Program-made: the position numbers and the translations under genes
Shown here: positions 1-64,000 of the stretch, piece after piece
Numbering within the stretch: the first letter of the stretch is position 1
How the letters are laid out: each line of letters starts with the position of its first letter
Notes under the pieces: model-generated
Databases searched by the model: none
What the model saw: only the letters and a program-made list of their open reading frames with translations
What the model was told of the DNA's origin: nothing
Origin: Ectocarpus siliculosus
Lineage: Eukaryota; Sar; Phaeophyceae; Ectocarpales; Ectocarpaceae
NCBI GenBank assembly: GCA_000310025.1
Contig: FN649727.1
Span: forward strand, 6,018,547 to 6,082,546
DNA length: 64,000 nt
Direction: 5' to 3'

Positions 1-3
1 TTT

Positions 4-25
4 CCCCCCCCCCCCCCCCCCCCCC
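4..25. repeat. poly-C homopolymer tract
   Basis: A run of 22 cytosines opens the window. Similar long G or C runs recur at 28.6, 29.4 and 46.1 kb, so these homopolymers are a habit of this genome or of its repeats. Confidence 0.95.
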
Positions 26-779
26 GCCCCGCCCCGACGACACATGAGTGAAGAGGTGGAATCTGACAATCCGGACGCCGGGGGAGAGAGGGCAAAACGA
101 GTCAAAACACAAACGTTGAAGAGATTTACAAAAAAACAATCGTTGATTTCTGGAGACCGAATGGATCGGGGAGAAGCCAACCATCCAAACGTGTTGGCGC
201 AACCATCCTCGGAGGACGTCATGGAACGTGCCGAGCCGCGGGGCGTAAAACACTCTCTGTAACCTGTACATAACGATTGTATTCATGTCTCGTGCCATAT
301 GTGCACCAGGGCGAGAAGTAATGACAGGAATGTGTTGTACATTGAACAGGGAATTCAGCGTTTCAATCGCTTCAAGCAGAGCCACAGAAAACGGAGCGCG
401 AGGCTAACGCAGAAAAAAGAATCCCAGGAATCAAACAGGATGACTACCGACGAAACTAAGCACGCCAAACAAAAACATTCAACACAACACAAAACAAAAG
501 CACACGCACACGCACACCCTAGACCTCTCCCGTTTAGCTTTGGACAGCATAATATTAATATTTTGACAAATCACCGGCACAAACCATCACGTTATCATCA
601 CACTACACTTAACAACAACACCAGGACATCACCGACAACTTTCAGCCAGCCCGGGCGGATTGCACCCTCCCCCCGCCCCCCCCCAGGCCAACCTCTTGCG
701 GCATCCTCTCCCGGCGTCGTCCGCCCAAACAAAAGCAAGGGCAAAACACCATAGCCAGCTGCCAGCCCCGTTTGCTTGC
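26..779. other. no gene recognised; 3' flank of the GT31 gene
   Basis: No frame here shows a domain, a convincing start or splice continuity. It lies just downstream of the stop codon of the minus-strand GT31 gene and probably includes its 3' UTR. Short open frames such as 44-262 and 299-754 are low-complexity and unconvincing. Confidence 0.5.
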
Positions 780-3586
780 TCAGCACATTGGCATCGACGC
801 CTTACAACCTCGCAGGTCGTCCATGCCCTTGCAGCCGTGGAAAAACACGTTCGCGTCGCCCCCCGGGTTGAAGTTCGGCCGCTTGCAGGAGCACTCCCAC
901 ATCCTCGCGTCCCGCAGATCGTTGAGGGGAAATATCGCCCTGTCCACGCCGTGCAGCCACAGCCCGATCGTCACGTCCTGTTCAAGAAATTCGTGTGCAC
1001 AAGCCCCGGTCGCGGGTTTCAAGAAAAGGCAAAAACCGGGTTAAATTTACACTGCTGCAACAAGCTGGTTGCGGGTTTCGAATAAAAGTAAGGGCGGGGT
1101 AAATTCAAAAGCGAGTCAGCCAGTCGCGGGTTTGGAAGACACGCAACCGCAGGGCTGAAAGCGTCAATCAGCGAGAAGCTGTTTCGGGGAGGGGGATTTA
1201 AACGCTTGTTTGCTTGTCTTCGTGGTTTGACCACCGGCTTCCACCCCCCCCATCGAGACGGACGGACAAGAGGCCTTCCATACTCCCACCAGAGACACCG
1301 CGAAACCCAGGCGCTGTTAGATACGTTACTGCCGCATTGCCAGCAGGACACGCTTGCCTGTCTAGGACGCGCTATCCGTGTGGCGTTTTGCGCAGATCTC
1401 CTGGTAGAAGCGATAACTCTTCCACAAATGCACCACACGCCAACTCTCCAGAACGGCTTCCGTTTCCCCCCCAAAAAATGTGTGACTTTGCGCCATCGCC
1501 CCCTGTTCCCCTGCCCTGTATCGTCCTCTATGGTACTGAGTTGAGGCGAGTCTTAAGTCCCCTTCTCGAATATCTTTGGGGCCGGCTATTCGAATTACGT
1601 GCTCATGCCTCGCCGTTCTCACGACTCGCGTAAGCATCCCCAAGCGTAGCGTGCTTAATTCCCGATTCTTCAATATTTTCCCCATTCGTCTCTTTCCTGT
1701 GGCTTGAGAAGGTTCCCGTACACATTTGTTGTCTGTTTGGTTGCGTCCGATTTCAATCTGGCCCACAACGGTATCCCATCTCATTCAGTCTTTTAAGCAA
1801 ACGCAACGCTTGGCAATACTTCACTTTCCTCCTCATCTCTGTGGTTGGTTGCTTGTGGACACACTCCAGGTTCTGTTTTGAGCACCGCTGTGTTCTCCGT
1901 TGCCCTTGGTCGACCAACTGCTGCCATCAGCATCATTTTTGGTTGCCCTTGAATACAACTGTACGCAATTTGAAAATTTCAACATCTCCCTATATACACG
2001 TCCCGCGTACCTCTAGCTCTGATACTAAACGGCATTATAAGAATACTGTTAAAATCCGTGTGTCCGTATGTTGCCTTGCGTTTCGGTTGCACCCCAAGAG
2101 AGCAAGCACCCTTGCGGACCTATATCCGAAGGCAGGTGCACATACATGTAGTGGTCTACGCTGCAATCGTTGATTCCTCCTCCCTCCATCTCCATCTGAA
2201 TGCCACGTGATTTCTTATCTCTCACTGCACACGACATACCATTGGGCCCGTTGGTAGGCCCGCCACATCACCCTCCGCTTGGTGGTGGTGGATTTCAAGG
2301 CACACCTCCAACCACGTTTCTAGGTTGCACCCAGCATCACCCGCAAACGTCAGTCCCGATACCGAACCCCCGGCTTGGTTTGATTAGTGATGGTGGTGGT
2401 GGTGGTGGGGGGGTGCTCTCTAAGTTGTTGGGTCGTTGGCGGCAGAGCGTGCTTTAAATCAAGGTCACCGCCTCCTAACCTGACATCGAGAGTCCATTTC
2501 TTTCTTTCATTTCCTGTTTAACTTTTGTGTCTTGGCCGTGTCCTCTTCGCCCGTGCAACTTCTGCTGTACTGTAGGCCAAAGGTTGGTAAGACGCACCTC
2601 GTTGTCGAAGGTTAGCAGCTTGGAGCTCCCCTGGTTGAGGAACTCTACGAGCGGATAGCTGAGGATGTAGAACGCTCCCTGGCAGAGGCGGCGGAAGCAG
2701 CGAGCGACAGGAGCGGTAGCAAGTTTGAGGGGTCCACACTTTTGCGGCGGGGCCACGGAGGTGTGTACTTGCGAGAAAAAACACGTCATAAAGAGAAAAA
2801 AAGATACGAGAAACTTGGGCAAACAACCGAGCAGCCCAAACTGAAAACGAGGGAACAAGTTTTAAGCCGGTTAAAAGGGAGCTACATGTAGCTGCCAATA
2901 TCTGAGAGTTGATAGTCGCACGCAGGTTCGGCCGCAACATGCTGGGGCGGATATTTGCGGCTTTGTCTCTTGACCGGTCGATTCGTTGATCGGTGCTTAT
3001 TAACCTACGCCAAGCTGGGATCATTTGCGTGCCAGGAAGATAGGTCGAATCTCTTCAACTAGTGCGTGTCGGTCATGACAAGGCAGACACTAACATGCTT
3101 GAAAACAAGCATGGAGAGAGCGCACGCTATCCAAGTGACGTGGGTCAGCATCAACAGCAACAGCATACGACCCCTGCCAAGAACCCGCCTCTTGACTGGC
3201 TTGATTTAACCCCGACCAAGAATGCTACGTACGCATACGTCGATGACAGATGATCAGACCACCAACACAGCTAACCCTCAACAGGAATGCCACGTACGCA
3301 TCCGTATGTAGTTGACAGATGATAAAGACCACCAACACAGCTCCCACCTGCATGTAGACGGGGTAGCAGTCGAGGCCGTTCATCGTGTGGTTGAGGTACT
3401 TCCCATCGTACCACTTCTCGTCCATGTCGACGATGACCTTGCCCACCTCGTCATCCGGGTTGTTCGGCAGGTGGCAGGCCGTCGGAATACCTCCGTAGAC
3501 CTTGGAGTGTGCGGCAAGATTTCGACATCGTGACTGTTAGCGTGGACAAGGGCTGTGGAATCGATGTTTGGCGTGAATAAAAAAAC

Positions 3587-3636
<50 letters not shown>

Positions 3637-6600
3637 CTAGGATCGGCAGGCCTCGGTGGACATTTTGTTAATGCTTTATACTTGAGTAATAGCAATGACA
3701 GCTACCGTAACAACACCAACGACGACCAACTTATTGGGGTCCAGCGACGAAAAGTTACGGGGTTCGAGAAACAAGAGAGCAGCCCGAAAAAGACAGCAGT
3801 TACACAAGCAGGCAACGAAACGGTACAAGCGTTAGACCAAAACCAAACACGCGGTTGCAGGTGAACAACGGTAGGGGACCGCCCCGTACGGGCATCAGAG
3901 CCCTCGCCCGTCTCACGAACTGCCTCGCAAAGCTATGGCTGCTGCCGCTGTGTTGAGTGCTGGCACTACGTTGAATAAACTACGAGGCTCGGTATAAACG
4001 AACACCTGATGAACACCATGAGCAAGTATCACGAAACAGTAGTACCCTCGATCAAAGGCGGGGATTTCTTCGACGGCCGCTACACATGACGAGGAACCGC
4101 AGCGTCGACTAAAACGCGTGCGCTACACATCGAGACAACATCTCCTTGCCCCCTGCTCTCCGGGGTGGTTAGTTCGCCGGATAAATTGTAGTCGACCGGG
4201 AAATAGTACATCACCTTTGGCTTGATGTGTGCTGGTACGAGGTGCATCTGAGAGGCCGTCCGCCGCAGGCACACGAACGTGTCGTCGTCTGCCTTCAGGA
4301 GGTACCTAGGACATAGCAAACAAACAGCGGGGCCCCAGCCGTAACAGCAACAGCGATCGATCAGTGTCGGGTGACGTTCGGAACGAATTATATGGTGCGT
4401 TGGCGGCACGCGGGGCGCGAGTGTAAGAGGAGCACGGAAACGAAGGTGGGGGAGACGGAGAACGGCGTAGCCAGGGAAGCCGAAAAATGAGAAAAAGGGG
4501 AATATGACAGATACGCCAAGGGGCATGGGGGGCAAGAGGAGGTGGACGTCTTCGAAGAAAGTTTGGTGGAGGACTACTACACATCGTTGTCTGCGTGTGC
4601 TTGCTCTAGACCAGACGTCCGCCGTCTGCTCTTTCTCGCGACACTTTGTCCGTCCGCGTCTTCATTTACCACACAGATATTACTCGATGCAGCTTTGCGC
4701 ATACGCTCTTGATCCACATCTGCGTGTCTGCATTATGTCCGTGAGTCTATCTCACTTGAATCGGACGTGCTTCACTGCCTCCAGCATCTTCTTTGTCTTG
4801 GCAGCGATGTTTCGGTAGCCCTTTTCCACCTGCTTGCGGTCCGTGTCGCACAGCAGCAGCGGCAGGAGCGCAAGGTCGATCAAACCTTACCCTGTCTACG
4901 ACGGCAGAACTGGCCGGTGCTTCTACGGACACGACCCGCCACCATCGCTCTCCACTAAGAAAAAAAACTATGCTACGCGGCATATACATTCACACGTTGT
5001 GCTCCATTCGCTCTGATGATACGCGGACACACCTTCCATTTTGCTCCCTCGCCGTGCGTCTAGACTATCGACTGCAGTACTCCGCACCTTTCACAGCACG
5101 AGCGTACGCCATCACTCAAAAACAACGCCTTGCTTGTACCACGGGCATTCTCGATGGCAGACACGGGGCAGGTAGGCGGACCAAGCCTTACCTTGACGAA
5201 CAGCACATCGTCCATGAGATCTCCCATGTCCGCCGCCCCCGGGTGTCCCACCACATACAACACCTGTTCGGTACGGTTTTAATAAAATATGGGACGGGTT
5301 ACTAACCACACCTGACCTTCGCCCCCCCCCTGTGGGAATAGATCCCAATAGTTGTGGAAGGATACAGAATTGAGTAAATCGCCAGGGGGGGGGAAGAGAG
5401 GCGGCGAAAGGGTGGACGTGAAGAAGGCGCGGAGCGTGCGCCCATTTCCTTCGTGCCTGTTTTCCTTGGAAGACCACGGGCCAACTACCTCTTTCGGAGG
5501 CAGAGTCGTCCAAGCAGGGAAGTACCTCGAAACAGACCGTACAGTGACGGCGTGGCCACAACACCACTTGTACCTTCCGCGCCCCTCCGCATCTCCCGGG
5601 GCCATGTACATGACGAAACCACGTCCAGGGTTGCGGCCACTACTCCTCCTATTGGTACCTTGAATGGCTACCACAGCGGCTTACGCCAAGTCCGGTGATG
5701 GCTGGAAACAAAACGCGGGCGAGGGACAGATAAGAACGGAAAACGTCTAATCGCCCCATACCCCACCAAAAAATGTTTTAAGTCTCCTATAACAGCAGTG
5801 TCTCTTGTTACCTTGAACGTGTAGATAAACGCCTGCCCCCGCTCGTCTGTTATCAAGATCTGTCCTCCGTACGTGCCGTACATCTGTGGTGTGGGTGGTG
5901 ACCAAGGATGACGAGCGTGTGGTTCGTTGGATGGAGTAGCAGCAGCGTCCGTGAGGGCAGGGGGAAATAGGGGGGGCTGGGGGCGGGTAGGAGCAAGCTA
6001 ACCCATCGGCACAAACACGTCGTTCCATCACGGAAGCAGAAAGGCAAACTTGCACCCTGCCAACATTTGGAAAAACCTGACGGTCGACGATTGAAGCTCT
6101 TGTGATACTTAGCAGCCGCGGTTGTCCATATAAGCTTTGGCGTGAGGTCACATGCTGTGAAAACATCAACGACGACGACAGCAACCCTTTCACCTTTACC
6201 GGCATGTCGCCAGCGTCTCGAGATTGAATAACGCAGAGGGCGTAAAAACCTCTTACTTTGCGCCATGCCCGAGGCTCGTTTCATGTATTTTCTGTTTGTG
6301 GGGCAAACTACCCAACAACGGCTGTATAGGAATTAGCGTAGGATTCTTGACTGGATTGAACACCTGTTCTGGGTGGTCACGTTTTTAGAGTTGTCTTTTT
6401 GGTTATGAAGACTGAATTTCTCAGCTCAGTTCAGAGGTTCTTAAAAAGTGGCGCCACCCTTCTGTAGCAAAATGCAAGCAAAACTGTTTGTAATCCTGTC
6501 TCAAGTCCGAAAGGTCAAAATAAAGCCCGCAAGGTCGATGTGGTCGGTCCAGTCAATAGTCAATGGTGTTCACATCGACGGCCTTTTGAGGCGTTGTCAG

Positions 6601-7107
6601 CTGTCCTATGCTACACTCACTGCTGTGAGCTTTGGGTGCTCTTTTGTCACTTGGAAGGGAGGGACGATTCTTCTCGTATGTGCGATCTGTGAGAGCCTAC
6701 AGTGATACGTCCTTTCGAACCGCGGACTCACACGGATCGCTTGGTTCGCAGTGCAGGGTATGCTGCTGCTGTTGCTACAAGTACTCGGACTGCGAATCAA
6801 ATGTCTCAGAAGAGCGCCCGCCCTGCGATCCGTGAGCAAACATCTTTATCACCGTTTCCCCGTCTTCGTCGTCTTCATTTTTCAGCAGGCATAAACACCA
6901 CCGCTACCGCTGCCACGGACAAAAATGTACCATACTCCATCGCTTATCACCTCTCCCCATCGAAACGTCACCTTTCGCATGTAATCCCGTTTTGCCAAGG
7001 CGTCGGTATCGTCCCCAGAGAACACCACCAAGAGGTAGTCGAAGTACGCCCGCGTGTCCCCTGGCCACGCCACCGGCCAGTCGTCAGAGCGGCCCAAGAT
7101 CGGACCG

Positions 7108-7148
<41 letters not shown>

Positions 7149-8807
7149 CCCCCCGACCCCGTCCCCTAATCCCCCCCCACCCACTGCGAGATCAAGACCC
7201 CCTGTTTTCCCGCCGCTGCCAAAGCCTGCTTTGCCCGACACACACGCACGAACAGCGAAATGGTCACTTCACATCAGTAACGGGGCTAACTTCTTTTCAG
7301 TTCATCATCCCGCATGTAGTTCGTAGTGAGTGCACACATGCATCTGCGTGGAGTAGGAAATGGTTGCACAATAGGTACTAAAGTACATAGTGGTAGCCGG
7401 GCACAGCAGTTCTTGACCAAGTGCCTTGCCAACAATCGACGAGATCCAAGACTTTTCGCCAGAGCGCTGAAGGAGCTGGCCACATAGGCTATGAAACACA
7501 GGACGTGCGGGGCGAGAGCGCAGTCGTTTCTTTTGCCCCCGTGGCCTCCCTACAGAACTGTACGTGTCTAATTTTGCCAGTCTGTTGTGCCCATCCATGG
7601 ACATAAGTTTCGGCAAGTACGATTGAACGATTATCAGCACGCTCCAACAGAAAAACTCCTCCTCTGCAGCAGCACGTTTCCTACAAGCAGTGCACAACCT
7701 AGCACAGCAGATACCGCACGTCGCGGCATCAAGGATTGGACATTTGCCCAAAGAGTGTGTTTGACATTTTGACTCCCAAGCCCGCAAAACGGTTTTCGTT
7801 CTACCGCACCAAATACCAGGGCAGCTTTTTTATATCTTCGTCTACCGCACCCAATCAGAGCAGGTTTTCGTTGGTGCTAGCACGGGACATAACCCGTTAG
7901 GTTGACTTCTGGAGAGCCGTCGGCACTGGAAAGGAGGGTTAGGGTGGTTCGTGTGTGCACCAGGCAGAGTCTCCTTCCCGTTTCCCGTCTCAAGGCTATC
8001 CCATTCAATGTGCAAAACAAAACAACCAGAAACTTCTCGCAGGTTTGTGACCCCGCCTGGAGCTTACCACCGTAGGTGACGGAAGATACCACACACCCCG
8101 GACCGATGTTCAAAGCTCGATTACTCCATGGTGAAGAAGATTCATGTATCAAAACGTTACGTTTTCGGGAAGCTGTCGAACGAGGCGGCTCCAACACCAT
8201 TTTCGACACTGTACTCTGTTGCTGTGGAGAAATCGAGCTTTCAAAGTGGTCCAGGGGGTGTGATATCTTACGTCACCAACGGCATACCGAAAAGGCGTAG
8301 ACTGGCGCCCAGAACGAAGTCTTGTCATTGGTCGGTTGGTTCGAGCGCTCGAGCGCTCGATGCTTAACACGTTAAAGAAACACACACACGCGAGCTGCTC
8401 AGACTTTTTACAGGTATCTCATGCCTGGTATTCCGCCGCGACCGTTGCATTTGTTCTGATACTGCTGTATACTGGTACTTGTACCGCTGTACCAGTCTCT
8501 CTATGTCTTTCCGAGCAGCGGTGTTCGAAAACCACTCACCTCCCAGCGATCCTTGACTTCTCACGAGACGCCTGTCTGTGCTCCTCCCCGAATCGACGTC
8601 CCGGTACCACCAGCCCCCACCTCCACGACGCCCAGCAGTGCTGTCGAGCCACAACTGCGGCGGGCCTAGCGCTCGGTAATATACTACCGACATCACCACT
8701 CCGAGAAGGCCACCCGCAGACATGACAAATCCCGCCTGCGACCAAACCGATGATGGTCTTCTTGGCTCCCGCCTTCGACCTCCCCTCGGGGAGGAACCCT
8801 CACCCAT
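780..8807 (-). CDS. GT31-family glycosyltransferase (beta-1,3-galactosyltransferase-like), type II membrane protein
   Basis: Probable Golgi enzyme adding a galactose or related sugar in beta-1,3 linkage to glycans. Nine exons join in phase to 420 aa: 8807-8540, 7225-6972, 5883-5812, 5263-5192, 4829-4756, 4305-4215, 3500-3348, 2678-2598, 977-780. The ATG at 8807 precedes a basic N-terminus and one hydrophobic anchor (about residues 23-45), the classic type II layout. A stem with 14 consecutive Asn (residues 116-129) follows. The GT31 core runs in family order: FDYLLVVFSG, then AKRDYMRK (the RR.xxR.TW position), VLYVVG, YLLKADDDTF (DDD at 253-255, metal and nucleotide-sugar binding), VYGG, DEKWYDG, CYPVYMQGAFYILS, and E355-DVTIG at the end. 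GT31 membership is seen in the motifs; donor and acceptor are inferred. The C-terminal region is Cys-rich. Introns are large, the biggest being 1.6 kb before the last exon. Confidence 0.85.
3588..3633. repeat. (GA)n microsatellite
   Basis: About 23 GA dinucleotides inside the GT31 intron between the exons starting at 4305 and 3500. It is non-coding. Confidence 0.95.
7107..7148 (-). repeat. (AAC)14 trinucleotide run coding for poly-Asn
   Basis: Fourteen GTT units on the plus strand read as AAC codons on the minus strand, within exon 2 of the GT31 gene. They fall in the stem between membrane anchor and catalytic core, where length variation would be tolerated. Exon 2 needs the upstream acceptor at 7225 to include them; that acceptor fits the phase left by exon 1. 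Confidence 0.8.
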
Positions 8808-9194
8808 CGTAGACTTACGTAAGTGGGTACAGTCCAGTCGCGTTGGTTGCTGATGTTGTGTATAACGAAAACACCCGGAGTCCCCCGTGTGGAACCCTCT
8901 AACCGGGGGGCTCCGTGTTTACCGTGTTTACGGAAGTTGGAGCTAGAGGATATAGGAGGATATATACCCCTGCCCCAGGGTCCATAGCGGCGGGTGGCGG
9001 GAGACATGCCAGACCGTAGAGCAGAGCAGAGAGCAGAGACGCCCCACGAGACCAAAGTGTGGAGCAACGAGCAGATAGACAGGCAGAGGCGAGCAACATG
9101 AGAGGTGGTCTTCCTCTATTAGTAACACGGTGGCGGGGGGTATTCTTCGAAGCAAAGTATAGTATATATAGTGGTCCGGATATAGTGGCATACT

Positions 9195-9248
9195 ACCGTG
9201 CGCACAATATGCCATTCAGGCACCGTGCGCACAATATGCCATTCAGGC
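9195..9248. repeat. two exact 27-bp tandem copies
   Basis: The unit begins accgtgcgcac and repeats exactly, starting at 9195 and 9222. It lies upstream of the GT31 start codon, in the same gap as the large palindrome. Confidence 0.95.
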
Positions 9249-9499
9249 AGCGCCACTATTCGGTATGGTGGCAATACCACTAGTTATTGAGTAGCCAATA
9301 GTGGTACTATTGACAATTGAGAAAATTAAGCTCGAAATGTTTACGCTGCCGACAGTGTTCCGTTGGATCTAAACCGGTACTATTTCTGGAGTCTTCGTTG
9401 TCTCCGTGTTGGGTGTCTTCCACAAGAAGGTTGCGCGTGTAACGTACGTCCGGACAGGATCCAACGTCCAGCTGCAGCATTTTTTTTTTTTCCTAATGT

Positions 9500-10200
9500 G
9501 GTGGAGCCGAAGATAGGACTTGACCCGCTTCACGAGGAGCTCGAATTCCCTCCGCAGCTCCTTTCGGGCGCTCGGCACCATCGCGGTCATCATCATCATG
9601 ACTGCACACTACACTTCGATCGTCATCTTGGAAGTAGGGCATCTGTGTACATCGATCCGTTGGCACCGCACCGAGGGCCATGGGCGGGAAGGAGTGCTCT
9701 GACCTGCAGTCCCAGGCGGTGCTGACTTGCTGGGCCGCCTGGGTCAGTGATGTGCGCTTCTTCCTTGGTGACCCAGATCATCATGAGAGGACCCGTATCC
9801 ATTACACCGCGTAATGGATACGGCGCGTACAATGGATATGGGTTTGTGTGCAGTCGTCTCCTGATGATGGTCAACAACGAAGAGGCGCACATCACGACCC
9901 AGGCGGCCCAGCAAAGTCAACGCACCGTCTGGGACTGACTGACTGCAGGTCAGAGCACTTCCCGCTGGTCGTTGGTGCGGTGCCAACGGCCATTCACGCC
10001 TGCGGAGGTAGGTATAGGTGCCTCACCACGATGGTAATGAAGTGAGTGTTCATGATGGCGATCGAGATTATCGGTAGGACGCCGCTCGCTCCAGAGATGT
10101 GTGCCGAGAGCGTCAAGAAGAGAGCCTGAGGAGGGAGTTCGAGCTCATCGCGAAGCGGATTAATTCTTGTCTTCGCCTCCGCTACAAACATGCTGCTGGA
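9500..10200. repeat. large imperfect inverted repeat (about 0.7 kb palindrome)
   Basis: The stretch from about 9500 to 9805 reappears as a diverged reverse complement from about 10200 back to 9815. The centre is near 9810, where a Tccattac/gtaatgga palindrome sits. Shared blocks include a Glu-Leu-rich coding-like segment (HEELEFPPQ in the left arm, RDELELPPQ in the right), the cctgcagtc region and ttgctgggccgcctgggtc. Arms differ by many substitutions and small indels. The conserved peptide suggests that both arms derive from one old coding fragment, or from a fold-back element. No complete gene is present. Confidence 0.7.
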
Positions 10201-11571
10201 TCCGGAGATAGGTACACACACGCACGACCCCCTATAGCGAAAGCCACTACATGTATGTGTAGTCACGGAATTGAACCTTGAGTGGTTCCACGCGCGGGCG
10301 CTGCAGGTGTAAGAAGAAGAGCGCTCTTCTTCTACGGGACCCACGAGAAAGGCGCCCCGCCGGCGGGCGAAGGCGACCACCGTGCCCGCGCCGCAGTTCA
10401 AGAACCTCAAGAAGCTGACGTCTTCTTCTCTCAAGTCGCGAGCGGAGAGGAGTTTTTCTTCATAACCTTAGATAGAATTGTTCGTGGTGTTTCGTACATA
10501 CATGCAATATGCATTGAAAACTCATAAGAAGAACAGAGAATATAACCCACCCTGGGTTAGTTACGGGATACGGGACAGGAGAGTCGGCCTCGCTTTCGGC
10601 GCTCTATGTTTCTAAGCCCGCATACATAACACCCATGAAAACGTTCTCCGGTGCATAGGTGTATATCTATGTGCTGCAAGAGCCACCAACCCTACGTACG
10701 TCCCCTTTTAACACTGAGTGGACTGCAGATGCTGTCACCGCAAGGTCACACGCGATACAGTGGTAACAGTCCTATCCCGCACACGCCTCCCCTCACGGCC
10801 ACTTGGCTACACCCGTCACCCCGCAGACAAAATGCCTCGTTGTAGACAACACCACCCCCATTGGCACAAAAAATCATCCGGCGCCGTTCACTGCCTGAAA
10901 CAAACTTCACTTTGTACACATACACAACAGAACAAGCTCACACATCCGCGGCGGCGAATACGGCAGTGTTATGTCCTATGTAGACATTCCATCAAGGTCA
11001 CACTTTGGGGCGTGCGTATGTCAGCATACCTCCCCGTCCCTCCGAACTATACCACCATCGCTTCACGCGGAACAGCTTCGTTTGGTGACACTTCAGCACA
11101 CAAACCTTGTGTGTAAAATTACCACACCTCACTCTCATATGGCAACATTCCGTCCATCACTGATGAACGGCTGTTCCAAGATTTAAGCACCGAAAACAAA
11201 ACATCGTACCTCTATCTACAACACAGAGTAGTCTGCTGGCGATAACCGCAAATGACAAAAACAACGGCACAAAATTAAACTTGTCTTTCGCACGAAAACA
11301 CCATAACAAGACAAACACCCCTACTTGAGGTGCAAACCCACACAACCCTCGTCGCTGTTGTCCAGCTGAGACAGACGCCATTCGTCAACCGGCTGGCGCG
11401 GTTGACGCTAACAAGACAATACGTTTGCACACACGCAGGAACGCGCACACTCTACGCCGCACAAACACCTCGCTTAATCCCCACGACACCCCACCACACA
11501 CGACGCCCGTGCCCTCTCGCGGGGATGGGATATGTTATCCCAGGACCCCCCCGAGCGCGCTCCGCATTAAA
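10201..11571. other. no gene recognised; 3' flank of the FAD synthase gene
   Basis: No domain or splice-consistent reading was found on either strand. Short open frames lack family motifs. Much of this probably holds the 3' UTR of the minus-strand FAD synthase gene. Confidence 0.45.
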
Positions 11572-14500
11572 TCAGTCTCCCTTATGCGGGGCACTGTTGT
11601 CGTGTACGCCTCCCCTGGAAGACCCGGACGTCGAGCGCACCCCGACCGCCGCCGCCACAAAAGCCAGGGCGATGGTCGTGACCGGCAGCAGGCTCCCGAC
11701 CCAGCCGGCTAAGCTCCCTTCACCGCGCTCCTTGACCGGGGGTGGCAAGCACGCCCCGGTACCGCTAGGATCGGTTCTGCCGCCAATACCCAGCGCCTTG
11801 CCGGCCCCCACTGACTCTTCGCTGCTAACTGTCTCGGCGTCTAAGATGTCTTGCCCCCCGCCATCGGCGGCAACAGCGGGTCCGTCCTGAGGGGTGCCGG
11901 CTGACGAGTCCCACTGTTCATCCCACGAGGAGAAACGCTTGTTTCCCTCATCGCCGCCACTCCCATCGTTTCTTTCACCGGGAGGAGAAGCGCGAGAAGG
12001 AGACCGGGGGGAGCCGGGGGTCGGAGTTCTCGGGGAGCGTTCCAGGTATTCCTCCTCTTCCGCGAGCTCGTACGCCGGCCGGTAGCTACCGTCGGGCAGG
12101 CGCAGAGCCTCGTTTTTGGCGGTGTCGCCCCTCTCCCCCAGCGAGGTGTATCTGTCAAGCCGCGTGGTGTTGTTCGGTGTCCATGTTTAATGCGGCGTGA
12201 TGCGCTACAAGCATTAGCAATGGCGTGCTGGTGGTGGCGGTTGCACATCGTTTGATCTTCGCACATGCATTTTGTGTGGTCCCTACGCAGCTCTCCACAC
12301 GCACGATTTAATGCATGCGAACCCTATCCCCAAGGCGCCAATCAAGGCTGCCCAAGAGGTTGCGCGGCTGGAGCTCACAACGGCGGTTTGCGTTGGAGTC
12401 CGTCGTACCTGCACCGCGATTTTCCCTGACAGCAACACGGCGTAGCAACGCCTGCTGAGGAATAAGGCATCCGAAATCTAGAGCAGAAGAAGCATCGGCG
12501 ATCCCTGATGACATTTTGAACAGTTACATGCCGGATAGATTGAACTACACCCAACAGAGTCCATGTTGTTAAACACCGCAAAAACGTACCCTTGGTCGTA
12601 GAGGACGCAGTATGGCAGGCCGGAACCCCGCAGGAGACGCCACACGTGGCAGAACTTCCACTCGAGGGCGGGGTTCACTCTAGTAAATTCGGCCCATCCC
12701 GGGGTGCTCGCGGTAAACCATTCCATATCCTCGGTCCATGGGTCTCCACGGCGTTGCCCCATGATGACGGCCTATTGTTGTTTGATTCGAAATCAGGTAA
12801 GGGACGTGGGTGGTATGACGTAAACGTCCAGAGCAGGCGTGTTTGTTGGGTGTGGCCACATCTTGTAGCATGATACGTTCGAGGTTAATGTGGTTATCGT
12901 GGTTTCTTTCACGTTGCCTCCTTTCTCGTGCATTATTCGACCATGCAACGCACGCAGTAGTGCTGGGATACACCTCACACATCACCGACACCTCGTGATT
13001 CGTGCGGAGGTTGGTGATCACGTTATATTGTGCGTGTATCGATTTTAAAGAAACACAGTAAGCTTGGTACGGCGCACAGACATCGTGTGTAGCAAGCAAC
13101 AGGTGGCTGTTGACAATTCCTGTGCGAGTTTATAAACGTCACTCCAGGCGAGGTAGCCGTCCACCCAACAGAAGGATGACATGCACAAAGAAAATTCATC
13201 ACGGTCGCCGGAACAAGGATCCACCGACTTCCTAAAAAAATACGGATTCAATTCTTCCTAAAATAATATTATCTTGATCATATCAAGCGTTTGTGGGTGA
13301 TGAAAACGGGTTGGATCAACTGGCGACTACTTCGTCAAGAGTTGCTTTTCGCTCATTCATCGCACCTTGATGCCGTGGGATTCGACGAGGTCTTGCATGC
13401 CGTCCTTGTAGGACTTTGAGTACCTCTGAAACTCGAACTGGTACGTCTCTGACACTTGTTGCATGAAGGCGTCAATTTCGGGGAATTCTTCCTTCTCGAA
13501 ATACACCACCGGAATATGCTGCAAAAAGAAATCAAACATGCGAGACGAACAAAAAGACCCGAACAGAGGGTCGCCTCGTCCGTTAGGGTGGGGAAGGGGC
13601 ACGTGCTGAAAAAAAGAAACGGCAACAACACGTGCATACGCGCTGTCCAGCATTAGAAATACTCCTCGGTAGAAAACTTGGGTATACGAATACGTCTGTC
13701 TCTTGCTGTTGTCTGCACATTAAAAACTTTTCTGCACCAGAACCCAAACACATCCGTTACTCTTCATTGCGGAAGTTTCGTGGCCAAAAAGCAAACAAAA
13801 ACCAAGGCTAAAGAGAACCAATTCTACAGCGATGAGTCCCACCGTTCGCGAAGAAACACTGTACATCCTGGGGTAAAAGATGCCAACAAAAAAAAGCAGG
13901 GCGTGTATTGCTTCTTCGTCCCTTCTATTTTGGACGCCAAGTTTACACCGTTCGGTTCATGTTTGACGCACCACGTTGGGTCACACAGGAGCGTAGGTAC
14001 AGGGAAGTATGTACATGATCGGTGACCTGAGAGTTTCCACAGTCGCGTAAAGCCGAATGGTCTTTGCTCGGGAGTTGAGGAAAAATAAATACACGCACAG
14101 AAAGACTACCCATTCGAGATATACCCACAGTCGAACGGGATGTGGTGAGGTCTTTTTGTCTTTTTATTGTGTTCGACAGTAGCGGTGACAGCTGAGACAG
14201 AAAACGTTGACAGCAGTGACGCTATCCACCCTACGTATGTTGCAATTGGTAGAGACACCGCGGAGCTCTGTGTTGGATGTACCAGAAAGCAAACGTCACC
14301 CTCCCGTTTGCCGGCACCCAAATATGAGGACATGCGATGAGAAGGGCTTCTTTGTCATCGTATCTCAATGCTGCTATGTATTACGACATCGTCAAACACC
14401 AGCGTTCTGGCGTTTGGCTGGCCGCCAACCCGGGTCGACGCCAGATGCCAGACAACCAAAGTGCGGTGGAATGCGGTGGAACATTAACACTCAGGTCGTG

Positions 14501-15233
14501 ATGTTCCGATTCGGCTGCAAAAAAGACAGCGCAACGTTAAGGTTGGTAAGTTGGTCGGTGCTGGCAGTAGCTTCGTGCATCACCGATGCAATAACAGTCT
14601 TTCTGTGTGTGTATTTATTTTTCCTTAATAACACGCCAACGTCGCACTTGATGCTTGAGTGGGCATGCCGAAAGCTACTGATGGGTGCTGGGTTGGCGTC
14701 GCACACGAAGTCTATTTCGCTACCTACGCTACAGTATGGGTCGTTCGCCGAAGGAGAGAGAGACGTCAGTCAAGTACGTTTTCCTGATTGTCTGCAGGTC
14801 TAAACTAACGAGAAACGAAGCGAGGCAGACAACAAGGCCGTTGGTTGCCTGTTGAGGTTTGGAACGATCTTGGAAGGCATACACACACACACGCACACGG
14901 GTACACCTTGCTCGCCGAGCTCGTCAGCCGCCAAAGCTCGTCCCTCTCGGCCAGAACGAAGAGCAGCAGATACAGGACCACGCACGCGTCCTTGCCCCCG
15001 TTGAACGATATCGCAAGACCCCTGCCCGTTTCGCCGCCGAAGTCATCGAGGGCACGTCGCACCACGTCGAGGCTTTGTGCAAGCTTCAGCTCAAAGTCTC
15101 CTGTGGCAGCGGTGGAAGTCTTGTCGAGAGCGTGGAGGAGGCGAGACCGGTTGTCGGTGTTTTGGTCGTTCTTCTCCTCCTGTTGAATCGTCGCCCTAGC
15201 AACAGAGCCATCCGATCGTGTGCCATCAAGCAT
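11572..15233 (-). CDS. FAD synthase (FMN adenylyltransferase, PAPS-reductase type) with hydrophobic C-terminal tail
   Basis: Transfers AMP from ATP to FMN to make FAD. Four exons join in phase to 413 aa: 15233-14907, 13518-13366, 12771-12590, 12151-11572. The ATG at 15233 is the first in the open frame; an upstream exon cannot be excluded. The core follows the eukaryotic FAD1/FLAD1 synthase order: PP-loop SFNGGKD (residues 76-82), HIPVVYFEKEEFPEID, VIMGQRRGDPW (family usually GTRRxDP), FTRVNPALEW, and GLPYCVLYDQGYTSLG. The molybdopterin-binding-like domain of animal FLAD1 is absent, as in yeast. After the core comes about 130 residues rich in Pro, Ser and Gly, then one membrane-type helix (about 371-392, GSLLPVTTIALAF) and a short hydrophilic end. 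That tail suggests tail-anchoring to an organelle or ER membrane; this is inference. Confidence 0.85.
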
Positions 15234-16457
15234 GCTGCTGCTACTCTTCTGCCAACCAGTATGGAGTGGTAGAGTGGCGTACAATCGCTACACGGCGAAG
15301 GGTCGGTTTCAATGAAGATGCAGACAAAGCAGGGCTGCGCCAAAACGAGATACTGGAACACATGTTGCAGAACGTGGACACGCCTCCAACAAACTCCGAT
15401 TAAAAAAAAAAACGATCCGAAAACTGAAAATAATTCTGAAACTCAACAGCACAAAAAGATCTCTCTACTTGTATGCATACAACAAGACCACAACTAACTG
15501 CTGTCGTACAGGGCAGGCCCATTCCTTCCGCCAATCTCCGCTTGTAACTTTCTTGGCTTCGTCCCGTTTCCAGACTCTACCAGTCCGTATTCAGATATAG
15601 CCGAGATCAGAGGCTGTTGATCCGTGGATGCCACAATGTGCAAATAAATGGCGACGTCGAACCCGCCTTGCATCTTAGGAACCCATGCTCGATGGTGGCC
15701 TTGAAATACGGAGCCGGACCCCAAACTTGACCTCTATTCAAGTACGCGCTCGATCCTCTGAAAGTATGAGACCAAAGAAGAAAGAAAATCCATGCGAGGC
15801 AATCCTCATTGGAAATATAAAAATAAATGGTGAAATGATGAGTGTGAGTGTGACATGTGAGGATTCGGTAGGCTCGGAGTAGACCCCGGTCCCCCATCCA
15901 TGTTTATTGTGACCTACAAAGCGACCATATGATGAATAGATGGTGCAGTTTATGCCAGAGGCACCGCCAGTCTTTCTACGAAGTAGGTTTTGTAGGTCTA
16001 CCAAGTAGTAGGTATTGTAGCGAAGATGGCAGAACACAGCGTAGACATCCCATCCGACCATAATCCCGCCGGATATTGCTAACGTCGGAGGTGTGCGGCG
16101 ACGAAAGTAGCTCCTGGCATTGAGAAATGACACACAATGTTTTTCGGCATGTTCTTGTCTCCTTCCATTGAGAATTGAGAACTCCAATATTTCTCGTCAA
16201 ACAAAAGAATTGGACAACGTCGAAGAGTTTCACGTTTCACGGTTATCCATCATGTCGAACGGCGACCACGCTCTTTCGCACGCACTCTTTTTTTCGACCT
16301 TAGCTAGAGTATTCGACCAAACACGAAAGTAGTAGTGCCCGAAGCTCAGCAAACAGGAAACAGGTGCACTTTCCGTGTAATGCGTAAATGTAAATGGTTT
16401 AGGACAAAGCTAGACTACTAGTCTACAATGTAAAACACCGTCGGTGCAAACTTCCCA
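15234..16457. other. no gene recognised; between two minus-strand genes
   Basis: This gap separates the FAD synthase start from the stop codon of the minus-strand fusion gene. It should hold the FAD synthase promoter and the fusion gene's 3' UTR. No domain is readable. Confidence 0.5.
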
Positions 16458-19400
16458 CTATTCCCCCACACACGATTTGCATCCACGGGTAAATCGGTTT
16501 TCGCCGATGCCCGCGATGTTGAACGCCAGCACTCCGAAAAAGGTCACCACTGTGCCGCCCAGCTGCGAGACGCTCATCACCTTACCAAGGACAAACAGCT
16601 CGCCCGCGAACACGAGCATTCGCTTGCAGGAGCTGCCTATGGCATGGTCGATAAGGCTGAGGCGGGCCAGAAGGTTGAACGAGGCCAGGTTACAACCGAC
16701 GACGCAGAGCGCGGCGTTCACGCCGTCCATTCGCAGCCAGCTAGTGGAGAACTCGTGGTTGTTGCTGATTCCGTCACCACCACCACTCTCGATTATTCTC
16801 AACGCACTGTCTGGACCTGGACCTGTCCTCTGTAGAAAGTCCATTCTCCTGCATATTATCCTTACCAGCATGAGTCCGACACCGACGACCGTCGCAGCTA
16901 CACTGCAGGCGAGGAGAGTCTGGTGGGGAGGAGGAACTGGGCTACCCTTGATAGCAACGTTTCGCAGGGCGCTGAAACACACAGCCGTCATGGTGAGGAC
17001 AGCCAGGGAATTTGAACCGCTGCTACCGCTGCTGCCGCCGCCTTGGTCACTCTTCCGCTCGAACACCAGAAAAAGTGTGCCTGCCACGATCGTCGTGAGC
17101 GCGGTCAATCGAAGACCGGAGTAAGTCTTGCCGAGCAGCAGGTATGACAGTACCGTAGCGGCGACAGGCTCTGTCGCCGCACTCAGGGCGTTCGTCGCAT
17201 CAACTCCGCCCACGAGGACGGCGGCGTTGGCCAGCAGCGTCTGCCCAGCGTGCAAAAGGGCCGCCAATCTGGTCTGGCGCGCGGCCGCGCATCCAACCTG
17301 ACAGTTTGCGGCCGGGGTCAAGCCTAGTCTTGGATTGAAGTTGAAGTCCAGCCCGGCGAAGAGTCCAAGTAATAGCAAGATCGCAACGCCGGTCGCTCCC
17401 TGCAAAGTTAGGAGCCCGACCGGGTCGTGAGTGTGGCTAAGGTATGCCATGCAGTACCCGCTGAAGCCCACGGCCAGAAACACCCATATCGTGAAGTTGA
17501 GCACGAGGAAGATCACGGAAGACGTGGCGTCAACACTATTAGCAACAGTAGTCGACCTCACTGGGCTCGGCAGTGTCCACTCAGATACGACGCTCAGTTC
17601 GGAATCACTGCTGGTGCACGAGCCGAGTTCCATGTCGATGCTGTCCTGCCCAACAAAACCTGCTGTTGTTGCTGCCACGAGCTTGCCGTGACATTGCCGT
17701 CCAGGAAGACGTCTTGGTGGTAGCAAGGCTAACCCTACAATAAGTAAGATGAACAGCATCACAGCGACGTAGTCATCTTTGAACAGCTTGACCGACGAGG
17801 TTCCTCCCGTGGCCTCGGCCACTGACAATCTGCTGATCGTCGGCATCGGCATTGACACACTTTCGCCGGTAGCAGTGAGCACTCCTAGCCCGGATGCAGC
17901 CCCCGAGGTCGAAATCGGCAGCCCTGCTTCACGTACGAGATCGTGATCCGCGGATTCTTCACTCTTACCAGATAGCGTGTCGGAGACTATAGTCCCGGGG
18001 CCAACCGACGGTGGTTCAGCGCGTCCACGATGGTGTGATATCAGTACTTGACTCTCCGAAACCTCCATTTCCTCTCGAATTGTTGGTCGTGCGACAGAGT
18101 ACAAGACTCGCTTCGATGCATGTGTCTTCGAGCGAGAAACGGCTGCCAGTGAAAGAACACCTGGTTTCACTGCGGTATCAACTGTCGGGCTGTTCTCAGG
18201 TACCACGCCAAGCCTCGTACTCTCGTCGGTCTCATCAGCTGACGGCAGCATGCTCAAGATAACGAGACGCTCCGCCGCTCGTGGTACCGATGATGTCTTC
18301 GCCGCCTTGATCGATATCCCAGTTGCCGTGGCCAAGGCCTTTTGGGTTTGCCGTTTGGCGTCTTGATTGTCGTTTTCCTGTTGCTCCTGCTCCTGCACGC
18401 CAACAATGTCGAAGAGCGCGTCGCGGGCCTGGCGCCGAAAGTCTTCCGAAAACGCCGACAGTCGAGCGTGAATCAAAGCGCGACGGTTTTGATCGGCGTA
18501 GGCCCTCCGCACGGTCTCCACCTGCAGATCCACGGCCTCCCGAGTGAGTGTCTCGTCGATGGCGATATAGTGTTCGGGCAGGTGCATGATGTCGACCATG
18601 AGTTCGCGAACCTCGTCGTTGCGGACCTTGCTCCCAAAGGCGCCGAAGGTGGGAACCCCCATATGGAGGCCAAGGAGAGCCCCATCAAGTCGGGTCGAGA
18701 CGATCGCACGGCAGGAGCACAAACGTCCCATGAATTCCGTCGGGTCGAGGATTTGCAGGATTTCGCCGGGGTAGTCGTGCTCCTCGATCGCTCTCTGGTG
18801 TTCCTGAAACACGTTGATGAAAACGTCCCCCCGTCTTACCACATGGCCCAGTAGCTGTTGATGCATCTCCACATTGGTCTGCGTGATCGAAGCTGGTAGG
18901 ATGAAGCAAAGCGGCTGCTGGTGCTCACCTGAAAGTTCCAAGCATACAGGAGTGGGAGAGGACATAGTTAGATCATAATGAGATCTACACGTAGCCTTTT
19001 TCGAGGATTTCGCTTGTTGGTGAGAGGGGCCTTGTTGCACTGGCAGTCTTCGACACTAAATGTCTCGTCATGTGTGTCGGTGCATCGAAGGGTCGTTCGG
19101 CCATATGAACGAGTGATGACTCGCAGGTACACAGAGTAGTGGGAAACGCAAACAAGATTCTTGACCAGCTTTGATGTTCAAGAGGCAGAATTGTCCCACG
19201 TTCAGTTCTTCCCTGGATACCATAAGTCACAACGTTGATGTATACGGCTGTTCCACACACGTGGTCCGGAACTTCGAGCAAAAGCCCTTCATTTACAAGC
19301 AGACCAACCCTGCTTGGACCATTTACAAGCAGACCAACCCTGCTTGGACTTTTCCCGCCACGTGGTACCACGAGTGGTTCCCCAATGAATCACGGGCACA

Positions 19401-22400
19401 ACCGGCGGTTCCCCAATGAACCATGTGTGTATCGCACGATGACGAACCTTCGCTCTGTTTCCAGCACGTGCCCTCCGTGTCGGTCAACGTCTCGTCACTC
19501 AGGACCGGGCCCCTGACTACGGCGATATCGCCTGGCCGTACGAGTGCCTCCCCGCGCCGCAGCATGCTGGACAGGACCCGCCTCGAGACCGCATCCCTTC
19601 CGGGCTCAAACACGGCCGTGTGGAGAAGTACATCGCTCCGTGGCTTCGCCTTGGAGCTGTGTGGGATGGAACGCAAGGTGCGACCAGCTTGGAGCAGGGT
19701 GGCGTTTTAATATCCGCAATCCTTAGGTACAACGTGTATGTGCTACGGTGCCTGGTTCCTACCGGTTCTCGGAAAGAAATCCCGGAAAAAGAATCGTTGG
19801 TGAAGCTTCGTTTCACCCCCATTGTGGTTGTGCACTGAACTTCATGCCCTGGTACGTACCTGTAGCGTCATATCCTTCGAGATTCCTGATGAACCGCATT
19901 TTTGTGTGTAATGATCGCCGTACCTGGAAGCGCTCATCATGACGATCGGTAACGTTAGACGTTCCAAGAGTGTGTTGACCTCCGCAGGAGCGTGCCTGAG
20001 CTTGGCGTTGAAGATTCCGCCATCCCCGACCACAAGGGCCTTGAACTTGTTCAACTGTTCACGGAAGGAGTGAGACAAAACAATTCGCATCACCTCGTTT
20101 ATTGGTGTCTCCGTGCTCCAAGCAAACTTTTTTGTGCTCTTCATGCGATCGTGTTGGATAGACATCTACCCTGGGCCCGCTCTGACTTGGTGGAGGGTTC
20201 GACAGCACATATTACGTAGGTTGAGATCTGGTACCATGGCGAGAATCTGCCCGTTTTAGAGGCTGTCTCAGGCGTGGCCAAGCGAGGCTGTAGACCATGC
20301 TCGCATGAACGTACAAAGGCCTTCTCACCTCGTCCAAGTAGTCAGCCGTGAAGGGAATCGAATGCGAGTTGTCGTCATCGTAAAGTTTCGCCGTGGATTG
20401 CCCTTGCACAGCGCGATTCTCGTCCCAAAGTAGGGAGTGCCAAAAACATTGGCTTGGTGGCGCGACAGAAGCAAGGAGGTGTTCCATGGACGCCGTCTGA
20501 GCCCTTTCGCCCATATTGCCTGCGAAGGGAGAGTGGGTGTTGCAGAGAACATGGCTGGGCGGTCTGTTGCATTTTCATGAATGATAACTTTATTCTTGTC
20601 TCGGCTCGGTATGCGTAGTGGCGACATAGCTGTACATTGTGCCCCTTCTTCTAGAACTAGGCATGGCTTGGCGGTGCCGTCCTGATGGTATCAGGCGTAG
20701 CACCGTGGAGAGAAACGGGTGTTCCGCCTGTAAGCGCCAACGCTGCACGGCGGAGAGCGCGGGTGTACAAGAAGTCGCCACAGCCAAGCACATGGGCACA
20801 TATTGTTCGTAGACAACCCCTTCAGAAACAGAGAGAGGATTGCCTGCCTGTGACGTCACAACGGTTGAAACTTGCCCCCACAAGTACATCAAGCTTGAGT
20901 CAGGAAAGGGGTTGCAAGCGATGAAGGAGAAGCAAGTATGTGAGCTCGACAGGTCTAAAGCAGGTGACAACCAAAGGGTTGGTGACCACGGGCACGTACG
21001 CATGGCAAGGCCGAAACTGCCAAACACTTCGTCGCTGCATACAGACGTCAACCGCCGTCTTGACTTGCGCGAGACCGACAGGATGCGTCGACGTCAAGCG
21101 TGGGATGCGGGTGATCTCGAAGCTGAGGATGGGAGAGGCTAATTTTGTTCGGCAGCATGATAAGCGAATAGAGGATTTGCGGCGGATAAACATCATAGCT
21201 GTTGTCCCATGCGCGTAGGAAGGGCGTACCCAAGTTTTACGGAGATCGTAATGCTATCGTTACGGTGCAGCAGGTGGAAGTGACGGAGGACGGCGCCGCT
21301 AGGATCTGTGATTCTGGGGGCCAAAGAAGAAATTGCGGTGTGAAGAAGGGACACACAGGCTAATTCCCAAGCATGTTCCCATGATGTAGGTGGGTCGTAT
21401 AAACAGCCGCGGCTGAAAAAGTGGAACGGCAGTCCGGGTCAAAGAATAACCAGGACCCGAATGGGAGATGCGGGTTAGATGAGGTTTCTCCGGAGCGGGA
21501 CACAGTAAACATAACCATTTGTCAGATGTTTCTGGGTAGAATGATGGCTTGTAAGCTTTACACAAGGGGGTTGGGTGCGAGAACCAAGTATCTGTGCTCC
21601 AAAAAAACGCCCGCTTCCACTGAGGGCCAAAACCACACGGCTAATGTAGGTGGGGTAGACCGAAACTGGATTGTGCCCGTTGGAATGGGACGGCATCGTC
21701 CTTGCTGATTTTGGAAGTGCCCAAGGTTTCAACAGATTTTTCCTTTATTGGGGATCGTGTAGACTATTTCTTGGTGCAATTTACTTTCGTTATGCGTGGA
21801 AACCAGCCTTATCTTATCGTGGAGGCGGCGCGTATCTTTATCGTCCTGCTTCCTGACAGTTTCTCGTTGCCGGTGACAGGTCCAGTGGGAGAACCACGAG
21901 TCGACAAAAGCTTACGTCATCGTATGCTCAACGGGGATCGTTCTGTTCTATAACAGAGCGTGAAGCAAAACATGTTCGTGCTAACACATCAATCGATGCA
22001 GTATGATTGGCGACGCGCGTGATTAGCGAAAAGGCTTGTCTATGGAGGCCGCCGAGGGAAAAATGACAAACGTACAGTATCTACTTCGATACACGAGAGA
22101 TCAACCTCCCTCGTATTTTGTCGTTTGGAACGCAACACATGATTTGGGTATTCCTTCGTATAGTCTAAATGTTGTATGCAATAACGAATACGCCGATGAA
22201 TGGCGACGTTTTGATATGGGAGAGCCTCTAGTAGGCTGGAGAACATTGACCTGGTCTGCCGACAATACTCAACGCAAATAGTTTTCGTGCACTGCCTAAT
22301 CATCGACATTGTCTTCGCACTCACCTCTGTGTACCACCCCGAAGAGCAATATGCACTCTCCCACGTCTGGTCGATCACTACCATCGTCCACAATGCCGGC

Positions 22401-22598
22401 AACTTGACCGTGAGGGTGAAGAGCTTTCTCATCACTGCCGTGCCCATGGGAATCAGTGGATTCGGCGGCGAGTTTCCCCGAAAGCTCCTTCTCGAAGCTT
22501 ACAGCTGATGATCGCGAAACCATAGCTGAAGTTGGAGTTGGGATACAACAAAGCACCAGCACGAGGACAGGGCACAGCTGCCAGCAGACGGAGGGCAT
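16458..22598 (-). CDS. diverged pyruvyl transferase-phosphate translocator fusion (probable pseudoenzyme paralogue)
   Basis: Five exons join in phase to 1091 aa: 22598-22325, 20519-20329, 20054-19924, 19656-19448, 18928-16458. The ATG at 22598 starts a signal-peptide-like segment (PVLVLVLCCIPTPTSA). A polysaccharide pyruvyl transferase-like domain covers about residues 75-400. A Ser/Thr-rich linker, one membrane helix (DDYVAVMLFILLIVG) and a triose-phosphate/PEP translocator-like domain of about ten helices follow. Compared with the plus-strand paralogue, GNMGD reads GNMGE (E96), the GGGG loop reads GDGG (D166), the STRxHG histidine is Asp (D350), and the KAMEP lysine is lost in SAATEP (residues 851-856, with one inserted residue). 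The CKRM basic pair near the C-terminus is kept. All splice sites and the long frame are intact, so it is unlikely to be a dead pseudogene. Function is unknown; regulatory or altered activity is inferred. Confidence 0.8.
19291..19350. repeat. 30-bp tandem duplication in an intron
   Basis: Two copies of a 30-bp unit starting atttacaagc lie back to back, differing at the last base. They sit in the fourth intron of the minus-strand fusion gene and look like a recent local slip. Confidence 0.95.
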
Positions 22599-23462
22599 CG
22601 TCCCTTCAACAAGTGGGTAACCCCCCAGTTTTCTCTGCTTGTGACGGTGAAGCAACGCGACCTTGTTGTCTGCTGTTTTCTCCTTTGAAGACACCAGGAA
22701 GTTGGTCGTCGGTCTTCCGAAGAGTCAGTATTGTAGCGAGAATGCTGTTCGAGCAAGTAGCTTCTTGCCAAACTCGTGCAAGATAGAGCTGCTACGATGC
22801 TGCGAGATGTAGTACGCAGTGCTTCGTAGTAGCATCTTTGCGCCCCCCCATACCTAGAAGGTGCCGTTGGTATGGTTCAACGATTGATTTTTCTACTCTC
22901 CGAGCACGGGACTGTCAATTTTTTTTTCTTGTGGTCGGTCCGTCTGTCCTCGTCGAGCTCGTATGCATACATGGAGAAAGTTTTATGACCAGGCGCGCAC
23001 CCGTGAACGTGTACACTACAGGAGGGACATATGTCATTACTATTGGGATATCTGCGTGTAGGCGGTGTCTGCAATGCGGGGGGAGAAGTTGAGACCGGCC
23101 AACGCCTAAAACCTTCACTGCGTATTGTCGTCGACGACGTGCGAAAAAAAAGTGAAACGGCAGCGGATCACCGACGAACAGGCCGACCAACTTGCCCAAC
23201 GAACGTACAGACGTACAGACGTACAGCATTTTGCGTACGGCAAAGATCGCTCATTTAATCAGTTCTAGATTTGCAATACGTGTACCACAAAGTCTGCATC
23301 CGTTACACGTACGTACAGCGTCTGCCACAGCTCCTTCATTGGGCTGGCTTCATTCTTCGTCGCTGTAAACACTCTGCTGTTTTGGCGTCCCTCGACGGTG
23401 GGCAGACCTGAGTTCCTCGACACCGTCATCTATAGCAGGCATCGACCGAGACGGCTGCTACG
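22599..23462. promoter_or_regulatory. shared divergent intergenic region between the two fusion genes
   Basis: The 864 bp between the two start codons must hold both 5' UTRs and both promoters, unless unseen upstream exons exist. No clear TATA pair or known motif was identified. The arrangement would allow co-regulation of the two paralogues. Confidence 0.5.
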
Positions 23463-26400
23463 ATGGTGGACGAAGGTACTCATCTGCCGGCACCTCTCCA
23501 GACTCGCCCTCCTCGTCAGCAACGCTTCCGGCCGGCGGCGTTGCTGACTGCCTTATACCTGGGCACTCTATTGTTCTTGCTCTGCGAGCATGTTGCTCAA
23601 CCAGTTTCAGCTGTGAACCTGCGATCTTCGCAAATTTCACAAGCGGCGGCGGAGGGGCCATCCGCCGAGAACGGGGCAGCAGGAAACAAGCAGTGGGTTC
23701 TCAGACGGCTCATTGTACCCGAGGAGCGCCTTCGCAACCAAAGGGTTAAGGGCACCGGCAGCAGTAGCGTATCACCGGACGTCGGCGAGTGCATCTTGCT
23801 CTTTGGAGCGTTTTGCAACGGTGAGCGACAGCGCGCACCTAAATGTACACTCAGTCATCACACACAGCAGTAGGCAGAAGGAATGCACACCTGCAATATC
23901 TTTTGAAAATTGATCTGAAACCTTTGTACGGCTTTGAAAACACCATATCGAGCACCTGCTGAGGCGCGATTGGTTCTCTCGTGGCCCGTTGTCCTGCTCG
24001 AGACGTGACAAACACCGACGCTGGGAGAGGCGCATCCGACAGTTGACTCTTCATGGGAGTGGCTTTCGTCTTACCCCCACTGCTGTACGTCCTTGGCGAT
24101 ACACTCTGTCGTGTTCGTGACATACTGAAAGAAGAATTACATATTTCAGACTGTGTAGACTGCGTAGTCTATGTATATATGAATGCGGCCGTTTCGCACC
24201 TACCTCTACTTACCTCCACTCCCTGTAGGCAACATGGGCGACGTGATCCAGCCGATGGCGATGGAGCACCTTCTCGCTTCCGTCGCCCCGGACCAGTGTT
24301 TTTGGTACGCCCACCCCGGGGTAGAGGGCGTTGACCAAGGAGACCGCATTGGAGAGTTCTTCAGCGATAACATCAGCGGTGACTCGTCGCGGTTAATCCA
24401 CCTTACACCTGACCACGCGGAAAAGGTAGAGACAACTCTTCACGTGCTGTCCTTCGCACCTGTTGTTCTTCGTAGCCTCGTGTTCTGTTGTGCTGTGAAT
24501 TTGATGCCAAAATGACTAGCCACCGCAACACCCGCGGGTGGTCTGCAGTTCGGTGAGCACCACGACACCCACCCGCAGGTTTGTGTGCTGGAGTTTAAAG
24601 AAAACATTGACAAGCAGTTCGCAGATAATAAATCGCGGGAGGCTTGTACTGACGACAATACGATACCATATAACCCTCGTACCAACCAATGCACCAGGTT
24701 AACGTGTTCAAGGCCCTCATCATCGGCGGTGGCGGAATATTTGCGGCCAAGCACGCCCCCCTTGACGTGGACGCCTTTGCGGAAAGTCTCACTCTGCCGA
24801 TCGTCATCATGGGTGTCGGGGCTAACAGGTGAATGGTGCCGGCGGCACGGCAACACACGTGTGTATTTTCACCGTGAAAACACAGACCCAGCAGCGTACG
24901 ACGAACATGATATCAAGCACGTCATGCCGTACAATTCCGAAGCAATCGTGCTTGTAGACTGACTGTTGCTGGCGATCCTGCACCTGGATGGTGTCGTCAA
25001 CTCAGCAACAAGTCATCGAAGCGGGAAAAAACAATCGGAGCGGAACAATGATCGAGTAGCGAGATGGCGCCTAAGCAGCAACTCTTACCGACGTCTGGCC
25101 ACATGTTGCCCACACACGTTTCGTTGTTTCAGTCCCAGGGCGAAGAAGTATGCCACCCTCGTTGAAAAAGCCGTTTTCGTCTCCGGGCGGGACACGGATT
25201 CGATCGATGCGTTCTCCAACCTGCTGCGGAAAAGCAAGGGCCCCGTGGTACAGCCAGAAGATGTCGCTCTGGTGAGGGATCCGGTCTTGAGTGACAAGAT
25301 GTTGACCGACACGAAGGGAACGTGCTGGAAGCAGAGCGAAGGTATGCGGCGTGTTTGATGTGTCTCCGATGGTGGTTGGGGAAGCCCATCCATGTAGTCA
25401 CCCGTGTAGTTGGACGCGGATATGGATAGGGGGTCGGGAGGGGGGGCATAAGCGCAACACACGGCGGGCGACAACGAAACATGACCGAACAACGAAATTG
25501 TGCTGTGTCGTATGTACATGCGTTTGAGGCGGAGAAGAAGCTTCACCGGTAGTTTGCGAAATAGCATTCAGCCCTGTACGCGATAAACCGGTGTTCATCT
25601 TCCCTGCCTTTTCCCCCCTTCTTGTGCGCGCATTGCTCCAGGAGAGCACGAGCAGCCGCTTTGCTTCATCTTGCCGGCCTCCAACACAGCGCCCACCATC
25701 GAAATGCACAAGCACTTGTTGGCTCGCGTCGTGAGGCCGGGGGACGTTTTCGTCAACGTGTTCCCGAAGCACCAGGACGAGATCCTCGAGCAGCACGACT
25801 ACCCCGGCGAGGTCCTGCAAATCCTCGATCCTGCGGAATTTACGCAACGGCTCTGCTCCTGCCGCGCCATAGTCTCGACCAGGTTTCACGGAGTAATCCT
25901 CGGCCTCCACATGGGGGTCCCCACGTTCGGCGCCTCCGACATGTCGTACGGGAACAAAGTCCCGGGTGTCTTGATCGACACCATGCGCCTACCCGAACAG
26001 TACCTCGTCATCAATGAGATACTCACTCGTGAGGACCTGGATCAGGAGGTCGGCATCATTAGAGGGCTGTACGCGAGTCACGGCCGTCGCACGTCCATCC
26101 ACGCCCGGCTGTCCGAGCTATCAGATGACTTCGAATCCCACGCAGAACATGTGCTCTTCCATGTCCTTGGCGTCGAGAAGCAGGAAAGCCTGAAGAAACA
26201 GGTGCAGCATCGGGCGGAAGACTTCTTTTCTGAAGCTGAGATTACAGCCTTTCTGCCGGCGGCCTCCGCGATTGGAGGCAACACCGCGTCTGAACGGCGT
26301 TCCGGCTCGAGCGTTCTGCCGAAAAATGACGGTAGCGAGGATGCGGCAGTCATCGCCGGTAGAGCCGTGGTTGTCAAGGCCACCAGTGATATCTCTCCCG

Positions 26401-28334
26401 AACTAGACACCAAGAAGGAAGAGAAGAAGAAGAAAAAGAAGTCGGAGAAGAAACCGGTAACGACTGAGGAGGCCGAGACAGAGGAGGAGAAAAAGCGAAC
26501 CGCCGCGGCGATCTCACAGGAATCTCTACCAATGATAGAGCGCGTGGGTGGGACTACGGCTGACCACGCCGCCTCTGGCACGACACGGATCGCCTTGAAA
26601 CCGTCGATCTCTCGTACGTCTGATGTTATTCAACGTTCATCGGCTGCCAAAACCGACGGCCACACTCGTGCTACCACCCCAAAGACCTCGACGTCCGCAA
26701 AGACCAAGGAGAAACTAGTCGATGTTACCGACGTGAAGGCCAAGGAGGCGACGGAGAGCGTTCCGCTCGCGGCCTTACTGCTTGCAAACAGCGGCGTTTT
26801 TCGTCGGTCCGTAGAAGAAGAGGCTGGGCCGGAAACGGACGGCTCTAGGGCGTCGGTAGGAACAGACGATCCTTCAGCCGCTGAGCCTCTGAAACCAAGC
26901 GACATGATAGTCAAGAAGGGCGTGGTTGCCGACGGGCAGCAGCAGAAGAGGAGCAGGAATGAAGGAACCGCTGCAACAACAATCAGTGTTGACGGGTACC
27001 ATCGGCGCCGGGAACCCCGAACGATGGAACGAACCGCCACGACCTCAGAAACATCCGTGCCGGACATGGAAAGCGCTACCGACAACGGTGCACCGGCAGC
27101 GGAGGGAGCGTCCACGAATGACGCGATCGGAGGCGTCCTGATCGACGACGACTACATGGCTGCCACGTTGCTGCTCGGGGTAGTTGTCGGGCTGGCCTTC
27201 TTGCCGTCCGGAGGTACCGCTCGGAAGGCGTCCCACGACGGCCTCTTCGTTGGCGGTGCCGTCGCGGAGAGCGGGCGGGGCACGGCCTCCCGCGCGCCTT
27301 GCGATGGAGACTCGCTCACAAGCGGCGGGTCTGAGCTTTGCGTGTGGCCCACGCGCTCGGCCGGTTCGGCGAGCGGGATCGCCGCCACGCCTTCCAGGAT
27401 GCTCTTCATGCTCAACTTCGCGGGGTGGGTGTCTCTCGCCATCGGCTTCAGCGGCTACGGCAAGGCTTACCTCCGCGACACGCGCGACCCCGTGGGCCTC
27501 CTCGTTCTGCAGGGTGCGGTAGGTGTGGTGGTGCTGTGCTCTCTCGGACGCGTGGGAATCCTGGATCTTAGTGCGGGCAAAGGCATGACCCCGTCCGCCG
27601 CCCGCCACGCCGGGCTGGCTGCCCTCTTGCACACCGGGCAGGCGCTTCTGACCAACTTCGCCGTGTTCTCGGGCGGGGTAGCCATGACCAACGGGCTGAA
27701 GGCCATGGAGCCGGTCGCCGCGGCCGTTTTTTCGTACTTCCTGCTCGGCAAGAAGTGCTCCGCCCCGCGCGTGGTTGCACTAGCCACGATCGTGGCGGGC
27801 ATTTCCTTGCTGACCTCCAAAGACAACAATAATACCGGCAGCAGCAGCGACAACGACTACGTCCTTGTCTCGGCGGTCTTCACTATGGCGGCCGTGTGTG
27901 TCAACGCCCTCCGGAACGTCGTGATCAAGAAGGGCGACCCAATCCCTCCACACCACTCCCTCCTCGCCTGCAGCGGGGCCGCGACGGTCGTCGGTGTCGG
28001 CCTTATGTTGCTCAGGTCTGGGCTGCTTGCCTTGGGCGATCACGACCAGGAGAACGGCCAGTCTATCAACTCGGGGCGTGATCCCGGCGCTGGCTGGTTC
28101 CGGATGGGCGGGGTGAACGCCGCCCTCTGCTTCGTCGGCTACAACCTGGCCTCGTTCAACCTTCTGGTCCGCCTCAGCCCCGTCGGACACGCCGTGGGCA
28201 ACTCCTGCAAGCGAATGCTCGTGTTCGCAACCGGCCTCCTGTTCCTGGGCGAGGTGATGACCGTTCGCCAGCTGGGCGGCACAGCGGTGGCCCTCTTCGG
28301 AGTGCTGGCGTACAACATCGCGGGCACCTGGTAA
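23463..28334 (+). CDS. polysaccharide pyruvyl transferase fused to a triose-phosphate/PEP translocator-like domain
   Basis: Five exons join in phase to 1195 aa: 23463-23820, 24229-24425, 24698-24828, 25133-25341, 25642-28334. The N-terminus has one hydrophobic segment (about residues 25-45), a signal anchor or signal peptide. The pyruvyl transferase domain (about 105-430) shows GNMGD (120-124), ALIIGGGGIF (loop at 195-198), and VSTRFHG with H381 at the expected catalytic position. A long charged linker rich in Lys and Glu runs to about 795. One helix (about 805-822, ATLLLGVVVGLAFL) precedes a ten-helix translocator domain from about 885, with GLKAMEP (K985) and GNSCKRM (K1155, R1156), hallmarks of plant TPT/PPT carriers. 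Pyruvyl transferases use PEP as donor, and PPT-type carriers move PEP. A Golgi PEP importer joined to its consumer is inferred. The whole C-terminal 897 codons sit in one exon. Confidence 0.88.
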
Positions 28335-28630
28335 TACCCCTCCGCCGCCATGGATACGTCGTGTCCGGGTAGCCAGCAAGGGGGTCGCATCATTTGGAAA
28401 GTGAGTGGCGTTGTACGTTCTAGTCACCGTCTCATCGGACTACCGTGAGACTTGGCGTGGGCGACAGCAGTCGCGTTTCACTTGGGCTGCAGCTCCTCTA
28501 GGATGGTTTTGGGCATGTAGTGGTCGTGATCGTGTGGATAGCAGCATATCCGAGCTGGCGCTCAGCGTACGTCAAATGGGATATAGATTCACCACCCGGG
28601 GCTAACTCTAGTAGGGAGGGGGGGGGGGGG
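28335..28630 (+). other. 3' flank of the plus-strand fusion gene (clean copy)
   Basis: This sequence starts at the fusion gene stop codon. It reappears in a G-rich, error-laden form at 29102-29395 on the other side of the gap, so it is best read as the true copy of a stretch assembled twice. Confidence 0.75.
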
Positions 28631-29001
28631 GGGACTCATAGTCCTGCATGCCGTAATCCTTTGACCATTGACCTCCCATCCCTACAAAGCCCGGACGGAA
28701 CACGTAGGGAGGGGGGGGGGGGGGGACCCCTAATCCTGGATTGCCTAATCCTTTAAACCTTTGCCCCCCCTCCCCACCAAACCCGGGAGGGACCCCCCCG
28801 GGTTTCCCCCGGACCGGGTCTCCCATTACCCAAGGCGAAACGCCCCGGGGGAATTTGGGGGGCCCCAGAAAGGGGGGCCGCCTCCCGCTTAAGGGGGTCG
28901 GGCTCCTGGGGTTTCTTCCCTTGGGACCGGAGAAACCCACCCATGAACTAATTTTTTTTTTGGGGGCTACCCCTTCCCAAAAAAGTTTAAACCCCTGGGA
29001 A
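28615..29001. repeat. poly-G tandem unit and low-quality contig end
   Basis: Poly-G runs alternate with a unit carrying catgccgta and cctacaaagcc. From about 28740 the sequence is a noisy version of 29560-29750, full of homopolymer changes to G or C, and it stops at the gap. This pattern is typical of a decaying read end rather than of biology. Confidence 0.7.
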
Positions 29002-29101
29002 NNNNNNNNNNNNNNNNNNNNNNNNNNNNNNNNNNNNNNNNNNNNNNNNNNNNNNNNNNNNNNNNNNNNNNNNNNNNNNNNNNNNNNNNNNNNNNNNNNN
29101 N
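29002..29101. other. assembly gap (100 N)
   Basis: Exactly 100 N, which is a placeholder size. The flanks duplicate each other, so the real gap size may be zero or negative. Confidence 1.
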
Positions 29102-29395
29102 CTCCGCCCCCATGGATACGTCGGTTCCGGGTACCCAGCAAGGGGGTGGCTTCATTTGAAAAGGGAGTGGCGTTGTACGTTTTAGTCCCCTTTTCTCGGG
29201 ACTCCCGTGAGACTGGGCGGGGGGGACAGCAGTGGCGTTTCATTTGGGGGGCAGTTCCTTTGGGATGGTTTGGGGCATGTAGTGGTGGAGATCGAGAGAA
29301 AGGCAGAATTTCGGGGAGGGCGGTGAGCGTCAAGCAAACGGAAGAGAAATTCCCCCCCCGGGGCTAACTTTAGTAGGAGGGGGGGGGGGGGGTGT
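29102..29395 (+). other. noisy second copy of 28342-28630
   Basis: The order of landmarks is the same as after the fusion gene stop: atggatacgtcg, gtggcgttgtacgtt, gacagcag, ggcatgtagtgg, ggggctaact, then poly-G. Differences are mostly substitutions to G or T. It is probably a low-quality contig start covering the same locus. Confidence 0.75.
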
Positions 29396-29486
29396 AATCA
29401 TAGTCGTGCATGCCGTAGTTGTTTGACCATGGCCCTCGCATCCCTACAAAGCCGGGATGGAGCACGTAGGGAGGGGGGGGGGGGTG
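29396..29486. repeat. tandem unit of about 90 bp with embedded poly-G
   Basis: The unit runs from a catagtcgtgcatgccgtag start through catccctacaaagccggga to a poly-G run, then begins again at about 29487. Related units occur at about 28633-28712. It adjoins the dispersed repeat. Confidence 0.8.
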
Positions 29487-29770
29487 TACTCATAGTCGTG
29501 CATGCCGTAGTCGTTAGACCATTGACCTCGCATCCCTACAAAGCCGGGACGGAGCACGCCGGGTTCTCACCGGACCAGGCTCTCACATCACCAAGCGCGA
29601 AGCGCCGTGAGGTATTTGGCGAGTCGCATGAAGGGTGAGCTGCATCCTGCTAAGGGTGTTCGGCATCTTGTGCTTACTTCCTTGCGTACGGATGACAGCT
29701 ACGTATGACTTAGTTTATTTTCTGGTGCTTACACTTCCAGAGACAGTTGTAAGCGCTGTGTAACTGCCTC
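29485..29770 (+). repeat. dispersed repeat, copy 1
   Basis: A 286-bp stretch matching 45798-46083 in reverse orientation with only a few differences. One end abuts a poly-G run in both copies; the other ends at gtaactgcctc. There is no coding capacity. The near identity points to a recent, probably non-autonomous mobile or recombined sequence. Confidence 0.9.
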
Positions 29771-32676
29771 GAGGAAGCTTGACCATTTTAACACAACGTG
29801 GTGCGATCATCCCCCGTTGCGCGGAGTGAGGTTTCTCGACCCCGCACAACATGATCTACTCGACCACCATTATGGTTACCGCCAAAAAAAAAACAGAGGT
29901 AAAAAAAAAAAAGACGGTAACCTGGTTGCCGAGTTCACGAAGTGAATTGGCTTGTTTTACAACGTCGTCGCCAATCGACGAAAACCCAATCCCGATGGCA
30001 AACACCGAGTGGAGGGAGGGGGGGGGGGTATTTTTGTATTCAAAAGTATTTTGGCCTGAAGGGCAACTCAAAGCTTTTCACATCCTGAACCATGTTGTTG
30101 TTGAGCGGGGCAACCTTACGCAGAGAATAGTATTGTATCACGCCCCACCGATTTCTTGGTGTTGCGGGAGTTGGGTGTGTCTTGATGGACAAGGTGCATG
30201 CGCGCAAGGAAGACCCCCCCTGGGGGCAATTGTAGCAGGGGGGAGGGCACCTTCATACGTGTTGATGATGTTTTAATCCCGGGACCACCTCAAAGTGTTT
30301 TTCCACATTCTGGGCCGTTCGGGGGGGGGAGGGTCCGACTCAGTGAGGTCGGGGAGGGGGGGGGGGTAGCGAAGAAAGAGACGTTGCCTACCTTATAGCT
30401 CCCCCCGCGCCTTTGTCGTGGTGGTGGTACCATTGACCCGAGTTGGGACCACAATGTCTCTTACCAGGACCACAAGGAGTCGTTGTGAGGCGGTACTCGT
30501 TGAATGATACCGACCAACGCAGGCAGACTCATGTATATATAGTCTACTGTATTACTCAACATATTTGGTAATGATAGGTGATGGTTATTTCTGGTTTGGG
30601 TTGGCTCAAAACGAATGAATTTTGTCCACCCCGGAACCTCAAGTCGCGAAAATAAAGACCAGAAACGACGGACGGCGTTTTTTGTCGATACCCGTTGTCC
30701 CCTGAAAGAGGAAATGCATTGTGAGATTTTGGCACTCAAGGTCAATTTTTCCAGATTGAAACCGAATCTCCTTAGATCTTCATAGCCGTTGGACGTCTTG
30801 GTGGTCGGCAGTTTTGGTGCTCTGTTTCGTGCTTGTCGTCGTCGTAGGTGTTTCGTGTGCGGCGCGGCAGTGCCGAGTCTCTTGGGTGGCGTCAGAAAAC
30901 CGTCCGGAGGCACTGTAGTTTCTCAGTTCGCACGTTCTTCTGGGTAGTAGCTGTGTTGATGTCGCTGTAACTTTCGTTCACCAGTAGCGTGGAACGGTAG
31001 CGGTAGTCGTTGTTTCCTCCTTCCTCCCAGCTTGCTTTTAGGTTCCCATTTGGCCACGTGATGCCTCGTCGTTGGTTGCGATTTTTTCCTACACCAAAGG
31101 CACAAGACACAAACAAAACGCGTGTCGTTTATGTATTTGTAGAACATGGGTTGTCGTGTGTTTCTTCTGTCCTAATTCGCCCGCGCCGTCTCCCAGGAAG
31201 GTCGTCAAAAACGGATTCCATGCGTCATGCAACGTGGCGGTCGCTCAGTAGTAGTAGGGGTTGTCTCGGGGGTCGTGAATTTTCGAGGCTGCACTGGCTG
31301 TAACGTAGCATTTTATCGACAGCGAGCCTGAGCAACATGAAAAAAGCTGTTGATACACCAGGCATCGTTCGCTAGTCGAGGGCAGCCCGGGGGGGAGACT
31401 GGGAATGGTACTCTGTTCAAATGAAGTTGATCAACATCGGTGAGGATACTGAAGCTTGTTGGCTTCAATCCATCAACGACAAAGTAGAGCAACCACATCG
31501 CGTACACACGCCGGAACACTCCGGCTGACAAGACACATGGCTGGTCGGCCGCATCATGTTTTTAACAACATCATCGCCGAGCTCATTGCCTGAACGGCCA
31601 TTGAGCGAGGTGCCCCCCATGGCGCGAAAATGCTTTGCACTGTTCATTTTAGTAAAAGTGCAGCTGTACATCGACAGCAGATATTTCTTTGTCGCAAGCG
31701 TTGGCTCCGACCGGGCCAGGTCAACCACACAAAAAAATTGCTCTCTTGCCGAGAAGAGCACATCCGCATAGCCGTTTGGGGAAATGCTTGCAGAGCGCCT
31801 ATCGCAGTAGGCTTCCCCTGCACTTTACCCACATCAAAAACGATCTATGCGACAAAGGCTCAAACACGTGGATGCCGCAACCACAAGAACCCGCAACTGC
31901 CAAAAAATGGTTGCTACTGCAGCCGTTTGGGCCGCGCTGGCTCGTCTCTCAAGTCAGTGCTCACGCCGCACAGTACCCCAGCAGTGGCGTACGGACCAAC
32001 GATACAACGTACCATGTTCGTGAGACAGTTTTTTCCAGTGGCACTGGCAAGAAACTAACGCTGGGCCTGCACACTACCGCGTCCGCATCCGGGGCCGCAT
32101 CAACAACAGGTTCATGCAAAAGAAGCCAGGAATATTATAAGACCACTGGCGAAAATCCTGCCTGCGTGCCTGCCGGGATGGCCAAAACTCGACACGAACG
32201 AGAACTTGTACACTCGCTGGCAGCCCAAACGCGAAAAAAAGTCAAATCAGTATGGTATCCTTGGCTAATTTTGCCTACAAGTAATTGTTCCTTAATTTAC
32301 CGATCGAGCCTCTCCCCAAAAGGAAGGAAGGCCACGCTTAGCTTCATCTTCCAGACGTCTAAACAGCTGGCTGCATTCGCAGCAGCCATACAGACTCGAG
32401 CGAGTGAGAGCCCCAACATAAACAAATCGCCGCGAGACCTCTCCCCAAATCATATGCATGGGTATGTCCAGAGCTTGGCCGAGTCTCGCTCTTGACGAAC
32501 GAAAATTCCCCTTTACGATGTATATGCTCTCATGGACCATAACCAGGAAATCTCAGCAACACAAAGCAGCGCCCTCCCCAAATGCAGTCCGACTTGGAAA
32601 GCTTCGGCACCCTAACGGTATAGCGACAGCAGCATGGCAATGGTCTCTATCTGGCTGTAGTTCTATGCATAGAGTG
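29771..32676. other. no gene recognised
   Basis: Nearly 3 kb without a recognisable domain or consistent exon chain. It contains A-rich and G-rich runs near 29.9, 30.0 and 30.36 kb. A long open frame at 31689-32495 has no family motif. The right end probably holds the RPA43 3' UTR. Confidence 0.5.
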
Positions 32677-34673
32677 CTACACCTCGGTTTTGACCTTCTT
32701 CTGGGCCTTAGCCGCCAACTTCGCGGCCTTCTTCGCCTTCTTCCTGGCAGCCTTTGCGGCCGCGGCGGCGGCCGCCGCTTCATCCTCCCCCTCCTCTGCT
32801 GCTACCGTCGCCACCGCCACTCGGCGCTTGTTGGTGTTGGTGTTGGCTACTGCAGCCTCCCCCCCTTCTTCCTCCCTCGGCTGCTCTTCCTTCTCCTCGC
32901 CCCCGTCCGCTTTCGGGAGGCCTTCGAGAGACCCCTCGATCGATATCAATCCTGCCGCCTCGTGCATCCTGCACGCGTCGATTGGAGTGGGATATGACAC
33001 GATGGCAAACAAAAGAGTGAGCAACGTCAGGTTGGTTTCAATCGAGGTATATACCCAAAGAGAACAGGAGGAGGTGGTCACCGCTGTACGGGCGACGGCT
33101 ATGCGTCAAATGATATGACGGGATTATCGACACCTGCACCCTCTTTGCCCGTCACAAAACGCGAGAGCCTGCTGGCATTGCAAAGGATGTCACAGGTGTA
33201 CGGCTTTTTTCGGATCAGGAGGCCTCCCGCGGTACAAATAAATGTCGGTGCTTCTCAGAAGATACGAGTCAAATCTCAACACTACGGGGGGGATGCTCTC
33301 ATGCACGCATCGACAGCACTTGTTGCAGGACTTACGGTGCCGTACCCCCCACCCCTCGCGCTCTTCCCTCCTTCCGGGTTTCTGCCATATTTTTCTCCAT
33401 CTCTCTCTGCCGCTCGCACAACGCACCTAGTAACGACAAACTGCATGTCGGCTCCTACAGCGATGACCTCTCCCGCTCCATGCTTGCCCCCCCGACTCCG
33501 TTGCCATTCTCGAGCGGTCATGTCGAATCTGAAACCCTCTCCCATCGATTCCGATGCCACCGACGCGTTGAATATGCCGCATACCAGCATCCCTACGTGA
33601 GTACTCGTAACCTGACGGTGAGGGGGCACAGCAGGTACAAAACAACACATAAAGTGGGTTCTAGACGATGTCCTTGCTAAACCCGCCCCACCGAGAAATG
33701 CAACGTTGTCGGCCGGCGGTGTGGCGTGTCTCGGTTCCAGTTTCGGTGCTGCATAGGTGGTGATGCAGCAACGACTACCTGGGCGTCTTGGTTTCCTTGC
33801 ATACATCGGAATGCATACGCATTTGTCGTGTATAAATAGTATACGGTCTACACTGCTTCTGTTCAAGGCGCTGCTGAGATTTTGGAGACAGAGAACATCC
33901 TTTCAACAAACAATTTGCAACTACTGCTGCTGCACCCTTACCTTGTTGACACGTCCTTGCAAAACGTGGCCAGGCCGTGGGCGGAACACCTGCGCCTTGG
34001 CCTTGACGTCGAAGTGGATGTGCGGCATTTCATCCTCAATCCGGCCTTCTCTCGCCCCGTCGCCGAACGACAGGTCCGACACCGCCAGCAACACGCCCCC
34101 CAGTGCCTCGTTGTAGCGCATGAGGAACTGGTAGATGTTGCGGCGGATGCCGGCATAGATGTCGCCGATGTCGCTCGGCAGCAGGCTCACACACATCTTG
34201 AGCTGCGGTTAACGCGGATGTGGACACACGTGATGCGCAAGGTGTGAGACTTACACATCAGTTGCTATCGCCGGGAGGACAAAGCAAGTGAAACAGGAGA
34301 CTGGCAGCCGACCCGTAGTTGCGCCGCACGGCAACGTGCGGTCTAGGTTTTGGTTTTTGCTCAGGCAACGCAACACCAGGCCCGGTGCAACAACTGCGCG
34401 CGGGACTTCCTGTAACGAGAGTTCCGATAGAAGACACTAGTGCCAATTGACATTGGCGTTCATGGGTATGCTTTGGTATCTGGTACCCTTTAGCATACCG
34501 AGAGGACGGAAGCAACTTTTACAACCAGCCAGCCACACAAGACACCGAGGCTCGCTTTGGTTGGGGCCAGAGGGACCTGACACGCCGATAGCTTTCAGCT
34601 AAATCCACACAAAGACAACAGTGCCAAGAAGAAAGCAACTCACCTCCACTTCCTCGAACGGAGAGGCCGCCAT
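32677..34673 (-). CDS. DNA-directed RNA polymerase I subunit RPA43 (RPB7/RPC25 family)
   Basis: Stalk subunit of RNA polymerase I, acting in the nucleolus in rRNA transcription initiation. Four exons join in phase to 255 aa: 34673-34644 (ten residues), 34202-33942, 33611-33427, 32968-32677. Residues 11-97 match the N-terminal tip domain of the RPB7 superfamily: DIYAGIRRNIYQFLMRYNEALGG in outline, then VLLAVSDLSFGDG, MPHIHFDVKAKAQVFRP and G.VLQGRVNK. Residues 98-160 form the OB-fold part, with STHVGMLVCGIFNAS. A highly charged tail rich in Glu, Ala and Lys ends the protein, as in RPA43 of other eukaryotes. The tail and the FNAS motif favour RPA43 over RPB7 or RPC25. It is divergently arranged with the PinX1-like gene, with 277 bp between start codons. 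Confidence 0.85.
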
Positions 34674-34950
34674 CGCTCGAAGATGAGCGAGGAACACACA
34701 GCTATGTAGAGAGAGTAGAGGGCGAGCGCTTTGCTGTCTGTCGCTAGCATGGTTCCGCCGCCATCCTTGCCGACAAAGGGTCCTCGCAGAATCATAGTGG
34801 TACAGCCTGATTCCATATGTTGGTCCCCTGCGGCGTGATTATCGCGCTCGCACTGTCACCACCAGCCAGCACGCACGGACGCACACAGCACAGACAGCCG
34901 CGGCCCCTTGCTGGCACTCCTGAGAATCCCTGCTGCCAACTGCGCCAACT
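34674..34950. promoter_or_regulatory. bidirectional promoter region of RPA43 and PinX1/GNO1
   Basis: Only 277 bp separate two divergent start codons, so 5' UTRs and promoters must be compact and probably shared. No named motif was identified. Confidence 0.6.
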
Positions 34951-35350
34951 ATGCCGCCCACAGCCCCGCGGGTCGGGGACACCCAGAACCAGGCGTGGAA
35001 AAATGACAAGAGCAAGTTCGGGCTCAAGATGATGCAGAAGATGGGGTGGACCGAGGGCAAGGGCCTCGGCAAGAACGAGGATGGTGTGTCCGAGCACGTC
35101 AAGGTGTCCAAGAAGTCCAACAACCTGGGGCTAGGAGCGACGCACGACTCGTCGGGAGCCGCGGGCTGGGCGAGCGCAGCGGTGAGCTTCAACGGGGTGC
35201 TGGAGACACTCGGGAAGGCCTACGGCGGCGGTGCGGATGTCGGCGGCAAGGCGAAGACGAAGGGCGACAAGAGGACGAAGAAGAAGCTGAAGAAGGCGGA
35301 GAAGAAGAAAAAGAAGAAGCAAACGGTGAAGGATGATGAGGATGCCGCCG

Positions 35351-35385
<35 letters not shown>

Positions 35386-35964
35386 GAGGGTGGGCCTGCT
35401 ATGGCTGCGGCCCAGGCAGCGAGCTCATGTCCCTCGCGGGCGAGACGCGTACGATCCAAGGACGTCAAGGGCTTCAGCGCGGCGGAACTGCGAGCCATCC
35501 TCGGCCAAGCTGCCACCACCGCCGACCCCTCGCTCCCCTCGTACCCGGTAGTTCGGGGCGGCTACGGCGCCGAAGCAGCGGCTGCAGCAGCAACAGATCC
35601 GAAAATCTCGAAGAAAAAGTCCTCCAACAAGAAAAGCAAGGGATCCAAGTCGACGACGCTCGACGCGCCGCCGCGCCGGCCGCGCACGCGATCGATGGAC
35701 GAAACCGCCCCCCTCGCTGAACCCGCAGCCATCGTCGGCGGAAAGAGGCCGAGAGACCAACCCGTCGATCACGCAGGGGAAGGCGAAGAGGCGGAGGGAG
35801 AAGCGGCGGCAAGTAGTACCACCGCCAGCGCACCGCGCAAGTCCAAGAAGAAAAAGGGCGGAGCGAGCGAGGGGGAGGGGGAGGGATGCGAGACAGCGCC
35901 GGTCGCCGGGAGCAGCAAGGATAAGAAACGAGCGAAGAAGAGCAAGAAACACAAAGGCCGATGA
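34951..35964 (+). CDS. PinX1/GNO1-like G-patch nucleolar protein
   Basis: Single-exon gene of 337 aa. Residues about 13-90 match PinX1/Gno1: QNQAWKNDKSKFG, the G-patch MMQKMGWTEGKGLGKNEDG, HVKVSKKSNNLGLGA, then W...FNGVLETLG. In yeast and animals these proteins activate the Prp43 helicase in ribosome biogenesis and, in some lineages, restrain telomerase. The rest is low-complexity: Lys blocks (KKKLKKAEKKKKKK), a poly-Ser run from an AGC repeat at about 35352-35384, and a basic C-terminus fit for nucleolar retention. A segment KGFSAAELRAILGQ is a plausible short motif of unknown role. The family call rests on the N-terminal 90 residues; the tail is not informative. Confidence 0.88.
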
Positions 35965-37002
35965 CGAGGGGCGGGGGGGCGGGAAGGTTGAAATTTTACG
36001 CTGATTGGACGGCATTGTTCGGGCAGGGGGGGGTTGGGCCAAGAAGGAGTGCACGAGTTTCCGTGGCGGTGGCAGTGGCGGCGGGCAACAAAGGTTTGAG
36101 AATCCAAGGCGGTGGGGAGATGCCACTCTCTTGCAACGTGATGTCTCTCGGGCTGGATTTACCTTGATCAGTAATTTAGAAATGGGGGCCTTTTTTGTTG
36201 CGGAGGTTGCGAAATTAGTCGATGCAAAATCGCCTCGTCCAACCGCTCTCGCTGTGCGCATGCACGGAAAGTGCACTGGGTGGGACACCACACAGCTCCA
36301 ACGGCTTGGGCACACGGGTAGCTTTCGCAGTACGCTCACCCGCCCCCCGCCCCCCTCCACTCTGGCTGCATCCTTGATGGCGGCACTTGCGATTGTTTTG
36401 TGATGATATGTACGAGCTGTGGCAACCACCACGGCGTTGTTCCCCTTTGCTTTGCCATCGCCATATACTACGATGTGCAAACTGGGTTTGTGGGTGCCCC
36501 AACTTTTGTAGCTTTCGGGACGTCCATTAGCAGCGACCCTGCAGGAGCTCTTACGTTTCTGCGATAGTTGGAATTCCGGACTAATCGGAGCTCCGCTTTT
36601 TCTAGACGCCGCCCTAGCATTTTTCGCATGGGCTTGCGTCATTAAGCGTTGGAGTTGGCTGGTCGGGCCGAACGATTGAAGGGCTTTGTTTCAAGCGCTT
36701 GCTTAGATGTTATGACAAACGTTCTCGCACGCTTTTTGGAGAGATCTTGGAGAGATCTTGGAGAGATCTTGTTGACGTTGAAATAGTGACTTGACGCGTC
36801 GATTGTCCGCCTCTATTATTTTCTGCATGGTATTCTATCAACTCGCTGAAAGCCTGTGGGAGGTTGTCTTATTGCGCCTCCGTGGGTTAACACGAGCCCC
36901 GGCGGCGGTGGATTTTTTAGGTCAGGAATCTTGTGGTGTCCATAATTTTTTGTCTTGGTTGGCACCGTCCGCAAATATTTGTTGTGGCGACGGCGAACAC
37001 TC
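35965..37002. other. no gene recognised; 3' flank of PinX1-like gene
   Basis: Probably the 3' UTR of the PinX1-like gene followed by intergenic DNA. Antisense open frames that continue from inside the PinX1 exon are composition shadows. Confidence 0.5.
36736..36768. repeat. three 11-bp tandem copies
   Basis: The unit ttggagagatc occurs three times in exact tandem, followed by ttg. It is a small minisatellite near the TIR element. Confidence 0.95.
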
Positions 37003-38246
37003 AGGCCGAGTCTTACGTCGTGATTATTTCGGAGATTTTTTTTCTCTCGGTGGGGGGGGGGGTGGTCTGCAAGGGAAAAATTATGTGGATCCAAACGACC
37101 TTCTTACGGTTCCTCGAGATAGATTTTTTTCTCAGGGAAAAAAAAGGGCCGATTCAAGTCTTTGTGGGTCACAACATGCTTCAGTTCACGGTTTCGGCTC
37201 GTGTGCGACCAACAAGACACCGAGTGCCCTGTTTTTGGGTCGCCTCCAGAGAGCATGTATATCATCGCACGCCAGTGACTGCAGTTTGTGGATGTCGTCG
37301 GCCAAAGGCCTCTCTCTGGCATGCGTTGTGGACTGATCACGCTCGGAGCAACCAGAAAAAAAAAAGGCAACGTTCAAAAAAGTCAACATCGCAACACACT
37401 TCGGTTCACGTTTACAGGCAGTGTGCAATCAAAACTGGACAATACGCTCTGCTTCTGGGACGCGAGCAGAGCGATTGTGTATGATCACACTACATTGGCA
37501 GTAGTTTGTGGATGTCATCGGCCGAAAGCCTCTCTCTGGCATGTGTTGTGGACTGGTAGCGGGTGACACACGGAGCAAACACGCGGCGGAACAAGAAAAA
37601 AGTAAAAAAAGTTAACACCGCAACTCACTTCGGTTCACGTTTACAGGCCGTGTGCAATCAAAACTGGACAATATGATCTGTTTCTGGGACGCGAGCAGAG
37701 GGTATGCATATGATCACACGCCACTGGCTGCAGTTTGTGGATGTCGACGGCGTAAAGCCTCTCTCTGGCGTGTATTTTGACTGGTCACACACGCAGCAGG
37801 CACAAAAACGGCTCTTTTCGGCCCAACGGCAAGAACGTCAGCAGAGCAATGTGGCAGGGTTGACGTTATCGGCTCGTGTGCGGTCAACACGACGCAGAAC
37901 GCCCTGAAATTTTGATATCTGCAGAGGGTTTGTGCATGGCCTAATGATACTGGCCTCTGTTTGGCCGGCAGACGGTGTAGTTCCTCGTTCTGGCACGATC
38001 GGGGTGTGACCAGGGGGTACCCCCCCCCAATTCCAAACTGGAAATTATCAGCCGATCCAGTTTGGAAAATGGGCCTATTTTCCAACGCGGCAGCTGGGAT
38101 CCTAGGAAATGTTCGGCGATTTGGAATTTGGGCGTTTGGAATTGGCCAAATTCCTCCGCGTAAGACGCTCAAATAATTATTTGGGCTGAGAAAGGACCCC
38201 CCGCCCAATAAAAATCCCGAAATAATCACGACGTAAGACTCGGCCT
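37003..38246. mobile_element. TIR-bounded non-autonomous DNA transposon candidate
   Basis: The first 30 bases (37003-37032, starting aggccgagtc) and the last 30 (38217-38246) are exact inverted repeats. Outside them, CACT precedes the left end (with one extra C) and CACT follows the right end, a possible 4-bp target duplication. The 1.24-kb interior has no transposase. It holds three and a partial fourth tandem units of about 220 bp, then an AT-richer part with nested hairpins (about 38030-38160). The layout fits a MITE-like element. The superfamily is unassigned. Confidence 0.75.
37181..37900. repeat. tandem repeat, unit about 220-230 bp, 3+ copies
   Basis: Units start near 37181, 37401 and 37630, each with a ttcacg start, a gggacgcgagcag or related block, cagtttgtggatgtc and cctctctctggc. 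A partial fourth begins near 37853. Copies are diverged. All lie inside the TIR-bounded element. Confidence 0.85.
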
Positions 38247-39323
38247 CACTAATTTTTACTTTTCATGCTAACACCATCGACGGGCCATCCAGCGGCGTCG
38301 CGCATGAGGCCAACGTTAACGTTGCAAGAGTAGTTGCGATACAGGGGCTGTTTCATCCTTGCTATCCTCCACCTGTGTGTGGTGTGTGCCAGATGCTAGA
38401 CATTGTGTTTGTGTTTATTGTTGAGCCGCGCACATGTTTATACCGCCGCCCAGAAGCAAGCACATCGGGCGTTTTACCATGGTCCACGCATGTACAACTG
38501 AAATCGTTCAGCTTCCCCCGATGGGTCAACCGAGGGCCATCCCTTGATAAGCATTACTTGCAATTCTGCAGCCCGCTTCTACTCTTCGACTGGCAAATCT
38601 TTCGGGGGCAACTCAATTTTTTCGTCGTTCTTGAGCGGTCCCCGGAAAACAATCGTTCCTCCAGCAACGTATCGTCGAGCTGCTTTCCACTGTTGCGTCG
38701 CTTTGGCCATGTGGCACAAGAGGGAGTTCCGCATGTTCATCTCGTCGGCATTTACATGCGCCATCCCTCTGCGGTCCTGACCGGGTACACATGCTCCACA
38801 ACTTCGCCACCATGCTTTTAACTTGTTGTCTTCGTAGTTTGTCGCCATTTTCCTTTTTTCCTTTTTACACACCAAAGGCCTACGGGACGCCGAACGCCAG
38901 AGGAGAGGAATCAAACTCAACGCGCACGAGTGACCAACGGCAAAAATTGTCTCTCACGCTCAAACTGAAGGGAACAAGCTGCCCATGAACAGCTGCAACA
39001 ACATAACGGACACCCTCCCAAAAAAGATAACCCTGAGTGTACCGATCTCTTGAGTGACCTCGGCTGGTGCACACAACGTATGCCGAAAGGTGTAGGCAGT
39101 AGACAGGCTCCCTGAGTCGATGAGACGAAAAAGAATATACAAAAGTCATTTGCCCGAACAAACCCTCGGTGGTTCCTCGCTGTTCTACTCTGTACAAATG
39201 GCGCCCTTGGGAACCCTGGGAAGTACTATCAATTCACTACGTATCGACATCGCGCCATAAATATTTACCATCGGGGGACAGGGAACCAACCTACAACACT
39301 GCACGTGCATGTACATGGGATCG
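38247..39323. other. no gene recognised; 3' flank of DUF1826 gene
   Basis: Lies between the TIR element and the stop codon of the DUF1826 gene and probably includes that gene's 3' UTR. A minus-strand frame with an ATG near 38848 codes for about 90 residues starting MATNYEDNK, but no family is recognised and splice context is lacking. Confidence 0.45.
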
Positions 39324-41714
39324 TCAAGCGAGAGACACGGGAGCCTTGGTGGTTACTAATTCGCCGGCATCCATCGTCAGCAGCAGTCTCCTCTGGCCTT
39401 CGACGGTATCCGGAGATCGGTGGGCGACGGCGAACGCCCCGCTGCCGCCGCCTTTTGCCAAACCGTCTTGCGGCTTCCCCCTGAAAATAAGGACATCCCC
39501 CGGCCTTGCGCGTCGAGCCTCCCGCCCCCCGCTGATTTTCTGGCGATTGAACGGGATTGCATGGTGTAGCAAGCGGGGAAGCGGGGGTCAGTCAATGGAC
39601 GGCCGCCTACTCCTACTGCTGTACTTGTACTAGTCGCACGATGAGGTCGGCTATGTCTGGCTCGTGTCCGGAAAACACGGTTACCTGCGGAGCTGTCAAG
39701 TTCTCTAGCTGCAAAGCAAAGCAAATGAAGGACGCCTACCAACACCCTTCCTGCGGTGATTATTGGCTAACAGCTACAGGAGGCTAGAAAAATTCGGCCT
39801 TTTTGCGAACTTGAGAACTTGATGGAGACTGATCTTTGGTGACTGGAACAACCTGTCCACTTCGGCAAACCGTGATTAGACTGCACTTCGGTTGTAACGG
39901 CATGGGATCCATACTTGCAGAGGCAGGAATGAGACACTATTTCTTGTCCGTGTGCATGCGTGCGTGCGTCCGTATCTCACCAAGTTGCACGCCGGGGGCA
40001 TACTCTTGTTGTTCTCCATCTCCCATTTGTCGTAGACGTCCAGCCATTCGGTGCTTGGCCCTACGTACGTGCAGATCAGTCGTATCGGCACCTGTTGTAT
40101 TTTCGGGGCAGGTAGAAAGTAGAAGACACGCAATGTGCGTCGCATTGCGCTACATACGTCAGGCAAGATGTATCGAAGGTCAACCGCCGCCGCCGACAAC
40201 AGAACAACCGATCGAGTACATGTGTACCATTACTTTGCGGTAACAGGCAATGGATAACGCGGCAGAGAGAACAGCCATTCACTACGAAAGATAATTTTGT
40301 TGCGGAAGCGTTTCACCATTTGCTACCACTCAAACGGCATCAATATGGACGGAGGGATTCGCAAAGAAGTAGACGAGTTCCCCGCAGACGCCCGAGCCCT
40401 AGATGTTGGTCGCCTATGCTACTCGTCGCTCTTTATTGGGATAGATACGGACAGCTACACCTCTTTCAGCATCGAGATCTCGCCCCCCGGAGCGCTTCCA
40501 ACAGACTTGTGGTAAATATCTTAAAACCTAGCGGAAGCCAGCTAAACTCGGGTCACAATCCTTCGCTAATGGACCTCCAGCGGCATTTTAGGGCTGCTGG
40601 CGACCGTCTTCAAAATTGCATGTCCTTGTCTTACAGTCATATCTTGAGAGCAACCATCGCTCCTGCTGCATTCGCCTAAATGGGGTGGTTCAATTTCGAG
40701 ACCTAAAGATGTTTGCGGGGACGTGTGGAGATTAGTGACTGCTAAGTTCCCGCCCAGTAGATGCTACACCGTGGGTGCTCAAACCGAACTTTCGCAGTAT
40801 TCGGTTGTCAACGCTCAAGACCGCATTTGAGGTGGTGCGTAAATAAATGAATAGCGGATCTAGATGTCCTAATGAAACACCAAGCACACCGACTTGCCCT
40901 CCGCCTAATGCCCCCGTGATGGTTTCCCTATATGCACAGCAGTAGGGAGCCCACACCTTTGGTTTTCATGGCGATTTTTTCAGGGATTGGAACAGTTTCG
41001 TATTCCATCAAAGCCAATACAACATCATGGATTCCGGGGGTGAACCGGGCCCTATTTTTTCACCTTGTCAAGATGGAACCGTGGGCACTTTCCCCGCGTC
41101 AACAACTCTAGCTTCACCGTCACGTCGACGGTTCTTTTGTCCTTCCTCGCCAACGGTTCCGTGGCAATGCCGAGCAGAGAAGTTTCGCCAGGTTCGTCAG
41201 ATAGAACGGAAATCTCTCGGGCGAAGATCCTCGCCACGCGTTTGATGTCCGCCTTTAGCCAGCGCGCGGCTGCCTGAGCCTTGACGTCGAGCTGCTGCTG
41301 TAGGTTCGGCAGTTTCGGGTGGAGGGGACTCGCGTCATCTTGGAGTATTTCGCCCTGTATTCTTCTTCTTGCCAAGTTTTCTGATCGCGGTTCCTCGCCC
41401 GCGTTGTCTCTTCCACCGGCGTTTGAAGAAGAACTGCTGTTGCCGATGCTTGCTACTAAATTGTCTAGCCAACCATCTCCTTCGTTGTCGGCGTCGTCAG
41501 AGTCACCCCGCCTGCTGCCAGGACGTAGCACCTCGACCTTGAAAGGGGTGGCGTTGTCCGCGAGCTCCTCCAGCCCCCTGAGAATCTGATCCGGTATTTG
41601 TCTTTCCAGGCACAGCAATCCTGCTGCCAAGCGTCCCGCTCCCGCTCCTTCTGCTGCCACGCCGCTACGCGGGTGCTCGGCAAACTGCGTGTTCTCAAAG
41701 CTCTCGAGCGGCAT
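39324..41714 (-). CDS. DUF1826 family protein
   Basis: Function unknown. The family, common in proteobacteria and algae, has a conserved histidine-rich pattern suggestive of metal binding (inference). Four exons join in phase: 41714-41064, 40091-39981, 39708-39685 (a 24-base microexon, LENLTAPQ) and 39539-39324, giving 333 aa. Diagnostic motifs in order are CPRFHLDKVPIRLICTYVG and PSTEWL (the H.D..RL..TY.GPGTEW block), then GDVLIFRGKP, VAHRSPD and RRLLLTMD at the end. The first junction, FHLDK to VPIRL, restores the block exactly. The ATG at 41714 is a conservative choice; the frame is open to 41807 and a further 5' exon (perhaps near 41.8-42.06 kb) is possible. The N-terminal half carries a Ser/Asp-rich insert. 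Confidence 0.75.
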
Positions 41715-44700
41715 GTGCAGCGTCCGGGTCGTGACTTGGACTGCTTTCTGCTGATGGCTCGGTTGGCGATGTTCGCGGTCGACCCCCTTCAACCACGAGG
41801 ATATCAAAGACCGGTGGCGTGACGGCGATCGCAGCTTCGCCCGTGTAGAAAGATCGACAGGTGTCGCTCTCGGCGAAGAGGGTAGCAGCGGCGGTGGGGG
41901 CGCTAGAAAACCAACTGCTGGTTGTACTCGTGGTGAAAACTGAAGTGGGGAACCGGCAGGCGAGGTGGGAGGAAAGAACGGTGCAGATAGATAGCGTGGT
42001 AGAGACGGGGGGGGAGACGACGAACAAAGGCTTGGTACTCAATACTGCTGTACTCAAACCTCATTACAGTAGGTGGTCCGATATACCGGCAACCTGAATA
42101 GCAGCATGTGCTCGGATTGCCCCTACATGCCGAGCTATATCGGGCCACCTGCCGTATAGTCTGAAGCGCACGACGCCTACCAGGCAAGATGCCTATAGTA
42201 TACGACACAAGATCCGATTTCCAAGATCGATTTATAAACAGCAGAAAGAGTAGGGGTGCCGAAAACAGCGGCGTTGAAGCCTTCTGGTCGACATCTCTCC
42301 GAAAACGCATCGTCTCGTTTAGTCTATGCATCCTCTTGATCGTGGAGTAATCGAGTGAAAATGGGGGGGGTGTCGTAGACTATACGGTACTGGAGTACAA
42401 AATCGGAGATTTTCTGGCTATCATGTCTTGGCAACGACAACCTTGTGCAGTACGCATCAACTACCACAGTCAATATTGAAGAGCAGCAAGAGGTGAGATC
42501 AGGGTGGATGTGATACCTGTGGGTGGCCTGACGCACCACCCACCGTGTTATCTGTGTACACCAGTACACGTATATGTATGCACATGTACAACAGACTAGA
42601 TCGTCTGTCTCTCTCGCAAGAGGTGCGTACACCAGATGTGGCGACTTCACCTACGCCATACCTTCCATACCTGACAGGATAACTCCATCGCCGTATTCAC
42701 CGGTAGCTCATGCATTGCTAGACGCTACTCGGCAAACACCCTCTAGAACAAAGCCAGCAGCGTCCTGCAACATCGCAACTGAAACATAGGCGGTGGAATT
42801 CCACAACTCCAGCACGGTTCTCTCCGCGTTTCGGTGTGTGAAAAAGGTTCGGCAATCACGCCGCACCTGAGAACGCACCGCTGCACCGCTGCTCCGTCTA
42901 GCCGTCGAGGTGCAGGTGCAAAGAGGCGGGTATATACTTACTGCGGTTCAACCTCCTCCAGATCAGACCGTACCTTACCCAAGAATCATCAAAGGTGAAC
43001 ACAATTGCTACACCAAAGTGTACCTACGGAAAGCAGTGGTTGTGCACCCTGCGGATAATTGGATTGCCATCATGATCGACGACGCTTTGGACTCGTGTAA
43101 ACAACAATATACAGTAGTCCGTGCTGCGCAACTACCGCTGCCTCTTCTTCTTTTGTACCACAACACGAGGTATTTCCTGTGGTCTGATCCAGGCTAAAAA
43201 GAAGTATACGCTGTCGGTGAACCTACGCACAGAACACAACACCAGAGGGTTGCGCATGCCTGTGTCCAGGATCTTCTCGACACCATACTACGTACTGTGT
43301 GTACTGACCTGTGAAGTGGCGGCGTAGGACTGAGGACTAACTGAAACGGATGTTCACACTGCCCTAACACGGACGATACTGTCGTCTCTACTAATCACAC
43401 ATGTACAACCGCATGTCCTGTTTCGAGTCACTCCCCCCTCATGTGGTGTATTGTCAGATGAAATACTGTAGACATAATCATACAGTCTATCTTGAGCACG
43501 TACCGAACATTTATTTTTCTTTGCCCGATCGTGTGCAGGTAAGGACCCCACGGCCCCAACGTCTGTCAAGGATATTTATTCTTCCTTTAACGCTCCGAAG
43601 GACCGAATACAGGCGTTTCGCTTTTTTCAAAGTTCTTCAGACGTTCTTGTCACTGTCATTCATTTAACGGCAAGCATCTCGCTTCTCACTCCATTTCAGA
43701 ACACAACCGGCGTGTCGAATCGTCCTCGTCGTGCCACGTAGACTTTGAACTGGAACATAGATATTGCCACAGTCAACGCCACGACAATATTGCACGGTAT
43801 ATCATACAAGAGCAGTAGAACCCGATTGATTGTCATCCTTGGGAACACATTGCCAAGTCAGCCTCTGCGCTGAGGTGGGTTCTCTTTATGATACGTTCAG
43901 GTCATCTCTCTGGCCGCATATATATGTACTCTACTCCATTGGTACACAGCAGCACCGATTCAAGGAGGTATGGGACAGCATGCGGGATCTACCATGGAAT
44001 TCGACCCGTTTCTCGGCAAGGAGAGCCTTTCAGCGCTTGGGAGAATGGGCTTCGGCAAGAGGGAGGCTCGACTAGGCCCACATCGCTATCATGGTGTCGC
44101 CGCGCGAACAAGACTTTCCGTCGCGGGCAAGGTTAGTCGCCCACACACATCCAGCGTAGAACCAACAGACGATACACGCGGAACACGAGAAAGATTCTAA
44201 ACCACCGATGTGCGTGCTCGTTCCGAAGCTTAGGCCGTCAGTGAGGCTATGTGTCGACGTGTCAAACGTGTCGGGAGAAGCAGTAATATACTCCTGAGAA
44301 GAGCAAATGTAAGCGTGGTGACGACATTCGCCTGATCGCCCTCTTCCTCTCATGTCTCTCCGTCATCGATTCCAGAGCTCGATGGTCACTACCTCGCACC
44401 ATCGTCACCAACACCACAAGGAACGAGTCACCATCAATCAGGTAAACTATGGCGAGACGCAGCTACTACCACTCAAATGAAGTCCGGGTGCCTGACATAA
44501 TTCAACGTAACGCACGAACGATGCTACGTTCAATCACGGACGTTCGCCGAGATTGAAAGAAAGTACACGATTCACGTACACGGCGTCGTGCAGTATTTCC
44601 GAAATGGTGTGGCCACCTCGACGGGGCCGCTCTTCAAACGCACTCTTTCCAACGAATTCCCAAGGACAACCCGACGGCACTAAAAACTGGTTCAAATCAC

Positions 44701-44926
44701 TAGTGCCGTCGCTATGTTGGTACGCACTGACTATTGAACGACCCGGATAGTGTCGTACCTCAAGACACACTTTACGTTGCACAAGCAACATCCTACTTCG
44801 TTAGAACGGACAAACCAGGGAGTTTCCGTGTTTGACAGGATGAAGAACACATACCCCAGGTAACAATGCTTTGACTGCACTTTATCTAGTGAAACATGGT
44901 GCACCAAGCCGAAACGACTCTTTGGT
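41715..44926. other. no gene recognised
   Basis: About 3.2 kb without a recognised domain. It should hold the DUF1826 promoter and possibly a 5' exon near 41.8-42.06 kb, plus the promoter of the SHIPPO-like gene. Short open frames near 42.9-43.2 and 43.9-44.2 kb lack motifs. Confidence 0.45.
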
Positions 44927-47900
44927 ATGCTCAAACAGGTGAACGATCTGGCAGAGATTGCCCGCGAGATCGACAGTTTCACTACGGCTGGCAAACGCAT
45001 TCCTGTCGCAGTCTGGGAAAAGTACGACCGGATCAACAAACGCCACAAGAAGCACGAAGATATGATGGCCATCGCTGCCGAGGCGCGGAAAAAAATGAAA
45101 CGGAGAACAAGAAAAAGAGAAGAACAAGGACAAGAGGCGGGGCAAGGATGCACAGCTGACAATAAAAAAGATCTCGACGGGCCTGACCAAAAAGAAGGAA
45201 CCGCTTTCAGTACCGACAAGAGCAGCACCGGCACCAGGAGGCACCACCCTGTGTCAAACAACACACCGTCGTCTTCATCGTTCACAGCAGACAGTACGGA
45301 GCTCTCGTTGGAAAGAATGCCAAAACGACACACAGCCCCCAGTCCGTTTCAAGGCGGCGGACGTTGCACCTTCGGCAGTGGCAGAGGCGAAGAAGAAGCA
45401 GATGCCCTAGAAAAGTTGGCGAGGCGTGAGGCACACGCATCGACGGCTAAATCGAGAGCCGGTCCTTCTTCGTCTTCGTGGGGACCCCAAGAGCGAGACA
45501 AACTGAACGAAATTTGTGAGTCCGATTGCAGCAATCAGCGGTTGTCGTTTGCGAATACCAGCAGTTGTGCATACTTGCTGCATCAACATCGCACCTTTGT
45601 GCGGTAATGTGAACACTGATCTTGTGGGCTTATAGATGCATCGTCCCTAAACGTGTGGTACTCAGAACGGGGGGAGACTCTCCTCTTTGCGGAGCGTGGT
45701 TACGCCTGTAGAACTAAGGACAAGCTGAGGGGACTGAGGCAGCCTGAGTGTTTGGCCGTTTCTTGTCCTCGCTCCGGTTTTTGCCCTCTCCCCCAGTGAG
45801 GCAGTTACACAGTGTTTTAACTGTCTCTGGAAGTGAAAGCACCAGAAAATAAATTAAGTCATACGTAGCTGTCATCCGTACGCAAGGAAGTAAGCACAAG
45901 ATGCCGAACACCCTTAGCAGGATGCAGCTCACCCTTCATGCGACTCGCCAAATACCTCACGGCGCTTCGCGCTTGGTGATGTGAGAGCCTGGTCCGGTGA
46001 GAACCCGGCGTGCTCCGTCCCGGCTTTGTAGGGATGCGAGGTCAATGGTCAAACGACTACGGCATGCACGACTATGAGTACACCCCCCCCCCCCCCCCCC
46101 CCTCCAGACTGGGACCTTGGGCGACCTCCCCGCAGAGGCGTGCACGCCGAACGAGAGCATTTCTTCCGCTACACCCAGCGCCACTGCTTATTGTTTCCTC
46201 GTCGGTCTCCCGCTGAAGTAATCGCGAGGCTAAAGCTCATGTTCCGCTACAACACCCTGAAGGTGACACGTGGTTTATATAGTTTACCGCAGACGGGAGA
46301 GATGTGCGCATGACTGGCACGGTGACGAACACAGAGGGATCCTTCCCGTATAGAAGTACTTGCTAGGCAAATAGACTTTGCCTCGAGGTCGATCGAGACC
46401 CTTGTTTCTTCGCTCTCCCAATACTACGCATACCTCGCGTTAAACATACGTTTGGAACCTTTATTTAGCGTTTGGCTGGAGAAGCGCAGTATTCGATTTC
46501 TTGGTTGCATCGCCAGAGCGGTGTCGTCGCGTTTGTTCATGTTGAATTCAATAGTATCGCCGAACGAGCAAGATCTCGACGTCATCGGTCTGCTCGGCTC
46601 AAAGCTTGCTTGTATTGCACATGACGGTGTCGCCAGAGGCGTCATTCATGTGTCCAACGTCTTGGGCAATTTGGTTTGTTCAAACAACTGTACTTAGGTA
46701 GTACAGGCGAATGTCACATAGCTGAAGGACAACTGCTGGCCCACCAGAAACCCCACGTCAAACCCCTCCACCGGGCGTTTCATGCCAAAGGCAACGTGAC
46801 ACGTTCCAACTTCTTCTTCCATCGCTCCCCGTTGCACAGGAGCCAAACGAGCGAGAGCACTGGCTCAAACTCAACGCTAAGCGAGGATTCTTTCCACAGC
46901 CACAGCAGAAGGCGAACGCCGCCGCCAGCAGCACACGTAACGACACAAGCCGCGCCGTTATGCCAACGGCTACTACGGAACCCCGCCAGTCTCTCGACTT
47001 TTCCAGCCTGGCATCGGAGCCCGAACACCCGACAGCGACCAATGGTCTCCAGAAATGGCCTCGTCCGGGCTCGGAAGAAGAGCCGCTCTTTCGCCGTTCC
47101 GGCGGGGGTGGGAGCGCGCCCCTTTGTGGTGGGCGGTTAGTATCTGCCGCAGCCGCAGCCTACGCCGCCGAGGCCAAGAGAACTGCTTCCGTTGCATCCT
47201 CTCCCTCCCGTCGGCTGCGTGCAAGCCTACGGGCAGGCGGTGCGCCGGTATCTCCTTTCTACGACCCGGTTCGTCCGAATTCTCCCGCGTGGGGGTTCGG
47301 GGAAGCGCCGCCGGTCTCTCCGTGCTCCTCTCGCCCGTGCTCGCGCGGCAGCGGCAGAAGTGGTGGTGGTGGCGGCGGCGGGAGCCGAGGGAGTGGTGGT
47401 GGATCTCGCGGCGTTTCGAGAGGGGCGCAGCGGGGTTTGGATGACAACGCCCACGCCGAAGGCGTCGACGACGGCGGCGGACACGAAGAAACGGAGCTGC
47501 TCGACTACACCTCTTTGGGCTTGCAGACCATCTCGAGCAGGGCGACGTCTCCGGCGTTTGGGTTCGCGAGGGACGGCCTCGGGTCCGAGAACTTGTCCAT
47601 GTTCCAGGCGGACAAGAAGCCGGAACCGGGGCCTGGAAGCTTCCGTCCAAATCTCTCGGCCACGAGCACCCACCCGGGGGTGCGTTGTGGGGTCTTGATG
47701 GGAGGGCGCTTAGGGTCGCGAGGGGGCGGCGGCGACGAGGGAGGCGGCAAAGGCGGCCGCGGAGGTACAAGAGGCGGTTCGCCAGGGGGGGTCGGGGAAA
47801 CTTCGACCCGACCGAGTCCAGGACCGGGGCAGTACATGGCGTGGGACGGCATCGGGAGGCAGATCTTGTCAACGAGGCCCTCTTCGCCCGTTGTAACGTT

Positions 47901-47931
47901 TGCCTCAGGAGACTGGGACTTGCGTCAATAA
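44927..47931 (+). CDS. SHIPPO/ODF3-like protein with PG-rich (STPG) repeats, probable axonemal protein
   Basis: Three exons join in phase to 581 aa: 44927-45515, 46138-46262, 46900-47931. Exon 1 codes for a basic, coiled-coil-prone start (EKYDRINKRHKKHEDMM) and a Ser-rich stretch. Exon 2 codes for EREHFFRYTQRH and LKLMFRYNTLK. Exon 3 holds Gly-rich sequence and, near the end, PEPGPGSFRPN and RPSPGPGQYMAWD, with FGFARDGLG and RPSSPVVTF around them. These are the Pro-Gly-Pro-Gly-aromatic repeats of sperm-tail/SHIPPO proteins, which lie inside or along axonemal microtubules; brown algal zoids are flagellate. Exon 3 membership is strong. Exons 1 and 2 are joined because donors, acceptors and phases agree, with less certainty. 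A dispersed repeat sits in intron 1. Confidence 0.6.
45798..46083 (-). repeat. dispersed repeat, copy 2, inverted
   Basis: Reverse-complement match to 29485-29770, same 286-bp length, few differences. It is followed by a poly-C run to about 46102, matching the poly-G beside copy 1. It lies in intron 1 of the SHIPPO-like gene, ending just upstream of the acceptor used at 46137. Confidence 0.9.
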
Positions 47932-48606
47932 GAACGCATTTTGGTTGAAAATATCGCTTGTGCACGCGAGGGACGATTCTATCTATTTAGAATATCTGCT
48001 CCCCGATTTGGTGAACGATACGTGGGGATTGTTTTGGACGCAATGAGTGTTTACTATCTTTTCGGAGCAAGATACAGGGAGAAAAAATTACATGTGTTGC
48101 TGGAACCATCGTCGATGCGCTGTCGGAGCTATCGTTGTCGTTATGATGATGAAATCGTTCGAACCACGCCAGCGATCAACCCCGAGAAAGTCAATTTGAG
48201 TTTGAGACACGGGAAACGTAACTCGTATTTCATATGACATATATTGTATTGTTGGTTTTCACGATCACCCCTTGAATCAGCCCAGGAAAGAATAAGATAA
48301 TATGGTGAAACTAACTTTGAAGCGCGAAAGTCCTCAAGTATCTCAGTCTCCAACAAGAAAAAACTTCGTTCATCCGACGCAAGCAATATGTACCCAACGC
48401 AGATGCAAAACGCGCCAACTTCACGCCGAAAACTTGCAAGAATCGATGGGCAGTTGACCAAGTGCTATTGGTAACCGCGCTCCAAACCTTCGGCCCGAAA
48501 AAGAGCCTGATACACCTTTCCGGTCCTCAAAAAGTAAACAGCAAGCTACGTCCCCACTTCCCGAAAATCTTGCATTGAGAATGAGGCTAATCAAGAACCT
48601 TCTGCC
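47932..48606. other. convergent intergenic region
   Basis: Lies between the stop codons of two converging genes, the SHIPPO-like gene and the EF-hand/FN3 gene. It must contain both 3' UTR ends. No gene is seen. Confidence 0.6.
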
Positions 48607-51600
48607 TCACAACACGCCAGAGAGCAGAGCCCACTCTTCTCGGACGCTCTTTCGCCTCTCGTCCTGCGCCCAGAGAGCTCGGAAAGTCTCGAACTGCGAG
48701 AGTCGCCCCTGGTTGCGCTCTACTATCGACCCGCGCGGGAGTAGAAACCCCTTCGCCTCCTCGCTTGAAACCGTAGACCAGATCACCTCCAACCGCAGCA
48801 CCCGACATCGACTCTTTGTTCTGGAAGAGAATCCGGGGTTGGGGTGTGGTGGTTAGTGTATGAGAGCGGCGGACGACATGGAGCGCGTTTGTAGATGACA
48901 GGCTTGACAGCAAGATATCAGCAACGATGACGCCTTGAGGGACAGGGGGCGGGAGACGCGGGCGGGGGTTCGAGGATGGGACAAAGCTATAGAAGTATCT
49001 CTGCAAGTTCTTGTGTCGATTTACATCCTTTTCATGGCAACTACACCGTCGCACCCGTCGAGAACCCCTCCGGTAAAGCATGAAAACGTTTGGATAAAAG
49101 GCGTGCCTCAGGGCTTTCTCCAGGGCAAGGAGGCGTACAAAATACACCATCCCGGAGCGAAACGTCCCCGGGCGTGGGTACTTATGTTTCTGTTGTTGGC
49201 ATCCCCGGGACACACAAACAATTTGCCTCAGGTCTCTCACACTGGACCTCGCGATGTCAGGCCCAAACAACGTGCGCGAAAACGCATTCAAGAAGCAAAG
49301 GAGGGCAGGTTGGGAAGCGTCTCGACACCGACTTTTAACTATTGTGTCTGTCTGGCCGGTTCTTGTTACGGCCAGCTAATTAAGCAGTTAAGGCAAAAAA
49401 TCTCTTGGTGCTCTGCAACTCTTGCGGTACCGGACGGCACACTGGAGTTGCGCACCGGCAGACCGTGACAATGCAACTTATGTTATTGCCGACAATAGCA
49501 ATAGCAGCAGCAGCAGCAACGAAAAGGTTGTCACAATTTTGCGTAAGCGCTCTCCGTTAACACGCCGTCGGACGGCCAAAAGCGTTCATAAAGCCCACCC
49601 TGGGGTGTCCTCAAAATTGTTGATTCTGGGGAAGAAAGCGTTTCCGTGACGACATAATTTTTTCGGTGGGTATATTGGTCAACTCATACCATCTGTACAA
49701 CTTAGGCCGCAAGAGATTTAGTACAACTCGTTTGTTTACGTTTATGATCTGCAAATGTACCACCCTCACCGGTTCGTCATGATACAGCGCCATCCTTTTT
49801 CTCGAAGGAGAGTGGGAGCGCAAACACAAAAGCTCGCAACCCACGCGTCGCGCCCCTCGCCTATCTTCTTATTTCGAGCAATACCTCATCAGCCCCACCC
49901 GTCGAACACCTGTTTCTTACCTGTCGTACTCCAACACGCCTCCTTTATCTTTCCTCCTCATCGACCGGAACGAGTCCTGCAGCACGTGCGACGCCACCGT
50001 TCTCTCCCCGACGAACTCCCCGCCGCCATCAGTCCACGAGCCCCCCTGCACCACCATCGCCGTCGTTGGCGGTCGTCCCACGTGCCCACCTTGCCGCGTA
50101 CGACTCTTTTCCGCGGGGGTCGCCCACCTCGCTCCTCCTCCTCCTCCTCCTCTTGCCCTTCCTCCCTTTCTTGTGGCCCCTGTTGCGTTATCAGGAGCAG
50201 CGCCGTCGAGGCCAAGACTGGCCATGCTCAAGCTTACGCGCGGGGCCGAGGGAGAGTTTCGGTCGACGGCCCCCGAGGCGTTTGCAGGGAATCCGTGGTG
50301 GTGGCGGGAGGGGTAAGGGCCTTGGGAAGGGGTCGGGATGTTGTTGGTGGTGGTGCCCCCTCCTGCGGTGACGAGTTGCCCGTCTTGGTCGACGTAGAGG
50401 CGCTCGGTGAATATTATCGTGTCGCCGACGACTATGTCGTCGTCCGCATCCACGTGGAAAACCTTTGGGCGTGGGGTGGGCGTGGGAGGGGGGCGGGGGG
50501 GAGAACCATTGAATTCCTCGTCATGCGGACGTCAACTGTCAGGAGCTCTAAAGATTCATACCACTGCGAAGCTCTTGCGTATCTTGCCAGTACTGACGGG
50601 TTTTACGTGTTGTATTACCATGGGTATGCGAAACGATACCCTCTCTGTGAGATCACGCTGAGCGTCGACTCAGGCGGAAGGACATTTGCACATGATGGTA
50701 GTTTAGACAGACACTGCCAAACAGAGGTCCTCGAACATTACCCCTCTATCAACGGGGTCGTTGCTCATGGATAGCCCCACAGTTGTAGACCCACTCTTCC
50801 AAACGTGCCAGGATCAGTAGCTGATGCACAAGGGCGTAGGCAACACATGACTGCGCTGTTGACTGCTGCTACCTCCTGCGCGTATCGCTTCGTCGCACCC
50901 CACGGCAGCCGACACCGGCATCCTCTCGATCCTCGGACGAAACGAAACTAGACCTACAAACTACCTACAAACTCCGCACCTCGGCGGCGTGCTGGGGCTT
51001 GCATAGGAGAGACCCGACCCTGTCGTCCCATCCTCCCCCTCCACCGCCGCCCCCGCTCCCAGCCGCTCGCCGCAAAGAGGTTGCCGCTTGGGCCGGGAGG
51101 GACCACTCGCTGGCGACACTCCGCAGGTTGACCGCACACACCCGGAAGTGGTGGACGCTGTTCGCGGCCAGACCCGTAACCTGAGACGGAGGCCAAAACG
51201 CACCACACACAACACACGAGGTTGAATTGACAAGCAAGGATTCAACAGAGCACGTGATACGTAGACAGGCAACCGCGTTCACGTCGTATTGTTGGCACAA
51301 CATCGTGAGGAAAAAAACACTATGACAGATCGACATTGGGCGCAGCGGGTGTCGCGCAACATGGTCCTTTCGTTCGTGCCTGGTCTCCCCTGTTACCTAC
51401 CTTGGCCGTGCTGTCGACGCCCTCGTACACCGTCACCCACTCTCCGCCCGCCCGGCCGCCACCACCCCCGCCGCCGCCGCCACCGCCGCCACCGCCTTCA
51501 GCGACCCCCCACGCCGACCTCCTGTTACCACCAGTGCCCCGCCCCCGTGTAGTATTCACACGGTTGTTGTCCGTCGTCGCGAGCACACTTTTGTTGTTGT

Positions 51601-54600
51601 GCATGGCCCCGATCCCATCCAACCCTTCGACCAGTCGAGCCTGCAGGCGGTACTTGTGCGCGCTGCCGGGGCAGCCAGGATACCACTTGGCGACGATCGA
51701 CCTTTGCTCGCAGCGGATGATGACTGGAGGTTCTGGTCGGCGGGGAGCCGTCATGACCTATTGTTGTTGTCATCGTTGTATTGTTGTTTCGTTTGATTCG
51801 ATGAGGGCAGTATGAAAGGAATGGAAGGACGCAAGAGAAGCATTTTAGGGATTGAATGGCGCGGATAGGGCGGGCTGGGGCGGGGGCAAGGTTCGAGGCT
51901 TCTATTTGGCTCCCGTGCCTCATATCTTCCGGTGGCTGGCTTTCTTGCGCTCTGCGTTCGTGGCTAGCAGTTCCCCGGGCTACGCTGAGAGTGGGGGCCG
52001 TTATGGCCTCTGGTTTGGACTTGCATTCGGTATAGAAAATGTGATGGTGCCTACTTTTTCCACTATACGCAAGTACCATTGATCCAAACGAGTACATATT
52101 GAAAATTTCGAGAACCAAGTCTCGAAATCCGCACACGGAGAGAGTTATCTGCCCATAGGGTCTTTACATTCTTCCTTCCGTGGCCCTCCCTTCTGTATCT
52201 CCTGGTATGTCTGTCTGATTGTCTCACCTCGAGCGGAGCACTGAGCGAACTTCGCGTCCTGGCGTTGACCGCGCGTACCCGGAAGTGGTACAAGGTGTTG
52301 GGAGCAAGACCTGCCACCTCGCACCCGTTCGCGCGCCCCTTGAAGGACGCAATCGTGGCGGTTGTGCTCTTGGGGAGAGCCGTTGTTGCTGTCACCGCGG
52401 CTGCAGTTGCTCGGGTGGGAGGGACGCCGCCACCACCGCTGCCACCCCGTGCCGTGGCTGCCACTTCCGCCATCTCGAGAATGTTTCCGGCAATGCCGTC
52501 GTCTCGCATGAGGACGAACCTGGTCGGATTTGTTTTTGGTCGGGACGAGGCAACAAGAATCAAGAACATACGCCTAAACGGGTTTTGTGACGTTTCCAAC
52601 ACTAACAAAAGACATGCTGGAAAACTCAAGGCCATACAACACGGTTCAGTCGAGCCGCGTTTTCGGTTGTCGTGCGGTTCATGACATGAAAGGTTTGGTT
52701 ATTGGATTACTCTGCCGAATGTGGTATGTTTTGACAGATTAGCGGTAGATTGGCGACTCTTGGTGTGAACGCTTTTTGTCTTTGTTTTTCCGGCGCCAAG
52801 CACGGTTGAAAAGAGGCACGTCGTCCAATATCGACAACGGTCAGCGTAGGGAGTATGGCGGCAGTGACACTGCGCGGTTAACATGCTGTGTCTATGCCAA
52901 CATGCAACGATACCAACACCACCAACAGCCGCAGAAGGACAAACAAAGCCCCCGCCCAACCTGTCGCAACCCCACGCAGCATGAAGCACGTTAACGATGG
53001 ACTGGCTCACTTTGCGGCTAGATCGGAATGCCACCACGCGTCGAAGTCGTCCAAAGAGAGCGCGCCGTCGATGCCGTCACCCCCGCGGTCCAGCTCGGTG
53101 AAGGCCTCTCTTAACCGCTCCTCCGTCACTTCTACGCCGAGAGCTTCCAAGAGGTTGCCCAACTGGAGAATGAAGCGCGTAAGGTTAGGTTGCCCGCAGG
53201 TGTTGAGGTGAAGAGGGGCCGAGTATTGTCTAGTCTACTGCTGTAATTGTTTTTATCGCAAACGGTCAGCGCACTTGCTTTGTATGGTTCCTCTCTATAT
53301 ACCAGTAAAGATAAGTTGTTGATGGCCCTTTCTACTATGAGATGCAACAGAGGTAGCTCATTTTCGTGGTCTGAGACAATCTTCTGCTTGATTCGATATT
53401 CGACGTCTTCCATGCGGGCGTTTCATAGTCCCATCAGCTATCATCGTTTGACCTCACGAAAATTCTGGAACAAGAAGCCTTAGTCACACATCGGACGGGG
53501 AATGCACCTCCGATCACAATTTTTGGTGGGGAATGTCAACACTCACCTCCAAGGGGTCAATCACTCCTCTTCCGTCACGGTCGAACTGCGAGAATACCGC
53601 CTCCACGCTAACGCCTCGGTCGTCGGAGCATTCGTGGGCCCACTGTTCGCATTGGTGGTTGCAACAGTATCCCAAGCAAAGAGAGACACACAATTTACAT
53701 GTGCTATGTTCGTATGACATCGAAAAAACTTCAGTAAGGTGCGTGCATTGTCTTGTTACATCGTAGTCGACGAAGCAACTGTCCCGGGGAGCTGTTCTTC
53801 ACCACCACACGGACCAAGAGAGGGGCAAACACCCCGGCGGTGCGCAGCAAAAACCACAGCATCTTGTCGACACGATAGCAAGAGGGGATAGATTCACATG
53901 GTGAGTACCCGGGCGGAGGTTTGTATGCTCCGAAAGTCATGACGCCTCCCGAGGTACCCGAGGCGAGCTTCTCTGGTCGGGGACAGAGCGTATCTAAAGT
54001 ATCGGTCGTACTGTTCGAGATTGATTCACTCGTTGATTAATGGACTAACACCAGCGCACGTATCGCCGGCATCGAACGCGTACCCCCGTCTCCTTCCCCT
54101 TTAGGGTCGAAGACCACGGCGGTGCATGAAAACGAGGGCATCCACCCCATCCGTTCCCCCTCCTCCCCTCCTCTGTTCACTCTTGATCTTGCTGTTCGCA
54201 CCTGCATGAGAATTTTCGTAGCCGCCCTGTCAGTCGCAGTGCCACCTCCTCCCGCGGCCCCGCCCCCGCCCCCCGCAATCATACCGCCCCCGCCGATCGG
54301 CGTTGACGTCGTGCCCGCTGCCGCGTCCCACCGTACCCGCACGCGCGTGTCCCATACCCCGGTGTTCGTGACGGTGGGCTTGCCAGAGGCCACGTTTATT
54401 CTGGGCGCCCTGGGCGTAGGAAGCAGGGTGTTCACCACCTGCAGGTTGTTCAAACGAAGGCATGACAGTGAGGCAGAGACAAAGGGAAGAGAGGAGGAGG
54501 AGGAGGGGAGAGAGAACTATATTGGAAGGGGCGTGAGACGGGGAGTTTGTTGCAGCCGGAGCTACAGAGATAACGTTGAAAAATGCCCTCGCATTTTCGA

Positions 54601-56540
54601 AGCTAGCTTTACTGTACATGTGATCATTGATGTGTCGCAGCAGCGAGGGCAACCTCTAAAAGCGGCAAGATACCTTAGATGCCTTCGGAGTTACACCCAC
54701 GTGTACATGGTGCCAGTGGGCCTGTGAAGCTGCCTACCCTTACGAGAAAACATGTGAAAGGATCAAAATCCAGTCTATACCTTTTTTCGTTTTTGCATGA
54801 CATAACTTTGTAATTTTGCGACCAATACGTTCCTGAAAATGCAAGTAGAGACAGAACAACAACGTCAACAACGATACCTCACCACAGACTCGCTGACAGG
54901 TCCGTCGAGACCCTCGCAGTTTGTCGGTCGCACCCGGAAACGGTAGCCTGTACCGGCCTCCAGCATTTTCACTCGCGCCGTCCCTGTTGTGCCCTTCCAT
55001 GCCTGACACAACGGAGAGAGTCGACCTTCCTTAGTGATGCAACCGCCCGACGGGGCATGACGTACGTGCATTATCGCTGTGCGGCCCTCTTGCCGAAACA
55101 AAGCGCTAAAAAACAAATTCAACACCGTGATCCCCAGAAAGCACGCTTTCGACTCCTTCCTACACCCACAAGTGCCGGCGGTGCGACCAACCACGTGGCA
55201 ACAGCTCACGCGCTCTCTCACCTCCTTCCAACGATCTCGCCCCTGGCTGGTGCACACTTCCACGACGAAGTGTCCTCCACCGATTGCCGTTGCCCCTCGC
55301 CCGTTTGACTCTAAGCCACCAAAATCCACGGCAGTATCGGGAGCGCTCACGACACGAGCAAGGTGGGTGTCGATCTGTTTGGTGGTTGCATGTGAGTTGC
55401 CTTCAGTTTCTAGGTGAACCGAGAAGCGTGAACAGTCGTGTGCGTAGACACTACAGCTACTTCCAGCGTGGAAGATATTCCAGTCGCGACGCTTTTTCAA
55501 GACCAAAAACATAAGCACACGTGGTGAGGCCATCGTTTATGCAGGGATAGCAGCAGCGAGTTCGTAACAAAGATACGTAGTACGGCGTACAAAAATAAAA
55601 TATCTTAGGATTTGGACGTGTCGCACGGATGCGACCGACCCGCTCCTGCACACTTCCCCTTCCCCTCTACACGCCCCTTCGCCCATCTCTAGATGCAGGT
55701 AGGATGTGTGTGTATGTGTGCACCTCGTCCCAAGAGATAAAATCGTCGTCGTTCGCCTCGATCGCATCGAACACCGACAACGCCTCCGAACCGACTGCCA
55801 CCGCCACCGTCGCCACCCCTCTCCTGCCGCCCGTACTCCTCCGTCCCCCGGCGGCCCCAGAGCGACGACGGTGGTGGTCGCGGGTAGATTCTGCGCCTAC
55901 CCCCCCTCGCGCCTCCGCTTCCGCTTCACCCTCGGCTTCGGTGGCGGCACCGGCGAGGGTGGTGGCCTTGAGGAAGGCCATGAGGTGCGGGTGGTCGAGA
56001 TCTAGGGAGGCCAGAAACTCTTCCCGGCTGACTTGGCCGTCGTCGTACTCGTCAAGGGCGTCGAACACGTTCCTCAACTCACGCGCCTACGTGGCGGCAG
56101 TTTAGCGGGACGAAATGGAAGGGAAAAGTCATTGCTCGTGTTGTGTTGTTTGTCTTGTGATACATCACTATTAACTAGGATTGAAAACTGGCCGGAAAGG
56201 TCTAGTGTTTTGTGCGACTCATGGTTCGCAGCTTTCTCTCTCTCTCTCTCGCCCTCTGCATATCTCTGCATATCTTACCTTAGCAGCATTTCGACCACCA
56301 AAGACCCACTGCAGCGTAACCTCGGTCGGGGCAAGCTTCACAGCCACCGGCGCCGCCGGCCGACAAGGGCGGGTGGCGAAACAGCCGTGCGCGTACGGTC
56401 CAGGACCGAAGCCGTTGAACGCGCGGACACGGAAGCCGTACCTCGTGTTGGGACGCAGACCTCGGACCCAGAACTGCTTCCGGCAGCGCAGCGTGGTGGT
56501 GCGATACGCAACGAACAGTGGAGTGGGGTGTTACAAACAC

Positions 56541-56580
<40 letters not shown>

Positions 56581-59500
56581 AGAGACAGAGACAGACAGAC
56601 AGACAGACACCGAGAAAAATACAGACGAGGGAGGTGAGTAACTTTACCTGCAGAAATGATATCGTTCGCTATTTTGTGCGGTAACCACAATTGTGGAAAC
56701 CTCGTATTCTGGCGACTTCTTATAATTAAATCCCCATTTTTCGGCGAATGTGCTGATGTAATCGTATTATATTCCGGTCTGATTTATCTACGTACAAACG
56801 TGATACTTTGTCGCCCTGCATCCGGCGGCGGATCCTACGGCCAAACGACCGCAGAAGCGCAAGCTTTCGTTACTCTGTTCGCCGTAAGGTTGAGTAATAG
56901 CTTCCATTCATCACCTGATACTGCGGGTCACCGTCGGCATCCGGGGGGTCCCGGCAAATCTCTCGGTGCGCCCCTTGGCAGAACGCCTTTCCCCCCTCCG
57001 GGCCGCTCATCTCTAGACTGTAAAACGCCACCTGTTGTTTGTTGTGGTAGTGATTGCGAAGGTTGGTGAACGTGATAAGGTCTTTGTTCTTTGGTGGCGG
57101 CCGAGGTACTCGTTAGCATATGCGCATCCGATTTGCAGCACGTGCCGCGTTCATGCCTCCGGATAAGTACTGTAAGCGGGTGCCGTTGACAAAGGCATGT
57201 GAAAAACACCCCCCACCGCTCTACGTTTTACGATTAGCGCGCCTCCCGCCAACGTTCAGTCGAACGACTCTCTTTTCTGGGGTATTAATCTTGAATCTTC
57301 GCATGCAGCGTCCCCTCGCCCCCCCCCCGCCCCGCCCAATTGCTGTGAACATCCTCACCGCAGACCCGTGTTGTGGTCTCCAGCACAAGAGTAGCTCCTC
57401 GGTTAGAGCGTCATCCTGAGTAGAGCCAACGTCGGGGTGGCCCGGCTCGGCGCTCCAAAACTTGGGGGGCTCGGGCGCGACTCCCTCCGCGAGGAGCTGT
57501 CGCAGCTCACTTGCTTCTCTGTGTGCCCGCACAACGAAAAATGAAGCGGGGTTCGTACAGCAGGCTTGCGGGCAATGTGAGGTATTTGTGGGTAATCTGC
57601 AACTTCGATGTGTGTTAGACAAGTTTCGACGAAAATATCAACAACTATTTTCGTGAGCTGCTTCTGGAAGTATAGGTTTTGGCACGTGAGCAAAACTCGG
57701 GGCCTCTTGTAGGGTAGCTTCCAAGCAGAGGGCTTAGGCTAGAGATTGTGACCTTACTTATATATGCACCCAAGCATATTTTAAGCAGGACGAAAGCAGC
57801 AACGGCGACAACAACAACAACAACAACAACTTGAGGAGAGTGGTGCATGAACATCCACATGCCAGCTTGGAGAGAGTGGGCAGGCAGTAAGGTAGTGAAA
57901 ACCGTCGGTAACAGGCAGGTATGGCGTTGGACGCCCCATGAGAAACAACCATGAGCTATGATCGCACGCTTCGTACTTTGGTGTGCGCATGATATGATCG
58001 TGTACTGCCCCCTCGTCAGACCACGCAATGTCCGTCACTACAGCAACAAGAGCAATAACATGTTCTGCGTCACATACCTATTCGCTGTGCTCAACCAACG
58101 ATATGTCCTCAGAATACACGTCACGTACCTATTCGCTTTGCTCAAGCGCTTGAGCGTCTTGAGCCCCTTGATCCTCTTAAACATGGGCCATTGCGAAGCC
58201 TCGCACGGTACACTGCCGCTGCCCCTCGTTCGGCCAGGACTGTTACGATCCCCACCCTCTCCCTCGCTCCTCTCGAACTCGCCTTCTCCGTAGGAATTGT
58301 CATCATCATCCTGTCACGACCGAACAGAGTTGGAAGGAAGTTAGAGAGCACCATCGGTTGCAGGAGTCCAGAGGTCTTGAGTCTTGGGAATACGTTAGTG
58401 TCCCACGATCAATTCAAACGGAGCAACTCCCTCCCACAGAGTAGGAAGGTAGGTAGGTGGGAAGTTTCCACGTTTGCGTCTGTTATTCTGCTGCTGAAGT
58501 TATCAAGGGTTTCGGTGAGAGCGCTCCCGCATCTTTCGTTGCTGGGCCGCACCATCGCGGTCGTGTTCAACGTGTGTAAAAGGGAACACCGGTAAGACTG
58601 TTGAGGAAGGCACCCGGTTTCAGTCGAGGGGCTGAGGAGAAACTTGGACCTGTAAAATGATCAATCTCTAAACGAGTTTTCTGCTGACCACCGTTAGCTC
58701 GTTGAGTTTTGGTGTTTGAGGAATCGCAAGGTGCACACGAAGACGATGAAAGGGGCACGCCAGCCCAAGGCAAGGGCGTCCACCCGACCGAATGAAATCA
58801 ATGTACATTCCGATTAGGTCCTGTCGTTTGTGCTGAACACCAGGACAACGTTCACAGCATGTTTCACCTCGCCCTCAAAGCCGTCGTCGTCGTATTCGCC
58901 ACCCCCATGCCCCCCCCCGCCACCGCCTCCACGACCGCGCCCCCCCCCGCCGCCTGTCTTCTTCTCGGCGTGAGCAAGGCCGTACTTCCGAAGGATCCGG
59001 AGGCGCTTGGCGCGGTCCGCGAGCTCGTTACGCCAGCGGCGGTCCCCGCTCTTGAGGGTGATTATCTCGCAAGTCCCTCCCCACGCGGTCGTTGTGGTAC
59101 CTGCTGGACGCCTTTTTTTTTGTATAGCACGTTGAACCAGCGTGCAACCGAGAGAAGAGGGAATACACAAGCAGCATGATTGCATTGTACGACATAGAAA
59201 AGGGGTGTGGTGTCTTGTGTCGTTTACGGTACGCAATTTCTCTGTGTATTTGTAAACAATTCGATAGATGTACATGCAGCCTCTCACCAACCATCCGCAG
59301 CCTTGTCTTCGTCTTCGTCGTTGTCGCGCATCACCCCCTTCCCTCCCGTCCCTTCCCAACCGCCCGTCGCCGTCTTCTTGACAGCCGATACGACGAAGGC
59401 ATTGGGCATACCGATTTCCGGGCACGTGGTTTCCCACACGCAGCGCTTTTCCAGCCTCTTCGCTGCGTCTCCCCTCACTGCCTCTCTTACGCCGCCCGTG

Positions 59501-62500
59501 AGCTTCTCGAAGTCCTCCCATCTCACCAAACGGTCCTGCAAAAGAAATCAATGAATCGAACGCTTGAGATGGATGTCTGGTTGTTGCCACGTTGTAACGA
59601 AGATAACAACGAACCCAAACCAGTCTCTCTGAAGAAGGTAAAAATTTTCTCAGAGGGAAAGATAACAAGCTTGCGTGCCCGCATTATTCCGTGCGGGTCG
59701 ACTGAAAAAAATGATGCGGACACGGCGACCGGAGGCAGTTCTTATTGTTTGAGGGGAAAGGATGAAAGGGTAATCGTGGCTTGTTCGTGCGACGGGAAGG
59801 AAGACGAACAAATAGCAGCGGCTCGCGCTGAGCCTCCCCTTGTGAAGCTTGAGCGGTGGAACGCCGCATATGATAAATGACCACTACGATTGCCCTTCTC
59901 CTGCCTTGGTTTTTCCCGGGGAGGGTGCAGAACGAGTTCGCTCATATCAAGCACGTTAGGTGTGCATGCAAGCTGACTCCTTCACAACCGGCCTCCAGAC
60001 AGAGAAAAAACGTGGGTACATACGCTGTGGGAAGACATAGTTGTGTTAACTGAAAACCTAACACTCTCGGACGCTGGTTCAACCCCGTTCACGGCCTACG
60101 TGATTATTCGTACGATCAGCACGTGAGTATTGCCACGTGTCTCGTCTCTTGTATGCGTGTGACGCATGCATGATGCGCCGATCAACCTACAGAAGTATAC
60201 ATCATCCGTGACACTCTGTACGTACCTCATTCGTATCGAAGGAGTCCACCAACCGGCGCATCTCTTCACCTCGCATCAGGATGCCGAGCTCCTTGGTCAA
60301 GAGTTGTCTCATTTCCCTGTTCAATGCGTTTTTTATGCCACGCGGTTGAAGATGACAAAATTCTCTTCATTTCGTACCTTCTAAAAGTCAAGCCGCATAT
60401 TGGCATGTTGGAAGGAAAGGGACTACCAATTCCTTCCCTCGTGAAAAGTGAACAAACGTACCGCGGAGGAATTCTTCTTGTGTGACCCCGGATTGGAGTT
60501 CTTCACCGAGAGAGGCAAGAACATACGGCAGATACAAGGACTCAAACAGGTACAGATCGAACAAGATACAGTCGCCTGGTACAACAACAGTATTTTTCAC
60601 TATGAACCGGTTGCTAATCAGAAATGTATTTTTTCGCCAAGCCTGGTAAAGTTTCTCATCTTGAGAAGTGTGTCTCCTTGATGTGTCCGACTTAACTTCA
60701 GTACAACCTTACCGTGGCAGCGCTCCCCACGTCAAAAAGTCTAGGCTGTGTTTCTGACTACAGTGGCCCGTTTACTGTTAGCGTTTCGTGAACGGGAGCA
60801 TTCATCGGTGCTCTTTTCTGGCGCAACGCTCAAGGCGTCCTACGTCATTCTCAAACGCAGGAGAGAGGGGGGGAGAGGGAGAGGGAGAGGGCGAGGGAGA
60901 GCCTAGGAGGTCGTTTACAACAACGAAGCTACAGGAATGATGCTCAGGCATTCAAGAGAGTCAATGGGTCCTTTGCGTTAGCACCTGCGGCTAAGTACGA
61001 GGTCTTCTGGCTCCAACTTGTCGTTGTCGTCGAACCTCTGCCCGCGGTCAGCTCCCGCCTTTCTCAAGCGTCTCCGTACCATCTTTTTCCGAGTACGCGC
61101 AATAACACATACAAAAGGGGCGACAAAGGAAGGGTCAAGAATTAGGCAGAAGCCACCAGTTGCTGAGCACAAGCATCTGCGCTGTGTGTGTTTCTTTTTC
61201 GGATCGACTTCCTCTTCTGGACGTAGACTCCAACTCTGAGGTGAACAATCCGTGAAAAAATGCCTGTAGTAAATCATGGGGCAACCACGAAATTCAGCTA
61301 TAACAATAGATTGCATTGTACTCCTAGGCCCCTTGCGTGGGGTGTCCATCGACCGATATCGTCCGTGACCCCCACCTTGTGAAACGCTTCTCGATAGTCC
61401 ACCCCGGGCCGCAGGAGCTTGAGGAATGTCTCTCGCGTCGCGCTGTAGGACGTCGAGTGGGTGTCGCAGCTCCGAGGCTCGAGCGCATCCCATACCGCCT
61501 TGATTTTTTTGTTTAAGTGTGTTGCGTTTGATGTGACAACGTGGTTGTACCGGCTTTTGGTCAGTTCGTGTCTCGTCGTGTATTGTGAGCAGCAGTTCAT
61601 GTCTTACCGCATTGAATGTGCCGTGCCGAGCGCGAGAAGCGACGAACGGGAAAAGGGCGAACACAGACGTTAAATGGAAACAATTCAGAGGCAGGCGTTT
61701 GCCTCTTCCCCGAGTAGTTTGTTTTCCGTCGGCAATACATTAGTGTTGCGCAGGGTCAAAACAATACCGACATCCTGACCAACCTGGCAATGCGCGGGCG
61801 GGAAGTTTCCACGCGCCCACGCTGTCCAATCCGAGAGAAGACGGGCGTCGACGCTCTTCAAAGCACGACCGACCTGCAACACAACAGAAGTATGAACGAC
61901 AGTTGCATAAACGACACCTTCGTAGTGATGCAGCGAGTGGAGTGTAGAGGAGTTCGTACGCAGCAAGTCTGCATTGGCAGTACCAGAGCTGTTTACAGCA
62001 ACAGGGACCGGTATCCAACGCCCTCCCCGATGTCCCTTCTCACATCATGGCAGTGCTTCAAGCTCTTTCTCGAAAGAGATGGCGGACCGATAGTCTCAAC
62101 TTGAGAGTGAGATCTTATTTCAAGTAACAACAGAGTCCCCCCCCTCGCCATGCGCTAGAGAGTAGCTGGGAGAAGAGGAAGCGAGGGAATGGTACGGAAA
62201 CGGTCCAATGGACAGCGCCAAAAAGCTGAGACTGGAAGCTTGACCAAGGGACACAGGTTTATCAGTAGAAGTACCATGCAACGGTGTGCTTGCGTGATGA
62301 AGACAGAAGTTTCACAGTTTTGTGGGCATGAAAAAGTACGGGGGGAAGAACGGGAAGCTCTCCAGAAGGAGATGAATAGGAAGATGGGATACGATTAAAG
62401 GTTGATTCAGTTTGCAACCGTTGAAAATTAGGCTGCACTAGCATACGCACGGTAGCCCCAGGATGCAAGGAGAACGCACGTCCAATAACTTCCTGTGCAA

Positions 62501-64000
62501 CGACGGCCGAACTGTGGAGAGAGCTCTTTAGGAAGTAAGGACGGCACTCCGTCTCGAAAGGTGGCGTGACGCGTTTTCAACGACAAAAACCTACACAGTA
62601 CACAAAAAGCACGCTCCCCTTGAACGCCCGGCCCTTTCTTTCTCTTCATCTTCCTAACCTCAAGCCAGTGTTCCTTCTCCCTTTTATCAGCGCCCTTTCC
62701 CGAGGGAGGGGGGTCGATGTCCTCCAGGCACCGCACCGCGGCCTCCTTGACGGCCTTGAGCCGCGACCAGCCGCGGAACGCCTCCACCTTCTCAGTTCGA
62801 CGAGCAGCCGCCCGAACGTTTCTTTGTCGAGATACCTGTGGTGGCCACGAAAAGTAGTTAAAAGGGTTGACTTTGGTCCTGGTACATTGGTGTAAAAACG
62901 AAATACAGCACCAACAAGTACCTGTGGGGACGGGAAGAAGGGTAGCACATAGTTTTGTTACCGACGCTTTGCGTCCGTCCATGAATTTGGTCAGTTTTTC
63001 AATCACCGTTTCTTTGTGGCGCTTGATTTGCCTCTTGCTCTTTTCCAGATCTCCTTCTACCCCCTGCCGTGCGTCTGAGATGGCGTGTGCGTACTTCATT
63101 CCCTGTCCCCGCATGATGTCCAGCGTGGTGGACGCGATGAGGTTCTTGTTGGGCCGCACCAGCCCCTTTCCCCCGGAGAAATCGAACCTGTTCGGTTTCG
63201 ATCGATGGATGTGTTGGTCAGGGGTGGCGGAGAAAGGACGGCGTGGCTCACGGGAGTGTTGGGTTATGGTTGTTCGAACGCGATAGCGGCGGCGGCGGCG
63301 GCAGTATCACGTGTTGTGTTCCATGCCCGGCGCCTTGTTCGGTGTCGGCATCGAATAGCAACAGTGAAATGAGCTATAGGACGCGCTCGAGCAACCGGAA
63401 CGTCTTTTGAGTGCCTTATCTACCTATGTAGTCTAGCTGGCAGTTCGCGTGTCTGTCCAACAAACAGATCTTGCTTCTGTCGTTTACGTCTTTGTTTGTG
63501 CTTCTGGACAAGGTGACAGCTGGAGGTCGAAATTCGCACAACGTACCGATGCCGCTCCTTGGCTTCCAAAGCGTTCCCATCGAAAATACACGTGACCGAC
63601 AACGACAGATTTCCTTTTCGAAACAGAAGTTCGGGTACGTCAGTGAAACAAACGGGTGTAACGTGGATGTTGTCCAAGATTGAACAAGAAACTATCATAG
63701 CCCGGTTTGAGAAATACCGTACAAAATATCGCCCACGCTATAAAGCTGGGCCTACGTTGTAACCAAACCTCGGGGGCTTCCAAACTCCCCCTGGACGGAA
63801 CGCCTCTTCGTCCGGTATCCGAAACCGCCGGGTGTCTTTAACCCGAGTCCACCCCTCATGGGCACGTCGCGCGTCCTCTTCCTTTTCCAGGCGGGCTTCC
63901 TGTTGCAGCACAAGCAGCGCCAGCAAGAAGTACAACGGACGACAAAGAAACTGAAACTCATGTGAGAACGAGTGTGTGAGCTTTCCTCTCTTCGAATGTA
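48607..64000 (-). CDS. very large EF-hand plus fibronectin type III multidomain protein, 5' end beyond the window
   Basis: At least 24 exons on the minus strand; the start lies past 64000. Approximate exons: 63899-63766, 63190-62955, 62835-62640, 61871-61783, 61560-61320, 61090-60990, 60530-60455, 60338-60226, 59532-59285, 59110-58820, 58330-58135, 57530-57400, 57038-56923, 56500-56275, 56090-55725, 55305-55195, 55005-54885, 54440-54040, 53650-53540, 53190-53005, 52560-52225, 51750-51405, 51180-50955, 50470-49920, and a terminal exon 48820-48607. The last junction is exact: a phase-2 donor at 49920 meets an acceptor whose phase-2 frame runs to a stop at 48607. The N-terminal part seen is charged and coiled-coil-prone, the middle has several EF-hands, and the rest has four or five FN3 modules. 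There is no signal peptide or membrane helix in what is visible, so a cytoplasmic or axonemal calcium-responsive scaffold is a guess. Inner exon edges are approximate. Confidence 0.65.
52225..54440 (-). other. second FN3/EF-hand interleaved block
   Basis: An FN3 start (PRAPRINV, VRVRWDA) at about 54.4 kb is followed by EF-hand-like FSQFDRDGRGVIDPLEV near 53.6 kb and REAFTELDRGGDGIDGALS near 53.1 kb. FN3-like CEVAGLAPNTLYHFRVRAVN follows at about 52.3 kb. The middle is low-complexity and exon limits are uncertain. Confidence 0.55.
54885..56500 (-). other. FN3 module interrupted by an EF-hand pair
   Basis: Within the large gene, FN3 strands A-B (APVAVKLAPTEVTLQW) end at about 56275. The next exon (about 56090-55725) codes for two EF-hands, FDALDEYDDGQVSREEF and FDAIEANDDDFISWDEV. 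The FN3 then resumes with HFVVEVCTSQGRDRWKEV at about 55.25 kb and LEAGTGYRFRVRPTNCEG at about 54.93 kb. The first loop has acceptable calcium ligands; the second starts with Glu and is less canonical. Confidence 0.65.
56541..56574. repeat. (GA)n microsatellite
   Basis: GA repeat followed by related GACA units up to about 56610, in an intron of the EF-hand/FN3 gene. Confidence 0.9.

Follow-up and report, generated by a model that had tools for sequence, protein, structure and literature searches.

A pyruvyl transferase fused to a TPT-family carrier in Ectocarpus siliculosus: gene family and a candidate lumenal PEP/phosphate cycle

Separate carriers normally bring donor substrates into the lumen of the secretory pathway. 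Pet1p and Pet2p, two Golgi carriers of Schizosaccharomyces pombe, are reportedly termed putative PEP transporters in the title of the primary paper. According to a passage of PMC4872226, they supply PEP to Pvg1p. In a red alga, pyruvyl transferases are described as agar-modifying enzymes, in a passage that mentions no fusion (PMC5970526), and the sections seen of PMC6801904 name red and green algae, the word 'brown' occurring in its main text as an author name only. The literature searched for a transferase-carrier fusion of the type described below, or for a brown algal pyruvyl transferase, yielded no such fusion.

The window, i.e. the whole stretch of DNA analyzed here, comprises 64,000 nt of the Ectocarpus siliculosus genome (GCA_000310025.1, contig FN649727.1, 6,018,547-6,082,546, forward strand). 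It harbors the gene W1 (23463-28334, plus strand) and a second copy, W2; related loci elsewhere in the genome are denoted C23a, C23b, C44, and C7. W1 is a real fusion of a pyruvyl transferase and a TPT carrier in one coding frame. It is best explained as a putative secretory-pathway PEP/phosphate antiporter joined to a lumenal ketal-pyruvyltransferase, a reading to which a probability of roughly 0.6 is assigned.

Gene structure and family

The gene structure of W1 is well supported. Its model consists of five exons joined in phase by GT-AG introns throughout and encodes 1195 aa plus stop. Exon 1 (23463-23820) carries the start codon, a hydrophobic signal/anchor (residues ~25-41), and the beginning of the pyruvyl transferase domain, followed by exon 2 (24229-24425) with the NMGD motif (residues 121-124), exon 3 (24698-24828) with GGGG (residues 195-198), and exon 4 (25133-25341; 209 nt) with SGRD, including R248. 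Exon 5 (25642-28334) encodes the C-terminal half of the enzyme domain (25642-26174, to residue ~476; STRFHG from residue 377, K404), a linker, an extra helix, the whole TPT carrier (KAMEP from K985, CKRM from residue 1154), and the stop codon. The in-phase five-exon chain with the NMGD, GGGG, STRFHG, KAMEP, and CKRM motifs, as proposed in a preliminary description of the locus, was thus reproduced.

The splice choice is not unique: 84 open GT-AG combinations exist in the scanned ranges, and the chosen one uses ordinary sites and keeps the motifs. The fusion is independent of this choice, since a single open exon runs from the enzyme's C-terminal portion through the linker to the end of the carrier. 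The open frame of exon 5 extends over 915 codons, and upstream the same frame holds six stops between 24963 and 25586. The single reading frame through both halves, likewise part of the preliminary description, stands, and as the same architecture recurs at four further loci, chance or a chimeric assembly is very unlikely.

Six pyruvyl-transferase loci were found in the genome. Five are fused (W1, W2, C23a, C23b, and C44), two of them being recent duplicates, and C7 stands alone, so the enzyme does not depend on being fused. Introns 2-4 have phases 0, 2, and 1 and exon 4 measures 209 nt in all six models, an agreement that is partly built in, because splice sites of the paralogues were chosen by similarity to W1; the C44 model includes an intron of ~8 kb. 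W2 (16458-22598, minus strand; exons 22598-22325, 20519-20329, 20054-19924, 19656-19448, and 18928-16458) lies head to head with W1, separated by 864 bp, and encodes 1091 aa in an open frame.

An annotation artefact or a pseudogene pair would be hardly credible as an explanation. W2 has key residues replaced in the enzyme half and the carrier half alike, and the few changes between C23a and C23b give a dN/dS of 0.65 in the enzyme half, compared with 0.21 in the carrier half; the replaced residues and the value of 0.65 would fit decay. Against this, the frames are intact at all five fused loci, and between W1 and C23a dN is well below dS in both halves, with pairwise dN/dS of 0.17 (dS 1.96) for the enzyme and 0.31 (dS 1.01) for the carrier. 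Several C44 pairs have infinite dS, which makes their dN/dS unusable.

Phylogenies of the enzyme domain (six sequences) and of the carrier domain (five sequences) resolve the C23 pair only (other supports 48 and 71, and 64) and thus give no branching order, no tree-based single fusion event, and no decision on a primitive versus secondarily unfused C7. Scans for relatives were seeded with two short, specific peptide patterns, which limits them to close relatives; they covered contigs of prokaryotes and viruses and therefore say nothing on other algae. For the enzyme half (five of six members as basis, C23b omitted), none was confirmed among 45 pattern stretches in genome contigs and 49 in viral ones; for the carrier half (three of five fusions as basis, W2 and C23b omitted), none among 69 viral and 108 genome stretches.

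The two domains and their putative substrate sites

Both family assignments of W1 made in the preliminary description hold in profile searches. The enzyme half matches PS_pyruv_trans (PF04230) with 68 bits (E 1.7e-18; profile positions 1-275 of 280; Pfam gathering score 25.3). C23a scores 80 bits (1-275), C7 75.6 (1-275), and C44 51.3 (63-275); C23b, judged by an exon match in the genome profile search, is over the cut-off, and W2 stays under the gathering score with 18.4 bits. Among 14 control genomes, eight contain PF04230 matches.

Roles of the Pvg1p PEP-site residues are described in passages of PMC4872226 and PMC10435577. The R-x-H of this site (R337-L338-H339 in Pvg1p) corresponds to R379-F-H381 in W1 and reads R-L-H in C23a, C23b, C44, and C7, and R-L-D in W2. 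W1, C23a, C23b, C44, and the stand-alone C7 contain putative equivalents of Pvg1p D106, R217, R337, H339, and K361, most of them assigned from motifs and their spacing; in W1, D124, R248, and K404 were set against D106, R217, and K361 on this basis only. A solved-structure search with the enzyme half (single sequence and profile) gave no credible match and did not reach Pvg1p (5AX7).

The carrier domain (27411-28316; residues 889-1190) matches TPT (PF03151) with 102.2 bits (E 4.3e-29; profile positions 5-291 of 291; Pfam gathering score 30). The other fusions score 96.1 (C23a), 53.1 (C44), and 40.8 (W2), each in two stretches, and C23b, judged by its matches in the genome profile search, is over the cut-off. 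PF03151 matches occur in four of the 14 control genomes, in two of them above the cut-off. Against TIGR00817, the Tpt phosphate/PEP translocator subfamily, the W1 carrier reaches 72.1 bits, far under the NCBIfam cut-off of 317.9, so that the term 'PEP translocator' is drawn from context. Searched exon by exon across the genome, this profile cannot discriminate, since none of 18 matches reaches the cut-off.

Plant-type translocators bind phosphate through a triad of K204, K362, and R363, as given in a passage of PMC11661312. The only solved structure matching the W1 carrier up to E 10 is 5Y78 (E 2.3e-6), and its alignment places the triad at K985, K1155, and R1156, the K985 segment, taken alone, being weak (10.0 bits, i-Evalue 3.3) and the KR segment scoring 21.3 bits (i-Evalue 0.0012). 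The triad is complete in four of five fusions; W2 is devoid of the first residue. The W1 carrier is probably a KR-type member of the triose-phosphate-translocator family that exchanges an organophosphate for phosphate; its sequence does not reveal its specificity.

It is rather unlikely, yet conceivable, that the fusion is real while its carrier transports a different phosphate ester, or serves to export phosphate or as an anchor, with PEP reaching the enzyme otherwise. Besides the missed TIGR00817 cut-off, W1 has an alanine (A966) where the 5Y78 alignment shows a histidine (numbered 185 in this analysis), and its carrier diverges from the other carriers of the genome, unfused matches to it reaching only E 1.2e-6, 8.1e-5, and 4.4e-4. 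Phosphate export is moreover described as a general need of Golgi glycosylation in a passage of PMC10231389. Conversely, the triad is kept in all fusions except W2, and PEP would be the most direct reason to join such a carrier to a PEP-using enzyme.

Linker, topology, and proposed cycle

The linker of W1 (26175-27146; residues ~477-800) is of low complexity and comprises 324 residues. Its coding frame is the sole open forward frame: the other two hold 14 and 15 stops, and the reverse frames 8, 1, and 11. Across the fusions, the linker varies between 60 and 324 residues and is hardly conserved in sequence, as might be expected if one locus gave two products, with an internal promoter, a splice form, or proteolysis separating enzyme and carrier. 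Such a separation is nevertheless improbable, given that the linker frame is open at five loci. Among 5000 first-order Markov sequences of equal composition, none stayed open for W1, and the open fraction was 0.0014 for W2; for C23a (0.36) and C44 (0.087) the linkers are too short to tell.

In each of the five fusions, an extra hydrophobic helix (27153-27203 in W1; residues ~803-819) lies ahead of the carrier. MAFFT aligned this helix among W1, W2, and C44; those of C23a and C23b fell on the W1 linker and were matched by eye. K/R residues are commoner after the helix, on the carrier side, than before it in each fusion, in W2 and C23b by one residue only. TPT-family carriers possess ten helices. 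A hydropathy scan, which also gave 0-4 false segments within enzyme domains, detected nine carrier segments in W1, ten in W2, C23a, and C23b, and eight in C44. At the N-terminus, the K/R counts flanking the first hydrophobic segment (N-terminal/C-terminal side) are 4/0 in W1, 3/2 in C7, 0/1 in W2, and 1/0 in C44; the C23a and C23b models are uncertain in exon 1.

A lumenal enzyme followed by a carrier whose two ends are both cytosolic would require such an additional helix. A lumenal enzyme with an inward PEP carrier is supported only indirectly for W1, by the N-terminal charges, the extra helix, and the kept PEP-site and phosphate-site residues. The N-terminal signal anchor would direct the transferase domain into the lumen of the secretory pathway, and the extra helix would bring the chain back to the cytosol, leaving the carrier with both ends cytosolic. 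The carrier would then import cytosolic PEP and export phosphate. The enzyme is proposed to move the pyruvyl group of PEP onto a hydroxyl pair of a glycan, releasing phosphate, which would serve as the counter-substrate of the carrier and couple donor supply and by-product removal one to one. For this full cycle, a self-feeding transporter-transferase that exchanges PEP for phosphate, pyruvylates matrix glycans on the spot, and uses its by-product to drive its own import, the chances appear about even.

TPT-type carriers with the KR pair serve plastids, and the fusion may alternatively act at a membrane surrounding the plastid instead of the Golgi; the 87 matches to chlorophyll-binding proteins in the genome, as in a photosynthetic eukaryote, would be in line with this location. 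It is nonetheless very improbable: inspection by eye revealed no ASAFAP-type plastid motif directly following the hydrophobic N-terminal stretch in W1, W2, or C44, C7 has an N-terminal hydrophobic anchor, and the secretory pathway is where glycan acceptors would be expected.

With donor carrier and transferase covalently linked, W1 would constitute a natural experiment on the need for physical coupling, and a lumenal PEP/phosphate cycle becomes testable with a single protein. If the antiporter-transferase reading is true, TPT-type carriers are backed as a PEP source for pyruvylation, and pyruvate ketals are predicted on algal matrix glycans. Pyruvylated glycans would then occur in brown algae, a group not listed in the sections seen of PMC6801904. 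Provided that the protein feeds itself, W2 would show both halves decaying together.

Comparison with known systems

Pvg1p with Pet1p/Pet2p resembles the predicted W1 arrangement in that a ketal-pyruvyltransferase on one N-terminal helix receives PEP via Golgi carriers, as described in parts of PMC4872226 and PMC6801904. In yeast, these are separate proteins, whereas W1 is one polypeptide; Pet1p and Pet2p were compared by description only. CsaB of Paenibacillus alvei (TIGR03609) is a PEP-dependent ketal-pyruvyltransferase as well, and its R, H, and K positions, as given in a passage of PMC10435577, match by motif. However, CsaB has no carrier, and W1 scores 33 bits against this equivalog profile, below the NCBIfam cut-off of 213.1.

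The plastid phosphate translocators (TPT/PPT/GPT; 5Y78) share with the W1 carrier the TPT family, a lysine before (A/S)xEP, and a KR pair near the C-terminus. In contrast to them, the W1 carrier falls under the NCBIfam subfamily cut-off, is located behind a transferase, and has an added helix. It is also encoded by one exon, whereas several unfused carriers of the genome match in three or four pieces. Finally, GlcNAc-transferases of the Golgi form assemblies with SLC35 nucleotide-sugar carriers, as described in a passage of PMC6453868. Transferase and donor carrier stay together there too, but as complexes of separate proteins and with a different donor.

Gene structure and family assignment

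The five-exon chain put forward in the preliminary description for W1, a pyruvyl transferase fused to a TPT carrier at window 23463-28334 on the plus strand (the window being G000:C2:6018547-6082546 in a 189-Mb genome of 492 contigs), is borne out as a gene model of five in-phase GT-AG exons encoding 1195 residues. The splice choice is not unique on its own, with 84 open combinations within the ranges scanned. The fusion is independent of the splice guess: the STRFHG end of the enzyme, the linker, and the whole carrier all lie within a single exon, the fifth. Introns 2-4 (phases 0, 2, and 1) and the 209-nt exon 4 recur in all six family gene models, and the position of intron 1 in five (C44, a fusion locus elsewhere in the genome, is the exception), an agreement that is partly built in because paralogue models were chosen by similarity to W1. 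One extra intron lies within the enzyme half of C23a, C23b (two further fusion loci), and C7 (a stand-alone member).

Both halves, previously assigned from motifs, were placed in their families by Pfam profile search: PS_pyruv_trans (PF04230) matches with E 1.7e-18 over profile positions 1-275 of 280, and TPT (PF03151) with E 4.3e-29 over positions 5-291 of 291. EamA also scores above its cut-off (33.8 vs 28.2), and PUNUT and Nuc_sug_transp score under theirs. With the NCBIfam models, the enzyme half (33 bits against CsaB, the Paenibacillus alvei pyruvyltransferase) and the carrier half (72.1 bits against the phosphate/PEP translocator subfamily, tpt) stay under the cut-offs. W1 therefore belongs to both Pfam families and, by the NCBIfam cut-offs, is neither a CsaB equivalog nor a tpt member.

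The W1 linker (324 residues, about 477-800) is open in frame, with 14 and 15 stops in the other forward frames; the 206-residue linker of W2, the second fusion gene in the window, is likewise open, with 5 and 8 stops. Among 5000 first-order Markov sequences, none was open for the W1 linker and a fraction of 0.0014 for that of W2. The linkers of C23a (60 residues, simulated open fraction 0.36, second forward frame open as well) and C44 (93 residues, 0.087) are too short to tell. Linker sequences are barely alike between fusions, as expected of a flexible tether. We put the probability that W1 is a genuine fused coding sequence at somewhat above nine in ten.

A family of fusions

The genome search gives best candidates, and its locus counts are lower bounds: PF04230 matches at no fewer than five genomic places and PF03151 at no fewer than 29 exon-level places. 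At four of the five, a TPT match lies in the same open frame. W2 (window 16458-22598, minus strand), head to head with W1, is a sixth locus, found with the W1 enzyme domain as query; its enzyme half scores under the Pfam cut-off (18.4 vs 25.3 bits) and its carrier half above (40.8 vs 30). The fusion is thus present at five of the six loci found (W1, W2, C23a, C23b, and C44), representing four clearly distinct sequences because C23a and C23b are near-identical. Identity to W1 amounts to 56.0, 61.4, 62.7, 44.6, and 64.7% in the enzyme halves of W2, C23a, C23b, C44, and C7, and to 57.3, 60.5, 60.1, and 46.9% in the carrier halves of the first four. Between W1 and C23a, dN/dS is 0.17 (enzyme) and 0.31 (carrier), rough values because dS is about 2 and 1, respectively.

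C23a and C23b (L001/L002; G000:C23, about 2776000-2781000, plus, and 2874800-2879800, minus) lie on opposite strands, separated by about 97 kb. They differ at 32 of 918 residues, with only 3 of these in the carrier half; the halves therefore diverge at unequal pace, or the carrier half has been homogenised. C7 (L004; G000:C7:2255800-2261000), the only stand-alone member found, has one additional intron, near GNK, and its product starts with a hydrophobic anchor. This product of 486 residues ends after the enzyme domain, and the roughly 4 kb examined downstream yielded no carrier match. C7 could be of the unfused ancestor type or reflect secondary loss of the fusion.

Other features were recorded alongside. 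Directly 3' of the W1 stop, a 627-base stretch is repeated at 76% identity beyond the N gap at 29002-29101 (window 28340-29725); the copies show many homopolymer differences, and the repeat resembles a duplicated gap flank of low quality. A G-patch domain (E 2.3e-16) is encoded by an open frame at window 34924-35958 on the plus strand. Chlorophyll-binding-protein match arrays with identical scores on G000:C92, C232, and C488 are probably recent tandem copies.

Active-site residues and the divergence of W2

According to excerpts from two papers, PEP binding in Pvg1p, the fission yeast ketal-pyruvyltransferase, involves R217, R337, H339, and K361, and acceptor binding D106; R148, H308, and K328 of CsaB were probed by mutation (PMC4872226, PMC10435577). 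The putative W1 counterparts of the Pvg1p residues are D124, R248, R379, H381, and K404, identical in C23a, C23b, C44, and C7; the R379-x-H381 spacing equals that of R337-x-H339, and the remaining residues were placed by motif. The phosphate site of plant-type translocators is described, in the part of the source seen, as K204, K362, and R363 (PMC11661312). In an alignment to 5Y78, a solved plastid phosphate translocator structure, these correspond to W1 K985, K1155, and R1156, one hand-counted numbering offset fitting all three, with the stretch around K985 weak alone (10.0 bits). Equivalents are present in W1, C23a, C23b, and C44.

The frame of W2 is intact, but key residues have been substituted in the PEP site of its enzyme half and in its carrier half: the five enzyme positions read E, R, R, D, and E, and its carrier retains K-R with serine in place of K204. 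It also differs at the positions of two further translocator residues, T188 and Y339. Branch lengths are 0.67 for W2 vs 0.22 for W1 in the enzyme tree, and 0.64 (next to C44) vs 0.26 in the carrier tree; judged by these longer branches, W2 is apparently the faster-evolving gene. Loss of key residues from both halves is what coupled function would predict, in a single case.

Predicted topology and function

In W1, the 12 residues preceding the hydrophobic segment at 25-41 include four K/R, and those following it none. An N-terminal segment is strong in C7 and W2 and weaker in C44, positive charge before it exceeds that after it only in W1 and, to a smaller degree, in C7 and C44, and the C23a and C23b models require an additional upstream exon. 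A hydropathy scan marks one more strong segment between linker and carrier in all five fusions (W1 803-819, W2 655-671, C23a and C23b 466-482, C44 506-522); automatic alignment pairs it among W1, W2, and C44, not C23a/b, whose likeness was judged by eye. K/R are in excess on its carrier side relative to its enzyme side in every fusion (W1 2/0, W2 3/2, C23a 3/1, C23b 3/2, C44 3/1), by a single residue in W2 and C23b. TPT-family carriers are expected to have ten helices; the scan finds 9 (W1), 10 (W2, C23a, and C23b), and 8 (C44), and is rough, as the same threshold marks soluble enzyme-domain segments (W1 3, C23a 4, C23b 3, C44 3, C7 2, W2 0). Golgi carriers usually have both ends in the cytosol. 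From sequence, a chain with one anchor, one helix leading back, and ten helices in the carrier would leave the enzyme lumenal and the carrier ends cytosolic.

KR-type translocators swap organic phosphate for inorganic phosphate, and pyruvyl transfer from PEP liberates phosphate. A single polypeptide could import PEP in exchange for phosphate, and the enzyme half would generate phosphate from the imported PEP, closing a PEP/phosphate cycle within one protein. That the whole protein acts as a lumenal, PEP-fed pyruvyltransferase is, on balance, the favoured prediction. A search of largely open-access literature found no paper on a pyruvyl transferase-carrier fusion. The primary paper on PEP supply to Pvg1p by the Golgi carriers Pet1p and Pet2p is reportedly Yoritsune 2014. 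Transferase-carrier assemblies for another donor exist in the mammalian Golgi, as the consulted part of one paper has it (PMC6453868), and the fusion can therefore be viewed as an established type of partnership made covalent. Pvg1p is described, in an excerpt, as a Golgi type-II enzyme dependent on Pet1p and Pet2p for PEP (PMC4872226); whereas fission yeast thus pairs a PEP-fed Golgi enzyme with separate carriers, W1 encodes enzyme and carrier as one polypeptide.
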